A DNA stretch of 64,000 bases, taken from NCBI RefSeq assembly GCF_030056795.1, contig NZ_JASHKQ010000006.1:124001-188000 (forward strand), written 5' to 3'. Position numbers and translations under genes: made by a program. Under the pieces are notes generated by a model. It was not told where the DNA came from and searched no databases. It saw only the letters and a list, made by a program, of their open reading frames with translations. Each line of letters starts with the position of its first letter. Position 1 is the first letter of the stretch. This DNA is from Rhodococcus sp. IEGM 1381. Its GTDB lineage: Bacteria; Actinomycetota; Actinomycetes; Mycobacteriales; Mycobacteriaceae. Of this stretch, positions 1 through 64,000 are shown in pieces.

Positions 1-970
1 CGTCGGCCCACACCTGCAGCAGTTCGACGCCGTCCAGAGCGGCCAGACTGCCCCGCAGTCGGGACGACAATTCGTGTTCGTGTGCCTGCAGCTCGGCGTC
101 GTCGAATCCCGCGATGGCCTCACAGGCTGCAGCCAGGGCGGCAACTCCGAGCACGTTGGGGGTGCCGGCCTCGTGCCGCTGAGGCGCCGGGGCCCATTCC
201 GTGTGGTCGATGCTCACACTGCGTACCGCGCCGCCGCCGGCCAGGTGCGGCTCACCGGCGTCGAGCCAATCACGTTTGCCCACAAGCACTCCCGCACCGA
301 ACGGCGCGTACAGCTTGTGCCCCGAGAAGGCGAGGTAGTCCACGCCGAGTGCAGCAATGTCGATGCGGCGATGCGGAACCAACTGTGCACCGTCCACTGC
401 GATCCGGGTGCCGTGCCGGTGCGCCAGAGCGGCGAGTTCCGCAATGGGGAGGACCTCACCGGTGACGTTCGATGCACCTGTGATCGCCAGCAGCGCAGCA
501 GGTTTCGCGGCCAGCTTGGCGTCGAGGCGGTCGATCGTCTCGGCCAGTGTCGACGCGGCCACCACCACGCGGCGATCGCGCCACGGAAGCAGGTTCGCGT
601 GGTGCTCGATATCGAGTACCACGGTGTCGCCCGGCACACACGCGGCCAGCAGGTTGAGCGAGTCGGTGGTGTTCCGCGTGAACACCACCACCGAATCAGA
701 CTGCGCACCAACAAATTCGGCGACGGTCACCCGAGCCTTCTCGTAGGCAGCCGTCGAGACCCGAGACGCATAGCCGGCGCCGCGATGCACGCTCGAGTAG
801 AACGGCAGCAGTTCCGCGATCCGGTCGGTGACCGCCGCCAGTGCCGGCGCGCTGGCCGCGTAGTCGAAGTTTGCGTAAGTGCACGTGCCGCCCTGCACCA
901 GGGGTACCTGCAGATCCGTGCCCGAAACAGGGGCAAAAGGAGCACAGGGGCGGGAAAGTACGGATGTCAT
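1..970 (-). CDS. Class V aminotransferase / cysteine desulfurase-like protein (3' end outside window)
   Basis: A PLP enzyme of the class V aminotransferase (NifS/SufS-like) fold, read on the minus strand from ATG at 968-970 (MTSVLSRPCAPF). About 323 residues are present and the C-terminus lies beyond base 1. Visible family marks are YANFDYAASAPA near the N-terminus, FTRNTTDSLN, the EHHANLLPW loop, VDGAQLVPH (Asp that contacts the pyridine nitrogen) and SGHKLYAPFG, whose Lys should form the Schiff base. Family members remove sulfur from cysteine or act as lyases or aminotransferases on amino acids. The substrate cannot be told from the visible part. It is divergent from the NRPS gene at 1343, with 372 bases between them. 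A stand-alone cysteine desulfurase-like enzyme is more likely than SufS, since no suf genes are adjacent. Confidence 0.88.
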   Translation of the reverse strand, partial: MTSVLSRPCAPFAPVSGTDLQVPLVQGGTCTYANFDYAASAPALAAVTDRIAELLPFYSSVHRGAGYASRVSTAAYEKARVTVAEFVGAQSDSVVVFTRNTTDSLNLLAACVPGDTVVLDIEHHANLLPWRDRRVVVAASTLAETIDRLDAKLAAKPAALLAITGASNVTGEVLPIAELAALAHRHGTRIAVDGAQLVPHRRIDIAALGVDYLAFSGHKLYAPFGAGVLVGKRDWLDAGEPHLAGGGAVRSVSIDHTEWAPAPQRHEAGTPNVLGVAALAAACEAIAGFDDAELQAHEHELSSRLRGSLAALDGVELLQVWAD

Positions 971-1342
971 GACAGATCAAGCCCTCACGTTCGAGGGACC
1001 CGCAACCGAAGAGATTCGTGAACGAGTCCGCGCTTGCCGCGCCGGTTTTCCGGCAACAGCCTGGTCGTCACCCGGAGCACCCCACCGCGGAGGAGGGTTG
1101 CCGACCAGCGAGCCGGGGCTTGATGCTGGTACTCGTGACCGTGGGGAAGACGATCGCAAACTCGCTGCGGTTTTGTCAAGCCGGGACTCACGCGTAGGCA
1201 GCAGTAGGATTCCCGCGGTGGGAAGGCGCGCTCGTTCACCTGCTGGCAAACAGAACGTGAGATAACCAACGGCGCTGCTGCTCGCCGGCACCACAGAGTT
1301 CCAGCACCACAGAGTCACCAACGAATCGATAAGGACGCCCGG
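971..1342. other. Divergent intergenic region
   Basis: This gap separates the divergent aminotransferase and NRPS genes and should hold both promoters. Open frames across it are arginine/proline-rich and look like shadows. I saw no RNA gene or clear riboswitch. An AAGGAC stretch at 1331-1336 is the probable ribosome binding site for the TTG start at 1343. Confidence 0.5.
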
Positions 1343-4300
1343 TTGTCTGTGCATCAAGAGAACGATCTGCCGGGTTCGAGCGCGGACATCGCGCCTGCAC
1401 CGGCGGTGTTTCTACGCTCGTCCCTCGCTCCTCCCGCCCGGACGCTCATCGACGTTCTCTGCGAGACCGCCCATCGCTTTCCCGACGCCCCTGCCATCGA
1501 CGACGGTGCCGTGTCGGTCAGCTACTCCGAATTGTTGGACGACATCGCCGAGGGCGCGAAGTGGCTCACCGATGCAGGCGTCCGGCGCGGCGATCGCGTC
1601 GGCATCCGGATGCCGTCGGGTTCGTTCTCGCTCTACGTCGCCATCCTGTCCATCTTGAACGTCGGTGCCGCCTACGTTCCGGTCGACGCGGACGACCCCG
1701 AAGAGCGCGCCGAGCTGGTTTTCGGCGAGGCGAAGGTCACGGCCATCATCACCGCAGGCGGTATCGCGGCCGGTACAGCTCCCAAGCAGGACACTCCTCG
1801 GCACGACCTTTCCGAACACAATGACGGACCGCCCACCCCGGAAGACGACGCGTGGGTCATCTTCACCTCGGGTTCCACCGGCACACCCAAGGGCGTTGCG
1901 GTCAGTCATCGCAATGCGGCGGCGTTCGTCGACGCCGAGGCGCGCATGTTTCTGCAGAAGGATCCACTGGGCCCGGGCGACCGAGTGCTCGCCGGCCTGT
2001 CGGTGGCGTTCGACGCCTCGTGCGAAGAGATGTGGCTGGCGTGGCGGCACGGTGCGTGTCTGGTGCCCGCGCCGCGGTCGCTGGTGCGGTCCGGCTTCGA
2101 TCTCGGTCCGTGGCTCGTCTCCCGGGACATCAGCGTGGTCTCCACGGTGCCCACGCTGGCGTCGCTGTGGCCCGCGGTCGCACTCGAGGCGGTGCGGCTG
2201 CTCATCTTCGGCGGCGAAGCGTGCCCGCCGGAACTCGCCGAGCGGCTTGCCGTCGAGGGCCGTGAGGTCTGGAACACCTACGGCCCCACCGAGGCAACGG
2301 TCGTCGCGTGCGCGGCCATCATGGACGGGAAGGGTCCCGTCCGCATCGGATTGCCGTTGGACGGGTGGGACCTGGCGGTGGTCGACGCGTCGGGCGCTCC
2401 GGTACAGGTCGGCGAAATCGGTGAACTCGTCATCGGTGGCGTCGGACTGGCGCGGTATCTCGATCCGGCCAAGGACGCCGAGAAGTACGCGCCCATGCCC
2501 TCCCTCGGGTGGGAGCGGGCGTATCGCAGCGGCGATCTGGTCAAGCTCGAGCTCGAAGGCCTGCTCTTTCAGGGCCGCGCCGACGATCAGGTCAAGCTCG
2601 GTGGTCGACGCATCGAACTCGGCGAGATAGACAATGCGCTGCAAGCACTTCCGGGTGTGGGCGGTGCGGCGGCCGCCATCCGCAAGACGGCCGCGGGAAA
2701 CTCGGTACTCGTCGGGTATCTCGCCAGCACCAACCCTGATTTCGATCTCGAAGCCGCTCGCGTGTTGTTGGCAGAGCAGCTGCCGGCGGCGCTGGTGCCT
2801 CGGCTCGCGCTGGTGGACGAGATGCCCACGCGAACCTCGGGCAAGGTCGATCGCAATGCGCTGCCGTGGCCCCTGCCCGGCGCGGCGGGAGCGTCTGCGC
2901 TCGGCGGCACAGCGGGGTGGGTGGCGCAGCTGTGGACCAACATCCTCGGTGCCCAGGTATCCGACGAGAACGCCGATTTCTTCGCCAACGGCGGCGGTTC
3001 GCTCTCGGCCGCGCAGCTGGTGACAGCTTTGCGCGAGCGGTTCCCCGAGGTCACCGTCGCCCAGTTGTACGACCATCCCCGATTGGGTTCGCTCGCACAG
3101 TATCTCGACGACCTGAAGCCGGTGGTCGAGGCAATTCCACGTGAGGTCGCCCCCACCTCGCGCACCGCCCAGTGGGCGCAGATTCTGGCGACGGTTCCGT
3201 TGACCACGTTGACCGGGTTGCAGTGGGTCACCTGGCTGGGGTTGCTGTTCAACGTCATGTCGTGGTTCGGTGACGTGTCGTGGGCTCCGACGCTGTCGTG
3301 GTGGTGGATTCTGCTCGCATTCGTCTTGTTCATCACGCCGGTCGGCCGGATGGCGATTTCGGTGATCGGATCTCGCATCCTGTTGGCCGGGTTGAAACCC
3401 GGCGCGTATCGACGCGGCGGCAGCATGCACATAAGGCTCTGGGCGGCAACGAGATTGACCGACGCCAGTGGTGCTTCGAATCTCTCGGGTGCGCCGTGGA
3501 TGGTCTACTACGCGCGTGCTCTCGGCTCGAAGATCGGCAAGGGCGTCGACCTGCACACGATGCCACCGGTCACCGGCATGCTCGAGCTGGGCGACGGCTG
3601 TTCCATCGAACCCGAGGTCGATCTCTCGGGTCACTGGATCGACGGCGATATCGTCTATATCGGCGGCATCGAGATCGGTGCCGGTGCCACCGTCGGTGCC
3701 CGCTCGACACTTCTGCCCGGAACCAAGGTCGGTAAGAACGCGGTCGTCACCGCAGGCTCTGCCGTCGTCGGACGAGTGAAGGCCGGGCAGATGTGGTCCG
3801 GGTCGCCGGCGCAGAAGGTCGGCAAGGCCGATCATCCGTGGCCCGCAGAGACACCGCCGCGCGCCACGAAATGGGTGTTCGCGTACGGCGTCGCGTCCCT
3901 GCTCCTGTCGGGCATGGCGCTGTTCTCCATCGGGGTCAGTCTGGTGCTGATGGGCTGGTGGATTCACACCGCCGAGTCCGTGCTCGACGCCTTCGAACGT
4001 GGACTGGTGATGTTGCCCGTCGCAACGATGGTGTCGCTGTCGGTGTTCGCACTGATCACCGTTGTCGCAGTGCGGTTGCTCAGCATCGGACTCGTCGGCG
4101 GATACCACCCCGTGCGCAGCCGTATCGGCTGGCAGGTCTGGGCCACCGAGCGACTCATGGACTCCGCACGCACGTTCCTGTTCCCGCTCTACGCATCGTT
4201 GCTGACGCCGCACTGGCTCCGGCTCCTCGGCGCGAAGATCGGCAAGGACGTCGAAGCGTCGACGGTGCTGATGATCCCGAAGTTCACCACCGTCGCCGAC

Positions 4301-5293
4301 GGCGCTTTCCTGGCCGACGACACGATGGTTGCCAGCTACGAACTCGGCGGCGGCTGGATGCATCTGGGCGACGCCAAAGTGGGCAAGCGGGCGTTCCTCG
4401 GCAACTCCGGCATGACCGGGCCCGGGCGAACCGTCCCGAAGAACGGCTTGGTCGCGGTGCTGTCGGCGACTCCGGACAAGGCGAAGTCGGGCTCGTCCTG
4501 GCTCGGCAGTCCGCCGGTGCGACTGCGTCGCGCCGCCGGTAGTGCGGATTCTTCGCGCACGTTCGATCCGCCCACGAAGCTCAAGATCGCGCGCGCACTC
4601 GTCGAGACATGCCGATTGATTCCTGTCGTCGTGACATTCGGCATCGGGCTCGGAGTGTTGTTCGGGCTCACCGCCATCGCCAACTCCATCGGGTACTGGA
4701 TGGCCGCGCTGCTCAGTGGACTCGTACTACTCGTCGCCGGTTTCGTGGCTGCGGCCGTCTCCGCGTTGGCGAAGTGGTTGTGGGTGGGCAGGATCGGCAA
4801 GACGGACCACCCGCTGTGGAGCTCGTTCGTGTGGCGCAACGAGGTGGCCGACACGTTCGTCGAGACCGTCGCGGCGCCATGGTTCGCGCGCGCAGCCGAG
4901 GGTACCGCCGTCCTGAACATGTGGCTGCGGTGGCTCGGGGCCGACATCGGGCGAGGTGTCTGGTGCGAGACGTACTGGCTGCCGGAGGCCGATCTGGTGA
5001 CGTTGGCCGACGGTGCGACGGTCAATCGAGGGTGCGTTGTGCAGACGCACCTGTTCCATGATCGGATCATGTCCATGGACACTGTCGATCTCGGCGCAGG
5101 CGCGACTCTGGGGCCGCACTGTGTAGCGCTCCCGGCCTCCGGTATCGGCGACGGCGCGACGGTGGGTCCTGCCTCCCTGGTGATGCGCGGCGATACGGTT
5201 CCCGCGCATACTCGTTGGCAAGGCAATCCGATCGCGCCGTGGGCCAAGGGTGATCCCTTTCCGCGGATTCGCGACGATCGAAACGAGGGGTGA
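1343..5293 (+). CDS. Pls/PosA-family NRPS-like synthetase (A-PCP-membrane/LbH domains)
   Basis: A 1316-residue synthetase starting at TTG, with AAGGAC 6 bases upstream. An adenylation domain covers about residues 20-505: IFTSGSTGTPKG is the A3 loop, YGPTEA is A5, YRSGDLV is A7 and TSGKVDR carries the A10 Lys. Core A4 reads FDASCEEMW, giving Glu at the position equivalent to GrsA 239. A carrier domain follows, with its pantetheine Ser at about 553 in NGGGSLS. There is no condensation or thioesterase domain. Residues 610-1316 are three blocks of membrane segments plus left-handed beta-helix repeats, the C-terminal layout of the Pls/PosA family (TIGR02353-like). Known Pls enzymes make poly-epsilon-lysine; the substrate here is not established. 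The gene overlaps an M1 peptidase gene by four bases. Confidence 0.9.
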   Translation: MSVHQENDLPGSSADIAPAPAVFLRSSLAPPARTLIDVLCETAHRFPDAPAIDDGAVSVSYSELLDDIAEGAKWLTDAGVRRGDRVGIRMPSGSFSLYVAILSILNVGAAYVPVDADDPEERAELVFGEAKVTAIITAGGIAAGTAPKQDTPRHDLSEHNDGPPTPEDDAWVIFTSGSTGTPKGVAVSHRNAAAFVDAEARMFLQKDPLGPGDRVLAGLSVAFDASCEEMWLAWRHGACLVPAPRSLVRSGFDLGPWLVSRDISVVSTVPTLASLWPAVALEAVRLLIFGGEACPPELAERLAVEGREVWNTYGPTEATVVACAAIMDGKGPVRIGLPLDGWDLAVVDASGAPVQVGEIGELVIGGVGLARYLDPAKDAEKYAPMPSLGWERAYRSGDLVKLELEGLLFQGRADDQVKLGGRRIELGEIDNALQALPGVGGAAAAIRKTAAGNSVLVGYLASTNPDFDLEAARVLLAEQLPAALVPRLALVDEMPTRTSGKVDRNALPWPLPGAAGASALGGTAGWVAQLWTNILGAQVSDENADFFANGGGSLSAAQLVTALRERFPEVTVAQLYDHPRLGSLAQYLDDLKPVVEAIPREVAPTSRTAQWAQILATVPLTTLTGLQWVTWLGLLFNVMSWFGDVSWAPTLSWWWILLAFVLFITPVGRMAISVIGSRILLAGLKPGAYRRGGSMHIRLWAATRLTDASGASNLSGAPWMVYYARALGSKIGKGVDLHTMPPVTGMLELGDGCSIEPEVDLSGHWIDGDIVYIGGIEIGAGATVGARSTLLPGTKVGKNAVVTAGSAVVGRVKAGQMWSGSPAQKVGKADHPWPAETPPRATKWVFAYGVASLLLSGMALFSIGVSLVLMGWWIHTAESVLDAFERGLVMLPVATMVSLSVFALITVVAVRLLSIGLVGGYHPVRSRIGWQVWATERLMDSARTFLFPLYASLLTPHWLRLLGAKIGKDVEASTVLMIPKFTTVADGAFLADDTMVASYELGGGWMHLGDAKVGKRAFLGNSGMTGPGRTVPKNGLVAVLSATPDKAKSGSSWLGSPPVRLRRAAGSADSSRTFDPPTKLKIARALVETCRLIPVVVTFGIGLGVLFGLTAIANSIGYWMAALLSGLVLLVAGFVAAAVSALAKWLWVGRIGKTDHPLWSSFVWRNEVADTFVETVAAPWFARAAEGTAVLNMWLRWLGADIGRGVWCETYWLPEADLVTLADGATVNRGCVVQTHLFHDRIMSMDTVDLGAGATLGPHCVALPASGIGDGATVGPASLVMRGDTVPAHTRWQGNPIAPWAKGDPFPRIRDDRNEG

Positions 5294-6633
5294 TCGTGGC
5301 AGGCAGATTGGTGGCACCGGTGTTCGACGTCGATTCCAGTGACAACCCGATCGACACGTATCTTCCGCAGAACGGCAACCGCGGCTATCGCGTCTCACGT
5401 TACGAGCTCGACCTCGAGTACAAGGTCGAGAGCAACCGGTTGACGGGCAAAGCGAAGATCACGGCGGTCACCACTGCGACGGTGTCGAAGTTCGCGTTCG
5501 ATCTCGGCCCGGCGATGAACGTGTCGAAGGTATCGGTCAACGGTTCGCGTTCGGTGAAGTTCAGCCATCAACGCGGCAAGCTGAAGATCACGCCCGCCAA
5601 GCCGATCGCCTCGGGTGCAGCATTGGTGGTGACGGTGACGTACGGCGGAACTCCCAAGCCCATCAACGGTTTGTGGGGTGAAGTCGGCTGGGAAGAGCTC
5701 ACCGAGGGATCGATCGTCGCGAGTCAGCCGAACGGTGCCGCATCGTGGTTTCCGTGTGACGATCATCCGGTATCCAAGGCCAGCTACGGCATCACCATCA
5801 CCACCGATTCGCCGTACTACGCGGTGGCCAACGGAACGTTGGTGCGCAAGCAAACTCGCGCCAGCCGCACCACCTGGGTGTACGAGCAGCCCGAGCCGAT
5901 GGCCACGTATCTCGCGACCATTCAGATCGGTCCATACGAGCATCGCATCGTCAGCCCGGGTCCGGTGCCGATGAAGGCGATCACTCCCCCGCGACTGCGC
6001 GCACAGTTCGACCACGATTTCGGCCGTCAACCGCAGATGATGGATACCTTCGTACGGCTCTACGGCCCTTACCCTTTCGCGTCGTACACCGTGGTGGTGA
6101 CCGACGACGATCTCGAGATTCCGATCGAGGCGCAGGGGCTGTCCATCTTCGGGGCCAATCACTGTTCGGGTTCCCGGTACTACGAGCGTCTGGTGGCGCA
6201 CGAATTGGCGCACCAGTGGTTCGGTAATTCCCTGACCCTCGGCAAGTGGGCCGACATCTGGCTGCACGAGGGATTTGCGTGTTACTCGGAGTGGATCTGG
6301 GCCGAGAACTCCGGCGGCGCAACGGCTCACGACAAGGCAAAGCGCGCGCACACCATTCAGCGTGGGCTCGAGATGGATCTGCAGCTCACCGATCCGGGGC
6401 CGGAGCGCATCTTCGACGATCGCGTCTACAAGCGCGGCGCCCTGGCACTGCACGCACTACGACGCACGATCGGCGACGAGCGTTTCTTCGGACTGATCCA
6501 GGAATGGACCTCCAAGTACCGCTACTCCACCGTGGCGACCGCGGACTTCACCGACCTCGCATCCCGCTTCGGTTGCCCCCGAAGTCTGTGGGACGCATGG
6601 CTTGTGGACACGCAACTTCCGTCGTTGCCGTAG
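5290..6633 (+). CDS. M1-family zinc metallopeptidase (aminopeptidase)
   Basis: A 447-residue gluzincin. The zinc site is HELAH with His304, Glu305 and His308, followed by Glu327 in LHEGFACYSEW, the M1 spacing. The N-terminal beta domain (about 30-200) is typical, but the exopeptidase motif GAMEN is replaced by PIEAQG, and the C-terminal helical domain of long M1 enzymes is missing. No signal peptide or membrane anchor is seen. The GTG start lies inside the stop of the NRPS gene (GTGA overlap), so the two are translationally coupled. Epsilon-poly-lysine producers carry a peptide-degrading aminopeptidase linked to Pls, so this protein may trim or degrade the NRPS product. That role is inference from context. 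Confidence 0.9.
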   Translation: MIVAGRLVAPVFDVDSSDNPIDTYLPQNGNRGYRVSRYELDLEYKVESNRLTGKAKITAVTTATVSKFAFDLGPAMNVSKVSVNGSRSVKFSHQRGKLKITPAKPIASGAALVVTVTYGGTPKPINGLWGEVGWEELTEGSIVASQPNGAASWFPCDDHPVSKASYGITITTDSPYYAVANGTLVRKQTRASRTTWVYEQPEPMATYLATIQIGPYEHRIVSPGPVPMKAITPPRLRAQFDHDFGRQPQMMDTFVRLYGPYPFASYTVVVTDDDLEIPIEAQGLSIFGANHCSGSRYYERLVAHELAHQWFGNSLTLGKWADIWLHEGFACYSEWIWAENSGGATAHDKAKRAHTIQRGLEMDLQLTDPGPERIFDDRVYKRGALALHALRRTIGDERFFGLIQEWTSKYRYSTVATADFTDLASRFGCPRSLWDAWLVDTQLPSLP

Positions 6634-6648
6634 TCCCGATGCTCGCGA

Positions 6649-6714
6649 ATCGGCTCCCCAGTTTTGGATAACAGCCTGCAATCGGAGGCCTGAATCCAAC
6701 TCCGGGGAGCCGAT
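6649..6714. terminator. Inverted repeat between convergent genes, possible bidirectional terminator
   Basis: The arms ATCGGCTCCCC (6649-6659) and GGGGAGCCGAT (6704-6714) are perfect 11-base complements with a 44-base loop, placed between the convergent M1 peptidase and membrane protein genes. There is no U-tract and the loop is long, so termination is only a suggestion. Confidence 0.45.
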
Positions 6715-6733
6715 CTGCCGGTCCGACCCGACG

Positions 6734-7354
6734 TCAGCGATACCCGAGCGACACCGTCAACCCAGCAATCACGTAGCCGTACATCGCCGACGTTGCCACT
6801 GCTTGTCGCCAGAAGCCTCGCGGGAACGACGCCGCCCAGCGTCCCTTGCCGTCCAGTTGCAGATCGCAGGGGAAATCGCTGATGGCCATGGCAGACGAGG
6901 GCTGCTTCGAGTGCGCGAGTACCACCCCGGTGGTGAACGGCAGACCCCGAACGAACAGGTGACCGCGCGCCTCTCCGGTCCGGTACCGCACCGCAGACTC
7001 CGTCACAACGCCTGTGTACCAACGTCGTTGGACGTTCCAGCCGGTGGCGTGCGCGAGCCGAAGGTTACGATCGCCGCGCAGTGCCGTGTCGACGGTCTCG
7101 ACGTCGGCGATTGTTCCCCACCGCAGCATCGACATCCATCGCGCGATGGTCCTGGCTCGGAGCGTCAGCGCAACCAGCAGCACGATCGCGAACACATAGG
7201 GCACCAGAGCGGGATACCTCGACCAGCAGGCAGCCGGCACAATCACCGCGACGAGAAACCAGTACGCCTCCCGTCGTTTCCATGCGGTCGCACCCGCGAG
7301 CACCACCGTCGAAGGCACTCGGTGCGGCGGGACAGTGGGCGCGGACTGCAGCAT
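6734..7354 (-). CDS. Hypothetical membrane protein
   Basis: A 206-residue protein of unknown function starting MLQSAPTVPPH at 7354; a longer open frame exists upstream but reads as a shadow of the divergent gene. Two close hydrophobic stretches (about residues 30-70, for example AYWFLVAVIVPAACW and YVFAIVLLVALTL) form a membrane hairpin. A soluble part follows with several beta-prone segments (VETVDTALRGDRNL, WYTGVVTESAVRYRTG), and a last hydrophobic segment lies near the C-terminus (SAMYGYVIAGLTVSLGY). The arrangement resembles small actinobacterial PH-like or DUF3592-like membrane proteins, but no family motif decides it. It is divergent from 7433. Confidence 0.65.
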   Translation of the reverse strand: MLQSAPTVPPHRVPSTVVLAGATAWKRREAYWFLVAVIVPAACWSRYPALVPYVFAIVLLVALTLRARTIARWMSMLRWGTIADVETVDTALRGDRNLRLAHATGWNVQRRWYTGVVTESAVRYRTGEARGHLFVRGLPFTTGVVLAHSKQPSSAMAISDFPCDLQLDGKGRWAASFPRGFWRQAVATSAMYGYVIAGLTVSLGYR

Positions 7355-7432
7355 GATGCCGCTGATCCTAGAGCCGAACCCATCAGCGCGCACCCACTCG
7401 CGGAGGCTCTGTCTATTCAGAGAAATGGAACG

Positions 7433-8143
7433 ATGCCTGCGTACCATCCACTGATGGCGAAACGGTGGTGGGGACTTGTCATCGCAGCCGCGATTACCGT
7501 GGCTCTCGTGTCGCTCGCCTCGAATATCACGAGTGAAAGCCAGCTGTCCGCTCAGGCAAACACGTTGCTGGCCGTGCGCTCGATCCTCAGTAAATTGGTG
7601 AATTCGGGTGCCGTGTGGGCCGGCCTGCCTATCCTGTCCGGCTGGCTGGTCCGCCGTCCGCTGCACGCATTCGCGGCAGGGATCGTCGCGAGTCTGCTGG
7701 CTTTGGTGGTGCACTACGGTGTCGGCCAGCTGTTCGGGATGTTCGACGAGACCGTATGGGCGGCGAACCGAATGTGGTTTGCTCTCGCCCTTGTCATGGG
7801 GGGCCCGTTGGGTCTGGTCGGGGTCGTAGCGCGAGGCAGCGGCGCGTCAGGTTTGGTCGCGCGTCTGGTCGTCCCCGCCGGAGCCATGATCGAGCCGTTC
7901 TTCCGGGGCATGTTCAGCGTACCGACGATACTGCCGTGGCCCGCGCGCGTAGCCAGTGTGGCCGCCGGAGCAATCCTGGTCGCAGCCGGAATGGTGGGTG
8001 CCGCGGTATTGATCCGCCAGCGGCGCAAGCAGCCCGGAATTCAGAACGGATCCAACCTCCGTCCTACGGCAAGTGAGCAGACGTCTTCGATCGCACCACC
8101 AGTCCGCAGATTCCGGCCATCACCGCGCCGAATCCGAAGATGA
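7433..8143 (+). CDS. Hypothetical polytopic membrane protein
   Basis: A 236-residue membrane protein not recognised as a named family. From MPAYHPLMAKRWWG it has about five to six hydrophobic segments: LVIAAAITVALVSLA, AGLPILSGWLV, AAGIVASLLALVVHYGVG, MWFALALVMGGPLGLVGVV, LVARLVVPAGAMIEPFF and VASVAAGAILVAAGMVGAAVLI. A basic, disordered tail rich in Arg and Ser follows. The start may instead be the ATG at 7454 (MAKRWW); neither has a strong ribosome binding site. The last 80 bases overlap the convergent MFS gene in antisense, so the tail after about residue 210 is low-complexity and may not be functionally important. Confidence 0.7.
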   Translation: MPAYHPLMAKRWWGLVIAAAITVALVSLASNITSESQLSAQANTLLAVRSILSKLVNSGAVWAGLPILSGWLVRRPLHAFAAGIVASLLALVVHYGVGQLFGMFDETVWAANRMWFALALVMGGPLGLVGVVARGSGASGLVARLVVPAGAMIEPFFRGMFSVPTILPWPARVASVAAGAILVAAGMVGAAVLIRQRRKQPGIQNGSNLRPTASEQTSSIAPPVRRFRPSPRRIRR

Positions 8144-9314
8144 TCGGATACGTGACCACGCCCGGCCAGGTCTCGGTCAGCGCCGACAGCACAGCGGGCA
8201 CCGCGAAGCCGAGGTACGTCAGCGAATAGAACACCGCGGTGAGACCGGCGAGATCATCGGGGCCCGCAATACGTTGCACCTCTTGCAAACCCGAGACCAG
8301 CGCCATGCCGTACCCGCACCCGAGCACCGCTGCCGCGATCAACGCCGCGGCAATCGTCAGCACCGACGCCGCCCACGCCGCGACAGCCATGCCGACCACC
8401 AGCAGAGACAGCGCAACCAGAGCGCCTCGCGCATTGGCGGGTGTGTCGATCCGTCGCCCGACGGCCTGGATCGCGAATCCGGATCCGAGCGCGATCACCG
8501 CCATCGCGGCCGAAAGTGCAACGGGATAGCCGCCACCGGGCTCGTCGGCCAACGCGTCGGCCATCAGTGACGGTAGCACCGCATAGGCGACGCTCGCGGC
8601 ACCGAACACCCATGGAGCCAAAGGCAATACGACGAACAAGAACCGTCGATGCGAAGCGGACGGGATCCTCAGGTCGTCGAGCAACTTCTTGCTCTTCGAT
8701 GTCACTGTCGCCGGGCGCGTTTCGGGAACGGAGAGCATTCCGATACTGGCAACGATGCAGATGAGCACGTGCACGCTGTAGGCGAGGTGCGTCGGCCAGG
8801 GCGCCCACTGCGCGAGTACACCGGCGACTCCGGCACCGAGGGCGAAGCCCGCGGTCAGCGACATCGCGGCGCGGCGCGCTCCGGCACCGGGCTTGGCGCT
8901 GGCGTCGCGACTGGAGAGTTCCTTGACCCAGCTGCCGCCCACGGCCATACCGATTCCGAGCGCGATGCCGCTGAGCACGCGACCACCGAAGAGCAGGTAC
9001 GCGTTGTCGGGTCCGAGGGCGATCAGAATGGACCCGGCTGCGGCAATTGCGGGGGCGGGCAACATGATCGGACGTCGGCCGAGTCGATCGGAGAGCGGCC
9101 CGCAGATCAGCATCGCCGGAATGATGCCCAGGACGTAGGCGAACAGGAACGTATCGACCACCACGGCCGAGAAGCCGTGATCGAGCCGGTACATCACCAA
9201 CAACGGTGTGAACTCGTTACCGCCCCAGGCGACGGCGACCATGCCCGACGCCACCAGCAGCCAGCGTCGCGCAGTCAACTCGATGTCTCGATCGTTCGTG
9301 AGCGTTTCACTCAT
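8064..9314 (-). CDS. MFS transporter
   Basis: A 416-residue major facilitator with about twelve hydrophobic segments. The loop 2-3 signature GPLSDRLGRRPIM and the mirrored helix GGRVLSGIALGIGMAVGG are clear. A cytoplasmic loop near the middle (PETRPATVTSKSKKLLDDL) separates the two halves. The substrate cannot be read from sequence; drug or small-metabolite efflux fits the family. Its ATG overlaps the stop of the upstream GntR gene by four bases, so the two form an operon and the regulator probably controls it. Confidence 0.9.
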   Translation of the reverse strand: MSETLTNDRDIELTARRWLLVASGMVAVAWGGNEFTPLLVMYRLDHGFSAVVVDTFLFAYVLGIIPAMLICGPLSDRLGRRPIMLPAPAIAAAGSILIALGPDNAYLLFGGRVLSGIALGIGMAVGGSWVKELSSRDASAKPGAGARRAAMSLTAGFALGAGVAGVLAQWAPWPTHLAYSVHVLICIVASIGMLSVPETRPATVTSKSKKLLDDLRIPSASHRRFLFVVLPLAPWVFGAASVAYAVLPSLMADALADEPGGGYPVALSAAMAVIALGSGFAIQAVGRRIDTPANARGALVALSLLVVGMAVAAWAASVLTIAAALIAAAVLGCGYGMALVSGLQEVQRIAGPDDLAGLTAVFYSLTYLGFAVPAVLSALTETWPGVVTYPIIFGFGAVMAGICGLVVRSKTSAHLP

Positions 9315-9967
9315 CGTGCTCCCCCTCTGTCCGGTCGTAGGCCGTGCACCCCGAGCATGTGTTGTTCGACGGCCTGCTCGAATCCGTCTGCGTCGCCGGC
9401 CTCGATCAGGTCGGTGAGTCGGCGATGGTCGTCGACGATGCGAGAGATCTGCCCCGGATCGCGCGTCACCGAGGCCGCGGTCATTCGGCGCTGACGCTCT
9501 CGAAGTCCGTCGTAGAACGCGTCGAGCAAGGGGTTGCCGCCGGCTCGAACGACGATGCGGTGAAAGTCGGCGTCGGCGGCGCTGAACTGCGCGGCGGTGC
9601 CGTCGACAGCCAGCTTCTCTTGCAGCTGCAGGTTCTCGCGCAGCGCGTTCACCACGGATTCCCGGGCGGTGACGTCGCCGCTGAATGCGCGAACACTTCC
9701 TGCCTCGACGAGGCGACGCGCATCGACGACACTCTCCGCCTCACCCACTGCGATCGGCACCACCAGTGCCCCGCGCTTGGGGTACAGGCGCATCCACCCC
9801 TCTACTTGCAGACGCAGAAAGGCCTCGCGTACGGGCGTGCGACTGATCTCGAGCCGGGTCGCGATTTCACCCTCGCTGACGAGCTCACCGCCGGGCAGAT
9901 CACCCGAAACGATGAGCTCTTTGACCGTCGCGTAGGCCGTATCGGCGGCAGATTTAGTCTCGAGCAC
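9311..9967 (-). CDS. GntR-family transcriptional regulator (FCD domain)
   Basis: A 218-residue FadR-subfamily regulator. The winged helix-turn-helix covers about residues 8-75 (LVSEGEIATRLEISRTPVREAFLRLQVEGW). The all-helical FCD ligand domain follows, with metal or ligand residues in DADFHRIVVRAGGNPLL and DDHRRLTDLIEAGDADG..VEQHM. Such regulators usually sense an organic acid and repress an adjacent transport or catabolic gene. It is cotranscribed with the MFS transporter (four-base overlap) and probably autoregulated through the inverted repeat just upstream of its start. Confidence 0.9.
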   Translation of the reverse strand: MLETKSAADTAYATVKELIVSGDLPGGELVSEGEIATRLEISRTPVREAFLRLQVEGWMRLYPKRGALVVPIAVGEAESVVDARRLVEAGSVRAFSGDVTARESVVNALRENLQLQEKLAVDGTAAQFSAADADFHRIVVRAGGNPLLDAFYDGLRERQRRMTAASVTRDPGQISRIVDDHRRLTDLIEAGDADGFEQAVEQHMLGVHGLRPDRGGAR

Positions 9968-9982
9968 AACATAGATACTAGA

Positions 9983-9999
9983 TGCACCTCAACTGTGCA
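9983..9999. promoter_or_regulatory. Candidate GntR operator upstream of the GntR-MFS operon
   Basis: TGCAC (9983-9987) and GTGCA (9995-9999) form an inverted repeat with a 7-base spacer, 16-32 bases upstream of the GntR start. Position fits autoregulation. The arms are only five bases, so this is tentative. Confidence 0.35.
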
Positions 10000-10026
10000 C
10001 CAAACCGAGCCAAGTCGAAGGGTCTG

Positions 10027-10224
10027 TCAGGGAACCCAGTGGCGTGCGGCGATGTCGTCGATCACCGGATCCCCGTCCTGTGCCGACTCGAGTGCGTCGA
10101 GGTCGTCGCGCAGTGCGTTCAGGCGCGGGTCGTCGCCCTCGGCCTGCTCGGCGGCCGTTCCACCGTCGTCCGCGAGTTGCGCGAGCAGCTTCGCGCGCAC
10201 CCGATCCTTCAGGGAGTCACTCAT
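10027..10224 (-). CDS. Small acidic protein, unknown function
   Basis: A 65-residue soluble, acidic and mostly helical protein (MSDSLKDRVRAKLLAQLADD, then a Asp/Glu-rich helix and IDDIAARHWVP). I do not recognise a family. Its ATG overlaps the stop of the 32-residue membrane peptide gene by four bases. It sits last in the minus-strand run with DUF2752 and cupredoxin genes, so coexpression is likely. No metal-binding or catalytic motif is visible. Confidence 0.65.
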   Translation of the reverse strand: MSDSLKDRVRAKLLAQLADDGGTAAEQAEGDDPRLNALRDDLDALESAQDGDPVIDDIAARHWVP

Positions 10225-10319
10225 TCGTCGTCACCTTTCTTGAACACGCGTCGGGCGGTGGGGATGAGCGCGATGAGTACGCCCAGCAGCACGATGATCG
10301 AGAAGATTTCCAGCAGCAC
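10221..10319 (-). CDS. Single-span membrane micropeptide (32 aa)
   Basis: I place the start at GTG 10319, where GGGAG lies five bases upstream. This gives a 32-residue peptide beginning MLLEIFSIIVLLGVLIALIP, one transmembrane helix with a short basic and acidic tail (TARRVFKKGDDE). A longer open frame of 88 codons exists upstream, but its extra N-terminus overlaps the DUF2752 gene and has shadow-like composition. It lies 17 bases after DUF2752 and overlaps the next small gene by four bases. Such peptides often assist a membrane partner; the partner here is unknown. Confidence 0.6.
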   Translation of the reverse strand: MLLEIFSIIVLLGVLIALIPTARRVFKKGDDE

Positions 10320-10336
10320 AGCTACTCCCAGGAGTT

Positions 10337-10747
10337 TCAGGTCGGGGCGAGTGCGCTGCCCCACGGGGTGTTGCGCACCACCATAAACGCAGCGAGAACA
10401 GTGATCAGGACGATCACCGTCGGACGGTCGACTCGCGGGCGGCGCAGCGAACGACCGGTCCAGCGCGATCGAAACCACAGTCCCCACACCCCGACCGCAA
10501 CGAGCGCAAGGACAACCGCAACGACATTGCTCGACGCGGCCGCCGCGATGTCTCCGCGAGTGAGGTCACCCAGAGCGCGGGTGGCTCCGCATCCGGGGCA
10601 CCACAGTCCGGTCAGTGCGTGGAACGGGCAGGGAAGATAGGTCGAGGTTCGCGGGTCGCGCACGTGCAGCAGCACCGATCCGCCGACAGCCGCAGCGGCC
10701 ACACCGAGGGGCGCGGCGATGCTGCGCGATCGGGTGGGTGCCGTCAT
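10337..10747 (-). CDS. DUF2752 domain-containing membrane protein
   Basis: A 136-residue protein with the DUF2752 hallmark CPFHALTGLWCPGCGATRA at about residues 40-58: two CxxC-like cysteines in a loop between membrane helices. Hydrophobic segments lie at the N-terminus (AAPLGVAAAAVGGSVLL), middle (AAAASSNVVAVVLALVAVGVWGLW) and C-terminus (TVIVLITVLAAFMVV). Function is unknown; the conserved Cys could bind metal or be redox active. It is 13 bases downstream of a cupredoxin lipoprotein and 17 bases upstream of a membrane micropeptide, so it belongs to one small transcription unit. Confidence 0.85.
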   Translation of the reverse strand: MTAPTRSRSIAAPLGVAAAAVGGSVLLHVRDPRTSTYLPCPFHALTGLWCPGCGATRALGDLTRGDIAAAASSNVVAVVLALVAVGVWGLWFRSRWTGRSLRRPRVDRPTVIVLITVLAAFMVVRNTPWGSALAPT

Positions 10748-10760
10748 GACTACCAGTCCA

Positions 10761-11102
10761 TCACGGTTCTACGATGACTGTCGCCGTCATGTCCGGATGC
10801 GGCGTGCAGTGATACGCGAAGGTGCCCGCGGTGTCGAAGGTATGTGTGAACTGGCCGGTCTCCATGAGTTGACTGCGAAACGAGTGGTCGTCGGCGACGA
10901 CGTTGTGCGCCATGCCGCGGTCGGCGAACACCCACGTGACGGTCTCTCCCACGGAGATCGTCAGTGACTTCGGCGAAAACGTCCGGTCGGCGACGGTGAC
11001 CTGATTCTCGGCAACGGGTTCGGCGGGCGCGGCCGGGGTGGTGGCGGTGGAGCAGGCAGTCAACGTGATCAGCAGTGCCGCGAACAATCCGAATGCCTTC
11101 AT
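10761..11102 (-). CDS. Cupredoxin-domain lipoprotein
   Basis: A 113-residue lipoprotein beginning MKAFGLFAALLITLTAC. The lipobox LTAC puts the lipidated Cys at 17, so the mature protein should be anchored outside the cytoplasmic membrane. A linker rich in Ala and Pro precedes a plastocyanin-like fold. All four type 1 copper ligands are visible: His66 (MAHNVV), Cys99 and His102 (YHCTPH), and Met105. It likely carries electrons or binds copper. An upstream in-frame start at 11129 would spoil the signal peptide, so I chose 11102. It follows a MerR-HEAT gene by 23 bases. Confidence 0.87.
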   Translation of the reverse strand: MKAFGLFAALLITLTACSTATTPAAPAEPVAENQVTVADRTFSPKSLTISVGETVTWVFADRGMAHNVVADDHSFRSQLMETGQFTHTFDTAGTFAYHCTPHPDMTATVIVEP

Positions 11103-11125
11103 GACCTCGACGGTACCGAAAGGGA

Positions 11126-12100
11126 TCATTCACTCCGGCCGAGGATGTATTCGGCCGTCAGGGCTACCGATCGGTCCGCGTCTTGGGTCAAGCCCTGCAG
11201 TGCCTGCACTGCTGCCGGTCCCGGAATGCTCGCCAGGGCTTGCGTCACTCGCAGTCTCACAGCGACATCGTCGAGCCCGTCCATCAGCGCCGCAACCGTA
11301 GAAGAGTCGGATCCCAGCAGTCCGAGTGCGTCTGCTGCGTCCACATCGTTCGCTCCGTCGTGGACCATCTCGATCAGCGTCGGAACGGCGTCGGTCATCC
11401 CTCGGGCCGCCAGTTCCAGTGCAGCGACGCGCCTGATCTGCGCGTCGTCGTGGACCAGCGCCTCGCGTAACACGTCGGTGGCGTCGGGGTGGGCAATCTC
11501 GACGACGGTATCGACGGCGCGGCGGCGCACATCGGGGTCCGGTGAGTGCAGGCCGCGGCGCAGCGGCGCGATCGCGTGGCCACCCGACTGCGCGAGGGCC
11601 CACCGAAGTGCGCCGGCCACGTTGGTTGCGGGTTCGCGCAGTACCGCCTCGGCCAGGGCCTCCGCCGGTATGGGGCGATCACCGACCGATGCCAACGCTG
11701 CCGACTGCCGTTTTCCCGCACTCACCGAGTCCAGGTCGCCGAGCATCGCCACCGTGCCGAGCACGTCGTCCCAGTCGTCGGGACGGGCGCTGCCGACGCG
11801 ACGCAGCCGCGTCAGCAACTCGGTATCCCGCGCGACGCGCTCCTCCGCTCGGGCCGCGAGCTCGTCGACGAGTCCCGACGCCGCGAAACTCGGGTCGTCG
11901 AGCGCTCGGCCGACGTCGTGCAACGACAGACCCAGCGAGCGTAGGGATTCGACGTGGAACAGACGCCGAACGTCCTCCGGGGAGTACTCGCGGTAGCCGG
12001 TGCTGCTCCGCGAGTTCGGCTGCACCAGCCCGAGCCGGTCGTAGTGCCGGAGCATGCGCGCACTGACCCCGGACCGCCGCGCCACCTCACCGATCAACAT
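11126..12100 (-). CDS. MerR-family regulator fused to HEAT repeats
   Basis: A 324-residue fusion. Residues 1-70 are a MerR DNA-binding domain (MLIGEVARRSGVSARMLRHY, then GLVQPNSRSSTGYREYSPEDV). A helical dimerisation stretch to about residue 115 follows. From about 140 to the end come HEAT-like repeats, with helices such as VAGALRWALAQSGGHAIAPL, VRRRAVDTVVEIAHPDATDV and IRRVAALELAARGMTDAVPTL. No cysteine metal site of the usual MerR kind is present, so the repeats probably sense a protein or other partner. It lies nine bases after another HEAT protein gene and before the cupredoxin gene. Confidence 0.85.
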   Translation of the reverse strand: MLIGEVARRSGVSARMLRHYDRLGLVQPNSRSSTGYREYSPEDVRRLFHVESLRSLGLSLHDVGRALDDPSFAASGLVDELAARAEERVARDTELLTRLRRVGSARPDDWDDVLGTVAMLGDLDSVSAGKRQSAALASVGDRPIPAEALAEAVLREPATNVAGALRWALAQSGGHAIAPLRRGLHSPDPDVRRRAVDTVVEIAHPDATDVLREALVHDDAQIRRVAALELAARGMTDAVPTLIEMVHDGANDVDAADALGLLGSDSSTVAALMDGLDDVAVRLRVTQALASIPGPAAVQALQGLTQDADRSVALTAEYILGRSE

Positions 12101-12109
12101 CGTCCTATC

Positions 12110-12736
12110 TCACCCCGCCGTGTCGCCGACGCCAAGGGCATCGACGCGTCTGGCCTCGAATATCGAGAACCCGGCATCCGGATCCAGCAACAGCGCCTCG
12201 GTCGCCCCCGCGTGTACTCGAACAGCAACATCCTTGCTCGACGCGGCCTGCCGCAACATCGGCTCGATCACCGAACCCAGTGCGACCAGAGCGCGACTCA
12301 GACTGCGTTGCATCTCTCGCCCACCTCGCCCGAGTTGCGTGCCCAGCATCCTGGCCAGCTGCCCTTCGCTTCCTGTCGGTACCAGAACCACCGCGGCTCG
12401 CCACGCGCTGCGCGCCACCTCGTCGTCGGGGTCGGCGATCAACGGCTCGGTGATGACCGGCCACGCCGCCCGATCTTTGATCTTGGACAACGTGTGCAAC
12501 GCCTGGCTGCGAGCCTGTGCCCCGCCGAATCGCACCTGCTCGATCAATCGCGGAACCGTCGACGACGCAGGAAGCCGAATCAGCGCCCACGTCAACATCT
12601 CCCGCACCTGAAAATCAGGTTCGACGGCGCACCGCTCCAGCAGTGCGTCGAGGAACTGCAGATCCGGCGTCGTACCGATATCGAGCGCCGCCCGCAGCCG
12701 GGCCGACGAATTGCTGTGTTCGAGTCCTTCGTTCAT
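12110..12736 (-). CDS. HEAT-repeat protein
   Basis: A 208-residue, cytoplasmic, all-helical protein starting MNEGLEHSNSSARL at 12736. An earlier GTG at 12781 is in frame but would overlap the upstream gene. The helical pairs FQVREMLTWALIRLPASSTVP, ARSQALHTLSKIKDRAAWPV and VARSAWRAAVVLVPTGSEGQL are HEAT-like. Its repeats resemble those of the MerR-HEAT protein that follows after nine bases, so the pair may have arisen by duplication of a repeat module and may interact. No enzymatic motif is seen. Confidence 0.78.
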   Translation of the reverse strand: MNEGLEHSNSSARLRAALDIGTTPDLQFLDALLERCAVEPDFQVREMLTWALIRLPASSTVPRLIEQVRFGGAQARSQALHTLSKIKDRAAWPVITEPLIADPDDEVARSAWRAAVVLVPTGSEGQLARMLGTQLGRGGREMQRSLSRALVALGSVIEPMLRQAASSKDVAVRVHAGATEALLLDPDAGFSIFEARRVDALGVGDTAG

Positions 12737-12770
12737 GCGGCCCAGCCAAGACCCTGTCACCGTGCCAAGG

Positions 12771-14828
12771 TCAACCCCCACCCAGGACGTCCGCGAGAGT
12801 TCGGTTCATCGTGTTCAGTGCGCGCACCGCGCCCCGTAGCGGGCCTGGTGCATTGGTCGAGGTGAGCAGCACATCCAAAACCGTTGTCTCGGTGATCTTC
12901 TCCGGCGGATCGACGTGCTTGCCCGCCGCGGCCGCCTCGACGTGACGTACGGTCTCGCGCACCAGAGCCGCAGCGTCGCGCAGAGCCCGGGCCGTGTCGT
13001 CCGACGGGGCCGTCTGCGTATCGGCGCGAGCGGCCAGCACACCTGCTCTGGCCAATGCATGGGCAGATCGGCTACTGACGGCCAACACTCGAAGCAGTCG
13101 TTTCGCCCCTCGCCTGCTGCGGGTCGTCGGCCCCAGTACGAGTGGCTTTCCGGCCGTCACGACGTCCTTCAACGCGTTGTCGAGCACGCGCGTCGACGCC
13201 ACCAGGTCGGTCTCCCCTCCCGGCGCCACGACCGATTCGACACTGGCCTCGATCAACGCGTCCAGCTGTTCGAGGTAGGTATCGACCTTGTCCACCATCG
13301 TCTTTCGAGTTCCGGTCGAGAAGATGAAGTACGCGGAGACGATGCCGACCACGCCGCCGACGGCGGTCTCGGTGATACGAAGCTCGAGCACCTCGATACT
13401 GAACGTGCCCAGCAGCCCGTAGAGCATCGCAAGCAGAATAGTGACGAAGAACGACAGCAACGCGTACGCCACGGTCACCAGGTAGAACGCGAAGAAGACG
13501 CAGACGACGATCAACACCAACTGCAGGGGTTGATTGTTGCCCACCAGTGCCGCGATCACCACTCCGGCCAGCACGCCTGCGATGGTTCCGAGTACGCGTT
13601 GACCTGCGCGCGTGAGGATTTCGCCCCGAGTCGACGCGCCGGTGAACACCAGGAACGCCGTGAGCACCGCCCAGTACCAGCGGTCGGGCGAGACCAGTTC
13701 ACCCAGCACGGTCGCCGCGCTGGTGGCCACGGCCACCTGAATTGCGGCCTTGGTGCTGGGGTTCAGTCCGCTCGGCTCGTCCTTGGTCGCGGGCTCGGTC
13801 GATTCGGTCTCGGGGCTCGCCGCAACCGAGACTGCGTTGGTGGTGATGTGATGAATAGCGATGTGCGCCTGCACGGCTCGCTGCGCAGAGACCGTAGCGA
13901 TGCCTGCGGGGGTCGACGGGTCGGCACGCTCGGCGGCCGTTGCGGCCAACCGACGCGCAGCTCGAAGCTGTTCCGAGGACGGCGTGTTCTGCAGGACCGA
14001 CCCGAGTGCCGTCGTTGCTTGGCCCAGCGCATTGGGCCATGGCTTGACCGGATCGAGAGCCCAGAGAGAGCTGACGAGTTGTTCGGTCGCGATCTGGGCG
14101 TCGAACACGCGGAGCGACAGATCGGTGCTGGTGACACTGAGCAGCTGGCCGGCATCGTGTCGGTCGAGCCAGTCGTCGATCATCAGCGCGGTGTTGCCGA
14201 GTCGGTCGAGTCTGCGGCGCAACAGGTTCAGATCACGACCCTCCCCTGCCGACGCCGCCTCCAGCACCGACACCGATACCGCCCGCATGGCGAACAGCAA
14301 CCGACGAACTTCCACGATCGGCCGGTCCGGGAAGATCACCGCTCGCACGAACAACGCGATCGCCAAACCGCCGAGGATCGCCGCGATGAGCATCGGCAGC
14401 TGCCCCGGGGTCGCGCGCAGAAACAGTGCGAAGAAGTACGAGATGAACGCCACCATCCCCAGCGCAGTGCCGCGAGGACCGAATCTGCGGACCCACACGG
14501 CCGCGAACAACACCGCGATAAAGCCGACGTCGGCCACCTTGCCGAGCTCGGAGAGCAACGACGCCAACGTCACTGCCGCCGAGGCCGGCAGCGCCATCAG
14601 TGCGGTGGTGATCAGCCGACTGTGCTGATCTTTGTCCTTCACTGCCGCCGATGCTTGCATCGCCACCACGGTTCCGAGCATCGCGACCGTCACCGGCTGA
14701 CCGATGGCGCGCGTGGTCAGCAACAGAATCACCATCGCCAGCAGCACCGTCAACGTCGTCGCCGACGCGCTCCGAAGCCGAACCTGCCCCGGATCCGAGG
14801 CGTCGAGGATTCGGGCGAGGCGGTTCAT
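12771..14828 (-). CDS. FUSC-family integral membrane protein (putative efflux/transport)
   Basis: A 685-residue protein beginning MNRLARILDASDPGQ. Two blocks of about five or six hydrophobic helices (residues about 20-180 and 365-500) alternate with long cytoplasmic helical domains. This is the duplicated layout of the FUSC/YccS/aromatic-acid-exporter superfamily. Marks include TVAMLGTVVAMQASAAVKD in the first block and FTGASTRGEILTRAGQRVLG, ending GTIAGVLAGVV, in the second. The open frame extends upstream to 15434 but overlaps the GAF gene in antisense-like composition, so 14828 is the start. It is 14 bases downstream of the GAF regulator gene. Substrate unknown; a weak-acid exporter is a fair guess. 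Confidence 0.85.
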   Translation of the reverse strand: MNRLARILDASDPGQVRLRSASATTLTVLLAMVILLLTTRAIGQPVTVAMLGTVVAMQASAAVKDKDQHSRLITTALMALPASAAVTLASLLSELGKVADVGFIAVLFAAVWVRRFGPRGTALGMVAFISYFFALFLRATPGQLPMLIAAILGGLAIALFVRAVIFPDRPIVEVRRLLFAMRAVSVSVLEAASAGEGRDLNLLRRRLDRLGNTALMIDDWLDRHDAGQLLSVTSTDLSLRVFDAQIATEQLVSSLWALDPVKPWPNALGQATTALGSVLQNTPSSEQLRAARRLAATAAERADPSTPAGIATVSAQRAVQAHIAIHHITTNAVSVAASPETESTEPATKDEPSGLNPSTKAAIQVAVATSAATVLGELVSPDRWYWAVLTAFLVFTGASTRGEILTRAGQRVLGTIAGVLAGVVIAALVGNNQPLQLVLIVVCVFFAFYLVTVAYALLSFFVTILLAMLYGLLGTFSIEVLELRITETAVGGVVGIVSAYFIFSTGTRKTMVDKVDTYLEQLDALIEASVESVVAPGGETDLVASTRVLDNALKDVVTAGKPLVLGPTTRSRRGAKRLLRVLAVSSRSAHALARAGVLAARADTQTAPSDDTARALRDAAALVRETVRHVEAAAAGKHVDPPEKITETTVLDVLLTSTNAPGPLRGAVRALNTMNRTLADVLGGG

Positions 14829-14842
14829 TCCTCGATTCTGCG

Positions 14843-16201
14843 CTACTGCCTCACGTCGTGCTCGAAGAGCCGGGCCGCGCAGATCGCCGGTGCCGACGAA
14901 TGCGGCAGCAAACGGCTCAGGTCCGACGGCATGAGCAGCTCGACCGTCGACGACTCGTCCAGTCGGTACGGCTGGGTGGAGACGATGCCGGCGAGGTGTT
15001 TGCGCAGCCGCGACATCTCGGCACGAACGGTGATGGCTCGGCCGGCGTCGCCGAACAGATCTGCGGCCATCTGGGCGGCCGTTCGCCCGTGCCGATTCGT
15101 GGCGAGAAGGTACAGAATTTCGGCGTGCCGGGGCGTCGGCTCGTGAGTCCACTCCCCCACTTCGCTGCGTACCTCGAGGCGCGGCTTCTGTGAATTGCGC
15201 AGGTCGATGCGAATTCTCGTCGTATTGCCGGAGTCCGCGACGGACGAATCCGCGGCACCGCCAGGAGTGGAGCCTGCGGAACGACCATAAGAAGTCGGGC
15301 GGACCAGCCATCCACCGGGCAGGGGTTCGAAGTCGCACACGCCGAGGGTCGGCAGCCAGAAGCGTCCCGTTGCCAGGTCCTCGGGCAGCAGAATTCGATT
15401 GCGCAGTGCCACCGATTCGACGGCCGCGACCCATCCGTTCGCGTCGACGGCCAGCGCCGGCGACCGCAGTCGCGCGAGCATCGGTGCGGCCACCGAGCGC
15501 AGTCGATCGAGGGTGCTCCGGTGCAGTTCGCGCAGTTGGGATTCCGCCAACCGTGCTACTGCGTCGACCAGCGCGATCGTGGTGGGGTGCACCGTCTTCG
15601 CCGGTCCGCTGACGTCGATGGCTCCCAGCACCTGACCGGTTCGCGGATCACGAATGGGCGCTCCGGCGCAGGTCCACGAATGATGGCTCCGCACAAAGTG
15701 TTCGGCCGAGAAGATCTGGACCGCGCGGCGGGAGACCAGTGCCGTTCCGATGGCGTTGGTGCCCACCGAATCCTCGGCCCAGTTGGCCCCCTCGACGAAT
15801 CCGAGGTTGTCGGCGCGGTCGAGGACGGCCGTCGATCCGCTGCGCCACAGCACGCGGCCGTGCCGATCGGCGACGACCAGAATGTTGTCGCCGTCCTGTA
15901 CCACCGACTCCAGTCCGCGGGCCAGATCGTCGAGGATGTCGAACAAACCCGACTCCCGACGCGTGAGCTCGAGGTCGGAGACGTCCATCTGCGTCTCGGC
16001 GGGGTTGCCCAGCTCGGGGTCGATGCCGAGGGTCTGCAACCGTCGCCACGAGTCACCGATGACCTCACGGGGACGCGCGGGTGACTTGCCGCCGGTCATG
16101 GTCGCGTCGTACACGGCAGTGAGAATCTGCGCGTAGCGGCGCGGGTCTTCGCCGGCCGCCAGCGCAGGTTCGGGGCCTGTCGACTGCGTCATCGCTGTCA
16201 A
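14843..16201 (-). CDS. GAF-domain transcriptional regulator with C-terminal winged helix (AcoR-like sensor)
   Basis: A 452-residue regulator. Residues about 75-225 form a GAF sensor like that of AcoR: GLFDILDDLARGLESVVQDG, WAEDSVGTNAIGTAL and SAEHFVRSHHSWTCAGAPIRD. There is no AAA+ sigma-54 domain. The C-terminus (about 375-452: TPRHAEILYLLATNRHGRTA, then a DNA-recognition helix and RLRKHLAGIV) resembles a winged helix of response-regulator type. A segment GRSAGSTP near residue 310 is encoded by a dispersed repeat (15262-15286). It lies 35 bases downstream of the acetoin/butanediol genes and probably activates them. The start could be nine bases further in (MTQSTGPE). Confidence 0.85.
   Translation of the reverse strand: MTAMTQSTGPEPALAAGEDPRRYAQILTAVYDATMTGGKSPARPREVIGDSWRRLQTLGIDPELGNPAETQMDVSDLELTRRESGLFDILDDLARGLESVVQDGDNILVVADRHGRVLWRSGSTAVLDRADNLGFVEGANWAEDSVGTNAIGTALVSRRAVQIFSAEHFVRSHHSWTCAGAPIRDPRTGQVLGAIDVSGPAKTVHPTTIALVDAVARLAESQLRELHRSTLDRLRSVAAPMLARLRSPALAVDANGWVAAVESVALRNRILLPEDLATGRFWLPTLGVCDFEPLPGGWLVRPTSYGRSAGSTPGGAADSSVADSGNTTRIRIDLRNSQKPRLEVRSEVGEWTHEPTPRHAEILYLLATNRHGRTAAQMAADLFGDAGRAITVRAEMSRLRKHLAGIVSTQPYRLDESSTVELLMPSDLSRLLPHSSAPAICAARLFEHDVRQ
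15262..15286 (+). repeat. Dispersed repeat copy inside the GAF regulator gene
   Basis: This 25-base copy begins CAGGAGTGGAGCC and ends GCGGAACGACC, with T at the one position that differs from the two tandem copies at 59058-59123. It is in frame in the host gene (minus strand GRSAGSTP) and lies in a low-complexity linker. Confidence 0.75.
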
Positions 16202-16236
16202 TTGTGCTCCAGCTCACAGATCGGCGTGAACGGGGG

Positions 16237-17004
16237 CTACCGATAGACCAGACCACCGTCGATCAACGGTGCCTGGCCCGTCATGTAGTCCGAGTCGGGT
16301 CCGGCGAGATACGAAACAAACGCCGCCACGTCCTCAGGCGTCTGCGCTCGACCGAGAGCGATACCGCCGACGAACTTGTCGTAGGTTTCGCCCTCCGCGG
16401 CTCCGGTGAGCTCCGCGAAACGCTTGTCGATGGTCACCCACATGTCGGTGCCGACAACACCGGGGCAGTACGCGTTGACGGTGATGCCGTCCGAGGCGTA
16501 CTCCTTGGCCGCAGCCTGGGTCAATGCCCGGACTGCGAATTTTGTTGCGCTGTAGACCCCGAGCATCGCGAACCCGTCGTGACCCGCGATCGAGGACGCG
16601 TTGATGATCTTGCCCTTCTGGCCGGTGGCCTTGAATTTCGCTGCGGCAGCCTGGATTCCCCACAGCACGCCGTCGACGTTGACGGCCCAGATCTTGGCGA
16701 CGTCCTCCGGTCGCACGTCGTCGAGCGGTGCCACCTGGGCGATGCCGGCATTGTTGACGATGACGTCGAAGCCGCCCAGCGCCTCGTGGGTGTGTTCGAC
16801 GGCCGCGAAGACCTGGTCACGATCGCTGACGTCGGCCACGAATGTCGTTGCCTTCGAGCCTGTTCGACGCACCTCGTCGGCGACCCCGGCGATCTTGTCC
16901 TCGGCCAGATCCACCAATGCGATGTCGTGCCCGTCGGACGCCAACCGCAATGCGATGGCGCGGCCGATCCCCTGACCGGCACCGGTCACCAGTACCGCGC
17001 TCAT
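16237..17004 (-). CDS. budC: Diacetyl/acetoin reductase (SDR family)
   Basis: A 255-residue classical short-chain dehydrogenase. It starts [17 protein letters not shown] (Rossmann TGxxxGIG), has NNAG and the Ser-Tyr-Lys triad in [10 protein letters not shown] and [11 protein letters not shown]. The C-terminal sequence [21 protein letters not shown], then [13 protein letters not shown], is typical of (S)-acetoin-forming diacetyl reductases. It would interconvert diacetyl, acetoin and 2,3-butanediol with NAD(H). Its ATG overlaps the stop of the 2,3-butanediol dehydrogenase gene by four bases, which supports the same pathway. The start at 17004 is chosen because the longer frame runs into the upstream gene. 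Confidence 0.88.
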
Positions 17005-18059
17005 GAGACTGCTTCTGTCGAAGGATCTACGAGAACCTTCATCTTCGTACCGGCGTGCAGCGCCTCGAAGCCGTCGTCGATGACGCCGTCGAGCGTGATC
17101 TTGTCCACCCAGCCCGTCGTGTCGTAGTGGCCCTGGCTCATCAGATCGATGACGGCCTCGTAGTCGGCGGAGGTGTAGCACAGCGAGCCCTGAATTCGGG
17201 ATTCGTTCATCACCAGCTTCTGCAGCGGCGTGGTCAAGGGCTTTTCGTAGATCGCGACACTGATCAGTGGCTTACGCGCACCGATGCAGCCCAGCGCGGC
17301 CTCGACAGCAGGTTGCACGCCGGCCGCGTCGTAGATGGCGTCGGCCCCGTTGCCGTCGGTGAGGTCGGCGATGTAGGCCGGGATGTCGAGAGCAGTCGGA
17401 TCGAGAGTCCTCGCTCCGAGGGCTTCGATCGATGCTCGACGCGTCGGCGACGGTTCGACGACGTAGACGTTCTCGAGTCCCTTGCCGCGCAGCGCGAACC
17501 ACAGTCCGATGCCGATCGGCCCGGCCCCGAACACCATCGCGGTGTCATCGGTCTTCGGATCTCCCAGTGTTGCAGCGTGATAGGCGACCGACATCGGTTC
17601 GACGAGCGCACCGAGTTCGAGAGAGACGTTGTCGGGTAAGGCGTGAATCATGTCGGTGGGGACCACGGTGTATTCGCCCATTCCGCCGTCGGACATCAGT
17701 CCGTGGAAGCCGATCTGCGCGCAGATGTTGTAGTTGCCCGCCCGGCACGGCCCGCAATGGCCGCAGCGGTAGAGCGGTTCGATGGCGACGCGGTCGCCGA
17801 CTTTCACACCGGTGACACCCGTGCCGAGTTCGGTGACGGTGCCCGAGAACTCGTGTCCGAGCACCAGCGGCATCTCCTGACCGGTCAGAGGATGCGGCGA
17901 GGTGGGGATGAAGATGGGGCCGGCGTAGTACTCGTGCAGGTCGGTTCCGCAGATGCCGTTGAAGCCGACCTGGATCTTGACCTGGCCTTCGCCCGGCTGA
18001 GGCTCGGGGACGTCGGTGATCTCCACCTTGTTGGGGCCGTAGTACACAGCTGCGCGCAT
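17001..18059 (-). CDS. bdhA: 2,3-butanediol dehydrogenase (zinc MDR family)
   Basis: A 352-residue zinc alcohol dehydrogenase. The catalytic zinc ligands are Cys37 (GICGTD), His69 and Glu70 (LGHE). The structural zinc loop has Cys99, Cys102, Cys105 and Cys113. The nucleotide site is GAGPIGIG. The N-terminal [11 protein letters not shown] and the PHPLTG stretch match 2,3-butanediol dehydrogenases, which oxidise butanediol to acetoin with NAD. GGAG lies eight bases before the ATG. It is first in the operon with the acetoin reductase and the GAF regulator, and a near-palindrome lies 64-77 bases upstream. A related sorbitol or threonine dehydrogenase is the main alternative, but the neighbour argues against it. 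Confidence 0.88.
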
Positions 18060-18122
18060 CGCTTCACTCCTGATCGTCGGATGCGTTCATGTCTATGTGA
18101 CGCCGACCACTTGGAATAGGGT

Positions 18123-18136
18123 TGCAGCGCGTTGCA
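18123..18136. promoter_or_regulatory. Near-palindrome upstream of the butanediol operon, candidate operator
   Basis: TGCAGCGCGTTGCA is a 14-base palindrome with one G-T mismatch, 64-77 bases upstream of the bdhA-like start and just outside the end of the FtsX gene. Position suits an activator site for the GAF regulator encoded downstream. Confidence 0.4.
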
Positions 18137-18142
18137 TCCCGG

Positions 18143-19417
18143 TCACACTGCCGCAGCCACGGTGCGTCGGCCAGCGGCAGCGGTCGCGGCGATTGTCAGG
18201 AGTGTGCCTGCGGCGAGCACGAGGACCACCACAGGTACCGAGAGTGCGTCCGTGGGACTGCCGCCCTTGACGTAGGCGTACGGCGCGACGGCGAGCACGG
18301 CACCGATCGTCCCTGTCGTTCCGGCCGCGACCACCGCCAACACAGATTCCAGGGTCAGCATCCGCACGGTCTGGCGAGCCGTCGCACCGATCCGAACCAT
18401 GGTTCCGAACTCACTGCGCCGCCGACTGATCGATGCAATCAGATTGTTGATCAACGCAATTGCCATGAATGATGCGACGAGCCCGACGACCGAGTAGTTG
18501 ATCGATGCCATCAGCTGCCCTTCGGGGCCGGCACCGGCCGAGGCGTTCTCGATGTTCTGCATGGTCAGGGTTCCCACGCACACCCCGACGAGCAGGGTGA
18601 AGAACATCGTGGTCGGGCGCGCACCCTGGGCGCTGACCGCGTTGATGGCGGCGAGATACCCACTGACTCCTAGCTTCTGAAAGAGGAACGCAGCGACGCG
18701 GCAGAACCCGCCGAGGATTTCTCGGGCGAGCAGCGCAAGCCCGATGGACACGAAGACAGTTCCGGGTCCCGCCGTCGCAGTCGCGCCCGCACCGGTCGGC
18801 TCGACGGCGAACGCAGCCGTCGACGACGCAATTCCGAGTACGGTCACGAGCGCAGCGATCACTCGGCGGCGTTTCACATCACCCCGGTGCGAGTTCTCCG
18901 ATCGCGAACCGAACTGTGCCGCAACACCTCCGAGTACTACGATCGCTGTCGCCGCCAGTGCGGCAGCGAGGATTCCGGGCGCATACCCGGTGGCCGAGTC
19001 GACAATCCCGATCGTTCGCAGGCGGTGGAAAATTACCGAGCCGAGCCCAATCCCCACTGCGACAGCGGGAACGGCCACGACGATTCCGAGGACCGCTGTC
19101 TCGAGTGCCACGAGTAGCCGGAGTTGAGGTTCCGTAGCACCGAGTCGGCGCAGAGTGTCGAATTCTTCTGCGCGCGCGAGTGTTGCCACGCTCACCGTCG
19201 AGGAGATCGCGAACAGCGAGATGGCCAGAATCCAGCTGCCCAAGATCACCGGAAAGAGCAGCAGGAATTGCTCGTCGTCAGGGTTGGACGCCGATCCGCT
19301 CGACGCCAGCAGGGACACGAACGCCAAGACCAGAACCAGGCCCGAAAACAGCACGACTGCTGTGGGTGCATAGCTCCGTCGACGGGTCCACACGGTTCGG
19401 ATCGTGTAGGTCAGCAT
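18143..19417 (-). CDS. ABC transporter permease, FtsX family
   Basis: A 424-residue membrane protein with an FtsX/MacB-type fold. It has an N-terminal helix (SYAPTAVVLFSGLVLVLAFVSLL), an extracytoplasmic stretch, and two groups of helices. Two FtsX repeats are seen: RAEEFDTLRRLGATEPQLRLL and RRRSEFGTMVRIGATARQTVRML, each followed by hydrophobic helices. This duplicated layout is usual for efflux or lipoprotein-release permeases of the LolCDE/MacB type. The cognate ATPase is encoded immediately upstream (three-base gap). A TetR gene divergent from the pair suggests drug- or peptide-induced export. Confidence 0.88.
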   Translation of the reverse strand: MLTYTIRTVWTRRRSYAPTAVVLFSGLVLVLAFVSLLASSGSASNPDDEQFLLLFPVILGSWILAISLFAISSTVSVATLARAEEFDTLRRLGATEPQLRLLVALETAVLGIVVAVPAVAVGIGLGSVIFHRLRTIGIVDSATGYAPGILAAALAATAIVVLGGVAAQFGSRSENSHRGDVKRRRVIAALVTVLGIASSTAAFAVEPTGAGATATAGPGTVFVSIGLALLAREILGGFCRVAAFLFQKLGVSGYLAAINAVSAQGARPTTMFFTLLVGVCVGTLTMQNIENASAGAGPEGQLMASINYSVVGLVASFMAIALINNLIASISRRRSEFGTMVRIGATARQTVRMLTLESVLAVVAAGTTGTIGAVLAVAPYAYVKGGSPTDALSVPVVVLVLAAGTLLTIAATAAAGRRTVAAAV

Positions 19418-19420
19418 GTC

Positions 19421-20155
19421 TCAGGCCGCCGAGACGAGGTCGGTCATCCTCGACGCGACTGCGCTCGCAGTCGGTGCCGACAACTGGTCGACCAGTTCAC
19501 CATCGGCCAGAAACAGCACCCTGTCGGACGTGGCGGCCGCGACCGGGTCATGGGTGACCATGACGACAGTGCGGCCGGAGTCGGCAATGCTGCGGAGAAT
19601 ACGGAGAACGTTTGCGGCGCTGTTGATATCGAGTGCACCGGTCGGTTCGTCGGCGAACACGATCGTGGGATCGCCGACGACGGCACGGGCAATGGCCACC
19701 CGTTGCCGTTGGCCGCCGGAGAGCTGCTCGGGACTCCGTTCGGCGAATTCCGCAAGCCCGACGATGTCGAGCATCTCGATCGTTCGGCGGCGATCCGGTC
19801 TGCGGCCGTCGAGACGAAGGGGAAGCTCCACATTCTGCTGAACGTTCAGCGCCGTAAGCAGATCGAAGGATTGGAACACGAATCCCATCGATCGCCTGCG
19901 GTATCGGATGAGATCGTTGCCCGACAAGGCAGTGATGTCGGTTCCGTCGAGGAGCACTCGACCACTCGACGGTCCCATCAAGCCCGACGCACAGCGCAGC
20001 AGCGTGCTCTTCCCGGAGCCCGACGGTCCCATCACCGAGGTGAACGAACCCGTCGGTGCCAGGGCACTGACGCCTCGCAACACCGGCACCTCTCGGTCTC
20101 CTTCGACGTATCCAGCGACAATACTTTCGATATAAAGCGTCACGGCAGCCTCCAT
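19421..20155 (-). CDS. ABC transporter ATP-binding protein (MacB/LolD type)
   Basis: A 244-residue ATPase starting MEAAVTLYIESIVAGYVEG. Walker A is GPSGSGKST, the signature is LSGGQRQRVAIARA, Walker B is TIVFADEPTGALD and the H-loop is VTHDPVAA. EPTGALD and the Q-loop VFQSFDLLTALN place it with MacB/LolD ATPases that pair with FtsX permeases. Longer in-frame starts reach into the promoter region, so 20155 is preferred. It is followed by its permease after three bases. The upstream region shared with the divergent TetR gene contains a palindrome and an AT-rich stretch. Confidence 0.92.
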   Translation of the reverse strand: MEAAVTLYIESIVAGYVEGDREVPVLRGVSALAPTGSFTSVMGPSGSGKSTLLRCASGLMGPSSGRVLLDGTDITALSGNDLIRYRRRSMGFVFQSFDLLTALNVQQNVELPLRLDGRRPDRRRTIEMLDIVGLAEFAERSPEQLSGGQRQRVAIARAVVGDPTIVFADEPTGALDINSAANVLRILRSIADSGRTVVMVTHDPVAAATSDRVLFLADGELVDQLSAPTASAVASRMTDLVSAA

Positions 20156-20171
20156 AAGAAACAGTTGTTTA

Positions 20172-20183
20172 AAACGAACGTTT
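20172..20183. promoter_or_regulatory. Candidate TetR operator between ABC operon and tetR
   Basis: AAACG-AA-CGTTT is a palindrome with perfect five-base arms inside an AT-rich stretch (TTTATATATG follows), 16-28 bases upstream of the ATPase start and 28 bases before the TetR start. It could serve both promoters. Confidence 0.5.
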
Positions 20184-20210
20184 ATATATGGCGATGCTAG
20201 CCTACAAACC

Positions 20211-20774
20211 GTGAGCCATCGAGACAACCTTCTGAGAGCGGCCCGGTCATGCCTGTTGGACAAGGGGTACGCCCAGGTCACCGTCCGCGACCTCGTCGCA
20301 TCGTCGGGCGCGAATCTCGCGTCGATCAGCTATCACTTCGGCTCGAAGGACCAACTGCTCACCCGAGCGCTGCTCGACCTCAACGCCGAATGGGGTACCG
20401 AACTGTTCGCCGCCCTCGGTAGCGAGGAGACGCTGCCCGACGTCGAGCGGTGGGCTCGGATCATCTCGTCCATCGAAGCGAACCGCCCACTGTGGTTCGT
20501 CAACTTCGAGTCGATCGGGTACGTCGAGCGCGAACCCGAGATACGCGCGCTCAACGCTCGGGGGCAGGCAGAGTCCCGTCTCGCCCTTGCCCAAGCGTTC
20601 GGCGGACTCGGAGCCGACGCCGATCCAGCCGAGATTCACGCGGTCGGTTCGCACTACTACTCGCTGCTCACCGGCCTGGCTGTGCAGATCCTGACCGATC
20701 CCGCCGCGGCGCCGACAGCCGAGGAAATCGTGCGCGCCGACAGTCACCCACGAACCACCGCCACGTCCTCGTAG
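20211..20774 (+). CDS. TetR-family regulator
   Basis: A 187-residue repressor starting at GTG (MSHRDNLLRAARSCLLDKGY). The N-terminal helix-turn-helix reads VTVRDLVASSGANLASISYHFGSKDQLL, a strong TetR match. The C-terminal ligand domain is divergent, as usual. It is transcribed away from the ABC/FtsX operon, with a palindromic site between them, so it most likely represses that exporter and itself. The ligand is unknown. Confidence 0.9.
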   Translation: MSHRDNLLRAARSCLLDKGYAQVTVRDLVASSGANLASISYHFGSKDQLLTRALLDLNAEWGTELFAALGSEETLPDVERWARIISSIEANRPLWFVNFESIGYVEREPEIRALNARGQAESRLALAQAFGGLGADADPAEIHAVGSHYYSLLTGLAVQILTDPAAAPTAEEIVRADSHPRTTATSS

Positions 20775-21095
20775 CGCCGCCGGTCACGGAACCGACACAG
20801 TTCACCCAGGGCCGACGACGAACTGCTCGAACACAACTTCACGCCGATACGCGATCGTGGCGTTCTGCATACCGACGACACGAGCGACACCGTTCGATCC
20901 TGCCGGATTGCTTTCCGACTTCGACCGGCCTGTGCTGCTTGCCTGGGTTGCTGACGACCGACGGACCGAAGTGGCGTCGCACATCGCCACATTCGTCCGC
21001 GATTCGCACTGCAACCCCCTGCAACTCTCGACCATCCGCCGCGCGAGGAGTGTGCTGAGTCACACAGAGGGTGCCACGAACCGCAAGGAGCTTTC
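20775..21095. other. Region without intact gene; possible hydrolase relict
   Basis: No intact gene is seen between the TetR and monooxygenase genes. A short frame at about 20857-21058 reads FDRPVLLAWVADDR, which resembles the strand and acid loop of alpha/beta hydrolases, followed by SHIATFVRDS. Upstream frames give DELLEHNF in another phase. This may be the decayed C-terminus of a hydrolase. The promoter of the monooxygenase should also lie here; AAGGAG at 21087-21092 is its ribosome binding site. Confidence 0.35.
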
Positions 21096-22937
21096 ATGAC
21101 CCAGACCATCGAGCCGGCCTCGATCACCCGCACGCACACCCCGCAGGAACGGGTCGACGCCTGGCTGACGAACTTCGAGGACGCACTGGTCGCACGAGAC
21201 ATCCCCCGCGTCGCCGGCATGTTCGCCGTCAGTAGCTTCTGGCGCGATCTCGTCACCTTCACGTGGAACCTGAAGACGGTTGAGGGTAGGGAAGGCGTCG
21301 CCGACATGCTGTCCGAACGGCTCGACGACACCGATCCGACGGGTTTCCACACCACCGAGGTTCCCGACGAGGCGGACGGCGTCGTCTCGGCGTGGATCGA
21401 GTTCGAGACCGCAACGAGCCGAGGTAAAGGTCATCTGCGCCTGACGGTGGATGCCGACACCGGCGACGACGTGGCCTGGACTCTGCTGACGACCATGCAG
21501 GAGCTCAAGGGCCATGAGGAGCGTCAGGGCAAGTCCCGCATCAAGGGCGCGGTGCACGGCTCGAACGCCGATACCCAGAACTGGGCGGAGAAGAAGGAGA
21601 TCGAGGAGAACGAGCTGGGCTACAGCGTGCAGCCGTACGCTCTCGTGATCGGTGGAGGCCAAGGCGGTATCGCGCTCGGCGCTCGATTCCGACAGTTGGG
21701 AGTGCCTGCGATCGTCGTCGACCGCGCCGAACGCCCCGGCGATCAATGGCGTGGGCGCTACAAGTCGCTGTGCCTGCACGACCCGGTCTGGTACGACCAT
21801 CTCCCATACCTGCCGTTCCCGCCGAACTGGCCGGTGTTCGCGCCGAAGGACAAGATCGGCGACTGGCTCGAGATGTACACCAAAGTCATGGAAGTGCCGT
21901 ACTGGAGCAAGACCACCGCGAAGTCCGCGACCTACGACGAGGTGGCGAAAGAGTGGACGGTCGTCGTCGACCGCGACGGTGAGGAAGTGATCCTGCGGCC
22001 CAAGCAGTTGGTGATGGCCACCGGGATGTCCGGCAAGAAGAACGTGCCCACCTTCCCCGGCATGGACGAGTTCGAGGGCGAGCAGCACCATTCCAGCGAA
22101 CACCCCGGTCCCGACGCCTATGTCGGCAAGCGCGTCGTGGTGGTCGGTTCCAACAACTCGGCGCACGACATCTGCAAGGCTCTGTACGAGACGGGCGTCG
22201 ACGTCACGATGCTGCAGCGTTCGTCGACTCACATCGTCAAGTCCGATTCGCTGTGCGAGATCGCGCTCGGGGATCTGTACTCCGAGCGCGCCGTTGAGTC
22301 CGGAATGACCACGGGCAAAGCCGATCTCACGTTTGCGTCGCTGCCGTACCGGATCATGCACGAGTTCCAGATCCCTGTCTATCAGCAGATCGCGGAGCAG
22401 GACAAGGACTTCTACGATCGCCTCGAGAAGGCCGGCTTCCAACACGACTTCGGTGACGACGGTTCAGGACTGTTCATGAAGTACCTGCGCCGCGGCTCGG
22501 GCTACTACATCGACGTCGGCGCATCCGAGCTCGTCGCGGACGGCAAGATCAAACTCGTTGCCGGACAGGTGGAGCGAATCAGCAAGACCGGCGTGGTGCT
22601 CGAGGACGGTACCGAGCTGCCGGCCGACCTGATCGTTTACGCCACGGGCTACGGCTCGATGAACGGCTGGGTCGCCGATCTGATCGACCAGGAGACCGCG
22701 GACAAGGTCGGCAAATGCTGGGGCCTCGGATCGGACACCACCAAGGATCCCGGTCCGTGGGAGGGCGAGCAGCGCAACATGTGGAAGCCGACGCAGCAGG
22801 AGAACTTCTGGTTCCACGGCGGCAATCTGCATCAGTCACGGCACTATTCGCTCTACCTCGCGCTGCAGATCAAGGCGCGCTACGAGGGCATCGACACCCC
22901 GGTCTACGGGCTGCAGGAAGTGCATCACCTTCGGTGA
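21096..22937 (+). CDS. Flavin-containing monooxygenase with N-terminal NTF2/SnoaL-like domain
   Basis: A 613-residue protein. Residues about 15-145 resemble a SnoaL/NTF2-like fold (DAWLTNFEDALVARDIPRVAG, with SSFWRDLVTFTWNL). Then comes a flavin monooxygenase with the FAD motif GGGQGG (186-191), the loop RPGDQWRGRYKSLCLHDPVW and a second dinucleotide motif VVVVGSNNSAHD near residue 350. LIVYATGYGSM near the C-terminus is the FMO ATG motif. The YUC-like core suggests oxygenation of an amine, sulfide or ketone using NADPH and FAD. AAGGAG lies four bases before the ATG. The FxGxxxHxxxWP Baeyer-Villiger motif was not found. A strong hairpin follows the stop. Confidence 0.88.
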   Translation: MTQTIEPASITRTHTPQERVDAWLTNFEDALVARDIPRVAGMFAVSSFWRDLVTFTWNLKTVEGREGVADMLSERLDDTDPTGFHTTEVPDEADGVVSAWIEFETATSRGKGHLRLTVDADTGDDVAWTLLTTMQELKGHEERQGKSRIKGAVHGSNADTQNWAEKKEIEENELGYSVQPYALVIGGGQGGIALGARFRQLGVPAIVVDRAERPGDQWRGRYKSLCLHDPVWYDHLPYLPFPPNWPVFAPKDKIGDWLEMYTKVMEVPYWSKTTAKSATYDEVAKEWTVVVDRDGEEVILRPKQLVMATGMSGKKNVPTFPGMDEFEGEQHHSSEHPGPDAYVGKRVVVVGSNNSAHDICKALYETGVDVTMLQRSSTHIVKSDSLCEIALGDLYSERAVESGMTTGKADLTFASLPYRIMHEFQIPVYQQIAEQDKDFYDRLEKAGFQHDFGDDGSGLFMKYLRRGSGYYIDVGASELVADGKIKLVAGQVERISKTGVVLEDGTELPADLIVYATGYGSMNGWVADLIDQETADKVGKCWGLGSDTTKDPGPWEGEQRNMWKPTQQENFWFHGGNLHQSRHYSLYLALQIKARYEGIDTPVYGLQEVHHLR

Positions 22938-22942
22938 CCCAT

Positions 22943-22995
22943 GTGCGCGGAAATTCGTAGCAGGCTACGTGTTCAGGCTACGAGTTTCCGCGCAC
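22943..22995. terminator. Bidirectional terminator hairpin
   Basis: GTGCGCGGAAATTCGTAG (22943-22960) pairs with CTACGAGTTTCCGCGCAC (22978-22995): 18-base arms with a single wobble and a 17-base loop. It sits between the convergent monooxygenase and NADH dehydrogenase genes and should terminate both. Confidence 0.8.
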
Positions 22996-23011
22996 GTGCG
23001 GCGCAGCCGCT

Positions 23012-24376
23012 CTACTCGTACAGGTCGATCGCCTGAGCCTTGTTGATCAACGCATCCTCGGACCGCACCTGTGCAAGGTTGACGACCCGGGTCGGCAGCA
23101 CCGCGCTGTACAGCCAATCCGTCGCTACCCGCACTCGCGCGGAGATCGTCGGCAGCGCGTACAGGTGATATCCGCGCGCGACGAACTTCGCCACTGGTCC
23201 GGTCAGCGGGATGCCGAGAGGCTTTGCCACGCCGTCGAACCCGCCGAGATCGGCGACCAGTCCCAAATCCTTGTGCTTGTACGGGCGCGCCTGCCCGACG
23301 CCGAGTGACGCCGCAACATTTCGGGCGACGGCCACACCTTGCCGCTGCGCATGCTGGGCGGTGGGCGCCGTCGGCTTCGACGGGTCGGCGGCCAGATCGG
23401 GCACCGCAGCGGCGTCGCCGATGGCCCAGACACCGGGCACACCGGGGACCGTCATGTCGGCACCGACGACGAGTCGCCCCTTCTCCGTCGGCAGTCCGAG
23501 CGTCGCGATCAGAGGGCTCGGGGCGACACCTGCACCCCAGACGAGTGTCCTCGACGGGACGACCTCCCCGTCGGTCAACGTCACCGAGGTTGCGGTCGCA
23601 GCAGCCACCGAGATCTCGAGACGAACCTCGACGCCGCGATCGGCGAGCACGTCGAGCGCCTCTCGGCCCAGCCGGTCACCGAGTTCGGGCAGCACCTTCG
23701 GCGCCAGGTCGACCAACAGCCAGCGGACGTCCTTCGGATCGATGCTCCCCCAGCGGGTCGCGATCCCGCGCACCCAATTCTGCATCTGCGCAACGAATTC
23801 CGTGCCGGTATAACCTGCTCCGACGGCGACGACGGTCAACCGTTCGGCGCGTTCTGCCCGGCCCGCAGGCGTGTCGGGGAGGGCGTCGGCTGCATCGAGC
23901 TGCGCGAGCACGTGATTGCGGATGTACACCGCTTCGCTCAGTGTCTTGAGCCCGTGCGCGTGTTCGTCGACGCCGGGGATATCGAACTGCTTGGTCACCG
24001 AACCCGGCGCGAGGATCAACTTGTCCCACTCGAGAGTGGAGTCCCCCTCGGCCCCGGTCAGCGTCAATCGGTGCGCGTCGAAGTCGACATCGACGACGTG
24101 GCCGAGCGCCAACGACGTTCGGGGCAAGGTCTGACGGATCGAGACGGCGATATCGCGGGGATCGAGCACGCCGGTGGCCACCTCGGGCAGCAACGGGCTG
24201 TACAGCAGGTAGTCGGTCGGGGCGACCAGTGTCAGCTTCGCCCGATCGGGTCCCAGCAGCTTCTCGAGCTGTTGGAGGGCATTGAATCCACCGAAACCAC
24301 CGCCGACCACGACGACCCTGGCCGGCCTCGCAGGAGCCGGGGTGTCGGAGCCGAATCCGGGAACAAATCTGAGCAT
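23012..24376 (-). CDS. ndh: Type II NADH dehydrogenase (NDH-2 family)
   Basis: A 454-residue FAD enzyme. The FAD motif GGGFGG is at 25-30, the NADH-binding motif lies at VVAVGAGYTGTEF, and VWAIGDAAAVPD is the second FAD contact. The sequence TDYLLYSPLLPEVATGVLDP and the C-terminal YHLYALPTISARVRVATDWL fit NDH-2, a membrane-associated, non-proton-pumping NADH:quinone oxidoreductase. The amphipathic C-terminus would bind the membrane. It lies 111 bases downstream of a carboxylesterase gene on the same strand. A related ferredoxin or carotenoid reductase is less likely. Confidence 0.88.
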   Translation of the reverse strand: MLRFVPGFGSDTPAPARPARVVVVGGGFGGFNALQQLEKLLGPDRAKLTLVAPTDYLLYSPLLPEVATGVLDPRDIAVSIRQTLPRTSLALGHVVDVDFDAHRLTLTGAEGDSTLEWDKLILAPGSVTKQFDIPGVDEHAHGLKTLSEAVYIRNHVLAQLDAADALPDTPAGRAERAERLTVVAVGAGYTGTEFVAQMQNWVRGIATRWGSIDPKDVRWLLVDLAPKVLPELGDRLGREALDVLADRGVEVRLEISVAAATATSVTLTDGEVVPSRTLVWGAGVAPSPLIATLGLPTEKGRLVVGADMTVPGVPGVWAIGDAAAVPDLAADPSKPTAPTAQHAQRQGVAVARNVAASLGVGQARPYKHKDLGLVADLGGFDGVAKPLGIPLTGPVAKFVARGYHLYALPTISARVRVATDWLYSAVLPTRVVNLAQVRSEDALINKAQAIDLYE

Positions 24377-24450
24377 GAGCCAGGCTAACTCTCGTTCCGA
24401 GTGCTCCGCAGACGACGATTGGAGGTGTGATCGAGACCTCGCTGGCTGTC

Positions 24451-24497
24451 GAGTCAGCGCACCTCGAGAGTCAGCACACCTCGAGAGTCAGCGCACC
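24451..24497. repeat. 17-base tandem repeat across the carboxylesterase stop codon
   Basis: About 2.8 copies of a 17-base unit (GAGTCAGCGCACCTCGA) at 24451-24467, 24468-24484 and 24485-24497. Copy two differs by one base. The third, partial copy contains the carboxylesterase stop (complement of TCA at 24488-24490). Confidence 0.8.
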
Positions 24498-25963
24498 CCG
24501 TCCCACACTGCGCGTGTCGCCGACCTCGGGTCCAGAATGACGCCCGGCTCGTCTCCGAACATCATCACCGCACGGTCGCTGCCGTACGAGTCCCATCCGG
24601 GTGAGCCGTCGCGCACGAAATCGACCCAGGCACGGTGCATCTCGTCGGCAACCTTCTGCGGCGGGTTCGGGCCCGTGATTCGTGCGGTCTCGGGTTTGTG
24701 CAGCATGTCGAACACGAACGGGATCTCGAGTGCATGGCAGGCCCCGAGCGAGCCGTCGAACAGCGATGAGCGCCAGGTGAACTCGTAGACGAATGCGTTA
24801 CCGGAGCGGGCCTCGACCAGACGCGTGGCCGGGATACGGAAGAACCAGTCGGTCATGACCGCGATCATCAGTTCGCCGGCCGAAGCGTCGGGCAGCTGTT
24901 CGCGGTACCTGTCCAGCGCCGACGGGTCGGCTCGGTACCCGGCAAGGACCATCTTCACGTAGTCCTCGGTGAGGTGCGAGACTATTCCGGCCGGAACGAT
25001 GAAGAACGCATGTTCCTCGCTGGTGGTTCCGATCAGCACGTCCACCTGTGCGCTCGCGCCGTCACTGATGATTCGCGAAAAGGGAAGCGCCGGAACGACA
25101 TCACCGTCGATGTACGGCTCGAATGCCATGACGTTCAAGGCGAGCTCACCCCACGCACCGGTCGGCGCCTCGGCCGCGATGCGATCGGACAGATCGCGCT
25201 GCGCGTCGACCAACGCGTCCACCGACACCGAACCGAGTCCGTCGACCGTCGCCTCGACGCCGAGCGAGGCCGCCAACGCCGCGGAGACCGTCGCGGCGGT
25301 CTCGGCGGTGATGACGTGGTGGCCGGCTCCACTTTGCAGGATCGCCCGCTGGAAGAGCCCCTCGGCACGGGGCATCGACATCAGGGTGCCGACGCTCATC
25401 GCGCCTGCCGACTCTCCCGCAATGGTCACTCGGGCCGGGTCGCCGCCGTAGGCAGCGATGTGGTCGCGTACCCATTCGAGGGCGGCGACCTGGTCGAGCA
25501 TCCCGCGGTTGGCCGGGGCTCCGTCGATCAGCGCGAAGCCGTCGACGCCGAGTCGGTAGTTGATCACCACGGCCACGACGCCGTCGCGCGCGAAGGCGGA
25601 ACCGTCGTACGTGGGAATGGCGTTGCTGCCGTTGACGAATGCGCCGCCGTGAATCCAGACGAACACCGGTGCCGAGCCGCCGACATCGGGGGTGAAGACG
25701 TTGACGTTCAGGCAGTCCACGCCGGGTACCACCGGCTCACTGAGGATCTCGCTGGTCGGCGGACGGTAACCCACCTTGGGAACGGTGGCCCCGAACTCGA
25801 GCGCGTCGCGCACGCCGTCCCACGTGGGCGGCGACGACGGTGCTTGGAATCGGCGGGGTCCGAACGGAGCCTCGGCGTACGGCACTCCGAGAAACGAGGT
25901 GATGCCTGCGCCGGTCCGACCGCGAACCTGGCCCTGAGGTGTATCGACGGTGATCATGTCCAT
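24488..25963 (-). CDS. Type B carboxylesterase/lipase family protein
   Basis: A 491-residue alpha/beta hydrolase of the para-nitrobenzyl esterase type. The oxyanion hole is WIHGGAF (about 103-109), the nucleophile is Ser185 in TIAGESAGAMS, and the acid and His lie later (His in GACHALEIPFVFD). The N-terminal QVRGRTGAGITSFLGVPYA and EDCLNVNVF-like VDCLNVNVF are family marks. It would hydrolyse esters of short to medium acyl chains, or carbamates. There is no signal peptide, so it is cytoplasmic. MITV could be the start two codons later. The 3' end runs into a short tandem repeat. Confidence 0.9.
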   Translation of the reverse strand: MDMITVDTPQGQVRGRTGAGITSFLGVPYAEAPFGPRRFQAPSSPPTWDGVRDALEFGATVPKVGYRPPTSEILSEPVVPGVDCLNVNVFTPDVGGSAPVFVWIHGGAFVNGSNAIPTYDGSAFARDGVVAVVINYRLGVDGFALIDGAPANRGMLDQVAALEWVRDHIAAYGGDPARVTIAGESAGAMSVGTLMSMPRAEGLFQRAILQSGAGHHVITAETAATVSAALAASLGVEATVDGLGSVSVDALVDAQRDLSDRIAAEAPTGAWGELALNVMAFEPYIDGDVVPALPFSRIISDGASAQVDVLIGTTSEEHAFFIVPAGIVSHLTEDYVKMVLAGYRADPSALDRYREQLPDASAGELMIAVMTDWFFRIPATRLVEARSGNAFVYEFTWRSSLFDGSLGACHALEIPFVFDMLHKPETARITGPNPPQKVADEMHRAWVDFVRDGSPGWDSYGSDRAVMMFGDEPGVILDPRSATRAVWDGVR

Positions 25964-26008
25964 ACCTCTTTACTACCCTGTTCGGGTCGGCTCGACGCAG
26001 GCAGGCGG

Positions 26009-27013
26009 TCAGACCAGACGTGCCTCGGGCGAGCCAGTCTTGCCCGCGTCACGCTCGACGGAATCTCCGAGGGCCTCGTCGATCTTCGCGAGAACGTCGG
26101 CGTCGAGTGTGACCTCCGAGGCCTTGATGTTCTCGGCGATCTGCTCCGGCCGCGAGGCCCCGACGAGTGCGGCGGCGATGTTGTCGTTGGCCAACACCCA
26201 AGCAACGGCCAACTGCGCCATGGTGATTCCCAGATCGTCGGCAATCGGCTTCAGCTGCTGCACCCGGGTGAGCGTCTGATCGTCGAGGTAGCGCGCGATC
26301 ATCTTGTCGCCGCCCTTGTCATCCTTGGCGCGCGAACCATCGGGCAGGGGTTGACCGGGAAGGTACTTACCGGTGAGCACGCCCTGGGCGATGGGCGACC
26401 AAACGATCTGCGAGATGCCCAGTTCCTTCGACGTCGGGATCACCTGATCCTCGATGACACGCCACAGGGCCGAATACTGCGGCTGGTTCGAGATGATCGA
26501 GAAGCCGTTCTGGCGGGCGAGTTCCTGACCGCGTCGCAGCTGATCGGCCGTCCACTCCGAGACGCCGATGTAGAGCGCCTTGCCCTGACGGACGACATCA
26601 CCGAAGGCGGCGATGGTCTCTTCGAGCGGGGTCTCGACGTCGTAGCGATGCGCCTGGTAGAGGTCGACGTAATCGGTGCCGAGCCGACGCAGCGAGGCGT
26701 CGATGCCTTCGAGGATGTGCTTGCGTGAGAGTCCGGTGTCGTTGGGGCCCTTGGGTCCGACGGGGAAATAGACCTTGGTGAAAATCTCGAGCGATTGCCG
26801 ACGCTCCCCTTTCAGCGCGTCGCCCAGCACCGTCTCGGCAGCTCCGTTGGCGTAGACGTCGGCGGTGTCGAACGTGGTGATGCCCGCATCGAGAGCGGCG
26901 CGTACACACTGGGTGGCGATGTCGTACTCCACCTGCGATCCGTGCGTCAACCAGTTGCCGTAGGTGATCTCCGAGATCTTCAGTCCACTGTTTCCGAGGT
27001 ATCTGTAAGCCAT
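26009..27013 (-). CDS. Aldo/keto reductase (KCNAB/YghZ-like)
   Basis: A 334-residue (alpha/beta)8 reductase starting MAYRYLGNSGLKISEITYGN. The tetrad is Asp49, Tyr54 (DTADVYANG), Lys80 and His122 (YQAHRYD). The C-terminal VGASRPEQIAENIKA binds the NADPH phosphate. The N-terminus and length match the potassium-channel beta-subunit-like AKR6 or YghZ group, which reduce aldehydes such as methylglyoxal. The start at 27013 is chosen over an upstream frame of poor composition. It lies 45 bases after the carboxylesterase start on the same strand and may be cotranscribed with it. Confidence 0.92.
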   Translation of the reverse strand: MAYRYLGNSGLKISEITYGNWLTHGSQVEYDIATQCVRAALDAGITTFDTADVYANGAAETVLGDALKGERRQSLEIFTKVYFPVGPKGPNDTGLSRKHILEGIDASLRRLGTDYVDLYQAHRYDVETPLEETIAAFGDVVRQGKALYIGVSEWTADQLRRGQELARQNGFSIISNQPQYSALWRVIEDQVIPTSKELGISQIVWSPIAQGVLTGKYLPGQPLPDGSRAKDDKGGDKMIARYLDDQTLTRVQQLKPIADDLGITMAQLAVAWVLANDNIAAALVGASRPEQIAENIKASEVTLDADVLAKIDEALGDSVERDAGKTGSPEARLV

Positions 27014-27068
27014 GCAGAAAACGGTACTCCGGTGACCGACGGAGGTTCTATCCGTCGCCGGGAGCCGA

Positions 27069-28319
27069 CTACAGCGACGACCGACGATCGAGTACCCACG
27101 TCCCGACACCCGCGAGGACGACCGTCACGACTGCCGCGCCCGTCGAGAGCCACAGGTCGGTGCTGGGCGAGAACGTACTGGTGTCGATCGAGGTCAGCGG
27201 CGTGTATGCCGTCCATCCGTAGGTGACGACCATCGGCACCGTGATCGCCACCGGTACTGCGAGGCCCAGGGTCAAGGTCGTGGGGGTCGAGGTTGTGGGA
27301 GTAGACGACCTGCACGAGACATACAGATAGGCCGCGGCAGCAGGGAAGATCACCAGGCTCGCCGCGTAGTTGACGTTGTCCAACGGTTCGCTCTCGAACA
27401 GTGCCGTCGCGCAGACCACCGCCAGAACTACGAAGCCGATCAGCGGACGCCCCCAACGTAATCCGAGTGCCGCGCCGGCCGCCACCGTGAGTGCCGTCAC
27501 GGCCACGAGCCCGAGTACCCAGACTCCGTCCGACACGTCGATCCCCACCCCGGCGGTGGTGGTCGACGTGAGCAAGACCGCCGCGCCCACGAGAACGGAC
27601 ACGCCACCGCGCCCCGGCAACAGTGCAGCAGCCCCGAAGAGTACGGGGACGGTGAGGAGGCCGAAATACCACCGTCCCTCGAACCCGAAGCCCCCACGGA
27701 ACACGTCGTGCAAGAACAGCAGATTGAGCAGCAACCCGCCGACCGCGATCAGCAGGATCGCCCCCACCGTGCGGATATTGCTGTCGGGTGACGGGTAGTC
27801 ATCAGCGTGGTCGACACGAGCCACCCACGCCGTCGCCAAAACCACGAGTGCGCACAGGACCGGAATTACCACCGGTGTGCCGATATCGGATTCGGTGAGG
27901 TAGTCGGCGTAACGCCGCGGAATGCCTGGGTACTGAAACGCCTCGACCGCACCTGCACTGAGCAGACCGAGAAGGAATGATCCGATCAGCAGCGCTTGTC
28001 GAATTCGTGAACCGTTCGCCCGTACTGCTGTGCATCCCAACAGAACTCCGCCCGCTATCACTTCGGCGAGGTCGGAGGGCATCAGCAGTGCCGTCACCCC
28101 AGCGACGACAGCCGCGGCGATGGCCAACCCTGCCAGGACGATGCGACGCCGAACGGTCATGGCAATGGCCGACGCCATGACCACCGCAACCGCGACTCCC
28201 CCGCCGCCACTCGAGAACAGCACTCCACCGGCGCTGGTGTCGCCGAAGATGTCGACCCCGTCCGTCTGCATCGACAATCCGGCCAGCAACCCGGTGAGCA
28301 GTACCGTAAGCACAACCAT
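27069..28319 (-). CDS. Hypothetical polytopic membrane protein
   Basis: A 416-residue protein with about ten to twelve hydrophobic helices, starting MVVLTVLLTGLLAGLSMQTD at 28319. An upstream in-frame start would overlap the MarR gene in a shadow-like way. Small residues (Gly, Ala, Val) dominate the helices and loops are short; a Ser/Thr-rich stretch (SSTPTTSTPTTLTLGLAV) lies near residue 345. No transporter signature or catalytic motif is visible and I do not recognise a family. It follows the MarR gene by seven bases and is probably in the DJ-1/MarR operon. Confidence 0.7.
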   Translation of the reverse strand: MVVLTVLLTGLLAGLSMQTDGVDIFGDTSAGGVLFSSGGGGVAVAVVMASAIAMTVRRRIVLAGLAIAAAVVAGVTALLMPSDLAEVIAGGVLLGCTAVRANGSRIRQALLIGSFLLGLLSAGAVEAFQYPGIPRRYADYLTESDIGTPVVIPVLCALVVLATAWVARVDHADDYPSPDSNIRTVGAILLIAVGGLLLNLLFLHDVFRGGFGFEGRWYFGLLTVPVLFGAAALLPGRGGVSVLVGAAVLLTSTTTAGVGIDVSDGVWVLGLVAVTALTVAAGAALGLRWGRPLIGFVVLAVVCATALFESEPLDNVNYAASLVIFPAAAAYLYVSCRSSTPTTSTPTTLTLGLAVPVAITVPMVVTYGWTAYTPLTSIDTSTFSPSTDLWLSTGAAVVTVVLAGVGTWVLDRRSSL

Positions 28320-28326
28320 GCCCGAA

Positions 28327-28791
28327 TTATGCACTGCCGCCGCGGTAGTCCCGGGATGCCGCGAGAATCTTGTCGAGGGTAGCCGCGAACGCATGCAACT
28401 CGTCCTCCCCCACTGCAGCTCCCACGGCGTCCGACCACGCGTATTGAGCATCTCGCAGCGAGGCGACCGTATCGCGCCCCTTGGGTGTGGGCTCGAGGAG
28501 CTTGGCCCGCTTGTGGTGAGGATTGTCTATGTACACCGCCCAGCCTCTGTCCACCAACAGATTTGCGGTCCTTTGCACGCTCTGCCGCGCCAGTCCCAGC
28601 CCGACGCGTCGCGCGATGTCTGCGACCGAGAGTGGCTCGTCCAGGGTGGCTCCGAGGACCTGCCACCAGGCCGGCGTCAGACCCGTCGGCGCGGTGATGT
28701 CCTGTGCCGCAGCGAGAAACTCGCCGTTGAGCTCGAAAACGGGCAGCACCAGCGCAGTCAGCGCGTCCCCCTCCGGGCTGCGGTCGGTCAT
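28327..28791 (-). CDS. MarR-family transcriptional regulator
   Basis: A 154-residue MarR protein starting MTDRSPEGDALTALVLPVFE. The winged helix-turn-helix covers about residues 35-105: LTPAWWQVLGATLDEPLSVA, then VADIARRVGLGLARQSVQRTA, and the wing NPHHKRAKLLEPTPKG. The start overlaps the stop of the DJ-1 gene by four bases, so the regulator is made from the operon it probably controls. Two identical-arm palindromes upstream of that operon are the likely binding sites. Confidence 0.9.
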   Translation of the reverse strand: MTDRSPEGDALTALVLPVFELNGEFLAAAQDITAPTGLTPAWWQVLGATLDEPLSVADIARRVGLGLARQSVQRTANLLVDRGWAVYIDNPHHKRAKLLEPTPKGRDTVASLRDAQYAWSDAVGAAVGEDELHAFAATLDKILAASRDYRGGSA

Positions 28792-29387
28792 GCCCCCGCC
28801 AACTGGTCGTAGTACTTTCGCTCTCCTGTTGTGTAAAGGCCGTACCAGGCGTCGACGATCGGTTGTGGAAACACGTTCAGCCGCTCGAACACCAGCTTGG
28901 CGAATTCGATGGGTGCCGTCGCGCCTGCGGTGATCACGGTGCCGTCGGACACCGCTTTTTCTTCTCGGTAGTACTCGGCACCACGGTATTCGGTTGCCTG
29001 CGTCAGGAAATCGGCGGCATTCGAGGTGTGCGGACGTGCGTCGAGCAGTCCGGTCCGGGCCAGGCCGTAGGTTGCACCGCAGATCGCCGCAACCGGAGTA
29101 CCCGCCGCAACCAGTTCTGCGGCCAAACCTAGAGCCGCATCGTGGCCAACATTCCAGGTCGCCGCACCCGGCAATATCAGAGCATCGACGGACGGAAGAT
29201 CCGCCAGGGCCAGATCGGGCGTGATTCGCAATCCTCCCATCGTCGTGACGGCCTCCCCCGTCTCGGAGGCGACGATCAGCCGGTTGGCATCCGGGTCCTG
29301 CTCGCGGGCCATGGCCAGGCCTGCGGTGAGGTATCCGTACTCCCAGTCGGCCATGGTGTCGGTGGCGTAGAGCGCAATGGTGGTCAT
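28788..29387 (-). CDS. DJ-1/PfpI family protein
   Basis: A 199-residue flavodoxin-like protein of the DJ-1/PfpI superfamily. The nucleophile elbow is AAICGATYG with Cys103, and ALILPGAATWN (about 69-79) forms the other side of the pocket. WEYGYLTAGLA and the TSNAADFLTQA stretch match the YhbO-like/glutamine amidotransferase-like group found next to MarR genes. Function may be protein or small-molecule stress handling; the substrate is not known. First gene of an operon with MarR and a membrane protein. Confidence 0.87.
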   Translation of the reverse strand: MTTIALYATDTMADWEYGYLTAGLAMAREQDPDANRLIVASETGEAVTTMGGLRITPDLALADLPSVDALILPGAATWNVGHDAALGLAAELVAAGTPVAAICGATYGLARTGLLDARPHTSNAADFLTQATEYRGAEYYREEKAVSDGTVITAGATAPIEFAKLVFERLNVFPQPIVDAWYGLYTTGERKYYDQLAGA

Positions 29388-29407
29388 CGGAACGTCCTCG
29401 CATCGAT

Positions 29408-29423
29408 TGACAGGATGCTGTCA
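29408..29423. promoter_or_regulatory. Candidate MarR operator, site 1
   Basis: TGACAG-GATG-CTGTCA has perfect six-base arms and starts 21 bases upstream of the DJ-1 start. It shares its arms with site 2, whose centre is 28 bases further from the gene. Autoregulation by the downstream MarR is the likely use. Confidence 0.65.
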
Positions 29424-29433
29424 TCATTGCCGC

Positions 29434-29453
29434 ATTGACAGCATCCTGTCAAT
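29434..29453. promoter_or_regulatory. Candidate MarR operator, site 2
   Basis: ATTGACAG-CATC-CTGTCAAT has perfect eight-base arms. Together with site 1 it makes a tandem operator in front of the DJ-1/MarR operon. Confidence 0.65.
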
Positions 29454-29514
29454 ACTCGGCAGCACTCGAGTTGCCCGCGCACGGGGATCCAGCTCGTCCA
29501 TCCAGTCGTATTAC

Positions 29515-29530
29515 TCAACCAAATGGTTGA
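29515..29530. promoter_or_regulatory. Candidate ArsR operator
   Basis: TCAACCA-AA-TGGTTGA has perfect seven-base arms and lies 53-68 bases upstream of the ArsR start. CAACCA/TGGTTG palindromes are typical of ArsR repressors paired with SRPBCC proteins, to my knowledge. It probably overlaps the promoter of the arsR-SRPBCC operon. Confidence 0.65.
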
Positions 29531-29582
29531 CGATGCACGTCACGCGGCTTACTCTCGGCCCCATCGAGAAAGAGAGACGGCG

Positions 29583-29963
29583 ATGGACGATCACACGGAG
29601 CAACTCGACAAGACGTTCGCGGCATTGGCCGACCCCACTCGTCGCGACATGGTGGCGCGGCTCGCCGGCGCAGACGCAAGCGTCAGCGAATTGGCGGAGC
29701 CCTACGACATGAGTCTGCAGGCCGTATCCAAGCACGTGAAGGTGCTCGAGGAGGCCGGCCTGGTCACCCGAAGCAAAGATGCCCAGCGTCGGCCGGTGCA
29801 TCTGGACGCGGAGGTGTTCGGCCTCGTGGCGAAATGGATCGAGCGCTATCGACAGGAAGCAGAACAACGCTACCGACGCCTCGACGCCCTGCTGGACAGC
29901 ATGGACAGCATGGACATCGAGGATAACCAGACGAAGACCCCGCACACGAAAGAAGCGTCGTAA
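29583..29963 (+). CDS. ArsR-family regulator
   Basis: A 126-residue winged-helix protein starting MDDHTEQLDKTFAALADPTRR. The recognition helix is in LAEPYDMSLQAVSKHVKVLEEAGLV, with the wing RSKDAQRRPVHLD. It lacks the CxC metal site of arsenic sensors. ADPTRRDMVARL and the pairing with an SRPBCC gene place it in the SdpR/YgaV-like subgroup that lacks a metal ligand. GAGAG before the ATG is the ribosome binding site. The next gene starts three bases after its stop. Confidence 0.9.
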   Translation: MDDHTEQLDKTFAALADPTRRDMVARLAGADASVSELAEPYDMSLQAVSKHVKVLEEAGLVTRSKDAQRRPVHLDAEVFGLVAKWIERYRQEAEQRYRRLDALLDSMDSMDIEDNQTKTPHTKEAS

Positions 29964-29965
29964 CC

Positions 29966-31006
29966 ATGTACGAAACCGAGATCCTCGCGGACGAGAAAGT
30001 ACCCACGATCGAGATCGTTCGGGAGTTCGATGCAACGCCGGAGCAGTTGTTCCGCGCTCACATCGATCCCGAACTGTACCGAAAGTGGGTGGGGCCCAGA
30101 TCGTTGACCACGCGAATTCTGAAGTGGGAGGGCCATACCGGAGGCTCCTGGGCATTCGCCAACGATCGGGACGGCAAAGAGATCGCTGCTTTCTTCGGCA
30201 GCTTCCACGAGGTCAGGGACAACGAGCGGATCGTGTGGACGTTCACCTACGAGGGCCAACCCGATTCGGTTGCCCTCGAGACCCTCACATTCGAGGGCCG
30301 CGACGGCGGCGGGACACGGCTGAGAGTGCTGAGCGTGATGTCCGACTTTGCAACTCGGGACGGCATGCTGTCCAGCGGCATGGATGTCGGGGTGAAGGAG
30401 GGCTACGACAAACTCGACGAACTGCTCGGGCAACGAACAGGTCCGGCCCAGCAGCACCTGCAGGACGCCGCCGTGTTCACCGCGCTCGTCGAGTCCGCGT
30501 CGCCCGAGGACTGGTCACGCCCGAGCCCGGTATCGGACTGGGCCGCAATCGATGTCGTGAAGCACCTGATCGAGTGGTCTCGCGGCTTTCTCGCGGGCGG
30601 CGCAGGAATCGAATTCCAGACTCTCGACATCGAGGCCGACCCGAAAGCCGCATGGAGGCAACACGTCGCCGACATCCAGGCAATTCTCGACGACCCTTCC
30701 GACCGCGTCTCGAGCAACCCGCACACGGGAGACATGCCGGTGGACAAGGCGATCGCGATGTTCTACACCGCCGACATCTGGATGCACTCCTGGGACCTGG
30801 CGAAAGCCCTTGGCCTGGAACCCGACTTGGGCCAGGAGCGCTGCGCGGCGGCCCTCGACGCCATGCGACCGATGGAGCAGATGCTACGGGACAGCGGGCA
30901 GTACGGGCCCGCCATCTCGATCGGCGACGACGCGTCCGCGCAGGACAAACTTATGGCCTTCATCGGCCGTGACCCGCACTGGAAGGCCCAGGTTCCGGGG
31001 GATTGA
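29966..31006 (+). CDS. SRPBCC (AHSA1) domain fused to TIGR03086-type DinB/MDMPI domain
   Basis: A 346-residue fusion. Residues about 10-155 are an AHSA1/START-like domain (VREFDATPEQLFRAHIDPEL, with WVGPRSLTT, GGSWAF and GYDKLDELL). Residues about 165-346 are a TIGR03086-like domain of the DinB/maleylpyruvate isomerase superfamily (VFTALVESASPEDWSRPSPV, then DVVKHLIEWSRGF and MHSWDLAKALGL), which keeps candidate metal-binding His residues (VKHLIEW, MHSWDL). These two domains are often separate genes near an ArsR repressor. Function is not known; hydrophobic ligand binding or thiol-dependent chemistry is possible. It follows the ArsR gene by three bases. Confidence 0.87.
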   Translation: MYETEILADEKVPTIEIVREFDATPEQLFRAHIDPELYRKWVGPRSLTTRILKWEGHTGGSWAFANDRDGKEIAAFFGSFHEVRDNERIVWTFTYEGQPDSVALETLTFEGRDGGGTRLRVLSVMSDFATRDGMLSSGMDVGVKEGYDKLDELLGQRTGPAQQHLQDAAVFTALVESASPEDWSRPSPVSDWAAIDVVKHLIEWSRGFLAGGAGIEFQTLDIEADPKAAWRQHVADIQAILDDPSDRVSSNPHTGDMPVDKAIAMFYTADIWMHSWDLAKALGLEPDLGQERCAAALDAMRPMEQMLRDSGQYGPAISIGDDASAQDKLMAFIGRDPHWKAQVPGD

Positions 31007-31015
31007 ACCGCCTTT

Positions 31016-31032
31016 CGGGCCTGCAGAGCCCG
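31016..31032 (+). terminator. Weak hairpin after the ArsR-SRPBCC operon
   Basis: CGGGC (31016-31020) and GCCCG (31028-31032) enclose a 7-base loop just after the stop. Short arms and no U-tract make this a weak call. Confidence 0.35.
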
Positions 31033-31206
31033 ATTCGGCTGAACGCCTGACCTGCACCACCTGTGTATTTACGACCGCGAGCACCGCGCGCCAAGGATGG
31101 ACCGCAACGGCGTCCCGGTCTGGGAGTTTAAACGCGACAGGAAGACAAATTTAGACCTGGCCACGAGCACTAGCTGGGCTACTTCGGAGGGGCGAACCTT
31201 ATCCGC
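31033..31206. other. Gene-free edge of the AT-rich island
   Basis: No supported gene. A short frame (about 31063-31206) reads YDREHRAPRMDRNGVPVWEF, then a stop at the island side. It looks like the end of a protein, but has no start of its own and no match that I recognise. The G+C content drops from about here. Confidence 0.4.
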
Positions 31207-31428
31207 CTAAAAAACGCGGTGACGCCGCAGAGCTACGACTGAGCCTGAAGGAGAGCTACCGATCCCTGCTGGCATGGCCGAATCACGGTTTGCAAGCAGG
31301 TTGGCCACCAGTCGGGAGTCAACCTCCTGCGCCGAAGGCTCATCGTCATCTATGCGAATTGTCTTTCGATCGTCCCGATCTGACGGATCTGGGCCAAGGA
31401 CAAACGCCATGAGCTCACTGATCGACAT
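31207..31428 (-). CDS. Small hydrophilic protein overlapping the island membrane protein
   Basis: A 73-residue protein (MSISELMAFVLGPDPSDRDD, later an acidic stretch DDDEPSAQEVDSRLVANLLA and a basic C-terminus ALRRHRVF). The start at 31428 has AAAGG four bases upstream; an earlier ATG at 31452 would add eight residues. Either way it overlaps the 3' end of the large membrane protein gene in another frame, so translation may be coupled. No family recognised. The two genes form a likely two-component cassette of unknown role. Confidence 0.55.
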   Translation of the reverse strand: MSISELMAFVLGPDPSDRDDRKTIRIDDDEPSAQEVDSRLVANLLANRDSAMPAGIGSSPSGSVVALRRHRVF

Positions 31429-33391
31429 ATTGCCTTTCGCCTCCCTGGTCAAGATCGCCAGGGTCCTCTAGAGCCCCTGGCGGCTGATCACCCAAAATCC
31501 GCTTGCGACTACCATAGGCGCACAACATGTAGAACCACCCAAATCTTGTGATTCGAATCACAAATATAGCACTGGCCAGCAGAGCCAGACACAACCCCAC
31601 TGCTAGCAGCACAGTCCACAGGCCGTCTGACAGCAGCCTCAGACGGATCGCACTGTCTTTGGTTACGAGCCCACCCACGAACATGGACACTTCCCAAACC
31701 AGAAGAGCTGCACCGCTAAAGCTTAGAGCAACGGCAGTAACCGAGACGTTAAGAGAGTTCTTCGCTCTCGCGGTGAACACCGTAACGGCCGTCGTAAGCA
31801 TAAGGGGAAATGCAATTGAAAACGCCAGAATATTACTTGTCTCACCTTTACCCTCCAGCAAAGTTTGCTTCGCAACTGCACTGATACCCACCACCACAAT
31901 TAACCAGAGCATCGCCAAAAGATCGGATCCATACGGCTTCTCGTACACGTTAAAGCGAACTTCTCGCGCGTGACCGACCGAGCTAGAGAACAATCGCGAA
32001 GACCTCAGATATAGGTGCGCGCGGGACAGACCAAGGGTCGGCAGCCGCACGTATGGACCTTGCCCGAGCATAGCCGGATAGCTGGAACGTTCCTCTATCG
32101 ACCCATCTTCGTTGACGACCGTAGTGGCACCGATGTAGGACCCAGAAGGGATAGTCATCTCCAAATGGAAACTGGAACACGTGTGCGCCCTCGACAACGG
32201 GATCACTATGAACCCGGCAGGTGCGGTAAGGCTCCGCCAAGCTCGCTTGAGCGAAAGCTCGCTGAATTTCAGACTTCGAGGCGGTAGCAGCTGCCTGGTG
32301 TCCAAAACGTATTCATACGTGATGTCGTACCATTCTTGACGTTCAACACATAGAATAATCGCATATCGCTCGATGCATGTTTGAGCCATAAATTTTGCGG
32401 AAGCGTGTGCTCCCGGATGTTTGCTACTCGACGCAAAGCAGGCTTCCAATGCCGACTGACAATCTTCGACCTGTTCTACCGTTAGCAAAAGATTCGCTGG
32501 TACCATAAATTTCGACACCAGGGTACTGAACTTAGTTACGAACTCCTCTCCCCATTCGTTAAATTCCTCAGGTAAGTCGTATGCCTCACGAAACAACACG
32601 ATGATTACTGCCAGGTAACGGACTTGAGACTGGTGGAAGCTTAGCGACTCCACCGAGTCTGCCCCTTCCACCGAAATCTTCATTCCGTCATATAGTTGCC
32701 CTTTCATAGGGTAAAGGACCGGCAGATATACAGGTTCCTTGACCTTTGATTCATCCCCCGAACTGCCCGGAGAATATTTTTCGTCAAGGGCAATATTGCT
32801 GTGATGAACCGCCTGGCGGCCTGTTTTTGACGTGAGCATCCGTTCGACTTTCAGTTCTTCGGTGAGTCGACCCCGATGCGCATCGGGATTAACAACCATT
32901 GAGGCAAACTCAACGACAGCCGACCTTGGCCACGTATTCGCAATTCTAAAAGCCTCATCCAGTTGCCTACTCACCAAGACATAGACATCCTCGACGCTTA
33001 TCTGCTGAGCCTTTGCGGTTGGCACCGGTTTCTTCAAGCGGATTCTTGCGCAGATTTGTACTATCCAACCTATCAACAAGGCTTGATTGAGAGCTTCGGG
33101 CACCTTACCCGAGACCGCGAAGTAGCACCAAAATGCGCTTGTAACCGCCAAAATTCCACCGAGATAGTTGGTCACTCGGCGCCCATAAGTGCGTGATCCA
33201 AGATTCCAAGCAAAACTAATACATAGCCAAAATATGAGCAACGACCCAATAGTCCCAAGAAGCCAGTAGAAAAAACCACCCAGCAAACTACTTTCAGGGA
33301 ATATAAAATCGATCAAGTATCTTCTTACGAAGATAATTATTCCACCCAGTATCGCACTGATGAAGCTTCTGGTCACCCACGCATGATTCAT
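31415..33391 (-). CDS. Large membrane protein of unknown function in an AT-rich island
   Basis: A 658-residue protein. Three hydrophobic segments lie at the N-terminus (about 8-95), a long soluble domain at about 110-490, and four segments at about 495-635 (for example LLAMLWLIVVVGISAVAKQ, ILAFSIAFPLMLTTAVTVF and LLAVGLCLALLASAIFVIRI). The soluble part has features such as EELKVERMLTSKTGR, PVYLPVLYPMKGQLYDGMK and YIGATTVVNEDGSIEERSSY, a pattern that suggests beta structure, but I recognise no family or catalytic motif. Codon use and base composition differ sharply from neighbours (as little as a third G+C in 33301-33360). GGGGG before the ATG is a likely ribosome binding site. Probably acquired by transfer. 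Confidence 0.78.
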   Translation of the reverse strand: MNHAWVTRSFISAILGGIIIFVRRYLIDFIFPESSLLGGFFYWLLGTIGSLLIFWLCISFAWNLGSRTYGRRVTNYLGGILAVTSAFWCYFAVSGKVPEALNQALLIGWIVQICARIRLKKPVPTAKAQQISVEDVYVLVSRQLDEAFRIANTWPRSAVVEFASMVVNPDAHRGRLTEELKVERMLTSKTGRQAVHHSNIALDEKYSPGSSGDESKVKEPVYLPVLYPMKGQLYDGMKISVEGADSVESLSFHQSQVRYLAVIIVLFREAYDLPEEFNEWGEEFVTKFSTLVSKFMVPANLLLTVEQVEDCQSALEACFASSSKHPGAHASAKFMAQTCIERYAIILCVERQEWYDITYEYVLDTRQLLPPRSLKFSELSLKRAWRSLTAPAGFIVIPLSRAHTCSSFHLEMTIPSGSYIGATTVVNEDGSIEERSSYPAMLGQGPYVRLPTLGLSRAHLYLRSSRLFSSSVGHAREVRFNVYEKPYGSDLLAMLWLIVVVGISAVAKQTLLEGKGETSNILAFSIAFPLMLTTAVTVFTARAKNSLNVSVTAVALSFSGAALLVWEVSMFVGGLVTKDSAIRLRLLSDGLWTVLLAVGLCLALLASAIFVIRITRFGWFYMLCAYGSRKRILGDQPPGALEDPGDLDQGGERQYVDQ

Positions 33392-33906
33392 CGAACACCC
33401 CCGCCCTATTTTCCCGGCTTACGCATTGTGAGCTCGCGACTAAATTTGACCACACAAAGACCTCCGTCGCCAGCTTCGATAGCGAAACGAATCATTTATC
33501 ATTCGGTCGGTCTATGCGAGGGCCCAGCCCGATGCGTCGTGCGCAACAAAACCGACAGCGAAAAAGTCGATGGCCAAGTGTCGGCAGTGAGGTTGGCTGC
33601 GCGTCCGGACCGACATTTCCATACTTTGGGAGCCGGATGAGCCGCAAACAACGCTTAACTGAGTCGCAAGCCTGCGCGTGGCGCGGGGTTCGACGTGCGT
33701 TCCAGGCGGCGGCGGGCACGTCGTGTGCAATCCGAGCCCCGCGGTCAACTGTCAGAGAAGGGAAATGGCCGCGTCCTCTGAGCGCGCCTCCAAAACGAGG
33801 ACGCGACCCCAACAAGGGCGCGGAGCCCGAGCGCAAGTCCCACCACGGCAGTCCGACCGCCTCGCGCCTGCGGCGTTAGTCAAAGTTGTAACGTCGTGAG
33901 CCACGT
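33392..33906. other. Gene-free stretch behind the AT-rich island
   Basis: About 515 bases with no convincing gene on either strand. The open frames are Arg/Ser-rich, lack start context and read like shadows. Base composition changes from AT-rich (33392-33550) back to GC-rich (33680 on), so this may be debris at the island border plus the promoter of the membrane protein gene. No tRNA, integrase or direct repeat was found. Confidence 0.5.
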
Positions 33907-35112
33907 TCACAGGTACTTACGCAGCTCCATCTTCGCGATCGACATCTTGTGCACCTCGTCCGGACCGTCGGCCAGACGCAGGGTGCGAATGTGGGCGTAC
34001 ATCATCGCGAGCGGGAAATCGTTGCTCACTCCGCCGCCGCCGTGCACCTGGATGGCACGGTCGATGATCTTCAGTGCCATCTCCGGTGCCGCAACCTTGA
34101 TGGCCGCGATCTCGGTGCGCGCTTCCTTGTTCCCGACGGTGTCCATCAGGTACGCGGCTTTGAACGTGAGCAGTCGCGTCTTCTCGATCTCGATCCGCGC
34201 CTCGGCGATCCAGTCCTGAATATTCGAGCGCATCGCCACCGGCTTACCGAACGTCACCCGCGATACCGCACGGCGACAGAGCAATTCGAGCGCACGTTCG
34301 GCCACGCCGATGGTGCGCATGGCGTGGTGGATACGGCCAGGTCCCAAACGAGCCTGACTGATGGCGAATCCCTCACCCGGCCCCTTCAACACGTCCTTCG
34401 CCGGTACCCGCACATCCTCGAACAGCACCTCGGCGTGACCTTCGCGGTCGATGTAGCCGAATACCGGCAGATTGCGCAGGACGGTGACACCGGGTGCGTC
34501 GATGGGCACCACCAGCATCGATTGCTGACGGTGGGTGGCCGCCTCGGGATCGGTCTTGCCCATCACGATGAGAACCTTGCAGTTCTTGTGCATCGCATTG
34601 GACGTCCACCACTTGCGCCCGTTGAGGATGAAGTCGTCGCCGTCGCGGTCCATCTTCATGGCAATATTCGTGGCATCGGAACTGGCGACGTCGGGCTCGG
34701 TCATCGCAAAGGCAGAGCGAATGGTGCCGTCCAGCAACGGCTTCAGGTACTTCTCTTTGTGCTCGTCGGTGCCGAAGAGCGTGAACACCTCCATGTTGCC
34801 GGTATCGGGTGCGTTGCAGTTGCACGCCTCGGGGGCGAGCAGGCTGCGGCCCATGATCTCGGCGAGCGGGGCGTACTCGAGGTTGGTCAGGCCGGGGCCC
34901 CACTCGGGGTGCGGATGGAACAGATTCCACAGTCCACGTGAACGCGCTTCCTTCTTCAGATCCTCGATGATCGGCGGCTGGAAATGCGGGTCACCGGAGT
35001 CGAGCATCTGCTGCTCGTACACGGCCTCAGCCGGGTAGACGTGAGAGTCCATGAACTCCAACAGATCCGACTCGAATTTCTTCGCACGGTCGGAGGTCTC
35101 GAAAAATGCCAC
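33907..35112 (-). CDS. Acyl-CoA dehydrogenase
   Basis: A 401-residue FAD enzyme of the acyl-CoA dehydrogenase fold, ACAD10/11-like. FAD and substrate motifs are [16 protein letters not shown], the [15 protein letters not shown] stretch and [36 protein letters not shown] and [20 protein letters not shown] occur in the helical C-terminal domain, followed by [20 protein letters not shown]. It would dehydrogenate an acyl-CoA in beta-oxidation or a related pathway. It is nine bases downstream of an SDR gene on the same strand, so both probably serve one lipid or steroid-like substrate. Confidence 0.92.
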
Positions 35113-35121
35113 GGTGGGCCC

Positions 35122-35943
35122 CTATCGGTTGTTGTCGAGCAAGCTGTCCTGGTAGCGACGCATGCCGCGCAACCACCGGTCGTAATCGGCACCCTTGTTG
35201 CGGTACATGTCCAGTACGTTCTCGTGCGGCAGGATGAGGAACTGCTCGCGGTCCATCGCGTCGAGCACCACATCGGCAACGTCGAGGGGTTCGAGTACGG
35301 CGCCGGCGCTCAGTACCGCCGCAGTTGCGGCCGCTCCCAACGCATCTCCGGATTCGCGTCCCTCGTAGAGCAGTTTGGTGTTGACGCCCATCGGGCACAG
35401 GCAACTGACACGAATGCCTCGGTTGCCGTAGGTGACGTTCAGCCATTCGGCGAATCCGACGGCCGCGTGCTTGGTCGTTGCGTATGTGGCCGAACCGATC
35501 TGGGTGAGCAGACCTGCCGCAGAGGCGGTGCTGACGAAATACCCCTCACCGCGCTCGAGCCAACCCGGTACCAAAAGCTGCGCGGCGCGTATGTGTGCGC
35601 GCACGTTCACATCGAACGAGAGGTCCCAGTCCTGTTCGGTGGCGTCGAGCCCGGGTGCGCCACTGATACCGGCGTTGGCGAAGTAGAGATCGACAGGTCC
35701 GAACGAGTCCTCGGCCACCGCGATCAGCCGTTGGATGTCCGCGATGTTCGACGCGTCCGCCGCAGCGGCGACGGCCGTTCCCGGCCGGTCGCGTTCGATG
35801 GCGTCGACTACCGCTTGGGCCGTCTCTCCGTCGAGATCGGAGACTATGACGCGTGCGCCGTGCTCCGAGAGTCGAGCAGCGATGGCCCCGCCGATTCCGC
35901 CACCACCGCCGGTGACGATGGCAACCTTACCTTCAACCTTCAT
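35122..35943 (-). CDS. Short-chain dehydrogenase/reductase
   Basis: A 273-residue classical SDR. The Rossmann motif is TGGGGGIGGAIAARL, NAGISGAPGL follows, and the active site is SATYATTKHAAVGF (Tyr, Lys) with an upstream Ser in STASAAG. VSCLCPMGVNTKLL is the usual segment after the catalytic Lys. It would oxidise or reduce a hydroxyl or keto group, probably a CoA ester or hydrophobic compound. It is the first gene of the pair with the acyl-CoA dehydrogenase, and repeated TTGAA/TTCAA elements lie just upstream. Confidence 0.9.
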   Translation of the reverse strand: MKVEGKVAIVTGGGGGIGGAIAARLSEHGARVIVSDLDGETAQAVVDAIERDRPGTAVAAAADASNIADIQRLIAVAEDSFGPVDLYFANAGISGAPGLDATEQDWDLSFDVNVRAHIRAAQLLVPGWLERGEGYFVSTASAAGLLTQIGSATYATTKHAAVGFAEWLNVTYGNRGIRVSCLCPMGVNTKLLYEGRESGDALGAAATAAVLSAGAVLEPLDVADVVLDAMDREQFLILPHENVLDMYRNKGADYDRWLRGMRRYQDSLLDNNR

Positions 35944-35956
35944 TCCCCAGGTATAG

Positions 35957-35978
35957 TTGAAGTCAGATTCAAGTTCAA
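35957..35978. promoter_or_regulatory. Candidate operator upstream of SDR-ACAD operon
   Basis: TTGAA (35957-35961) faces TTCAA at 35968-35972 and again TTCAA at 35974-35978. This partly symmetric element lies 14-35 bases upstream of the SDR start. Short arms make it tentative; a TetR-type regulator encoded elsewhere could bind it. Confidence 0.3.
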
Positions 35979-36013
35979 CCCACGTTCGGTGAACAGCCAG
36001 CTCAGACGGGGTG

Positions 36014-36835
36014 TCATGCCCTCGGCCGCGTCGGATCGGTGATCCATCCCGACCACGAACCCGGATACAACGCAGCGTCGATACCCGCCAACTCGAGCGC
36101 GAGAATCTGGTGTGCGGCGGTCACCCCGGATCCGCAGTAGACAGCGACGTCCTTTCCGGCCGGCACAAGTCCACCGAATGTGCCATCGAGTACCTCGGGG
36201 TCCAGGAATCGCCCGTCCAAATCGACATTCTCGGTCGTCGGTCGATTGACAGCGCCCGGGATGTGACCGGCCACGGGATCCACCGGTTCCACTTCCCCGC
36301 GGAATCGTTCGGGTGCCCGCGCGTCGATCAGTACGTTGGTTCGGGCGAAATCGAGTACGTCGTCGACGTCGAGGACTCGTGCCAGGGATGGCCGTGCGGT
36401 GAACGATCCGGCTGCCACGATCGATGGTTCGGTGCCGATCGGGAATCCGGCGGCCACCCATTGAGTCAAACCGCCGTCGAGGACTCGCACGTCGCCGTGG
36501 CCGTAGTAGCGCAACAGCCACCAGCCGCGCGCGGCCGCGGTCGCCGGTCCTCCGTCGTAGACCACAACCGAGGAGTCGTCACTCACCCCGGCGCTGCGCA
36601 TCGCTGCGACGAAGGTCTCCTCGTCGGGCAATGGGTGACGCCCGCGCTGACCAGGCGGGCCGGCCAGATCGGCATCGAGGTCGACGAATTGCGCGTGCGG
36701 GATGTGCCCGGCCTCGTAACCTGCTCTGTCGCTCCCGGTCTGAAGCGTGAACCGGATGTCGAGGACGACGGGTGCCCGTCCCATCTCGAAGAGATCGTGC
36801 AGTTCGGCGGCAGAGATCAGCGGCGAAGGGCTCAT
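36014..36835 (-). CDS. Sulfurtransferase (tandem rhodanese)
   Basis: A 273-residue protein with two rhodanese domains (about 8-135 and 155-273). The catalytic Cys234 is in VAVYCGSGVTAAH, and the CRYGxx-like loop is CGSGVT, typical of 3-mercaptopyruvate sulfurtransferases and related enzymes. GHIPHAQFVDLDADLAG and GHIPGAVNRPTTE are the CH2A-type motifs of each domain. It would transfer sulfur from thiosulfate or mercaptopyruvate to a thiophilic acceptor. It is divergent from the flavin oxidoreductase gene and shares a 65-base promoter region with it. Confidence 0.92.
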   Translation of the reverse strand: MSPSPLISAAELHDLFEMGRAPVVLDIRFTLQTGSDRAGYEAGHIPHAQFVDLDADLAGPPGQRGRHPLPDEETFVAAMRSAGVSDDSSVVVYDGGPATAAARGWWLLRYYGHGDVRVLDGGLTQWVAAGFPIGTEPSIVAAGSFTARPSLARVLDVDDVLDFARTNVLIDARAPERFRGEVEPVDPVAGHIPGAVNRPTTENVDLDGRFLDPEVLDGTFGGLVPAGKDVAVYCGSGVTAAHQILALELAGIDAALYPGSWSGWITDPTRPRA

Positions 36836-36900
36836 AAGGATCCGACGCTAACAGCCCCGCGCGGGGAATAGCTCGGTGTTGGTACAGGTTGTGCGCAGGC

Positions 36901-38046
36901 GTGACCGAAACTGCATCCACAACTCAGCACCTGTCCACCGCCGGGCTCTTCGAGCCGTTCGAGGTCAAGTCGCTGAAGCTGCGTAACCGCTTCGCCATGG
37001 CCCCGATGACGCGCGCCTTCTCACCCGACGGCATCCCCGGCCCGGACGTGGCCGAGTACTACCGCAAACGTGCAGCCGGTGGCACCAGCCTCATCATCAC
37101 CGAGGGCACCTACATACCCGATCCCGCCGCAGGCCCCCACACCCGCGTTCCACGCATCTACGGCGACGCCAGCCTCGAGGGCTGGAAGGGCGTCGTCGAC
37201 GCGGTGCACGCTGAGGGCGGCGCGATCATCCCGCAGCTGTGGCACCTCGGGGTCGAGCGCGGCACCGAGCCTCGCCTGTTCCCCGACGTCACCACCGTCA
37301 GCCCGTCCGGCATTGCACTCGACGGCACCTCGGTCGGTCGAGCCTTCACCGACGCCGACCTCGACGAACTCACCTCACAGTGGGTACAGGCCGCGGTCAA
37401 CGCGAAGAACACCGGCTTCGACGGCCTCGAACTGCATGGCGCGCACGGGTATCTGCTCGACGAGTTCCTTTGGGCCACAACCAATGTACGCGACGACGAG
37501 TTCGGCGGCTCGCTCGAGGCCCGCACCCGTTTCCCCGCACAGGTCGTTGCGGCGATCCGCGCGGCCGTCGGCGAGGACTTCGCCATCGTGTACCGATTCT
37601 CGCAGTGGAAGAGCAACCACTTCGACGCTCGGATCGCGCAGAACCCCGAGGAACTCGGACGCGTCCTGACGCCACTGGTCGACGCCGGAGTGGATGTGCT
37701 GCACGCCTCGACCCGTCGCCACTGGGATCCGGCGTTCCCCGAGCTGGACGGTAGCGACGGCAAGCTCGGCTTGGCCGGGTGGACTCGCAAGCTCACCGGA
37801 GTTCCGACGATCACGGTCGGATCGGTCGGTCTCGACTCGGTGTTCACGTCGGCATGGTCGGAGGATGCCGCGTCGGGTGTGACCGGATTGGACGCTCTCG
37901 TCGGTCAATTCGAGAACAGCGAGTTCGATCTGGTGGCCGTCGGACGCGCGTTGCTGTCCGATCCGGAGTGGGTGAACAAGGTGGGCGACGGCCGCGTGGA
38001 CGAGCGCATCGAATTCACGCGCGACCACATTCAGCACTTGGTCTGA
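36901..38046 (+). CDS. NADH:flavin oxidoreductase (Old Yellow Enzyme family)
   Basis: A 381-residue FMN enzyme. I start at GTG 36901 (MTETASTTQHL); GTG at 36889 would add four residues. Family marks are NRFAMAPMTRAF at the N-terminus, IIPQLWHLGVERG, the active-site LHGAHGYLLDEFLW with the paired His, and NVRDDEFGGSLEARTRF. The C-terminal LVAVGRALLSDPEWVNKV binds FMN phosphate. It would reduce activated C=C bonds such as those of enones. It is divergent from the rhodanese gene and a hairpin follows its stop. Confidence 0.92.
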   Translation: MTETASTTQHLSTAGLFEPFEVKSLKLRNRFAMAPMTRAFSPDGIPGPDVAEYYRKRAAGGTSLIITEGTYIPDPAAGPHTRVPRIYGDASLEGWKGVVDAVHAEGGAIIPQLWHLGVERGTEPRLFPDVTTVSPSGIALDGTSVGRAFTDADLDELTSQWVQAAVNAKNTGFDGLELHGAHGYLLDEFLWATTNVRDDEFGGSLEARTRFPAQVVAAIRAAVGEDFAIVYRFSQWKSNHFDARIAQNPEELGRVLTPLVDAGVDVLHASTRRHWDPAFPELDGSDGKLGLAGWTRKLTGVPTITVGSVGLDSVFTSAWSEDAASGVTGLDALVGQFENSEFDLVAVGRALLSDPEWVNKVGDGRVDERIEFTRDHIQHLV

Positions 38047-38065
38047 GCGAGCGGCACAGGGATTC

Positions 38066-38099
38066 ACGGCAGCATCGTCTAGAACGGCGGTGCTGCCGT
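38066..38099. terminator. Terminator hairpin between convergent OYE and DUF222 genes
   Basis: ACGGCAGCA (38066-38074) pairs with TGCTGCCGT (38091-38099) with a 16-base loop, then a short T run. It overlaps the 3' end of the DUF222 gene. Confidence 0.55.
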
Positions 38100-40199
38100 T
38101 TCGTCTGTCTCGGACTGTTCTTTGTCAGGTGGGTTGGGGTGGGCGATGATGCCGGATCGTTTGGGTTTGGTGGGGATGTGTGGCCTCAGGTCGTTGCCGA
38201 GGATGGGTACTGTTGTTCCGTTGGCGGGCAGGGTGATTCGGGTGGTTTTCGATGTCGATTGCCAGAGGATCGCGCCGCCGGGGAGCATGGTGGCTTTCCA
38301 GTAGCCGGCTGTTTTGACGGTGTGGTGGAACTCGCACAGGCATTGGAGGTTGTTGACGGTGGTCCAGCCGCCGCCGCGGGGGTTCGTGTGGTCGAAGGGT
38401 GTGATGTGGTCCAGTTGGCAGCGGTCGGCGGGGCGATTGCAGCCGGGGAAGCGGCAGTGCCGATCACGTAGCCGTACTGCGGCGGTGGTGAGGGCGTCGG
38501 GTCGGTATGTCAGGGCTCGGTCGGTCAGTGGGTCGCGTGCGACGGACTTTCCGAGGGTGGGATCGGCGGCGATGGCGGCTTCGAGGGCGGCGGCGAGGGA
38601 TGCGTTGCCGAGGTAGATGCCGGCGGGTGTGTGGATGCTTCGGCTGTTCGGCCGGATTGCGGAGGGCAGGTCGAGGGCAGAGCTGTGCCGTGTGCCCCTG
38701 CCGACGGGTGTGTGGGTGCAGAACAGTGCTGCGGCCGAGGTCAATGAGTGCCGGCGCCGCTGGCGTTGGTCGTCGCTTGTGGCAGCAGAAGCAGCAGAGC
38801 CTGTTCCCGATGCCGGACCTACGGCTGAATTGGGTCCGGCTGTTGTTGCAGGAGAGGGTGATTGGAAATTCTTCGGTGCAGGATCAGGCACCCGCGAGGT
38901 CTGGTCCGCAGGTAATTGCGATGCTGACGTGGGTGCCGACGAACGAGTTGCTGCGGGCTTCCCGACAGGATCGGCGGCACCCCGGCTGGGAGTTGCCGAC
39001 GGGTCGGTCGCACGTACGGGTGCGGTCTCGCCGTTCTCCTCGGACTCGCCGTTCTCCTCGGACTCGTCGGCTGGTGAACTGGCCGAAGTCTTGTCGGTCG
39101 AGCAATCTGTCCCCGCCCCCGCCCCCGAGTCCGCGGCCGACCTCATTCCCCCATCTCCATCAGCAGCCGTAGCGGTATCAGTAGCCGAGTCCGCGTCTCT
39201 GTCTGTATCTGTCCCTGTTCCCGTCTCGGGTCCTGTTGCACCCCCTGCCGTCTCGCTGTCCGGGCGTCGTTCCCATTCCCCGGTCTCGGGGTCCTGCACA
39301 GCCAGTCCCAGTTTCTCGGCCAGGGTGACTGCCTCGGTGAGCAGGACCTGCCACTGACTGTTGCGCGCGAGTTCCCGCGCGAGGTCCGGGTCGATGGAAC
39401 CGTGACCGGCCAGGTACGCCGGGTTCGCCAGTAACCCGATGAGGGTGGCGATGTCGACGGTGATCATCGTCAACGGCACCCGACGATCGGGCAGCTCTGC
39501 ATCTTTTTTCGGGCACTCTGGGCGGTGGCACAGGCATGTCAGGCGGGGTTCGCCGTGCATGCGGGCCATGAACGCATCGCACAGGCGTTCTTTCTTGCCG
39601 CGGGGGTCTTTCGGGCAGAGCGTGTCGGCCATCTCCTCGAGGAGCTGCCATGCGGCGGCGGCTTCGGGTGCGGTCAGCTCGGCCCGGATCCGGGTGAGTT
39701 CCCCGGCGGGGCTGTAGGTGACGCTGCGGAATCGTTTCGCGAACTCCCGTAGTGCTGCTGCTTCCTCGGGGGCGACCCGCAGCAGGATGTCCCAGATCTC
39801 CTTCTCGAGCGGACCCGGCGAAGACCGGCGGGCGGCTTCGACGACCTCGTCCTCGACCTTCTTCACGATGTCATCGGAGAGGTTGTCGAGGATCCGGCAC
39901 ACCGTCCGCACACGGGGGAGGTCGACCTCGCCGGTCTCGAACGCTCTCCGCAGCAGCGGTAGTCGGGTGTGCAGGGCAACGCCGACGGACACATACGATT
40001 CGGCGACCGTCGCCGAGCACCCCAACGCGACTGCCATTTCGGTACGTCCGTATCGGCTGTAGTGCTTGTGCTCGACATCGAGTGTGATCCAGTCGCAGTG
40101 CACGCGGTAGCAGGCAGCGATCTTGCGGGCCGCCAGACGATTTTCTGCTCGTGCGGCAGCGGTCAACGCCTCCAGCGACACGGTTGGTACTGCACCCAT
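38079..40199 (-). CDS. DUF222/HNH endonuclease signature protein (13E12 repeat family)
   Basis: A 706-residue protein. An N-terminal DUF222 helical domain (about 5-300; EMAVALGCSATVAESYVSVG, VDLPRVRTVCRILD, LTMITVDIATLIGLL) is joined by a long low-complexity linker (about 325-480), rich in Asp, Glu, Ser and Thr, to a C-terminal HNH domain (about 580-645). The HNH core is CRFPGCNRPADRCQLDHITP, FDHTNPRGGGWTTVNNLQ and CEFHHTVK. These proteins belong to the 13E12 family of mycobacteria, several of which are LexA-regulated. The biological role and DNA target are unknown. A LexA-like box lies 26-41 bases upstream of the start. A duplicated 18-base unit occurs in the linker. Confidence 0.9.
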   Translation of the reverse strand: MGAVPTVSLEALTAAARAENRLAARKIAACYRVHCDWITLDVEHKHYSRYGRTEMAVALGCSATVAESYVSVGVALHTRLPLLRRAFETGEVDLPRVRTVCRILDNLSDDIVKKVEDEVVEAARRSSPGPLEKEIWDILLRVAPEEAAALREFAKRFRSVTYSPAGELTRIRAELTAPEAAAAWQLLEEMADTLCPKDPRGKKERLCDAFMARMHGEPRLTCLCHRPECPKKDAELPDRRVPLTMITVDIATLIGLLANPAYLAGHGSIDPDLARELARNSQWQVLLTEAVTLAEKLGLAVQDPETGEWERRPDSETAGGATGPETGTGTDTDRDADSATDTATAADGDGGMRSAADSGAGAGTDCSTDKTSASSPADESEENGESEENGETAPVRATDPSATPSRGAADPVGKPAATRSSAPTSASQLPADQTSRVPDPAPKNFQSPSPATTAGPNSAVGPASGTGSAASAATSDDQRQRRRHSLTSAAALFCTHTPVGRGTRHSSALDLPSAIRPNSRSIHTPAGIYLGNASLAAALEAAIAADPTLGKSVARDPLTDRALTYRPDALTTAAVRLRDRHCRFPGCNRPADRCQLDHITPFDHTNPRGGGWTTVNNLQCLCEFHHTVKTAGYWKATMLPGGAILWQSTSKTTRITLPANGTTVPILGNDLRPHIPTKPKRSGIIAHPNPPDKEQSETDETAAPPF
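39031..39066. repeat. 18-base tandem duplication in the DUF222 linker
   Basis: Two perfect copies of CCGTTCTCCTCGGACTCG (39031-39048, 39049-39066). On the minus strand they encode the repeated ESEENG. The linker is low-complexity over about 450 bases. Confidence 0.8.
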
Positions 40200-40224
40200 T
40201 TTTCACCCCCCGGTGACCCGAAAC

Positions 40225-40240
40225 AAGAACGTCTGTTCGA
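40225..40240 (-). promoter_or_regulatory. LexA/SOS-like box upstream of the DUF222-HNH gene
   Basis: Read on the minus strand this is TCGAAC-AGAC-GTTCTT, with a perfect left half and four of six bases in the right half of the actinobacterial LexA consensus TCGAAC-N4-GTTCGA. It ends 25 bases before the ATG at 40199. The position is right for a repressor site. Confidence 0.55.
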
Positions 40241-40359
40241 ACAAGAAGAACAGTAACCCGAGCCACCGACAGAAACCGTCGAGCCGACATCGCTGCGCCG
40301 AACATCCTCGTGACCTGGTGCGATGCGTCGAATTCGATAGGCGTTCTACACTTCGACCC

Positions 40360-40632
40360 ATGACCGAGCCCGATTCCACAGCGGCCGAGCTGGCCGAGTT
40401 ACGCGCCCACGCGAACGAAGGCGATCAGGATGCGCTCGACCAGTTGGTCGAACTCGCAGGCTCTCGAAACGACCTCGACGAACTCCGCGCCCTCGCCGAC
40501 GCAGGCAGTACCGATGCCGTCGACATCCTGGTCGAACTTGCCGGTGAACGTGGTGATCGCGTCGAGCTGCAGAGACTGGCCGCGGCAGGAAGCCAAGACG
40601 CCGCAGATATTCTGGACGAGCTCGACAGCTAG
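40360..40632 (+). CDS. Small helical repeat protein
   Basis: A 90-residue acidic protein starting MTEPDSTAAELAELRAHANE. It is made of three copies of a unit of about 28 residues: ELRAHANEGDQDALDQLVEL, ELRALADAGSTDAVDILVEL and ELQRLAAAGSQDAADILDEL. Each has two short helices with the conserved pattern G(D/S)xDAxDxL, reminiscent of Sel1 or ankyrin-like solenoids. No named family is certain. It probably mediates protein contacts. Its stop overlaps the end of the convergent IclR gene by four bases. Confidence 0.75.
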   Translation: MTEPDSTAAELAELRAHANEGDQDALDQLVELAGSRNDLDELRALADAGSTDAVDILVELAGERGDRVELQRLAAAGSQDAADILDELDS

Positions 40633-41411
40633 CCGGGGCTGGGCCGCTCCCCCAGTTGCACGGTGAGTCGGTGCGCCGCGTCGAGGAGCATCTTGCCCAG
40701 CTCCCGTCGTCGATCGTCGCGGAATCGCGTCTCGACACCGGTCAAGCTCAGCGCCCATGCAGGCTTGTCGGCGCGATCGAACACGGCGGCACCGAGTCCC
40801 CAGCTACCCTCCACGAGCAGCGCCGGATTGACGGCGAATCCCGTGGTGCGGGTGTGCGCTATCCGCCTGCGAATCTCCACGGCGGCGTGGCTCTCGCCCC
40901 ACTCCGGCACCAGGTTCACGCCATCGAGGTACTCGTCGACCTCCCGATCCGGTAGGTGCGCAAGAATGGCCAACCCTGCGGACGCCACTCCGAGCGGCAG
41001 CCGAATTCCCTCGTACAGCACGTGCGAGCGCAGCGGAAAACTTCCCTCCACTCGAAGCAAGCACACCGTCTCCGAACCCCGCCGAGCCGACAGGAACGCA
41101 CTCTCACCACTCTCGGTGGCCAACGCCTGCACTACTTTTCGCGCCTGGTCGGTGATGTCGTACCGCAGGGCCGCCATGGACCCCAGCAGGTAGATCTCCG
41201 GCCCCAGCGACCAGCGGCCGGTGCCGGCGTCGCGATCCACGAATCCCTGTTCCGCGAGCGTGGACAGCAAGCGGTGGGTGGTGGGTCGAGCGATACCGGC
41301 CGCCCGCGCGAGGGCAGTGGTGGAGGCACCGGATGGCTCCTCGGCTCCGGCTGCACGCAGCAACGAACAGATCTTCCCGATCACACTCGCGTTGGCTTCC
41401 GATGACGTCAC
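40629..41411 (-). CDS. IclR-family transcriptional regulator
   Basis: A 260-residue regulator starting at GTG 41411 (MTSSEANASVIGKICSLLRA). The helix-turn-helix is in TTALARAAGIARPTTHRLLS, with the ligand domain at about 85-255 (SAFLSARRGSETVCLLRVEG, and LGAAVFDRADKPAWALSLTG). It is divergent from the two CoA-transferase genes and a palindrome lies between them, so it most likely controls that operon. PcaU/PcaR-type IclR proteins control 3-oxoadipate metabolism, which fits the CoA-transferase, but the ligand is not known here. Confidence 0.9.
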   Translation of the reverse strand: MTSSEANASVIGKICSLLRAAGAEEPSGASTTALARAAGIARPTTHRLLSTLAEQGFVDRDAGTGRWSLGPEIYLLGSMAALRYDITDQARKVVQALATESGESAFLSARRGSETVCLLRVEGSFPLRSHVLYEGIRLPLGVASAGLAILAHLPDREVDEYLDGVNLVPEWGESHAAVEIRRRIAHTRTTGFAVNPALLVEGSWGLGAAVFDRADKPAWALSLTGVETRFRDDRRRELGKMLLDAAHRLTVQLGERPSPG

Positions 41412-41424
41412 CCGAGCATCGTAC

Positions 41425-41439
41425 GTCCACCCAGTGGAC
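41425..41439. promoter_or_regulatory. Candidate IclR operator
   Basis: GTCCAC-CCA-GTGGAC has perfect six-base arms, 14-28 bases upstream of the IclR start and in the gap shared with the CoA-transferase operon. Position suits autoregulation and control of the divergent operon. Confidence 0.55.
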
Positions 41440-41553
41440 ACCAACTCTCGAACCGTTCACCGGACGAGCAATCGAGGCCATTCTTGCCACATCGAGATGC
41501 AGCTCAGGTTCACTGAAGTCATCGTTTGCTCAACGAACACATCAGGAGTTCTT

Positions 41554-42315
41554 GTGACAAGAAAGACCTACGCGTCCGCTGCCGACGCGGTCGCAGATAT
41601 CGGCCGTGGGGCGACCATCGCGGTCGGCGGCTTCGGGCTGTGCGGTATTCCGGACGCCCTCATCGAGGCCATCGCGAACACCGACGCCGACGAGCTCGAA
41701 GTGTTCTCCAACAACTGCGGCGTCGACGGTTACGGGCTCGGAATCCTGTTGGCGGCAGGTCGCATTCGCCGCGTCACCGCCTCGTACGTCGGAGAGAACA
41801 AGGAGTTCGCCCGGCAGTACCTCGCCGGCGAACTCGAGGTCGAACTGACCCCTCAGGGCACGCTCGCCGAAAGGCTTCGCGCCGGCGGCAACGGCGTTCC
41901 CGCATTCTTCACCCCCGCCGGGGTCGGCAGCCCCATCGCCGACGGCGGAATGCCGTGGCGCTACAACGCCGACGGCTCGGTGTCGATCGCATCGCCGCCC
42001 AAGGAAACGCGAGTGTTCGGCGACAAGCGGTATGTACTCGAAGAGTCGATCAATGCCGACTTCGCACTGGTGCACGCCGAAACAGGCGATACAGCAGGCA
42101 ATCTCGTGTTCGACAAAACCGCGATGAACTTCAACCCCCTCGCCGCGATGGCCGGCAAAATCACTATCGCGCAGGTCGAGAATCTCGTGGAGCCGGGCGA
42201 GATCGACCCAGCCCACGTACATCTGCCCGGAGTGTTCGTCCAACGCGTCGTACACACCGGGCCACAGGACAAGCGCATCGAAAAGCGCACCGTCAGTTCA
42301 GGAGTTCGAGCATGA
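41554..42315 (+). CDS. 3-oxoacid CoA-transferase subunit A
   Basis: A 253-residue class I CoA-transferase alpha subunit. The start is GTG 41554, with GGAG six bases upstream. The hallmark [14 protein letters not shown] (about 27-40) and [20 protein letters not shown] mark the fold. It pairs with subunit B, whose ATG overlaps its stop by four bases. The heteromeric enzyme moves CoA from succinyl-CoA (or another acyl-CoA) to a 3-oxoacid. It could be succinyl-CoA:3-ketoacid (ScoA/AtoD) or 3-oxoadipate (PcaI) CoA-transferase; an IclR neighbour fits the latter, but no other pca gene is in the window. Confidence 0.9.
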
Positions 42316-42950
42316 GTGCAGGATGGACGCGCGATCAGATGGCCGAACGCGCCGCAGCGGAGATGATCGACGGCGAATACGTCAACCTCGGCATCGGACT
42401 ACCGACACTGATCCCGGGATATCTCACCGAAGACGTCAAGGTCACCCTGCACTCGGAGAACGGCATCCTGGGCACCGGGCCTTACCCCACCGAGGACAAG
42501 GTCGACGCCAATCTCATCAACGCGGGCAAGGAGACCGTCACCGTCAATCCCGGTGCAGCATACTTCGATTCGTCGTTGAGCTTCGGGATGATTCGGGGCG
42601 GCCACATCGACACCGCGGTACTCGGCGGCATGCAGGTCTCCCGCACCGGCGACCTCGCCAACTGGATGGTGCCCGGCAAGATGGTCAAGGGCATGGGCGG
42701 CGCGATGGACCTCGTGCACGGTGCCCGACGTGTCATCGTCGTCATGGAACACACCGACCGCGACGGCAATCCGAAGATCCTCGACGCCTGCACTCTGCCG
42801 CTCACGGGCCAGGGCGTCGTGGACCGCATCATCACCAACTTGGCCGTCATCGACGTCGTCGGCGACGGCACGCTCGAGCTGGTGGAACTGGCACCGGGCG
42901 TGACCACCGAGCAGGTCACCGCCGCAACCGGATCGACCCTGAAGCACTGA
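42312..42950 (+). CDS. 3-oxoacid CoA-transferase subunit B
   Basis: A 212-residue beta subunit starting [18 protein letters not shown]. The catalytic Glu lies in the [13 protein letters not shown] motif (about residue 43), which forms the glutamyl-CoA intermediate. [20 protein letters not shown] and [19 protein letters not shown] are conserved in ScoB/AtoA/PcaJ. It is coupled to subunit A by an ATGA overlap. A perfect hairpin follows the stop. Thiolase is not adjacent, so the acceptor substrate cannot be settled. Confidence 0.92.
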
Positions 42951-42957
42951 TCGAACG

Positions 42958-42997
42958 ACTGTGGGCCCGAACGTCCGAACACGTTCGGGCCCACAGT
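42958..42997. terminator. Strong bidirectional terminator
   Basis: ACTGTGGGCCCGAACG (42958-42973) pairs perfectly with CGTTCGGGCCCACAGT (42982-42997), leaving an eight-base loop. It lies between the convergent CoA-transferase and aldo/keto reductase genes. Confidence 0.85.
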
Positions 42998-43005
42998 GTT
43001 ACGTC

Positions 43006-43854
43006 CTAGTCCGGAATCATGTCGAACGTATCCGGATTCGGTCCGGTACGACCCTGCTCACCCTTGTCCAGCGCCGTGATGGCGTCGACATCGGCGGAGC
43101 TGAGCTCGAAGTCGAAAATCTCGAAGTTGGCCTTGACCCTCTCCGGCGTCACCGACTTCGGGAAGATGATGTTGCCGCGCTGAATGTGCCAGCGAAGGAC
43201 CACCTGCGCAACCGATTTGCCTGCTGCATCGGCGATTCGCTGCAGTTCCGCGTCGTCGAGGACGTTGCCCTGAGCGATCGGCGACCACGCCTCGGTGGGG
43301 ATGGCGTGCTCACGGCCGTAAGCCCATACGTCGTTGTTCACGAAGTACGGGTGCACCTCGATCTGGTTCACCGCGGGGACCGTATCGGTCTCCTGCGCGA
43401 GGCGATCGAGGTGAGCGGGCTGGAAGTTGGAGACACCGATGTTGCGGGCGCGGCCGTCGGCTGCGAACTCCTCCAACGTCTTCCACGTGGATACGAAATC
43501 GCCGTCGTAGCGGGTGGGTAGCGGCCAGTGGATGAGGAAGAGGTCGACGTAGTCGGTTCCGAGGTCGCTGAGCGTCTTGTCGAATGCCGAGCGCGCGTCG
43601 TCGGGCCGATGAAAGCCGTTGTTGAGCTTGCTGGTGACGAAGACCGACTCGCGATCGATCCCGGAGTTACGGATGCCTTCGCCGACCTGCTTCTCGTTGC
43701 CGTACATCTCGGCGGTGTCGATGTGTCGGTAGCCGATCTCGAGCGCCGTTTCGACGGCCTTCGCGGTCTCCTCCGGGTCGATCTGGAAGACGCCGTAGCC
43801 GAGCTGGGGAATCTGCTTGCCGTTTCTGAGCGTGACGCTGGGTACCTGAGTCAT
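43006..43854 (-). CDS. Aldo/keto reductase (2,5-diketo-gluconate reductase-like)
   Basis: A 282-residue AKR5-like enzyme starting MTQVPSVTLRNGKQIPQLGY. The tetrad is Asp46, Tyr51 (DTAEMYGNE), Lys76 (TSKLNN) and His109 (LIHWP). The C-terminal IIFPKSVTPERVKANFEIFD binds the NADP phosphate. This group reduces 2,5-diketo-D-gluconate, methylglyoxal or other carbonyls. The open frame reaches back to 44508, but that extension is antisense to the phospholipase gene, so the start at 43854 is right. It is divergent from the PLD gene by 54 bases. Confidence 0.92.
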   Translation of the reverse strand: MTQVPSVTLRNGKQIPQLGYGVFQIDPEETAKAVETALEIGYRHIDTAEMYGNEKQVGEGIRNSGIDRESVFVTSKLNNGFHRPDDARSAFDKTLSDLGTDYVDLFLIHWPLPTRYDGDFVSTWKTLEEFAADGRARNIGVSNFQPAHLDRLAQETDTVPAVNQIEVHPYFVNNDVWAYGREHAIPTEAWSPIAQGNVLDDAELQRIADAAGKSVAQVVLRWHIQRGNIIFPKSVTPERVKANFEIFDFELSSADVDAITALDKGEQGRTGPNPDTFDMIPD

Positions 43855-43908
43855 ATCGCCGGGGTGCCCGCCCACTCTCGCCTTCAAACCGGGTGAAATG
43901 ATGCGTGC

Positions 43909-45582
43909 GTGATAGTGCAGCGCATCCGGCGCGTCGTAGACGGAGTTGCCGAGAAATTCGGCCGGTCCACCTCCGCTCTGATTGCCCCCGAGCGCCACTT
44001 CGACCCGGCGCACCCGTGGTTCCTCACCGCGCCCGAGCGAGGCAACGACGACACCCGAATTTCGGCGTGGACCGAGGGCAACCGCGTCGAGAATCTGGTG
44101 CACGGCAAGACCTACTTCGCTGCACTCGCACGAGCCCTGGAGCAGACCGAGCGAAACGATCTGGTGCTCTTCACCGATTGGCGCGGCGACCCGGAGCAGC
44201 TGCTCACCGACGACGGCGTGACCGTCGAGGATGCCCTGGCAGCCGTCGCGCACCGCGGTGGCGTCGTCAAGGGCATGGTGTGGCGCTCCCACATGGAGAC
44301 CCTCGGTTTCACCGGCCCGAAGAACCGTAAGCTCGCGCTGCGGCTGGAGGAGGCGGGCGGCGAGGTCATTCTCGACCAGCGCGTGCTGGTGACCGGAAGC
44401 CACCACCAGAAGTTCGTCGTCGTGCGGTACGGCAGGAAAGATCTGCCCGACGTCGCGTTCGTCGGTGGCATCGATCTGGCCCGTGCTCGACGCGATGATG
44501 CCGATCACTTCGGCGACCCTGTCTCACGTCCCTTCCCTCCCGAGTACGGCGAGATCCCCGCCTGGCACGACGTGCAGGTGCAGATCGAAGGCCCGGCGGT
44601 ACGAGACGTGGAAGACGTCTTCCGCGAACGCTGGGAAGATCCGGCGGCTCTCTCCCGCTTGCCGTGGCACGCCATCCCCGACCTGCTGCGCGGAGTCACG
44701 CGAGAGCCGTCGGAACTCCCTCCTGCGGCGGCGGCCCCGGAGCCGCGGGGCACGTGCTCGGTGCAGTTGTTGCGCACCTATCCCCGCCGACGCCCCGCCT
44801 ACCCGTTCGCCACGAAGGGCGAGCGCAGCGCGGCCCGCGCATACGCCAAAGCCCTCGACAGGGCTACCGAGCTGATCTACATAGAGGATCAGTATCTGTG
44901 GTCGGTCGACGTAGCTCGCGTCTTCGCCGCAGCATTGCGCCGGAAGCCGAATCTGAAGTTGGTCGTGGTGGTCCCCAAGCACCTCGACGACGACAGCAAC
45001 TTGACCATTCCTTCTGCGCTGCTGGGACACTCGGCTGCACTCGGGGTCATCCGGGCGGCCGGCGGTGATCGCGTTCTGGTACTCGACATCGAAAACGACC
45101 GAGGCATACCGGTATACGTGCACTCGAAGGTCTGCATCATCGACGACGTATGGACCGCGGTGGGATCGGACAACTTCAATCGCCGCTCCTGGACCCATGA
45201 TTCGGAGCTGACCGCGGCCATCGTCGACGAGCAGCGCGACGATCGCGCACCCTTGGACCCGGCGGGCCTCGGCGACGGTGCCAGAACCCATGCGCGCAAC
45301 CTGAGACTCGAACTGATTCGCGAGCACCTGGGACGGGCCGACGGCGACGACGCAGACCTCGTCGACCCGCAGCAGTTCTTCGATGTGGTCGCGGCCAGCG
45401 CGACCGCTCTCGACAACTGGCATCGCAACCCGTCCGCGAAGTCCCGGCCGGTCGGCCGACTGCGCAAGCACGAGATCTCGGTGCCGCCCGTCTGGCAACA
45501 GCGACTCGCCGCACTCGCCTACCGGTTGTTCGTCGACCCCGACGGGCGGCCCATCGGGATGCGCCTGCGTCGTCGATTCTGA
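43909..45582 (+). CDS. Phospholipase D family protein
   Basis: A 557-residue PLD-superfamily protein starting at GTG. Two HKD regions are seen. The second is complete: His405, Lys407 and Asp412 in VHSKVCIIDD, followed by GSDNFNRRS. The first is HHQKFVVVR with His166 and Lys168, but Arg173 stands where the motif Asp should be. VGGIDLARARRDD follows it, as in related actinobacterial proteins. No signal peptide is visible, so it is probably cytoplasmic or membrane-associated. It would hydrolyse or transfer phosphodiesters of phospholipids. It precedes a PfkB kinase gene by 67 bases. Confidence 0.88.
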   Translation: MIVQRIRRVVDGVAEKFGRSTSALIAPERHFDPAHPWFLTAPERGNDDTRISAWTEGNRVENLVHGKTYFAALARALEQTERNDLVLFTDWRGDPEQLLTDDGVTVEDALAAVAHRGGVVKGMVWRSHMETLGFTGPKNRKLALRLEEAGGEVILDQRVLVTGSHHQKFVVVRYGRKDLPDVAFVGGIDLARARRDDADHFGDPVSRPFPPEYGEIPAWHDVQVQIEGPAVRDVEDVFRERWEDPAALSRLPWHAIPDLLRGVTREPSELPPAAAAPEPRGTCSVQLLRTYPRRRPAYPFATKGERSAARAYAKALDRATELIYIEDQYLWSVDVARVFAAALRRKPNLKLVVVVPKHLDDDSNLTIPSALLGHSAALGVIRAAGGDRVLVLDIENDRGIPVYVHSKVCIIDDVWTAVGSDNFNRRSWTHDSELTAAIVDEQRDDRAPLDPAGLGDGARTHARNLRLELIREHLGRADGDDADLVDPQQFFDVVAASATALDNWHRNPSAKSRPVGRLRKHEISVPPVWQQRLAALAYRLFVDPDGRPIGMRLRRRF

Positions 45583-45649
45583 CGACATTGTCGACCGGCC
45601 CTTCCCGCTCTATCCGTTTCGGACCTGACAAATCGGGCATTCGCGATCG

Positions 45650-46603
45650 GTGCCTTCCTCCTCTCGTACACCCACTGCCCTCGTCTTCGCACCGTCTCCG
45701 CTTCTGACGGTGACTCTCGACGCCGCCCCGAACGGCAGTACCGAACTGCACGTACACGCAGGCGGTCAGGGTCACTGGATCGCGCGAATGGCGTCGGTGC
45801 TCGGTCTCGATGTCACGCTCGCCGGGGTCTTCGGCGGCGAGATCGGTGCCGTGCTGCGGGGCATCGTCGAGGGTGAGGGCATTTCCGTCGTCTCCATCGA
45901 TATCGGCCAGGAAAGTGGCTCCTACGTGCACGATCGCCGCAGCGGAAAGCGTGAGGTACTGGCCACGGTGGACCCGCCGCCGCTCGCCAGGCACGCGCTC
46001 GACGATCTGTTCGGTGCCGCACTCGCCACCGGTGCCCGCAGCGACGTCGCGATCCTCGGCGGTCCGCATGCCGACGACATCGTGCCGGCCGAGGTGTACG
46101 AGCGGTTGTGCGCAGACCTCCGTGCGCTCAACGTCCCGGTGGTAGCCGACCTGTCGGGACCGACGATGCAGGCCGCTCTCACCGGCGGTCTCACGGTGCT
46201 CAAAGTCAGTCACGAGGATCTCATCGCCGACGGTGGTGCCGAGTCCGAAGACCCGAAGCACCTGATCTATTCGATGCGAAAAATGCACGACGCCGGGGCC
46301 GAGGTCGTCGTGATCTCACGAGCGGGGGATCCAGCGTTGGCTCTGGTGGAGGGCGACGTACTCGAGATCGTTACCCCGGGTCTGCAGATGGTCGACCACC
46401 ACGGCGCAGGCGATTCGATGAGCGCCGGGATCGCGGCCGGAATCGCCCAGGGAATGCCGATGCAGGAGGCGCTACGGCTGGGCGGAGGCGCGGGCACCGC
46501 CAACGTCACCCGCCGCGGCCTGGGTAGCGGCCGAAAAGATCTGGTACTCGGGCTGACCGAATCGGTGGACGTGCGTCCGTACGGCAAGGCGGGCAAGAAA
46601 TGA
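45650..46603 (+). CDS. PfkB-family sugar kinase (1-phosphofructokinase-like)
   Basis: A 317-residue kinase starting at GTG (MPSSSRTPTALVFAPSPLLT). HAGGQGHWIARMASVLGLDV is the N-terminal substrate region, and the catalytic Asp255 lies in HHGAGDSMSAGIAAGIAQGM. LTVLKVSHEDLIADG matches the 1-phosphofructokinase/tagatose-6-phosphate kinase pattern. The HVHAGGQGHW loop differs from ordinary fructose kinases (usually GGKGxN), so the substrate may be unusual. Its stop overlaps the SurE start by four bases, suggesting that kinase and phosphatase act in one pathway. Confidence 0.87.
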   Translation: MPSSSRTPTALVFAPSPLLTVTLDAAPNGSTELHVHAGGQGHWIARMASVLGLDVTLAGVFGGEIGAVLRGIVEGEGISVVSIDIGQESGSYVHDRRSGKREVLATVDPPPLARHALDDLFGAALATGARSDVAILGGPHADDIVPAEVYERLCADLRALNVPVVADLSGPTMQAALTGGLTVLKVSHEDLIADGGAESEDPKHLIYSMRKMHDAGAEVVVISRAGDPALALVEGDVLEIVTPGLQMVDHHGAGDSMSAGIAAGIAQGMPMQEALRLGGGAGTANVTRRGLGSGRKDLVLGLTESVDVRPYGKAGKK

Positions 46604-47349
46604 GAGCCCTGATCACCAACGACGACGGCGTACACAGCGCAGGCATCGCCCTGCTGGCACGGGTCGCCCTCGATGCCGGCCTCGACGTCGTGGTGGCCGC
46701 GCCCCACGAGGAGCGCAGTGGCGCAAGCGCTTCGTTGACGGGGATGGGCGTCGACGACCACCTCGGTATCGAGCTGACCGAGATCGAGGGACTACCCGAT
46801 GTGACGGCGTATGCGGTACAGGCCTCGCCTGCCCTCATCGCGTTCGTCGCCACGAGAGGGGCCTTCGGCGACGTACCGGACCTCGTGCTCTCGGGTATCA
46901 ATCACGGCCCCAATACCGGCGCTGCCGTGCTGCATTCGGGAACGGTGGGCGCGGCATTGACCGCCCTGACGCACGGGATTCCTGCCATGGCGCTGTCGTC
47001 GCTCGCCACTCGGCCGTCGCATTGGGAGACCGCCGAACACGTCGCACACCTGGCTGTGACATGGATGGTCACGCACTTGACCGTCGATGCCGTGGTCAAC
47101 GTCAACATTCCCAACGTTCCCCTCGCCGACTTCGCCGGAATCGTCCCGGCATCACTGGCTCGCTACGGCGCGGTGCAGGCCGAAATAGGAGACCGCGGAG
47201 AAGATTTCGTCACCGTCCGGTTCGACGCGATCCAAGCAGAGGACGACGATTCCGACGCCTCGCTGCTGGCCCGGAACTGGGCGACCGTCACCGCACTGCG
47301 TCCCCCGAGCGAGGTGGACTGCGTCGATCTGTCGACGATGCGCGAGTGA
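46600..47349 (+). CDS. surE: 5'/3'-nucleotidase SurE
   Basis: A 249-residue SurE-fold phosphatase. The metal-binding Asp-Asp is in LITNDDGVHSAGI (residues 8 and 9), Ser39-40 region in APHEERSGASAS, and Asn in LVLSGINHGPNTG. These residues match SurE, which dephosphorylates nucleoside monophosphates, and in some organisms polyphosphates. It is translationally coupled to the PfkB kinase (ATGA overlap). Confidence 0.93.
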   Translation: MRALITNDDGVHSAGIALLARVALDAGLDVVVAAPHEERSGASASLTGMGVDDHLGIELTEIEGLPDVTAYAVQASPALIAFVATRGAFGDVPDLVLSGINHGPNTGAAVLHSGTVGAALTALTHGIPAMALSSLATRPSHWETAEHVAHLAVTWMVTHLTVDAVVNVNIPNVPLADFAGIVPASLARYGAVQAEIGDRGEDFVTVRFDAIQAEDDDSDASLLARNWATVTALRPPSEVDCVDLSTMRE

Positions 47350-47440
47350 GCTCCGCGCCGCGGAACGAGAATTGTCGGTGCCCTCGGGCACACTGAGAAC
47401 CACGCACCGCACATGCCACGGACCTAGGGGGTCACCGCGT

Positions 47441-48493
47441 ATGACGTTCCATTCAGTAGTTCCACCGTTTCTACTCGAGCGGCTCCGGGGAGCCGGCGCC
47501 CGCGCTACGCTGCTCGCCGACCGTGAGATGCGGGCAGGACGAGAAGTCGTCCAGGCACGTACCGCCATCGCGCCGCGGACCGGCGGCACACTCGAACGCA
47601 CCATCTCCGACGCGAGATCGACTCGCGACCTCCCGGGCCAGCAGGTTCGCGCCGAGGGTGAGGATCCCACCGGCGATGCCGCGACCGACGAGGCATACAA
47701 CGGTCTCGGCGCGACCTACGCGTTCTTCGACGAGGTCTACGGCTACTCGAGTCTCGACGGCAGTGGCCTGCCCCTCGACGCGACGGTGCACTACGGCCAG
47801 GATTACGACAACGCGTTCTGGGATGGCTCGCGCATGGTGTTCGGCGACGGTGACGGAGAGGTGTTCGCTCGATTCACCGTCTCACTCGGCGTCATCGCGC
47901 ACGAGCTCGCGCACGGGTTCACGCAGTACACCACTCCGCTCGAATACAAGGACCAGGCCGGCGCACTGAACGAGTCGATCTCCGACGTCTTCGGCGCGCT
48001 CGTCGAGCAGTACACCGCGAAGGAGAACGCCGAGGACGCCTCGTGGCTGATCGGCGAAGGTCTGTTCCTGCCTGCCGTTCAGGGAATGGCTCTGCGCTCG
48101 CTCCTCGAGCCCGGTACCGCCTACGACGACGATGTGCTGGGCAAGGATCCGCAGCCGGCCAGTATGGACGATTTCGTCGTCACCACCGAGGACGATGGCG
48201 GGGTGCACATCAATTCCGGTATTCCCAACCGCGCGTTCGCCGTTGCAGCCACCACTCTGGGTGGTCCGGCGTGGGACCGTGTGGGGCAGGTTTGGTTCGA
48301 CACGATGACCGTCGGCGGACTCTCGCCCACAGTGGACTTCGCCGGCTTCTCGGCAGCAACACTCGCGGCGGCCAACAAGCGATTCGGAGCAGGGTCCGAC
48401 GTTGCCGAGGCCGTGGCCACGGGTTGGGCTACCGTGGGGGTGACGACAACCGGGCTTGAGTCCATACCGAAGCCGAGCGAGAATCGGGTGTGA
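47441..48493 (+). CDS. Protealysin-like M4 metallopeptidase
   Basis: A 350-residue thermolysin-family peptidase with no signal peptide. The N-terminal FHSVVPPFLLERL matches the short protealysin-type propeptide motif (xxVPPxxL), unlike the long propeptide of secreted thermolysins. The zinc site is HELAH with His154, Glu155 and His158, and Glu178 in GALNESISDVFG. The catalytic His is in DGGVHINSGIPN. The length is close to protealysin (about 340). The start at 47441 has AGGGGG upstream; an earlier in-frame start lacks support. The next gene, ten bases on, encodes an emfourin-like protein, an inhibitor of this peptidase type. Confidence 0.9.
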   Translation: MTFHSVVPPFLLERLRGAGARATLLADREMRAGREVVQARTAIAPRTGGTLERTISDARSTRDLPGQQVRAEGEDPTGDAATDEAYNGLGATYAFFDEVYGYSSLDGSGLPLDATVHYGQDYDNAFWDGSRMVFGDGDGEVFARFTVSLGVIAHELAHGFTQYTTPLEYKDQAGALNESISDVFGALVEQYTAKENAEDASWLIGEGLFLPAVQGMALRSLLEPGTAYDDDVLGKDPQPASMDDFVVTTEDDGGVHINSGIPNRAFAVAATTLGGPAWDRVGQVWFDTMTVGGLSPTVDFAGFSAATLAAANKRFGAGSDVAEAVATGWATVGVTTTGLESIPKPSENRV

Positions 48494-48503
48494 TCGAGGG
48501 CAG

Positions 48504-48785
48504 ATGAGCCTGCGCATCGAGGTACTACGAACCGGCGGCGTTGCCGGAATGTCCAAACGTGGCGTCGTCGAGACCGACGAGCCGGAATGGCAGTCGTTGG
48601 TCGACGCCGCGCAGCCGTACATTGCCGATCAGCAGGCCACTGACGCTGCCGACTCGAATGCCCGCGACACATTCGTCTGGAACGTCTCGGTGGGCGAGCA
48701 TTCGTGCCGCGTCGGGGATTCTGCCCTGACCGGGCCCCTACGCGACCTCGCGGAGCGCACACTCCGCGAGGGCCGCGTCAGGTAG
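48504..48785 (+). CDS. Emfourin-like inhibitor of protealysin
   Basis: A 93-residue protein starting MSLRIEVLRTGGVAGMSKRG. The N-terminal pattern xIxVxRxGGxAGxxxR and the C-terminal TGPLRDLAERTLREG fit the emfourin (M4in) family, small proteins encoded next to protealysin genes that bind the peptidase. Its middle carries TFVWNVSVGEHSCRVGDSAL, a strand-rich part. It lies ten bases after the M4 peptidase gene with GAGGG before the ATG, so it is in the same operon. The inhibitory role is inferred from the family and pairing. Confidence 0.75.
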   Translation: MSLRIEVLRTGGVAGMSKRGVVETDEPEWQSLVDAAQPYIADQQATDAADSNARDTFVWNVSVGEHSCRVGDSALTGPLRDLAERTLREGRVR

Positions 48786-48827
48786 GTCAGTCTTGTAGTC
48801 AGCTCTGTAGTCGAACCAGCTCAGCTC

Positions 48828-49487
48828 TCAGGCCTTCCACTCCGCGCCGCGTTCTTCGGTTGCCTGGCTCAGTGCCTCGACGGTGGCGTCGACTCCGAAG
48901 TCTTTGCCGTAAACAGGTGTTCCCGGCTGCTGTCGCCAGGACTCTTCGAGGGTTCCGGCGTCGACCGGGTCGAAGCCGAGCTCGTCGATGACCGAGAACA
49001 CGAACTTCTTCGAGTCGGCGTCGTTGCCTGCGATTGGAAGCGCGATGCGACCGTCGGTCCCGGCCGGTACGCCCTTCTCGAGCAGGTGCTTGTACCAAAT
49101 TCCGTTGAAGGCCTTGATCACCGGCTCACCGAGTTGTTGGGCCACCCAGACGCTTTCGGGTGTTCCGCCTTCGATCTCCTCGATCAGCCCGTCCCGCTGC
49201 TGCGGGTAGTAGTTGTTCGTTTCGATGATCGGCGCTCCGGGCTTGCGAGCACTGGTGATTCCTGGAGCGAGATCCGGAACGTTCTTCTGCGGGATACTCA
49301 GAATGACGAGGTCGGCATCTTCCGCGGCATCCGCGGCCCACACCGCGGTCGCTCCGGTTTCCGCCGCCAGGTCGGCGAGAGTCTCCGGATCACGCGAGTT
49401 GGAGAACCGAACCTCATGACCGAGTGCTGCGAGTCGGCGCGTGAGCGTGCCGCCGATCTGTCCACTTCCGATGATGCCAATTTTCAT
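48828..49487 (-). CDS. NADPH-dependent F420 reductase-like / coenzyme NADP-binding protein
   Basis: A 219-residue Rossmann-fold protein. The NADP-binding motif is KIGIIGSGQIGGTLTRRL, with FSNSRDP carrying the polar residues that read the ribose phosphate. LVILSIPQKNVPDL and IIETNNYYPQQRDG, VIKAFNGIWYKHLL match the F420_oxidored (FNO-like) family. Members reduce F420 with NADPH or act on other substrates. Actinobacteria commonly use F420. The start has good context at 49487. It is 37 bases from the BVMO gene on the same strand and could share its transcript. Confidence 0.85.
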   Translation of the reverse strand: MKIGIIGSGQIGGTLTRRLAALGHEVRFSNSRDPETLADLAAETGATAVWAADAAEDADLVILSIPQKNVPDLAPGITSARKPGAPIIETNNYYPQQRDGLIEEIEGGTPESVWVAQQLGEPVIKAFNGIWYKHLLEKGVPAGTDGRIALPIAGNDADSKKFVFSVIDELGFDPVDAGTLEESWRQQPGTPVYGKDFGVDATVEALSQATEERGAEWKA

Positions 49488-49524
49488 GTCCGGAACAAAC
49501 GATCCAGGCTGCGATCTATTCCCG

Positions 49525-51015
49525 TCAGGAACCCACGGAGACCTTCGAGCGGGGCCGACCGAACTTCATCGCCTTGTCCACGAGCTTGCCGTATCGCAGA
49601 ACCGGCAGGTCCCGGAAGTAGTTCATCCGCAGCTTCCACGGGGTTTCGCTGCCCTGCCTCGGGAAGTTGTCGACGGCCCGCAGCACGTAACCGGCGGCGA
49701 AATCGAGAAACGGTTCTTCGTCGACAGAGGGATCACGTTCGAGCTCGACGGTGCTGTAACCGTTCTCGTCCATGTGAGCAAGAAGTCGCATGACGTAGTT
49801 CGAGACCATGTCGGCCTTGAGGGTCCACGACGCGTTGGTGTATCCGACGACGAAGGCGAAGTTGGGGATGCCGGTGAGCATCATGCCCTTGTACGCCATG
49901 GTGCTGGGCAGATCCACGTCCTTGCCGTCGACGCGGAAGGTCGCGCCGCCGAGTGCGGACAGGTTCAATCCCGTTGCAGTAACCACGATATCGGCGTCGA
50001 GGTGCTGGCCGGACTTCAGCTTCAGACCGGTCTCGGTGAAGCTGTCGATGTGATCGGTGACGATCGAGACCTCGTCCTTACGGATCGAGCGGAACAGATC
50101 GTTGTCGGGTACCAGACACAGCCGCTGATCCCACGGGTTGTAGGACGGGGTGAAATGGGTGTCGAGGTCGTATCCCTTCGGCAGCCACCCCTCCTGCATC
50201 TTCCGGATCCGCTTCTTCATGAATTCCGGATACTTCTGACTCAAGGTGAAGATCAACATTGCCATCGACACGTTCTTGAGTCGAGTCACGCTGTACGCCA
50301 ACTTCTTCGGCAGTCGCTTCCTCAATGCCTGCGCGATCGGGTCCTTGGACGGCAGCGAGAGGATGTAGCTCGGCGAGCGCTGCAGCAGGGTCACGTGCTC
50401 GGCATCGCGGGCAAGGTTGGGCGCCAACGTGATTGCCGTTGCGCCACTGCCGATGACGACAATTTTCTTGCCCGCGTAGTCAAGATCCTCGGGCCAGTGC
50501 TGCGGGTGGATCACCTGCCCACCGAAGTTCTCCTGGCCGGCGAATTCGGGACTGAAGCCCTTGTCGTAGTTGTAGTAACCACTGCAGGAGAACACGAACG
50601 ACGCGGTGATCGTGACGGTCTCGTCGGTGTCGCTACGCTGCGCGGTCACCGTCCAGAACTGCTGCTCGGACGACCATTCGAGGGCGACGACCTTGTGGTG
50701 GTAACGAATGTGCCTGTCGACGCCTGCTTCTCGGGCAGTTTCGACGATGTAGTTGCGAATGTCGGTGCCGTCGGCGATGGACTTCTCGCCCATCCACGGC
50801 TTGAAGCTGTACCCGAGGGTGTACATGTCGGAATCGGAGCGAATCCCGGGGTAGCGGAACAGATCCCACGTGCCACCGATCGCGCCGCGGCTTTCCAGGA
50901 TGGTGTACGTCTTCCCGGGCAGATCGTGCCCGAGGTGACGGGCGGCCCCGATCCCGGACAGGCCGGCACCGATGATGAGGACATCGACCTCGGGGGTAGT
51001 CAGTACGGCAGTCAT
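49525..51015 (-). CDS. Baeyer-Villiger monooxygenase (EthA-like flavin monooxygenase)
   Basis: A 496-residue NADPH/FAD enzyme. The FAD motif GAGLSGIG is at 16-23. The Baeyer-Villiger fingerprint FGGQVIHPQHWP (about 165-177) is intact, followed by the NADPH motif VIGSGATAITLAP. RYPGIRSDSDMYTLGYSF and VVTATGLNLSALGG agree with the EthA/PrmO group. It would insert oxygen next to a carbonyl, converting ketones to esters or oxidising sulfides. It is 25 bases downstream of an SDR gene on the same strand, and a divergent TetR gene precedes the SDR. Confidence 0.92.
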   Translation of the reverse strand: MTAVLTTPEVDVLIIGAGLSGIGAARHLGHDLPGKTYTILESRGAIGGTWDLFRYPGIRSDSDMYTLGYSFKPWMGEKSIADGTDIRNYIVETAREAGVDRHIRYHHKVVALEWSSEQQFWTVTAQRSDTDETVTITASFVFSCSGYYNYDKGFSPEFAGQENFGGQVIHPQHWPEDLDYAGKKIVVIGSGATAITLAPNLARDAEHVTLLQRSPSYILSLPSKDPIAQALRKRLPKKLAYSVTRLKNVSMAMLIFTLSQKYPEFMKKRIRKMQEGWLPKGYDLDTHFTPSYNPWDQRLCLVPDNDLFRSIRKDEVSIVTDHIDSFTETGLKLKSGQHLDADIVVTATGLNLSALGGATFRVDGKDVDLPSTMAYKGMMLTGIPNFAFVVGYTNASWTLKADMVSNYVMRLLAHMDENGYSTVELERDPSVDEEPFLDFAAGYVLRAVDNFPRQGSETPWKLRMNYFRDLPVLRYGKLVDKAMKFGRPRSKVSVGS

Positions 51016-51040
51016 GTCAACGATTCCTTCGGTGGGGGGG

Positions 51041-51907
51041 TCAGCTGGTCTTGTTGCGTGCGCTCTCGGACCTACCGAGGCGTGCTACTTCTTCGTCCAT
51101 CTTGGGCAGGATCGTCGGCACGTGCTCGAGCATGCTGCGATCGCCGACGCGTGAGGTGATGACGGCCTTGAACCAGGACGCCGCACCCACCCAACGCGGT
51201 ACGTAGACGCGACGCTTGCGCTTGGCCAGGCCGTCGACGAACGCGTCGACGCACTGCTCGACGGTCATCGTCTTGCCGAGCGGGCCGGGCAGTACCGCTA
51301 GCAAATCCTGGAATGCCGTGAGATCGGATTTGGCGTCCTGCACCATCGGGGTATCGATCCACGCCATGTGCGCGGAGCCGACATCGACCCCGCGGTAGTT
51401 CACTTCCAGGCGAAGCGCATTCGCGAAGTGTTCGGCCGCAGCCTTGCTCGCGTTGTAGGCCGCCAGGCCGGGGCACGGAGTGAACGCCGCGAGCGAGGAG
51501 ACGACGAGGATGTAGCCGTTCCGCTCGATCAGCGACGGCAACGCAGCGCGGACGGTGTTGAACACGCCCATCACGTTGATGTCCATGACGCGTTGGAACG
51601 TGGCCGGGTCCACCCGCATGATCGATCCGTAGCTGGCGATTCCTGCGTTGGCGAGCACTAGATCGATACCGCCGTAGGCCGCGATGCCGCCGTCGACTGC
51701 GCGCTGCATGTCGTCCAGATTTCGGACGTCGGCGACGAACGCCTCGGCCTTCAGCTGGGTCGCCAGCTCTCGCAGCGGGGCCTCGTCGACGTCGACGAGT
51801 ACCAGCCGGGCGCCTTTGCCTGCCAGGTCACGCGCAGTGGCGGCACCGATTCCCCGTGCTGCTCCGGTGATCAGAACCACCTTGTTCCGTAGCGTCGACG
51901 CCGCCAT
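51041..51907 (-). CDS. Short-chain dehydrogenase/reductase
   Basis: A 288-residue SDR starting MAASTLRNKVVLITGAARGI. TGAARGIGAATARDL, LANAGIASYG and the active-site YNASKAAAEHFA (Tyr, Lys) with Ser in VVSSLAAF are clear. The DP motif and the C-terminal helices with SWFKAVITSRVGDRSMLEHV are like SDRs that act on membrane-near or steroid-like ketones. It is probably cotranscribed with the BVMO gene, as alcohol-to-ketone oxidation would feed the monooxygenase. The start is the first ATG after the operator. Confidence 0.9.
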   Translation of the reverse strand: MAASTLRNKVVLITGAARGIGAATARDLAGKGARLVLVDVDEAPLRELATQLKAEAFVADVRNLDDMQRAVDGGIAAYGGIDLVLANAGIASYGSIMRVDPATFQRVMDINVMGVFNTVRAALPSLIERNGYILVVSSLAAFTPCPGLAAYNASKAAAEHFANALRLEVNYRGVDVGSAHMAWIDTPMVQDAKSDLTAFQDLLAVLPGPLGKTMTVEQCVDAFVDGLAKRKRRVYVPRWVGAASWFKAVITSRVGDRSMLEHVPTILPKMDEEVARLGRSESARNKTS

Positions 51908-51952
51908 GTGCTCCCCCTCGATCCGAATGCTTGTCTGCGAACACTTTGCATC

Positions 51953-51970
51953 TGATACCGAGCGGTGTCA
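51953..51970. promoter_or_regulatory. Candidate TetR operator between SDR and tetR
   Basis: TGATACCG-AG-CGGTGTCA has eight-base arms with one mismatch, 45-63 bases upstream of the SDR start and 10 bases before the TetR start. It could repress both directions. Confidence 0.5.
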
Positions 51971-51980
51971 AGATCTGTGT

Positions 51981-52625
51981 GTGACTACCCATCACAGTGA
52001 AGTCGGCCGCACCTACCGAGGTGCCGATCCGCAGCAACGGCAGCAGGAGCGTCGGATCCGCCTGCTCGACGCAGCCGTCGAAGTTTTCGGCACCACCGGA
52101 TACCGGACGGCGACGGTGGAGAGGGTGTGCAACGAGGCCGGGCTGACCAAGCGCTATTTCTACGAGTCCTTCACCAACAGCGAGGACTTGCTGATGGCCA
52201 CCTACATCCGGGCCACCGACGCCATGCGCGAGAACATCCTCGTCGGAGCAGCCGCAGAAACGGACTCCAGCGAACAGGTACTCAGAGGAGCGCTCACCGG
52301 CTTCTTCACGTTCGTCGCCGAGCACCCCGAATCGGCTCGGATTGCCTTCGTGGAAATCCTCGGCGTGTCGCCTACCGTCGACGCGCTGTACCGCAAGACC
52401 ACCACCTCGTTCTCCGCGACGGTGCTACAGGTGGCCGAGACCGTCGGGTCCAGCCGTGGCCTGGCCGGGCCGAACCGTCGAACATTGGCAATGGGACTCG
52501 TCGGCGCGGTCCTCACCATCGCTCAGCAATGGCTGCTGTCCACCGAACGCGAACCCCTGGACTCGGTGATTGCCAGTGCCCACACCATCCTGGCCGCGGT
52601 GGTGTTCGGACGCGTCGACGGCTGA
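51981..52625 (+). CDS. TetR-family regulator
   Basis: A 214-residue regulator with start at GTG 51981 (MTTHHSEVGRTYRGADPQQR). The helix-turn-helix reads RTATVERVCNEAGLTKRYFY, then ESFTNSEDLLMA. The C-terminal domain (IAFVEILGVSPTVDALYRKT and RTLAMGLVGAVLTIAQQWLL) resembles regulators of lipid and monooxygenase genes. It is divergent from SDR-BVMO and probably controls that pair. It is convergent with the EamA gene, seven bases away. Confidence 0.9.
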   Translation: MTTHHSEVGRTYRGADPQQRQQERRIRLLDAAVEVFGTTGYRTATVERVCNEAGLTKRYFYESFTNSEDLLMATYIRATDAMRENILVGAAAETDSSEQVLRGALTGFFTFVAEHPESARIAFVEILGVSPTVDALYRKTTTSFSATVLQVAETVGSSRGLAGPNRRTLAMGLVGAVLTIAQQWLLSTEREPLDSVIASAHTILAAVVFGRVDG

Positions 52626-52632
52626 GCAGTTG

Positions 52633-53634
52633 TCAGGCCCTGCTCTGCAGCGGTTCCACCGGCTCGTCCGCGGTGGCGCGTTCACCGGATTTGACGACGA
52701 CCACACCGAGCAGGATCAGTGCGCCACCGGCAAGTTGGATCGGTGCCGGTGCTTGACCGAGCAGCAGCCACGCGAACACCAGTGCCGCAACAACTTCCAT
52801 CAAACCCATGAACGACGCCAGCCTCGAGCCGAGGCGTCGACCCGCAGCGATACCGAGGACGTAGGCAAGCGCTGCCGTCACCACTCCGAGCCCGACGATC
52901 GGAACCCACCACGGGACAACGGCATCGACGAAGGTGACGTCGGTCAGCGGAGCCGCGAACGGCACGATGCCGACGAGCCCGGCAACCAGCAGGATCAGCC
53001 CGCCCGCGAGCAACCCTCCGCCCGCGAGGACGATCGGCGGAAGTCCGTTGGTCTCGTCGGCAGAGAGCACCCAGTAGACGGCTGCCCCGGCCATCGCGCC
53101 GAGCGCCCACAGCACGCCGACGGAGTCGACGTCGGCACCGGAGATCAGGTCGAGCACGAGCACCAGACCCATTGCGGCCAACAGCGCACCCACCAGGGTC
53201 AGGCGGCCCGGGCGTTGGTGATGGCGGAACCACATCCACCCGATGACGGCCACCGGCGAGGTGAATTCGATGAGCAGCGCTACACCCACTTCCATACGTC
53301 CGACCGCGTTGAAGAAGGCGAGCTGGCAGCCTGCGACCGCAAACGCCCCGTACGCGGCGATCAGCTTCCAGTTCTTGGCCAGCAAGCTCCAGCGTCCGCG
53401 CAGCGCCAGGATCGACGGGATCAGCAAGACCGCGGCGGCAAGCAGAATGCGCGCGGTCACCGCAGCGCCGGCAGTCCAGCCGGCGTCGAGCAATCCCGTG
53501 GCCAGCGAGCCGGAGAGCCCGAACGACGCGGCCGAGAGCAGCGCGAACCCGAGCCCCGAGAGCCGGCGCGAGCGCGCAGCAGCGTCGTGTGTGGCTGCGA
53601 GATCCACCGTCGTGTCATGAGTGTAAGCCGTCAT
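52633..53634 (-). CDS. EamA/DMT-superfamily transporter
   Basis: A 333-residue protein with about ten hydrophobic helices in two EamA repeats, starting MTAYTHDTTVDLAATHDAAA. The first repeat reads LGFALLSAASFGLSGSLATG and later GCQLAFFNAVGRMEVGVALL; the second begins near LWALGAMAGAAVYWVLSADE. It would export an amino acid, nucleobase or other small metabolite. The upstream in-frame ORF start at 53769 overlaps the divergent CGNR gene, so 53634 is preferred. Inverted TGACAC/GTGTCA elements (53634-53639, 53666-53671) lie in the 39-base gap. Confidence 0.9.
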   Translation of the reverse strand: MTAYTHDTTVDLAATHDAAARSRRLSGLGFALLSAASFGLSGSLATGLLDAGWTAGAAVTARILLAAAVLLIPSILALRGRWSLLAKNWKLIAAYGAFAVAGCQLAFFNAVGRMEVGVALLIEFTSPVAVIGWMWFRHHQRPGRLTLVGALLAAMGLVLVLDLISGADVDSVGVLWALGAMAGAAVYWVLSADETNGLPPIVLAGGGLLAGGLILLVAGLVGIVPFAAPLTDVTFVDAVVPWWVPIVGLGVVTAALAYVLGIAAGRRLGSRLASFMGLMEVVAALVFAWLLLGQAPAPIQLAGGALILLGVVVVKSGERATADEPVEPLQSRA

Positions 53635-53673
53635 GACACGTGACAGTAGGGAGTGAATTGGTAAGGTGTCAAC

Positions 53674-54207
53674 ATGCTTTTTGCTCATGACGCAGAACTG
53701 TCGCTTCTGTCCGCCGTGGCATTGGTCAATTCCGCCGAGGACCCGGACACGCTGACCACCCGTGAGCACCTGGCCGAGTTCATTTCCGAACAGGGATATT
53801 CCGGACGGTTCGACGGCGACGACGCAGAGCTCGACGCCGTCCGGGCCCTGCGACCGACGCTGCGATCACTGCTCATCAGCAGCCGCGATGACGCGGTGGT
53901 CGAGGTCAACCGACTGCTGGCCGAGTCCTCGGCCCTCCCGCGACTGGTGCGCCACGGCGACCTCGACTGGCATGTCCACGCTGTGGCCGACGACAGTCCG
54001 CTGGCGACCCGTATCGTCGTCGAAACCGCAATGGCGATGATCGACGTCATCCGCGCCGACGAATTGTCCCGCTTCGATGTGTGTGCCGATCCGGACTGCA
54101 ACGGGTTGGTTCTCGACCTCTCCCGAAACCGCTCTCGCCGGTTCTGCAGCACGACCTGCGGCAATCGTGCGGCCGTTGCCGCGTATCGCGCTCGTAAGGC
54201 CCAGTGA
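53674..54207 (+). CDS. CGNR zinc finger / ABATE-domain regulator
   Basis: A 177-residue protein starting MLFAHDAELSLLSAVALVNS. The C-terminal CGNR zinc finger is CADPDCNGLVLDLSRNRSRR, then FCSTTCGNRAAVAAYRA: four Cys in C-x4-C...C-x3-C, followed by the CGNR helix that binds DNA. The N-terminal ABATE-like part (about 1-125) probably senses a ligand. Genes of this family often stand divergent from EamA or MFS exporters, as here. TAAGG is the ribosome binding site. Confidence 0.88.
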   Translation: MLFAHDAELSLLSAVALVNSAEDPDTLTTREHLAEFISEQGYSGRFDGDDAELDAVRALRPTLRSLLISSRDDAVVEVNRLLAESSALPRLVRHGDLDWHVHAVADDSPLATRIVVETAMAMIDVIRADELSRFDVCADPDCNGLVLDLSRNRSRRFCSTTCGNRAAVAAYRARKAQ

Positions 54208-54289
54208 CGACGCCCACTGAGGCCGACGGGGCTTAATCGATCGGCATTCGGGTAAACGGTGCTGGAGCTGATCGAAAGGAATTACCCCC

Positions 54290-54601
54290 ATGGTCGAGAA
54301 AAGGCCTTCCACATCGAGCTGGTCCAGAGCTGTCGCGAACATGCTGGGCGTTGTACTGATCTTCGCAGGAATCGCCACAGCCGGTGGGCTGATCGCGGCA
54401 CTCGCAGGCGGCTTCGAGGGATGGGCGATCGTCGCAGGCATTGCCGTGATCGTGCTGTTCAGCGGCGCGTTCCTCGCCGTTCGGGACGGCGCTCGACGAC
54501 GCCGACTCGAGTCGAATGCGGTCGTCTACGCCCCCGACAACACCGACGAGTTGTTCGACGTCGATCCGAACACAGGTGAACGAACTCCACACCGGGATTA
54601 G
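54290..54601 (+). CDS. Small membrane protein of unknown function
   Basis: A 103-residue protein starting MVEKRPSTSSWSRAVANMLG. Two transmembrane helices (VVLIFAGIATAGGLIAALAG and WAIVAGIAVIVLFSGAFLAV) are followed by a basic turn (RDGARRRR) and a soluble acidic tail (NTDELFDVDPNTGERTPHRD). AAAGGA about nine bases before the ATG is a good ribosome binding site. No family recognised. The next gene on the minus strand is convergent with it, and a perfect hairpin sits at the junction. Confidence 0.7.
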   Translation: MVEKRPSTSSWSRAVANMLGVVLIFAGIATAGGLIAALAGGFEGWAIVAGIAVIVLFSGAFLAVRDGARRRRLESNAVVYAPDNTDELFDVDPNTGERTPHRD

Positions 54602-54629
54602 CGTGGCCGCGGCGTGCAGCTGCTCGCAC

Positions 54630-55574
54630 TCAGCTCGGAGCCGATTCGAGACGGACCATCGAATCGGCTCCGAGAAAGAACACGCCGGATTGGGTCTCGG
54701 CGATCGTGCCGTTGTCCGTGAACCCATCGTGACCATCGGGAATGGGCCAGCGCCAACGCACTTCGCCTGAAGCTGCGGTTGCGACGTACGACCGCCCGTC
54801 GATGGAATATCGAGTCTCACCGATGGTCTTGTCCGTCTCGTACGGATCCGGCAACTCCCACACCGTCGCACCGTTCGTGTCGACGACCGTTGTCCCGGAA
54901 TCCAATGCGAGTCCATCCACGAGCGCACCGGTGACCGGATCGAAGAATGTCGCCTCGCCGCCCATCGTGGCCACACCGCGCCCGTTGGCCGTATGTATCA
55001 CCTTGCCGCTGAGACCGTCCCATCCCGCGGACGAGGTGACCGGAAACGACCACATTCGGCCGAATGCAACCACCGAGCCGCCGCACAACACCGATTCGCC
55101 GTCCTCGGGGCTGCCCTCCAACAGGAACACCGACGTGCCGTCGCTCTCGATGGCGTAGACGTACCAGGCTTCGGGGATCGGTATGCGATTCGCCACCCCG
55201 TCGACCAGGCCGACAGTCACGATGGACTGCACATCGGAATACGAATCCAGACAGACGATTCGGTCACCGACCGGAACACTCGCACACACGTCCACACCAC
55301 CGAGCGACTCCTTCCACCGAACAGCACCTTTCGCCGAATCCAGGGCCACGAACTCGACCGCGTCCACCGAAGACGACCGCGGATTGGGTAGGCCCATTGC
55401 GGTGACGAGGACATCCCCGGCGTCGATCACACCCGCGACACCGAGGTCGAACGTCAGGCTCGCTGTGGGGGAACGGAATGCGGCGAAATCCCTTCCATAG
55501 ACGGTCTCGGCGTCGATCTGCCAGGTGGGCTCCAGTGCGGGCCCGGCAGGTGCCTCGGACGTGGTCGCGCGCAT
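54630..55574 (-). CDS. PQQ-like beta-propeller protein, C-terminal part of a probably frameshifted gene
   Basis: A 314-residue frame (MRATTSEAPAGPALEPTWQI) made of repeating four-strand blades with motifs such as AVRWKESLGGVDVCASVPVG, GDRIVCLDSYSDVQSIVTVG, VIHTANGRGVATMGGEATFF and YVATAASGEVRWRWPIPDG, which resemble a BamB/PQQ-like eight-blade propeller. Blades without any signal peptide are unusual for an exported propeller. The preceding frame at 55575-56331 reads like its N-terminal half, and the coding frame switches near 55575. The ATG at 55574 may thus be fortuitous. An intact version would be a propeller lipoprotein of about 560 residues or more. Confidence 0.65.
   Translation of the reverse strand: MRATTSEAPAGPALEPTWQIDAETVYGRDFAAFRSPTASLTFDLGVAGVIDAGDVLVTAMGLPNPRSSSVDAVEFVALDSAKGAVRWKESLGGVDVCASVPVGDRIVCLDSYSDVQSIVTVGLVDGVANRIPIPEAWYVYAIESDGTSVFLLEGSPEDGESVLCGGSVVAFGRMWSFPVTSSAGWDGLSGKVIHTANGRGVATMGGEATFFDPVTGALVDGLALDSGTTVVDTNGATVWELPDPYETDKTIGETRYSIDGRSYVATAASGEVRWRWPIPDGHDGFTDNGTIAETQSGVFFLGADSMVRLESAPS
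54634..54674. terminator. Perfect hairpin at the junction of convergent genes
   Basis: CTCGGAGCCGATTCGA (54634-54649) pairs perfectly with TCGAATCGGCTCCGAG (54659-54674), nine-base loop. It overlaps the last codons of the beta-propeller gene and follows the small membrane protein gene by 32 bases. Confidence 0.7.
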
Positions 55575-56331
55575 CCAAGGACTCTTCGTCGACGTCGACT
55601 GCGTTGCCCTCCGCCTGGAACGAGACGGAGCAATCCTGCCGCGGCGCGACGCTCTCCGCTGGCACAGGTGAACTCACTCGGAGGTTCTCCAGCGCTGCAA
55701 TTCGGGTCAACTGGGTTGAGTCCAAAGGGAACTCGGACGTAACGGTACTGCTTAGGTGGGCGGTCACCTGCGTTCCATCCCGGTGGTAAGCAGTTGCAGT
55801 CCGTGTATTCGTGCGGTCGCTGCCGAGTTCGTACCAACTGTCTTCGGTATCGACCACCGTCCCGTCGGGCTCGGTGGTGCGGGCGTCGAGAGCGCCCGCG
55901 ACACAGGCTGGAATGCCCGTCGACGACGGCCGAACGTCGATGCTGGCAAACGCCGAGACCCCGGCTCGAGTCAGGTCTCCGCGTGCACTGGTGCTGGCCT
56001 CGAAGCCATCCGGGATTTTGCCGCCGAAGTCCTCTACCGGCTGAAAGGTCAGCGACCCTGACGGTGGAGCCAATTCGACAGTCACATCGGCCGGAAGTGC
56101 GCCCAGCAGGGCGTCGGTCATGGCTCCCGCCCTGCTCGCGGTCAACCACGGATACGCGGGGTTGTCATAGGACGGAGTCTCACCTCCCAAGACAGAAATG
56201 AGCTGCGCGTCCTCGCTGGAAGGCGGTGGTTCCACCTCCGAGCAACCCGGAATGTCGACCGGATACTGGACGGGTTCCGACGCGACCGAGTAATCACCCT
56301 CGACAACAGCGGACTCCGGCGATCGGAGCAA
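55575..56331 (-). pseudogene. N-terminal part of the frameshifted beta-propeller/lipoprotein gene
   Basis: In the +1-related frame of the same strand, about 56331 down to 55575 reads a coherent protein: PVDIPGCSEVEPPPSSEDAQ, AYPWLTASRAGAMTDALLGA, ALDARTTEPDGTVVDTEDSW and SVSFQAEGNAVDVDEESLDA. Downstream of the switch it turns into an Arg-rich nonsense tail ending at 55264. Upstream of the TTG at 56331 the frame stays open into GCRTRPIGDATAGEPSSGSV, which looks like the region after a lipobox Cys, but no signal peptide is in frame. So the gene seems damaged at both the 5' end and the middle, unless the sequence has indels. Two separate overlapping genes are the alternative. Confidence 0.6.
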
Positions 56332-56520
56332 TACAGACCCGGAGGAAGGTTCTCCCGCTGTCGCGTCGCCGATCGGTCGAGTACGACAACCTATCGTTCC
56401 AGCTCAACGAGGTTGCTCTGCGTCCTACCAGCCACGACGACCGCACTGCGTTCACCTCGAATACATCACCGAGTGTTGGCATAAGGCCATCAATTCGACA
56501 GCACCAGGTGAGGGGTTGCG
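56332..56520. other. Region upstream of the ABC importer operon
   Basis: It contains the damaged start of the beta-propeller gene and, at its right end, the promoter of the ABC operon. GAGGGG at 56511-56516 is the ribosome binding site for GTG 56521. No convincing gene in either strand. Confidence 0.4.
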
Positions 56521-57642
56521 GTGGCCCGAATACAGCTCGAGTCCGTATCCAAGAAGTTCGGCAGCAGCTTCGCGCTGACGGAGATACATCTCGATATCGC
56601 CGACGGCGAATTCCTGGTTCTACTCGGACCGAGCGGCTGCGGGAAGTCGACCCTGCTTCGACTGGTCGCCGGCCTGACCCAGCCGACCGGCGGCCGAATT
56701 CTGCTCGACGGCAAAGACATCACCGTCGTGCCGCCGCGTGACCGAGACCTTGCGATGGTGTTTCAGAGCTACGCGCTCTATCCGCACCTGAGCGTTGCCA
56801 AGAACATCGGCTTCCCGCTTCGGTCACGCAAATTTTCCCGTAGCCGTATTGCGGATTCGGTGGCCTCCGTTGCCACGGCCCTCGATCTGAGCGAGCTGTT
56901 GAACAGACGACCGGCCGAACTCTCCGGCGGGCAGCGGCAGCGAGTTGCTTTGGCTCGGGCGATGGTTCGAAATCCTGGCGCATTTCTGATGGACGAGCCC
57001 CTGTCCAATCTCGACGCCAAGCTTCGCAGTACCACCCGCACCGAGTTGATCGAACTGCATCGGCGGATCGGCACCACCTTCCTCTACGTCACGCACGATC
57101 AGGTCGAGGCCATGACGATGGCGACGCGAATCGCATTGATGGACAACGGCCGCATCGAACAGGTCGGCACACCGTCCGAGCTCTACGACACCCCGAAATC
57201 GGTTTTCGTGGCCGGATTCCTCGGCGCCCCGCCGATGAACCTGTTCGACGCCACCGTCACGGCGCATCGAGGCGAACTTCACGCCGTGGCGCCCGGAGTG
57301 AACATTCCTCTGGGGATCGAGGCGGGCGCACATACCGATCAGCCGGTCACAGTCGGGATCAGGCCGGAGAAGATGCACATCACGGACGCACCCGCTCGCC
57401 TACATGCCGACGTCACGACGGTGGAAAACCTCGGCAACGAGGAGCTCATCCACATTCGCGCAGGCTTGAACACGTTGTGTATCAGAGCATCTCGCCCGTC
57501 CCTTGCCTGCGTCGGAAGCCCGATCTCCATCCGGGTCGAGCCCACGGACGTGCATCTGTTCGACCCCGAAACCGGGCGACGCCTGATCTGGACGCCCGAG
57601 GACACACCTGCCCGAGACCGATCACCGCTCTACGTCGCCTGA
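56521..57642 (+). CDS. ABC importer ATP-binding protein (UgpC/MalK type)
   Basis: A 373-residue ATPase starting at GTG (MARIQLESVSKKFGSSFALT). Walker A is GPSGCGKST (36-44), signature LSGGQRQRVALARA, Walker B FLMDEPLSNLDAKL and H-loop THDQVEAM. A C-terminal TOBE/MalK-type domain (about 240-373) carries GIRPEKM and IRVEPTDVHLFD. This places it with ATPases for sugar, glycerol-3-phosphate or polyamine import. It is the first of five genes in one direction. It is 28 bases before the solute-binding protein gene. Confidence 0.93.
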   Translation: MARIQLESVSKKFGSSFALTEIHLDIADGEFLVLLGPSGCGKSTLLRLVAGLTQPTGGRILLDGKDITVVPPRDRDLAMVFQSYALYPHLSVAKNIGFPLRSRKFSRSRIADSVASVATALDLSELLNRRPAELSGGQRQRVALARAMVRNPGAFLMDEPLSNLDAKLRSTTRTELIELHRRIGTTFLYVTHDQVEAMTMATRIALMDNGRIEQVGTPSELYDTPKSVFVAGFLGAPPMNLFDATVTAHRGELHAVAPGVNIPLGIEAGAHTDQPVTVGIRPEKMHITDAPARLHADVTTVENLGNEELIHIRAGLNTLCIRASRPSLACVGSPISIRVEPTDVHLFDPETGRRLIWTPEDTPARDRSPLYVA

Positions 57643-57670
57643 CCATCCCTCTCGTCTCATCGAACGGAAA

Positions 57671-59056
57671 GTGCAGACAGTGAAACGCATTCTCACCGGA
57701 TCGGGAGCGCTGGTAGTGAGCGCTCTGCTATTGACTGCCTGCGGAGGACTGGGCAGTACCTCAGCCCCCACCTCGACAGCAGGATCGGCCTCGGTTCCAG
57801 AACTCGCCTCTGATCAACCGGTGTCCATCGTCTTCGAGAGCTACAACTATGGGCTGGCCGGTGCCTGGACGGACACGTTCGACGCCCTGATCGGCGGATT
57901 CGAGAAGCAACACCCGAACATCACTGTCACCGCTCAGAAGCCACAGGGCAACAGCCCCAATCCCGCCACCGATACCGTGTCGAGTATCCAGAGCCAGATG
58001 GTTGCCGGGGCGCCGCCGGACGTGGCGCAGCTCGGTTTCAGTGACCTCGACTTCACCATCCACCAGCTGGGCGCGAAGTCGCTCGACGATCTCGTCGGCA
58101 AGGACGAGGTGCAGCGCAACTTCGACGGCGTACGGCACCCGTACGCCCCTACTGCGCGAGCACTTGGCGACTGGGACGGCACGACATATGGAGTGCCGTT
58201 CGTCTTCTCCACTCCTGTCTTCTATTACAACGCAACCCTGTTCGAGCAGGCCGGTCTCGATCCGGCGACTCCGCCCACCACGTGGGACGAGGTAGCCACC
58301 GCCGCATCGGTCATCGCGTCGAAGACCGGCAAGGGCGGGGTGTATCTCGACTGCCTCACCAAATCGGCCAAGGACTGGTGCTTCCAGAGCCTGGTTCGGT
58401 CCAACGGTGGTCGAGCGATATCGCAGGACCGGTCGACGCTCGAGTTCGATGCACAACCTGCCGTCGACGCCGTCGCAATGGCCCGCGGACTCGTCGACAC
58501 CGGGTCCACGCCGAAGCTCAGCCAGCAACAGGGGTACGAGGCCTTTGCTCGCGGCGACATGGGAATGATCCTCGAAACGAGCGCGATACAAGGCACATTC
58601 ATCAAGGGCGCGAAGGACAAGTGGGACCTGCGGGCCACCACGATGCCGTCGTTCGGCTCCAAGCCCGTCGTACCGACCAACTCCGGGGCGTCACTGTTCA
58701 CCTTCGCCTCCGACCCCGCGAAGCAGCGTGCATCCTGGGAGCTGATCGAGTTCCTCACCAGCGAAGATTCCTACACTGCGATCTCGAAGGGCATCGGCTA
58801 CCTGCCCTTGCGTACCGGGCTCGTCGACGATCCCGACGGGTTGAAGGACTGGGCCGAGTCCAATCCGCTGATCGAACCCAACCTGACGCAGCTGGCGACG
58901 ATGGAGCCGTGGGTTTCGATGCCGGGCAACGACTATCTGCAGATCCGGGACGGCATGATGGACGCCGTCGAATCGTCGGTGTACCAGGGAGCTGACCCCG
59001 CAACGGCGTTGACTGCCGCTCGCGAGCAGGCCGCGACGCTTCTGCCCGCATCATGA
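57671..59056 (+). CDS. Extracellular solute-binding lipoprotein (ABC importer)
   Basis: A 461-residue family 1 solute-binding protein. The signal peptide MQTVKRILTGSGALVVSALL ends in the lipobox LTAC (Cys24). The mature part follows the UgpB-like pattern: VSIVFESYNYGLAGAWTDTF, GVPFVFSTPVFYYNATLFEQ, MGMILETSAIQGTFIKGAKD and YTAISKGIGYLPLRTGLVDD. It should bind a sugar, polyol phosphate or glycerophosphodiester outside the membrane. The start could be the GTG three codons later. Its stop overlaps the phosphodiesterase start by four bases (ATGA). Confidence 0.92.
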   Translation: MQTVKRILTGSGALVVSALLLTACGGLGSTSAPTSTAGSASVPELASDQPVSIVFESYNYGLAGAWTDTFDALIGGFEKQHPNITVTAQKPQGNSPNPATDTVSSIQSQMVAGAPPDVAQLGFSDLDFTIHQLGAKSLDDLVGKDEVQRNFDGVRHPYAPTARALGDWDGTTYGVPFVFSTPVFYYNATLFEQAGLDPATPPTTWDEVATAASVIASKTGKGGVYLDCLTKSAKDWCFQSLVRSNGGRAISQDRSTLEFDAQPAVDAVAMARGLVDTGSTPKLSQQQGYEAFARGDMGMILETSAIQGTFIKGAKDKWDLRATTMPSFGSKPVVPTNSGASLFTFASDPAKQRASWELIEFLTSEDSYTAISKGIGYLPLRTGLVDDPDGLKDWAESNPLIEPNLTQLATMEPWVSMPGNDYLQIRDGMMDAVESSVYQGADPATALTAAREQAATLLPAS

Positions 59057-59979
59057 GGGGGGCAGGAGTGGAGCCCGCGGAACGACCCGAGGGGGCAGGA
59101 GTGGAGCCCGCGGAACGACCCGATAGGTCAGGATTCACGCTCGTGCAGTTGACCGATACACATCTGCGGGCCGAGGGAGAACTGGTCCACGGAAGTGTCG
59201 ATACATTTGCCAATCTGACGTGTGTTCTCGACATGCTCGTGACCTCCGACCAGCGCGTCGACGCGATGATTTTCTCCGGTGACGTGGCCGACGACGGTGA
59301 CCCGGCCGCGTACCGTCGACTACGAGGTGTTGTCGATCCGGTGGCCGAATCACTTGGTGCAGCGACGATCTACGCGATGGGAAATCACGACGAAAGGGCG
59401 GCGTTCGGTCGCGAGTTACTCGACGGCACTGGAGCGTCGGACCCGGATCGTACGTTCGACTCGGTACAGGTCGTCGATGGAGTTCGCATCGTCGTCCTCG
59501 ACAGCTCGACACCGGGGCGACACGACGGCCGGATAGAGCCACATCAACTGCGCTGGCTCGCAGAGGTATTGGCGGTGCCAACGCTGCGTGGGACGATCCT
59601 GGTGCTGCATCATCCACCCATTTCGTCGCCGGTGGTGACGGTCGACTATCTGAGGCTTCAGAACCCTGACGACCTCGAGCACGCGATTGCAGGATCGGAC
59701 GTGCGGATGATCGTCTGCGGCCACGCCCACCACACCGGTGCAGGATCCATCGGCGGTGTTCCGGTGTGGGTCGGGCCGGCGATGTCGTACCGTGTCGATA
59801 CCGCTCCCCCTGCCGGGCGGCACCGAGGACTCACCGGATTCGGCTTCACTCGCATCGATCTGCTCGAATCCGGTTTCACCGCAACCGCTGTCGAGGTGAC
59901 GCCTGCCGCCGCCGTGTACGACGAGTCTCGGCAGTCGGTACTCGACAAGCTCGCCCATCTCTCACGCCAGGCCGGGTGA
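59053..59979 (+). CDS. Metallophosphoesterase (GpdQ/CpdA-like) in the ABC operon
   Basis: A 308-residue calcineurin-like enzyme. The metal-binding motifs are LTDTH (Asp35, His37), SGDVADDGD, GNHDE, LHHPPIS and CGHAHHTG, all present. The spacing and the DPAAYRRLRGVVDPVAESLG stretch fit class III phosphodiesterases (CpdA/GpdQ). Its N-terminus carries an in-frame tandem dispersed repeat (GAGVEPAERPE twice), so the functional start may be the GTG inside one of the copies (59068 or 59101). It is embedded between the binding protein and the permeases, which suggests that it cleaves the imported phosphodiester. Confidence 0.88.
   Translation: MRGAGVEPAERPEGAGVEPAERPDRSGFTLVQLTDTHLRAEGELVHGSVDTFANLTCVLDMLVTSDQRVDAMIFSGDVADDGDPAAYRRLRGVVDPVAESLGAATIYAMGNHDERAAFGRELLDGTGASDPDRTFDSVQVVDGVRIVVLDSSTPGRHDGRIEPHQLRWLAEVLAVPTLRGTILVLHHPPISSPVVTVDYLRLQNPDDLEHAIAGSDVRMIVCGHAHHTGAGSIGGVPVWVGPAMSYRVDTAPPAGRHRGLTGFGFTRIDLLESGFTATAVEVTPAAAVYDESRQSVLDKLAHLSRQAG
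59058..59123 (+). repeat. Tandem copies of a dispersed 33-base repeat in a coding start
   Basis: Two adjacent copies (59058-59090, 59091-59123) of a unit that begins GGGGGCAGGAGTGGAGCC and ends GCGGAACGACCCGA. They code GAGVEPAERPE/D. The same 25-base core occurs at 15262-15286 with one difference. Confidence 0.85.
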
Positions 59980-59983
59980 GGAG

Positions 59984-60937
59984 GTGTTCGTCACCGTCGC
60001 GGAGCGACCGCGCGAGACCGTCGTCGGTACCGGTGCAGGACCCGTTGCTTGCCAGGGCCGGTGGCGGCGGGTGATTCGGTCGGCGCAGCCGTACTTGTAC
60101 TTGGCGCCGGCCGTCGGCCTGCTGATCGTCTGGACGTATCGACCACTGGTGCAGGCAGCGGAACTGTCGACCTATTCGTGGAACCTATTGCCGACCACAC
60201 CGATGGTTCCGGTCGGTGCCGACAACTATCGACGACTGCTCGAGCTACCGGCCGTCGGAGACTCCCTTTGGCGCACAGCGATTCTGATCATCGGGTTGTT
60301 GCCGTTCTCCATCGTACTTCCGGTGGCCATCGCGTTCGCCACCCGACACGTGAACGGTCGCGCGCGGGTTGTCTACCAGAGCATCGTCTTCGCGCCGTTT
60401 CTCATCGCGCCCGTCGCCGGAGCGGCCGTGTGGCAGTGGCTGCTCGACCCCGGTGCGGGCATCGTCAACCGCGTCATCGGCTCGGATCGAAACTGGATTC
60501 AGGACGCCGACACCGCACAGTTCGTCATCATCGTGATCACGGGTTGGCACTTCCTGGGTTTCGCAGTTCTGGTCGTGTCCGCGGGGATGGCCGGTATCGA
60601 CACGTCGTACCAGGAGGCTGCGGAGTCGGACGGTGCGTCGAAGTGGCAGATCGACCGCTGGATAGTGCTGCCGCTGCTGTCGCCGACCCTGGTGTTCCTG
60701 GCCCTGATGACCGTGTTGTTGAGCGCTCAGTGGACGTTCCCGCTCATCGATACCTTGACCCAGGGCGGCCCGTCTCGGTCTACCACCAACATCTACTACT
60801 TGCTGTGGGACTACGGTTTCCGTACGTTCGACGCCGGCCTGAGCGCGGCCGCGGGGATCGTGCTGTTCGTCGGTTTCGGAGCGCTCGCCGGTGGGCTCGT
60901 GTGGTTGTCGGAAAAGGTTGCCTTTCATGACGATTGA
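59984..60937 (+). CDS. ABC importer permease, first subunit (MalF/UgpA type)
   Basis: A 317-residue permease starting at GTG 59984 (MFVTVAERPRETVV). Six hydrophobic helices (for example LYLAPAVGLLIVWTYRPLVQ, ILIIGLLPFSIVLPVAIAFA and LVFLALMTVLLSAQWTFPLI) and the EAA loop YQEAAESDGASKWQIDRWIV LPLLSP mark the family. The long N-terminal cytosolic segment could mean the true start is later, for example GTG at 60070. Six helices and the UgpA-like TQGGPSRSTTNIYYLLWDYG end support the sugar-phosphate/polyol class. Confidence 0.9.
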   Translation: MFVTVAERPRETVVGTGAGPVACQGRWRRVIRSAQPYLYLAPAVGLLIVWTYRPLVQAAELSTYSWNLLPTTPMVPVGADNYRRLLELPAVGDSLWRTAILIIGLLPFSIVLPVAIAFATRHVNGRARVVYQSIVFAPFLIAPVAGAAVWQWLLDPGAGIVNRVIGSDRNWIQDADTAQFVIIVITGWHFLGFAVLVVSAGMAGIDTSYQEAAESDGASKWQIDRWIVLPLLSPTLVFLALMTVLLSAQWTFPLIDTLTQGGPSRSTTNIYYLLWDYGFRTFDAGLSAAAGIVLFVGFGALAGGLVWLSEKVAFHDD

Positions 60938-61736
60938 CTTCGGTCGCCTACGCGGACATCTGATACTCGGCATCACTGCGCTGGTGTGCGCGTTCCCGAT
61001 CTACTGGTTGTTCGCGACATCGTTACGCCGCCCCGACGACGTCTATTCGCTATCCCCCGTGCCGTGGCCGCTCTCACTGGCCAACTACACCGACGCCGCG
61101 AACAAGGTTGACCTGTTCGGGCTGTTGGGCAACACGTTTGCCGTCGCGCTCGCGTCGTCGACGGCACAGCTACTGATCGCCGTGCTGGCGTCGTACGCCT
61201 TTGCGATGTACACGTTCCGGTTCCAGAAGTTGCTGTACCTCGCGTTCGTCGGCACATGGCTGGTGCCGTTCCAGGTGACGATGTTGCCGAACTACGTTCT
61301 GCTGTATCAGTTGGGGCTCATCAACACCCTCGCGGGCATCGTCGTGCCCACACTCTGTTCCGCATTGGCCGTGCTGCTGCTTCGGCAACACATGGCAGGC
61401 TTTCCGAAAGAGCTGATCTCGGCAGCACAGATGGACGGGCGTTCCTCGTGGTCGATCCTGTGGACTGTGGTGGTCCCCAACCTCAGACCCGCACTCGCAG
61501 CCCTGTCGATCCTGTTGTTCGTCAACTCCTGGAACGAATATTTCTGGCCTGCAGTGGTATTGCAGCGAAGCAACGCCGTCCTGCAACTGGGCCTGCGTAG
61601 CTTCATGGGAACCGAAGGCACCGACTGGGGTCCGATGATGGCGGTCGCCGGAATGGCGTGTCTACCCGTGTTCCTGCTCTACATCGTTCTGCAGCGGCAC
61701 ATCGTCGACGCGTTCGTCAGATCGGGACTGAAGTGA
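60927..61736 (+). CDS. ABC importer permease, second subunit (MalG/UgpE type)
   Basis: A 269-residue permease starting MTIDFGRLRGHLILGITALV. Its start overlaps the first permease by 11 bases, a coupling typical for these pairs. Six hydrophobic helices and the EAA loop PKELISAAQMDGRSSWSILW, then VVVPNLRPALAALSILLFVN, are clear. The terminal MACLPVFLLYIVLQRHIVDA FVRSGLK is the usual MalG-like tail. Its stop directly abuts the end of the convergent LysR gene. Confidence 0.92.
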   Translation: MTIDFGRLRGHLILGITALVCAFPIYWLFATSLRRPDDVYSLSPVPWPLSLANYTDAANKVDLFGLLGNTFAVALASSTAQLLIAVLASYAFAMYTFRFQKLLYLAFVGTWLVPFQVTMLPNYVLLYQLGLINTLAGIVVPTLCSALAVLLLRQHMAGFPKELISAAQMDGRSSWSILWTVVVPNLRPALAALSILLFVNSWNEYFWPAVVLQRSNAVLQLGLRSFMGTEGTDWGPMMAVAGMACLPVFLLYIVLQRHIVDAFVRSGLK

Positions 61737-62630
61737 TCACGCCGGTTCGACACAGCGAACGAAGGCGTCGACCGCGGGGTTCGACTCGTTGCCTCGCCAG
61801 ACGAGATACAGATCGATCGTCGGAACGGGGTCGAACAATTTGACTGCCACGGTGCTGGCACCGACGGCCCCCATCCCCGCAGACGTCGCCCGCGACCACG
61901 ACGCAAAGCCGACCAGTGGCTTCACCGAGACCACATGCGCGGTCGCACCGGGGTCATCGGCAGTCTGGGCCACATGCAGTCCGATGCGGTTGTCGGCGGC
62001 CGCCGCGAAGATGGAGTCGTACATGGCCGGGCACTGCTCTCGGTCGAACAAGATGCACGATTGACCTGCCAAGTCCGCGAATGGAACTCGGGACCGACCT
62101 GCCCAACTGTGCGTCCTGCCGACCACGGCGACAAGCGGTATACCCTGCAGCACCCGGCGATGCCTGAACTCCGCCGATCCAGGGCGGCCGTACACGAGCG
62201 CAACATCGAGAGTGCCCTCTTTCAGAGCCGACAACTGTGGGCCGGTTCGCTTCTCCCACAGCGAAACCACGACGTCCGAGTGATCGCGATTCATCCGGGC
62301 CAGGGCGTCGGGCAGTACGTGCCGACTGGCCGGCAGGTTGTAACCGATGTCGATAGACCGTTCCCTGCCGGTCGCCACCGCCCGGGTGACCCTCGCCGCC
62401 GTGTCCATCTGTCGAACTATGAGCCGCGCCTGACTCTCGAATTCGCGACCCGCTCGCGTCAGGGTCACCTCGTGCGACGTCCTGGCCACCAGCGTCACTC
62501 CCAGCGACTTCTCCAGCTTCTGCAATTGGGCGCTCAACGACGGTTGGGTGAGGTGCAGTCGGGCGGCGGCGCGTCCGAAATGCAGTTCTTCGGAGAGGGC
62601 AATGAACGCCGTCAGATGCCTGAGCTCCAT
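61737..62630 (-). CDS. LysR-family transcriptional regulator
   Basis: A 297-residue LysR protein starting MELRHLTAFIALSEELHFGR. The helix-turn-helix is RAAARLHLTQPSLSAQLQKL, then EKSLGVTLVARTSHEVTLTR. The effector-binding domain (about 90-297) has IGYNLPASRHVLPDALARM at its start. It is convergent with the ABC importer operon rather than divergent, so control of that operon is not assured. A longer frame to 62687 was rejected since the family start is MELRHL. Confidence 0.9.
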   Translation of the reverse strand: MELRHLTAFIALSEELHFGRAAARLHLTQPSLSAQLQKLEKSLGVTLVARTSHEVTLTRAGREFESQARLIVRQMDTAARVTRAVATGRERSIDIGYNLPASRHVLPDALARMNRDHSDVVVSLWEKRTGPQLSALKEGTLDVALVYGRPGSAEFRHRRVLQGIPLVAVVGRTHSWAGRSRVPFADLAGQSCILFDREQCPAMYDSIFAAAADNRIGLHVAQTADDPGATAHVVSVKPLVGFASWSRATSAGMGAVGASTVAVKLFDPVPTIDLYLVWRGNESNPAVDAFVRCVEPA

Positions 62631-62760
62631 GATCTGCCCTTCGAGATGGGATGATCTCGCCAGGGTATAGAGCGCACACAACGACATCTGAACACCGAAC
62701 GTCCAGCTGATGCATTCTCGGTCGAGACGTGGCGACGGTGCACTTCTCAGGCAGCGCGCT

Positions 62761-63219
62761 TCAATTCCGCGTCGACCGCAGTCTGCGCGCTGACCTGGCG
62801 ATCACGAATCCGCCGGTGCCGACTACACCGAACCAGAGGTCGGCAATGATCCCGACTGTCTGCACCTGACCACCTTGTGCGAGCGTGACGACATCGAGCA
62901 TCGACGCGGGGACACCGCGAGCCAAAGCCAAGCACGATCCGACCAACATCGCAAAGGTCACGCGCCGATGCCACACGGTCGATTCGATACCGGTTCCGAA
63001 CCAGGCGAACAGCCCCGCTCCAATGGCGATGATCGCGGTCGCGACGAGGTCGTAGGCGAGGAACACCGGCCGTTCTCCGATGGGTGCGATCTCCGCTGGA
63101 ACACCGCCGCGCCAACCGGCAGCCCACGCTACGTGAACGGCGGCAAAGACGGCGCTCGACAGTGCGAGAAAGTACGCGACCGTGCGATGCGCGGCAGGTG
63201 GACGCAGTATCGGAGCCAT
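62761..63219 (-). CDS. Small four-helix membrane protein (DUF3995-like)
   Basis: A 152-residue protein starting MAPILRPPAAHRTVAYFLAL. Four hydrophobic helices (YFLALSSAVFAAVHVAWAAG, AYDLVATAIIAIGAGLFAWF, VTFAMLVGSCLALARG and VGIIADLWFGVVGTGGFVIA) match the DUF3995 layout, whose members begin with the YFLALSSAVFAAVHVAWA pattern. Function unknown. The long frame upstream (to 63483) overlaps the next gene in antisense composition. It lies 88 bases downstream of the epimerase gene and 130 bases upstream of the LysR gene. Confidence 0.75.
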   Translation of the reverse strand: MAPILRPPAAHRTVAYFLALSSAVFAAVHVAWAAGWRGGVPAEIAPIGERPVFLAYDLVATAIIAIGAGLFAWFGTGIESTVWHRRVTFAMLVGSCLALARGVPASMLDVVTLAQGGQVQTVGIIADLWFGVVGTGGFVIARSARRLRSTRN

Positions 63220-63307
63220 GACTCCATAGTGGTCCGACACAACGGTGACGCATATCCGGGAACACCCTGATCTCGGATCCGTAGCCGAGGACTTTCTCTG
63301 TCCAGCT

Positions 63308-64000
63308 TCAGGCCAAGACCGCGAGAAGACTCGACCCAGGCTCGTATCGACTGATCCACGTTGCCTGAACGGCGTGATACAGATCGGGCTTGCCACTCCA
63401 TACGGTCTCGGCCGGCGCGTTCCGACTGTCGAGTTCGTGGTGCCACGACCCGTCGACGCGGTCGACGAAGTGTTCCGCCGCAACGTCCCACCACGTTCGA
63501 TAGTCGCTCTCGTACCGGTCTTCTCCGGTGTGGCGTGCCAGGGTCGCGGCGGCGGCGATGGCTTCGCACAGCACCCAGTGCAGGCGCCCGGTCACGACCG
63601 GCAGGCCCGACCAGTCCGTTGTGTAGACGAATCCGGGGGTGGGCCCGGGTTGCCAGCCGTCCACGGCAGCGCGGTGATAGAGGGACTTGGCCGCGTGGAC
63701 GTAGTCGTCGCCGCCCGCAACCAGGCTCGCCTGCACGAGAAGCCGCGCCCACTCGAATCCATGTCCGACGGTGGCGCCGTATGGCTTGAACTGATTCGCG
63801 GTGTCGTCCGAGTTGTACTCGAGCATCGGTACCCACCCTGCGGTGAAGTGCTCCGGAATTCGCCACTCGTTGGACTCGGCCCACCGACATACGTTGTCGC
63901 AGATACGCAGTGCGCGATCGCGCCAGATCTCGGACGCACCTGCGTCGGCGGCAGCCAGCAGCGCCTCGACCATGTGCATGTTCGCATTGATGCCGCGATA
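63308..64000 (-). CDS. AGE-family (N-acylglucosamine 2-epimerase-like) isomerase, N-terminus outside window
   Basis: The C-terminal part of an (alpha/alpha)6-barrel AGE isomerase. The frame runs on through the right edge, so the first residues lie beyond base 64000. Motifs YRGINANMHMVEALLAAADA, EHFTAGWVPMLEYNSDD, YGATVGHGFEWARLLVQASL and VTGRLHWVLCEAIAAAATLA carry the conserved His and Arg of mannose isomerases and cellobiose/GlcNAc epimerases. ANMHMVEA is the usual core near the active site. It would interconvert hexoses, for example mannose and fructose. Its closeness to the ABC importer suggests sugar use, but the substrate is not known. Confidence 0.88.
   Translation of the reverse strand, partial: YRGINANMHMVEALLAAADAGASEIWRDRALRICDNVCRWAESNEWRIPEHFTAGWVPMLEYNSDDTANQFKPYGATVGHGFEWARLLVQASLVAGGDDYVHAAKSLYHRAAVDGWQPGPTPGFVYTTDWSGLPVVTGRLHWVLCEAIAAAATLARHTGEDRYESDYRTWWDVAAEHFVDRVDGSWHHELDSRNAPAETVWSGKPDLYHAVQATWISRYEPGSSLLAVLA

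Follow-up and report, generated by a model that had tools for sequence, protein, structure and literature searches.

Two adjacent genes in this 64,000-nucleotide stretch of Rhodococcus DNA (hereafter the window) raise the question of whether they form a system for building and trimming a cationic amino acid polymer and, if so, from which monomer the polymer is made and where in the cell the peptidase acts. ε-Poly-lysine, the best candidate, is used commercially as a food preservative. Judged by sequence and structural comparison, the pair very probably consists of a gene for an ε-poly-L-lysine synthetase of the Pls type and, downstream of it, the M1 peptidase gene that usually accompanies such synthetases. 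The relevant features, in window coordinates, are as follows.

1331..1336, + strand: AAGGAC, the synthetase gene's likely ribosome-binding site
1343..5293, + strand: predicted Pls-type ε-poly-L-lysine synthetase
1463..2884, + strand: adenylation domain, approximately residues 41-514
2918..3106, + strand: carrier (thiolation) domain, residues 526-588
3176..5233, + strand: C-terminal polymerising region, residues 612-1297, with three membrane-helix pairs and three left-handed beta-helices
5048..5050, + strand: candidate catalytic residue His1236, in the third beta-helix
5285..5290, + strand: GAGGGG, likely ribosome-binding site for a peptidase start at GTG 5296
5290..6633, + strand: M1 zinc peptidase gene, starting at GTG 5290 or, likelier, at GTG 5296
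6199..6213, + strand: HELAH zinc motif (H304-H308)
6268-6270, + strand: Glu327, third zinc ligand

Domain plan and predicted monomer of the synthetase

In the list of open reading frames of the window, the synthetase frame begins with TTG and encodes 1316 aa. A TTG is likewise the first start at a nearly identical place in five of the ten relatives inspected (L013, L014, L015, L020 and L034), and a site comparable to AAGGAC precedes it in relatives such as L015. Pfam recognises hexapeptide repeats besides one AMP-binding domain (residues 41-371) and one PP-binding domain; the same search found neither a condensation nor a thioesterase domain in the 1316-residue protein, as is typical of Pls. 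Within the carrier domain, Ser553 of NGGGS553 is, by the carrier motif, presumably the phosphopantetheine site. TIGR02353, the Pls/PosA model, matches residues 612-1297 over model positions 2-695 of 695 (736.5 bits, cut-off 423.1), and the best PDB match in a phmmer search is 7wew_A (635 bits), an entry named 'Epsilon-poly-L-lysine synthase'.

The AlphaFold model (pLDDT 88.1, pTM 0.89) has three pairs of long helices, six in all, along with strand runs compatible with three beta-helices; plain hydropathy flags five of the six membrane helices and misses the first one. Together with the full-length TIGR02353 match, the model displays what is expected of NRPS_term_dom, namely three tandem domains and six membrane helices. 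Pfam, TIGR02353 and AlphaFold therefore agree with the initial annotation in assigning to this protein one adenylation domain, one carrier domain and a membrane/beta-helix C-terminus without condensation or thioesterase domains. Foldseek gives low TM-scores (0.10-0.16, relative to query length, among the 50 matches listed), and the listed matches include acyltransferases, but also designed proteins and one carbonic anhydrase. VIA fold matches, among them carbonic-anhydrase-like complex I subunits, fall mainly on model residues 73-240 (first beta-helix); these fold searches bear on the first beta-helix and hardly probe the second and third.

In the third beta-helix, His1236 lies in a Q-x-H-x-x-x-D motif kept in all 103 Lys-coded members of the alignment and in 23 of the 25 others, and the two members without it are wrong ORF picks whose correct ORFs have the motif. 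His738, in the first C domain, was also considered as a catalytic residue and is present in all 110 Lys-coded rows, yet it is not among the residues conserved in all members and was rejected. On a tentative reading, the third beta-helix, with His1236, would form the single peptide-bond-making site of the synthetase. No paper with 'catalytic histidine' was among the matches listed in a literature search; Kito 2013 reportedly described mutations in the tandem domains and may have covered His1236 already.

The identity of the monomer can be approached through the adenylation pocket, whose ten-residue code is DAESIGTVVK (D224, A225, E228, S267, I288, G290, T312, V320, V321 and K501). The match to 7wew spans residues 17-514; of 483 positions aligned with 7wewA, 311 (64%) are identical, and all ten code residues are shared. 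The same code occurs in 109 of 109 aligned relatives, an identity that is partly a product of selection, as the 80 relatives' loci are the best 80 of at least 594 matches and were retrieved with patterns that included the pocket region. Asp, Ala and Glu at positions 1-3 constitute a lysine-type pocket, in which Glu228 is the glutamate that the initial annotation had singled out. According to PMC10522769, lysine enzymes have Ala at code position 2, whereas the ornithine enzyme has Met there and Dap/Dab enzymes have Phe. Because Ala225 occupies this position and the Met of PosA is absent from it, lysine is favoured over ornithine, and the code as a whole points to lysine as the monomer. PosA, the δ-poly-L-ornithine synthetase of Acinetobacter baumannii, shares with the window synthetase the A-T-membrane/beta-helix architecture, a predicted pseudo-threefold beta-helix region, and the pocket Asp and Glu, which are conserved and required in PosA; it differs in its code (DMEHNGTVSK), its ornithine substrate and its single-gene operon, described as lacking obvious neighbours (PMC10522769). 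The comparison with Pls and PosA codes proposed in the initial annotation gives identity with 7wew and a clear departure from PosA, and it rules out a hydrophobic-type code.

That the synthetase makes a cationic homopolymer from a different monomer (ornithine, diaminobutyrate, diaminopropionate or β-lysine) is conceivable inasmuch as several polymers are made by the C-terminal family and the pocket Asp and Glu are common to them (PMC10522769). Such an alternative is nevertheless highly improbable, given that all ten code positions match the lysine enzyme 7wew with Ala at position 2, that the β-lysine enzyme has a different published code (DGESISVVNK; PMC10522769), and that DFE-type codes form a separate set of 8 among the 129 loci of a class-wide sample.

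Start, zinc site and leader of the peptidase

From GTG 5290, the downstream frame encodes 447 aa on the + strand, with Pfam matches to Peptidase_M1 (90.1 bits, cut-off 27.7) and Peptidase_M1_N (52.8 bits). The HELAH motif belongs to a HELAHQWFG stretch that 106 of the 109 aligned rows contain, including that of the window, and Glu327 follows 18 residues past it, so that HExxH, the distal Glu and the N-terminal domain characteristic of family M1 are all present. These matches, together with that to TIGR02353, substantiate the proposed pairing of a Pls/PosA-like synthetase with an M1 aminopeptidase.

The initial annotation had further stated that the peptidase gene overlaps the synthetase stop by four bases. 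Direct adjacency downstream of pls holds, as either a four-base overlap or a two-base gap, but the overlap itself is doubtful and is no longer taken as fixed: GTG 5296, two bases past the stop and five bases past GAGGGG, is the start that matches those of the closest relatives (e.g. L097, L106 and L108), in which the M1 frame begins six bases past the synthetase stop and an identical hexamer precedes the later start. Of the 110 loci fetched, 109 have both genes, the window's own copy (L113) being one of these; across the 109, the start nearest the stop lies at -4 in 51, -1 in 33, +6 in 10 and +2 in 2, with the remainder elsewhere or none, and a start with a four-base overlap is on offer in 62. 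With either start, the two genes appear close enough to permit coupled translation.

The choice of start also affects the reading of the leader. Plain hydropathy is insufficient as an export test, since the window leader passes the threshold of 1.6 from GTG 5290 (2.08) and fails it from GTG 5296 (1.42); leaders of near relatives also exceed it (L107, 1.90; L116, 1.74). Leaders are told apart better by how long their unbroken apolar run is. The longest uncharged apolar run in the window leader is 6 residues and is interrupted by Arg, as against 12 residues in four of four S. albulus-like loci and 12-20 in nine signal-like leaders. The window peptidase thus seems to carry no convincing export signal and, for this reason, would act inside the cell. 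Most partner peptidases examined likewise show no export signal, a leader being present in some; for 7 of 213, no start could be assigned. Among the titles and abstracts listed in a literature search, none dealt with a missing export signal in the partner peptidase, although one of the queries was very broad and the point may still be in print.

Recurrence of the pair across genomes

TIGR02353 scores above its cut-off in all 37 genomes of the genus, from 30 of which loci were obtained, and the synthetase is found in 34 of 39 sampled family members. An M1 partner accompanies it at 79 of 80 loci (the best 80 of at least 594 matches; one alignment took in the window and 51 of these 80). A class-wide sample, retrieved by means of the C-terminal family, is free of pocket-pattern selection. 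In it, 99 of 103 Lys-coded loci, the window's own included, have an M1 gene nearby, versus 5 of 26 other loci, with approximately 1.4 to 2.2 kb of downstream DNA for most loci; 18 of the 129 loci have no readable code (the A domain is not in frame, the region is cut, or the wrong ORF was picked) and stand outside the 103 Lys-coded and 8 DFE-coded loci. The peptidase context that the initial annotation had relied upon is therefore recurrent in both genus and class. Among the four Lys-coded loci without M1 within about 2 kb, two belong to genomes with an unlinked M1 (48% and 29% identity) and two to genomes with weak partial matches only. Since just three places in the whole genome match the window peptidase, itself counted, and the arrangement yet recurs at 99 of 103 Lys-coded loci, the pairing is not due to chance.

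M1 genes also occur at four of the eight DFE-coded loci, about 0.8 kb downstream, which weakens the idea that M1 marks lysine enzymes alone. As their leader is Sec-like, these are probably another peptidase.

Both genes of the pair are under purifying selection, with dN well below dS in five chosen comparisons (against L009, dN 0.090 and dS 0.95 for Pls, and dN 0.117 and dS 1.09 for M1). A conserved wider cluster is unsupported: within at most 6 kb on each side, less at some loci, the 80 loci have a class-V aminotransferase match in 23 cases, the MFS gene in 8 and the GntR gene in 7, while one of the two small genes recurs in 1 and the other in none.

Known systems and the proposed role of the peptidase

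The pair belongs to an already known kind, published as pls-pldII in Streptomyces and Corynebacterium and as Pls homologs in Rhodococcus, to which the window contributes a well-formed Rhodococcus example. The S. albulus system resembles it in synthetase architecture, A-domain code and an M1-type peptidase directly downstream. S. albulus itself was compared through 7wew (A domain 64% identical to the window's), and its group is represented by four of five genomes found. In these four close relatives of 7wew (A domain 89-93% identical), the partner has 467 aa, or 1404 bases with the stop, equal to the pldII length reported in PMC9223678. Their peptidases carry a twin-arginine-like leader and are only about 40% identical to the window's, which has no convincing leader, and for both reasons the reported location of PldII outside the membrane is not simply transferable. 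Corynebacterium variabile, likened here by its published description, has the same gene order, domain plan, peptidase partner and a reported Pls-like code. According to PMC8117764, its Pls-type gene, which adjoins a peptidase gene, led to ε-poly-lysine in S. coelicolor but not in C. glutamicum, despite the protein being present there, and C. variabile itself gave no detectable ε-poly-lysine in culture. Function was thus established by heterologous expression in that case, whereas it is deduced from sequence for the window pair. The same source names Rhodococcus as one of the genera in which Pls homologs occur. Within the genus, an antiSMASH 'NAPAA ε-poly-L-lysine' cluster is reported in Rhodococcus erythropolis, at 100% similarity in five strains, a like kind of gene known there as a cluster prediction only (PMC10819586).

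By analogy with characterised enzymes (PMC9205021), the A domain would activate L-lysine to lysyl-AMP and then load the carrier arm. The M1 peptidase, produced simultaneously, would cut the polymer and so limit chain length and protect the cell. The product, its linkage and chain length, the peptidase substrate and action inside the cell are what we infer from these comparisons. Regarding the earlier suggestion that a cationic polymer is built and trimmed, the cationic part gains support from the lysine-type code shared with 7wew, while trimming would follow by analogy with S. albulus pldII, whose repression is reported to lengthen the polymer (PMC9223678).

The synthetase could also make ε-lysine chains beside a general aminopeptidase that is kept nearby for some other reason, the polymer not being among its substrates. 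The wide range of identity among partners (39-84% to the window's in 12 cases) and the presence of an export leader in some but not most of them would suit this view, but it is unlikely considering the strong preference of M1 for Lys-coded loci (99/103 vs 5/26), the mere three genomic matches to the peptidase, and the altered chain length upon pldII repression in S. albulus (PMC9223678). Better placed, though still short of probable, is the proposal that the polymer is a low-level housekeeping molecule of the cell or its envelope and not an antibiotic, recycled or shortened by a cytosolic peptidase. The presence of the synthetase throughout the genus and in most sampled family members, purifying selection on both genes, the prevalence of partners without an export signal, and the absence of product from C. 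variabile culture (PMC8117764) are all consistent with it; a conserved antibiotic cluster, however, would give the same picture.

Returning to the synthetase-peptidase pair as the preferred explanation, a broader and more tentative model is that Rhodococcus and its family possess a core, slowly changing pair with a cytosolic peptidase, in which ε-lysine chains might be made, trimmed and perhaps retained in the cell or its envelope in the course of normal physiology, with bond formation confined to the third beta-helix and its His1236, and with peptidase export for self-protection being a feature of the S. albulus group. The mostly cytosolic peptidase, contrary to the picture derived from S. 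albulus, and the core-gene behaviour of the pair are possibly new points, and the latter implies that the polymer may serve some normal function in the cell. The housekeeping proposal is compatible with the preferred explanation and does not exclude it.

Synthetase architecture and adenylation pocket

The gene pair lies on the plus strand:
1343-5293, plus strand: Pls-type synthetase gene, 1316 aa
5290-6633, plus strand: M1 peptidase gene (Peptidase family M1, 90.1 bits, cut-off 27.7)

The synthetase consists of an adenylation domain, a carrier domain and a long C-terminal region, and a Pfam search of the protein revealed no condensation or thioesterase domain, in agreement with the initial annotation, which had likened it to Pls (ε-poly-L-lysine synthetase) and PosA (δ-poly-L-ornithine synthetase of Acinetobacter baumannii). 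Residues 612-1297 match the NCBIfam model TIGR02353, "Pls/PosA family non-ribosomal peptide synthetase", at 736.5 bits (cut-off 423.1) across model positions 2-695 of 695. The start, TTG 1343, is preceded by AAGGAC, and TTG is the first start at roughly the same position in five of ten relatives inspected. The nearest solved chain is 7wew_A, an ε-poly-L-lysine synthase adenylation domain (632.6 bits with the whole synthetase as query, 634.9 bits with residues 1-592), with 311 of 483 aligned residues identical.

The pocket positions, placed with the core motifs of GrsA, give the ten-residue code DAESIGTVVK (D224 to K501), and the glutamate previously noted in the A4 core is E228. This code is identical in 7wewA and in all 109 relatives in the same alignment, whereas that of the ornithine enzyme PosA is DMEHNGTVSK. 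In PosA, the two amino groups are bound by a pocket Asp and Glu, and side-chain length is proposed to be determined by code position 2, where Phe corresponds to Dap/Dab, Met to Orn and Ala to Lys (PMC10522769). Lysine is the expected monomer, because the code matches that of 7wewA and position 2 is Ala, the Lys type.

Such systems have been reported: expression of a C. variabile gene in S. coelicolor yielded ε-poly-lysine of 26-35 residues, whereas C. glutamicum and the native host gave none (PMC8117764); antiSMASH assigned an ε-poly-L-lysine cluster to five R. erythropolis strains (PMC10819586). Since a C. variabile gene makes ε-poly-lysine and the cluster is reported in R. erythropolis, the initial annotation is a correct reading of an already known system. 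The window's own genome also has numerous long NRPS genes on contigs C8, C11 and C29; among the adenylation-domain matches, open frames reach 8944 aa.

Polymerising region

Residues 598-1306 were modelled with AlphaFold from 52 sequences (pLDDT 88.1, pTM 0.89), which predicts six long helices in three pairs and strand runs compatible with three beta-helices; an equivalent picture has been published for PosA (PMC10522769). Fold searches brought up chiefly hexapeptide acyltransferases, besides some carbonic anhydrases and designed proteins. By query length, the Foldseek TM-scores span 0.10-0.16, and the top VIA row, 4mzu_J (Z 12.7 with an rmsd of 2.9 over 105 residues), mainly covers the first beta-helix.

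His1236, within Q-x-H-x-x-x-D of the third beta-helix, is the one histidine common to all members, whatever their code, of a class sample of 129 loci found via the C-terminal family. It was counted in 103/103 lysine-coded and 23/25 other loci, one locus giving no ORF; both misses were wrong ORF picks, and the motif is present in the right ORFs. Hexapeptide acyltransferases employ a histidine, and because of this analogy His1236 is a candidate catalytic residue, whose role may have been tested earlier (Kito 2013).

Distribution and conservation of the gene pair

TIGR02353 exceeds its cut-off in all 37 genus genomes (the window's own counted), in 114 of the 393 class genomes and in one of 14 controls, Corynebacterium glutamicum. 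Within the family, 34 of 39 sampled genomes have a match, with five family members among the misses listed, which are ordered by kinship. One genus genome holds a second copy above cut-off (G035:C3:333919-336021, 675 bits).

The proposed pairing recurs across Rhodococcus, with an M1 match downstream of the synthetase in 30/30 genus loci, the window's own included. The same holds for 79 of the best 80 of at least 594 matches in the wider genome search, the 80th (L068) stopping at a contig end. In Tsukamurella (L021, L023, L024) and Williamsia (L026, L027), the two genes are separated by 0.3 to 2 kb of other DNA. Across the 129-locus class sample, window included, M1 genes lie near 99/103 lysine-coded synthetases, 4/8 DFE-type loci and 1/18 loci without a readable code. 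Among the four lysine-coded exceptions, one genome encodes a 48% identical M1 protein elsewhere, one has a nearly full-length 29% match, and two have weak partial matches only. For both genes, dN is far below dS in five comparisons, and the remaining neighbours are poorly conserved. The DFEY-coded (Dab/Dap-like) loci L237, L238, L240 and L242 have an M1 peptidase with a Sec-like leader approximately 0.8 kb downstream.

Peptidase start and predicted location

The M1 peptidase carries the zinc motif HELAH with third ligand Glu327, and HELAHQWFG is retained in 106/109 aligned rows. Its genome has three places matching this peptidase, itself included, the other two being weak. The M1 gene stands as annotated, and the proposed four-base overlap is uncertain: it arises from GTG 5290, and the start in close relatives, six bases past the synthetase stop, corresponds to GTG 5296.

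In S. albulus, the M1-type peptidase PldII is reported to be translationally coupled to pls and located outside the membrane, and repression of pldII led to longer polymer and lower tolerance (PMC9223678); surface activity is also described in PMC9205021. In four S. albulus-like genomes (adenylation domain 89-93% identical to 7wew), the partner is a 467-aa protein whose gene, 1404 bases including the stop, has the length published for pldII; the gene overlaps the synthetase stop by four bases, and the leader combines a twin arginine with a hydrophobic stretch. Identity of the window's peptidase to these partners is about 40%. Depending on the start, its leader comprises 21 or 23 residues; the unbroken apolar run in it spans only 6 residues, with Arg ahead and acidic residues behind, compared with 12 in all four. 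Plain hydropathy points the other way for one of the two starts: the leader scores 2.08 from GTG 5290, above the threshold of 1.6, but 1.42 from GTG 5296, below it.

A start could be assigned to 206 other partners, of which 12 exceed this threshold: five are twin-arginine-like (the four S. albulus-like and L243), four are Sec-like and accompany DFE-coded synthetases, and three are not signal-like (L026 and the window's near relatives L107 and L116). Apolar runs of at least 9 likewise occur in 12/206, namely the same nine signal-like leaders plus three that do not resemble signals (L026, L169 and L208). On these measures, the partner peptidase is probably cytosolic in the window and in most partners examined.

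Divergent from the synthetase gene, a SAM-IV riboswitch (1025-1140, minus strand; 111.5 bits, gathering 38) directly precedes a class-V aminotransferase gene (2-970, minus strand). Further along, a MerR regulator fused to HEAT repeats (11129-12100) and a second HEAT-repeat protein (12113-12781) are encoded side by side on the minus strand, next to the gene for a membrane protein of the FUSC family (12774-15434).
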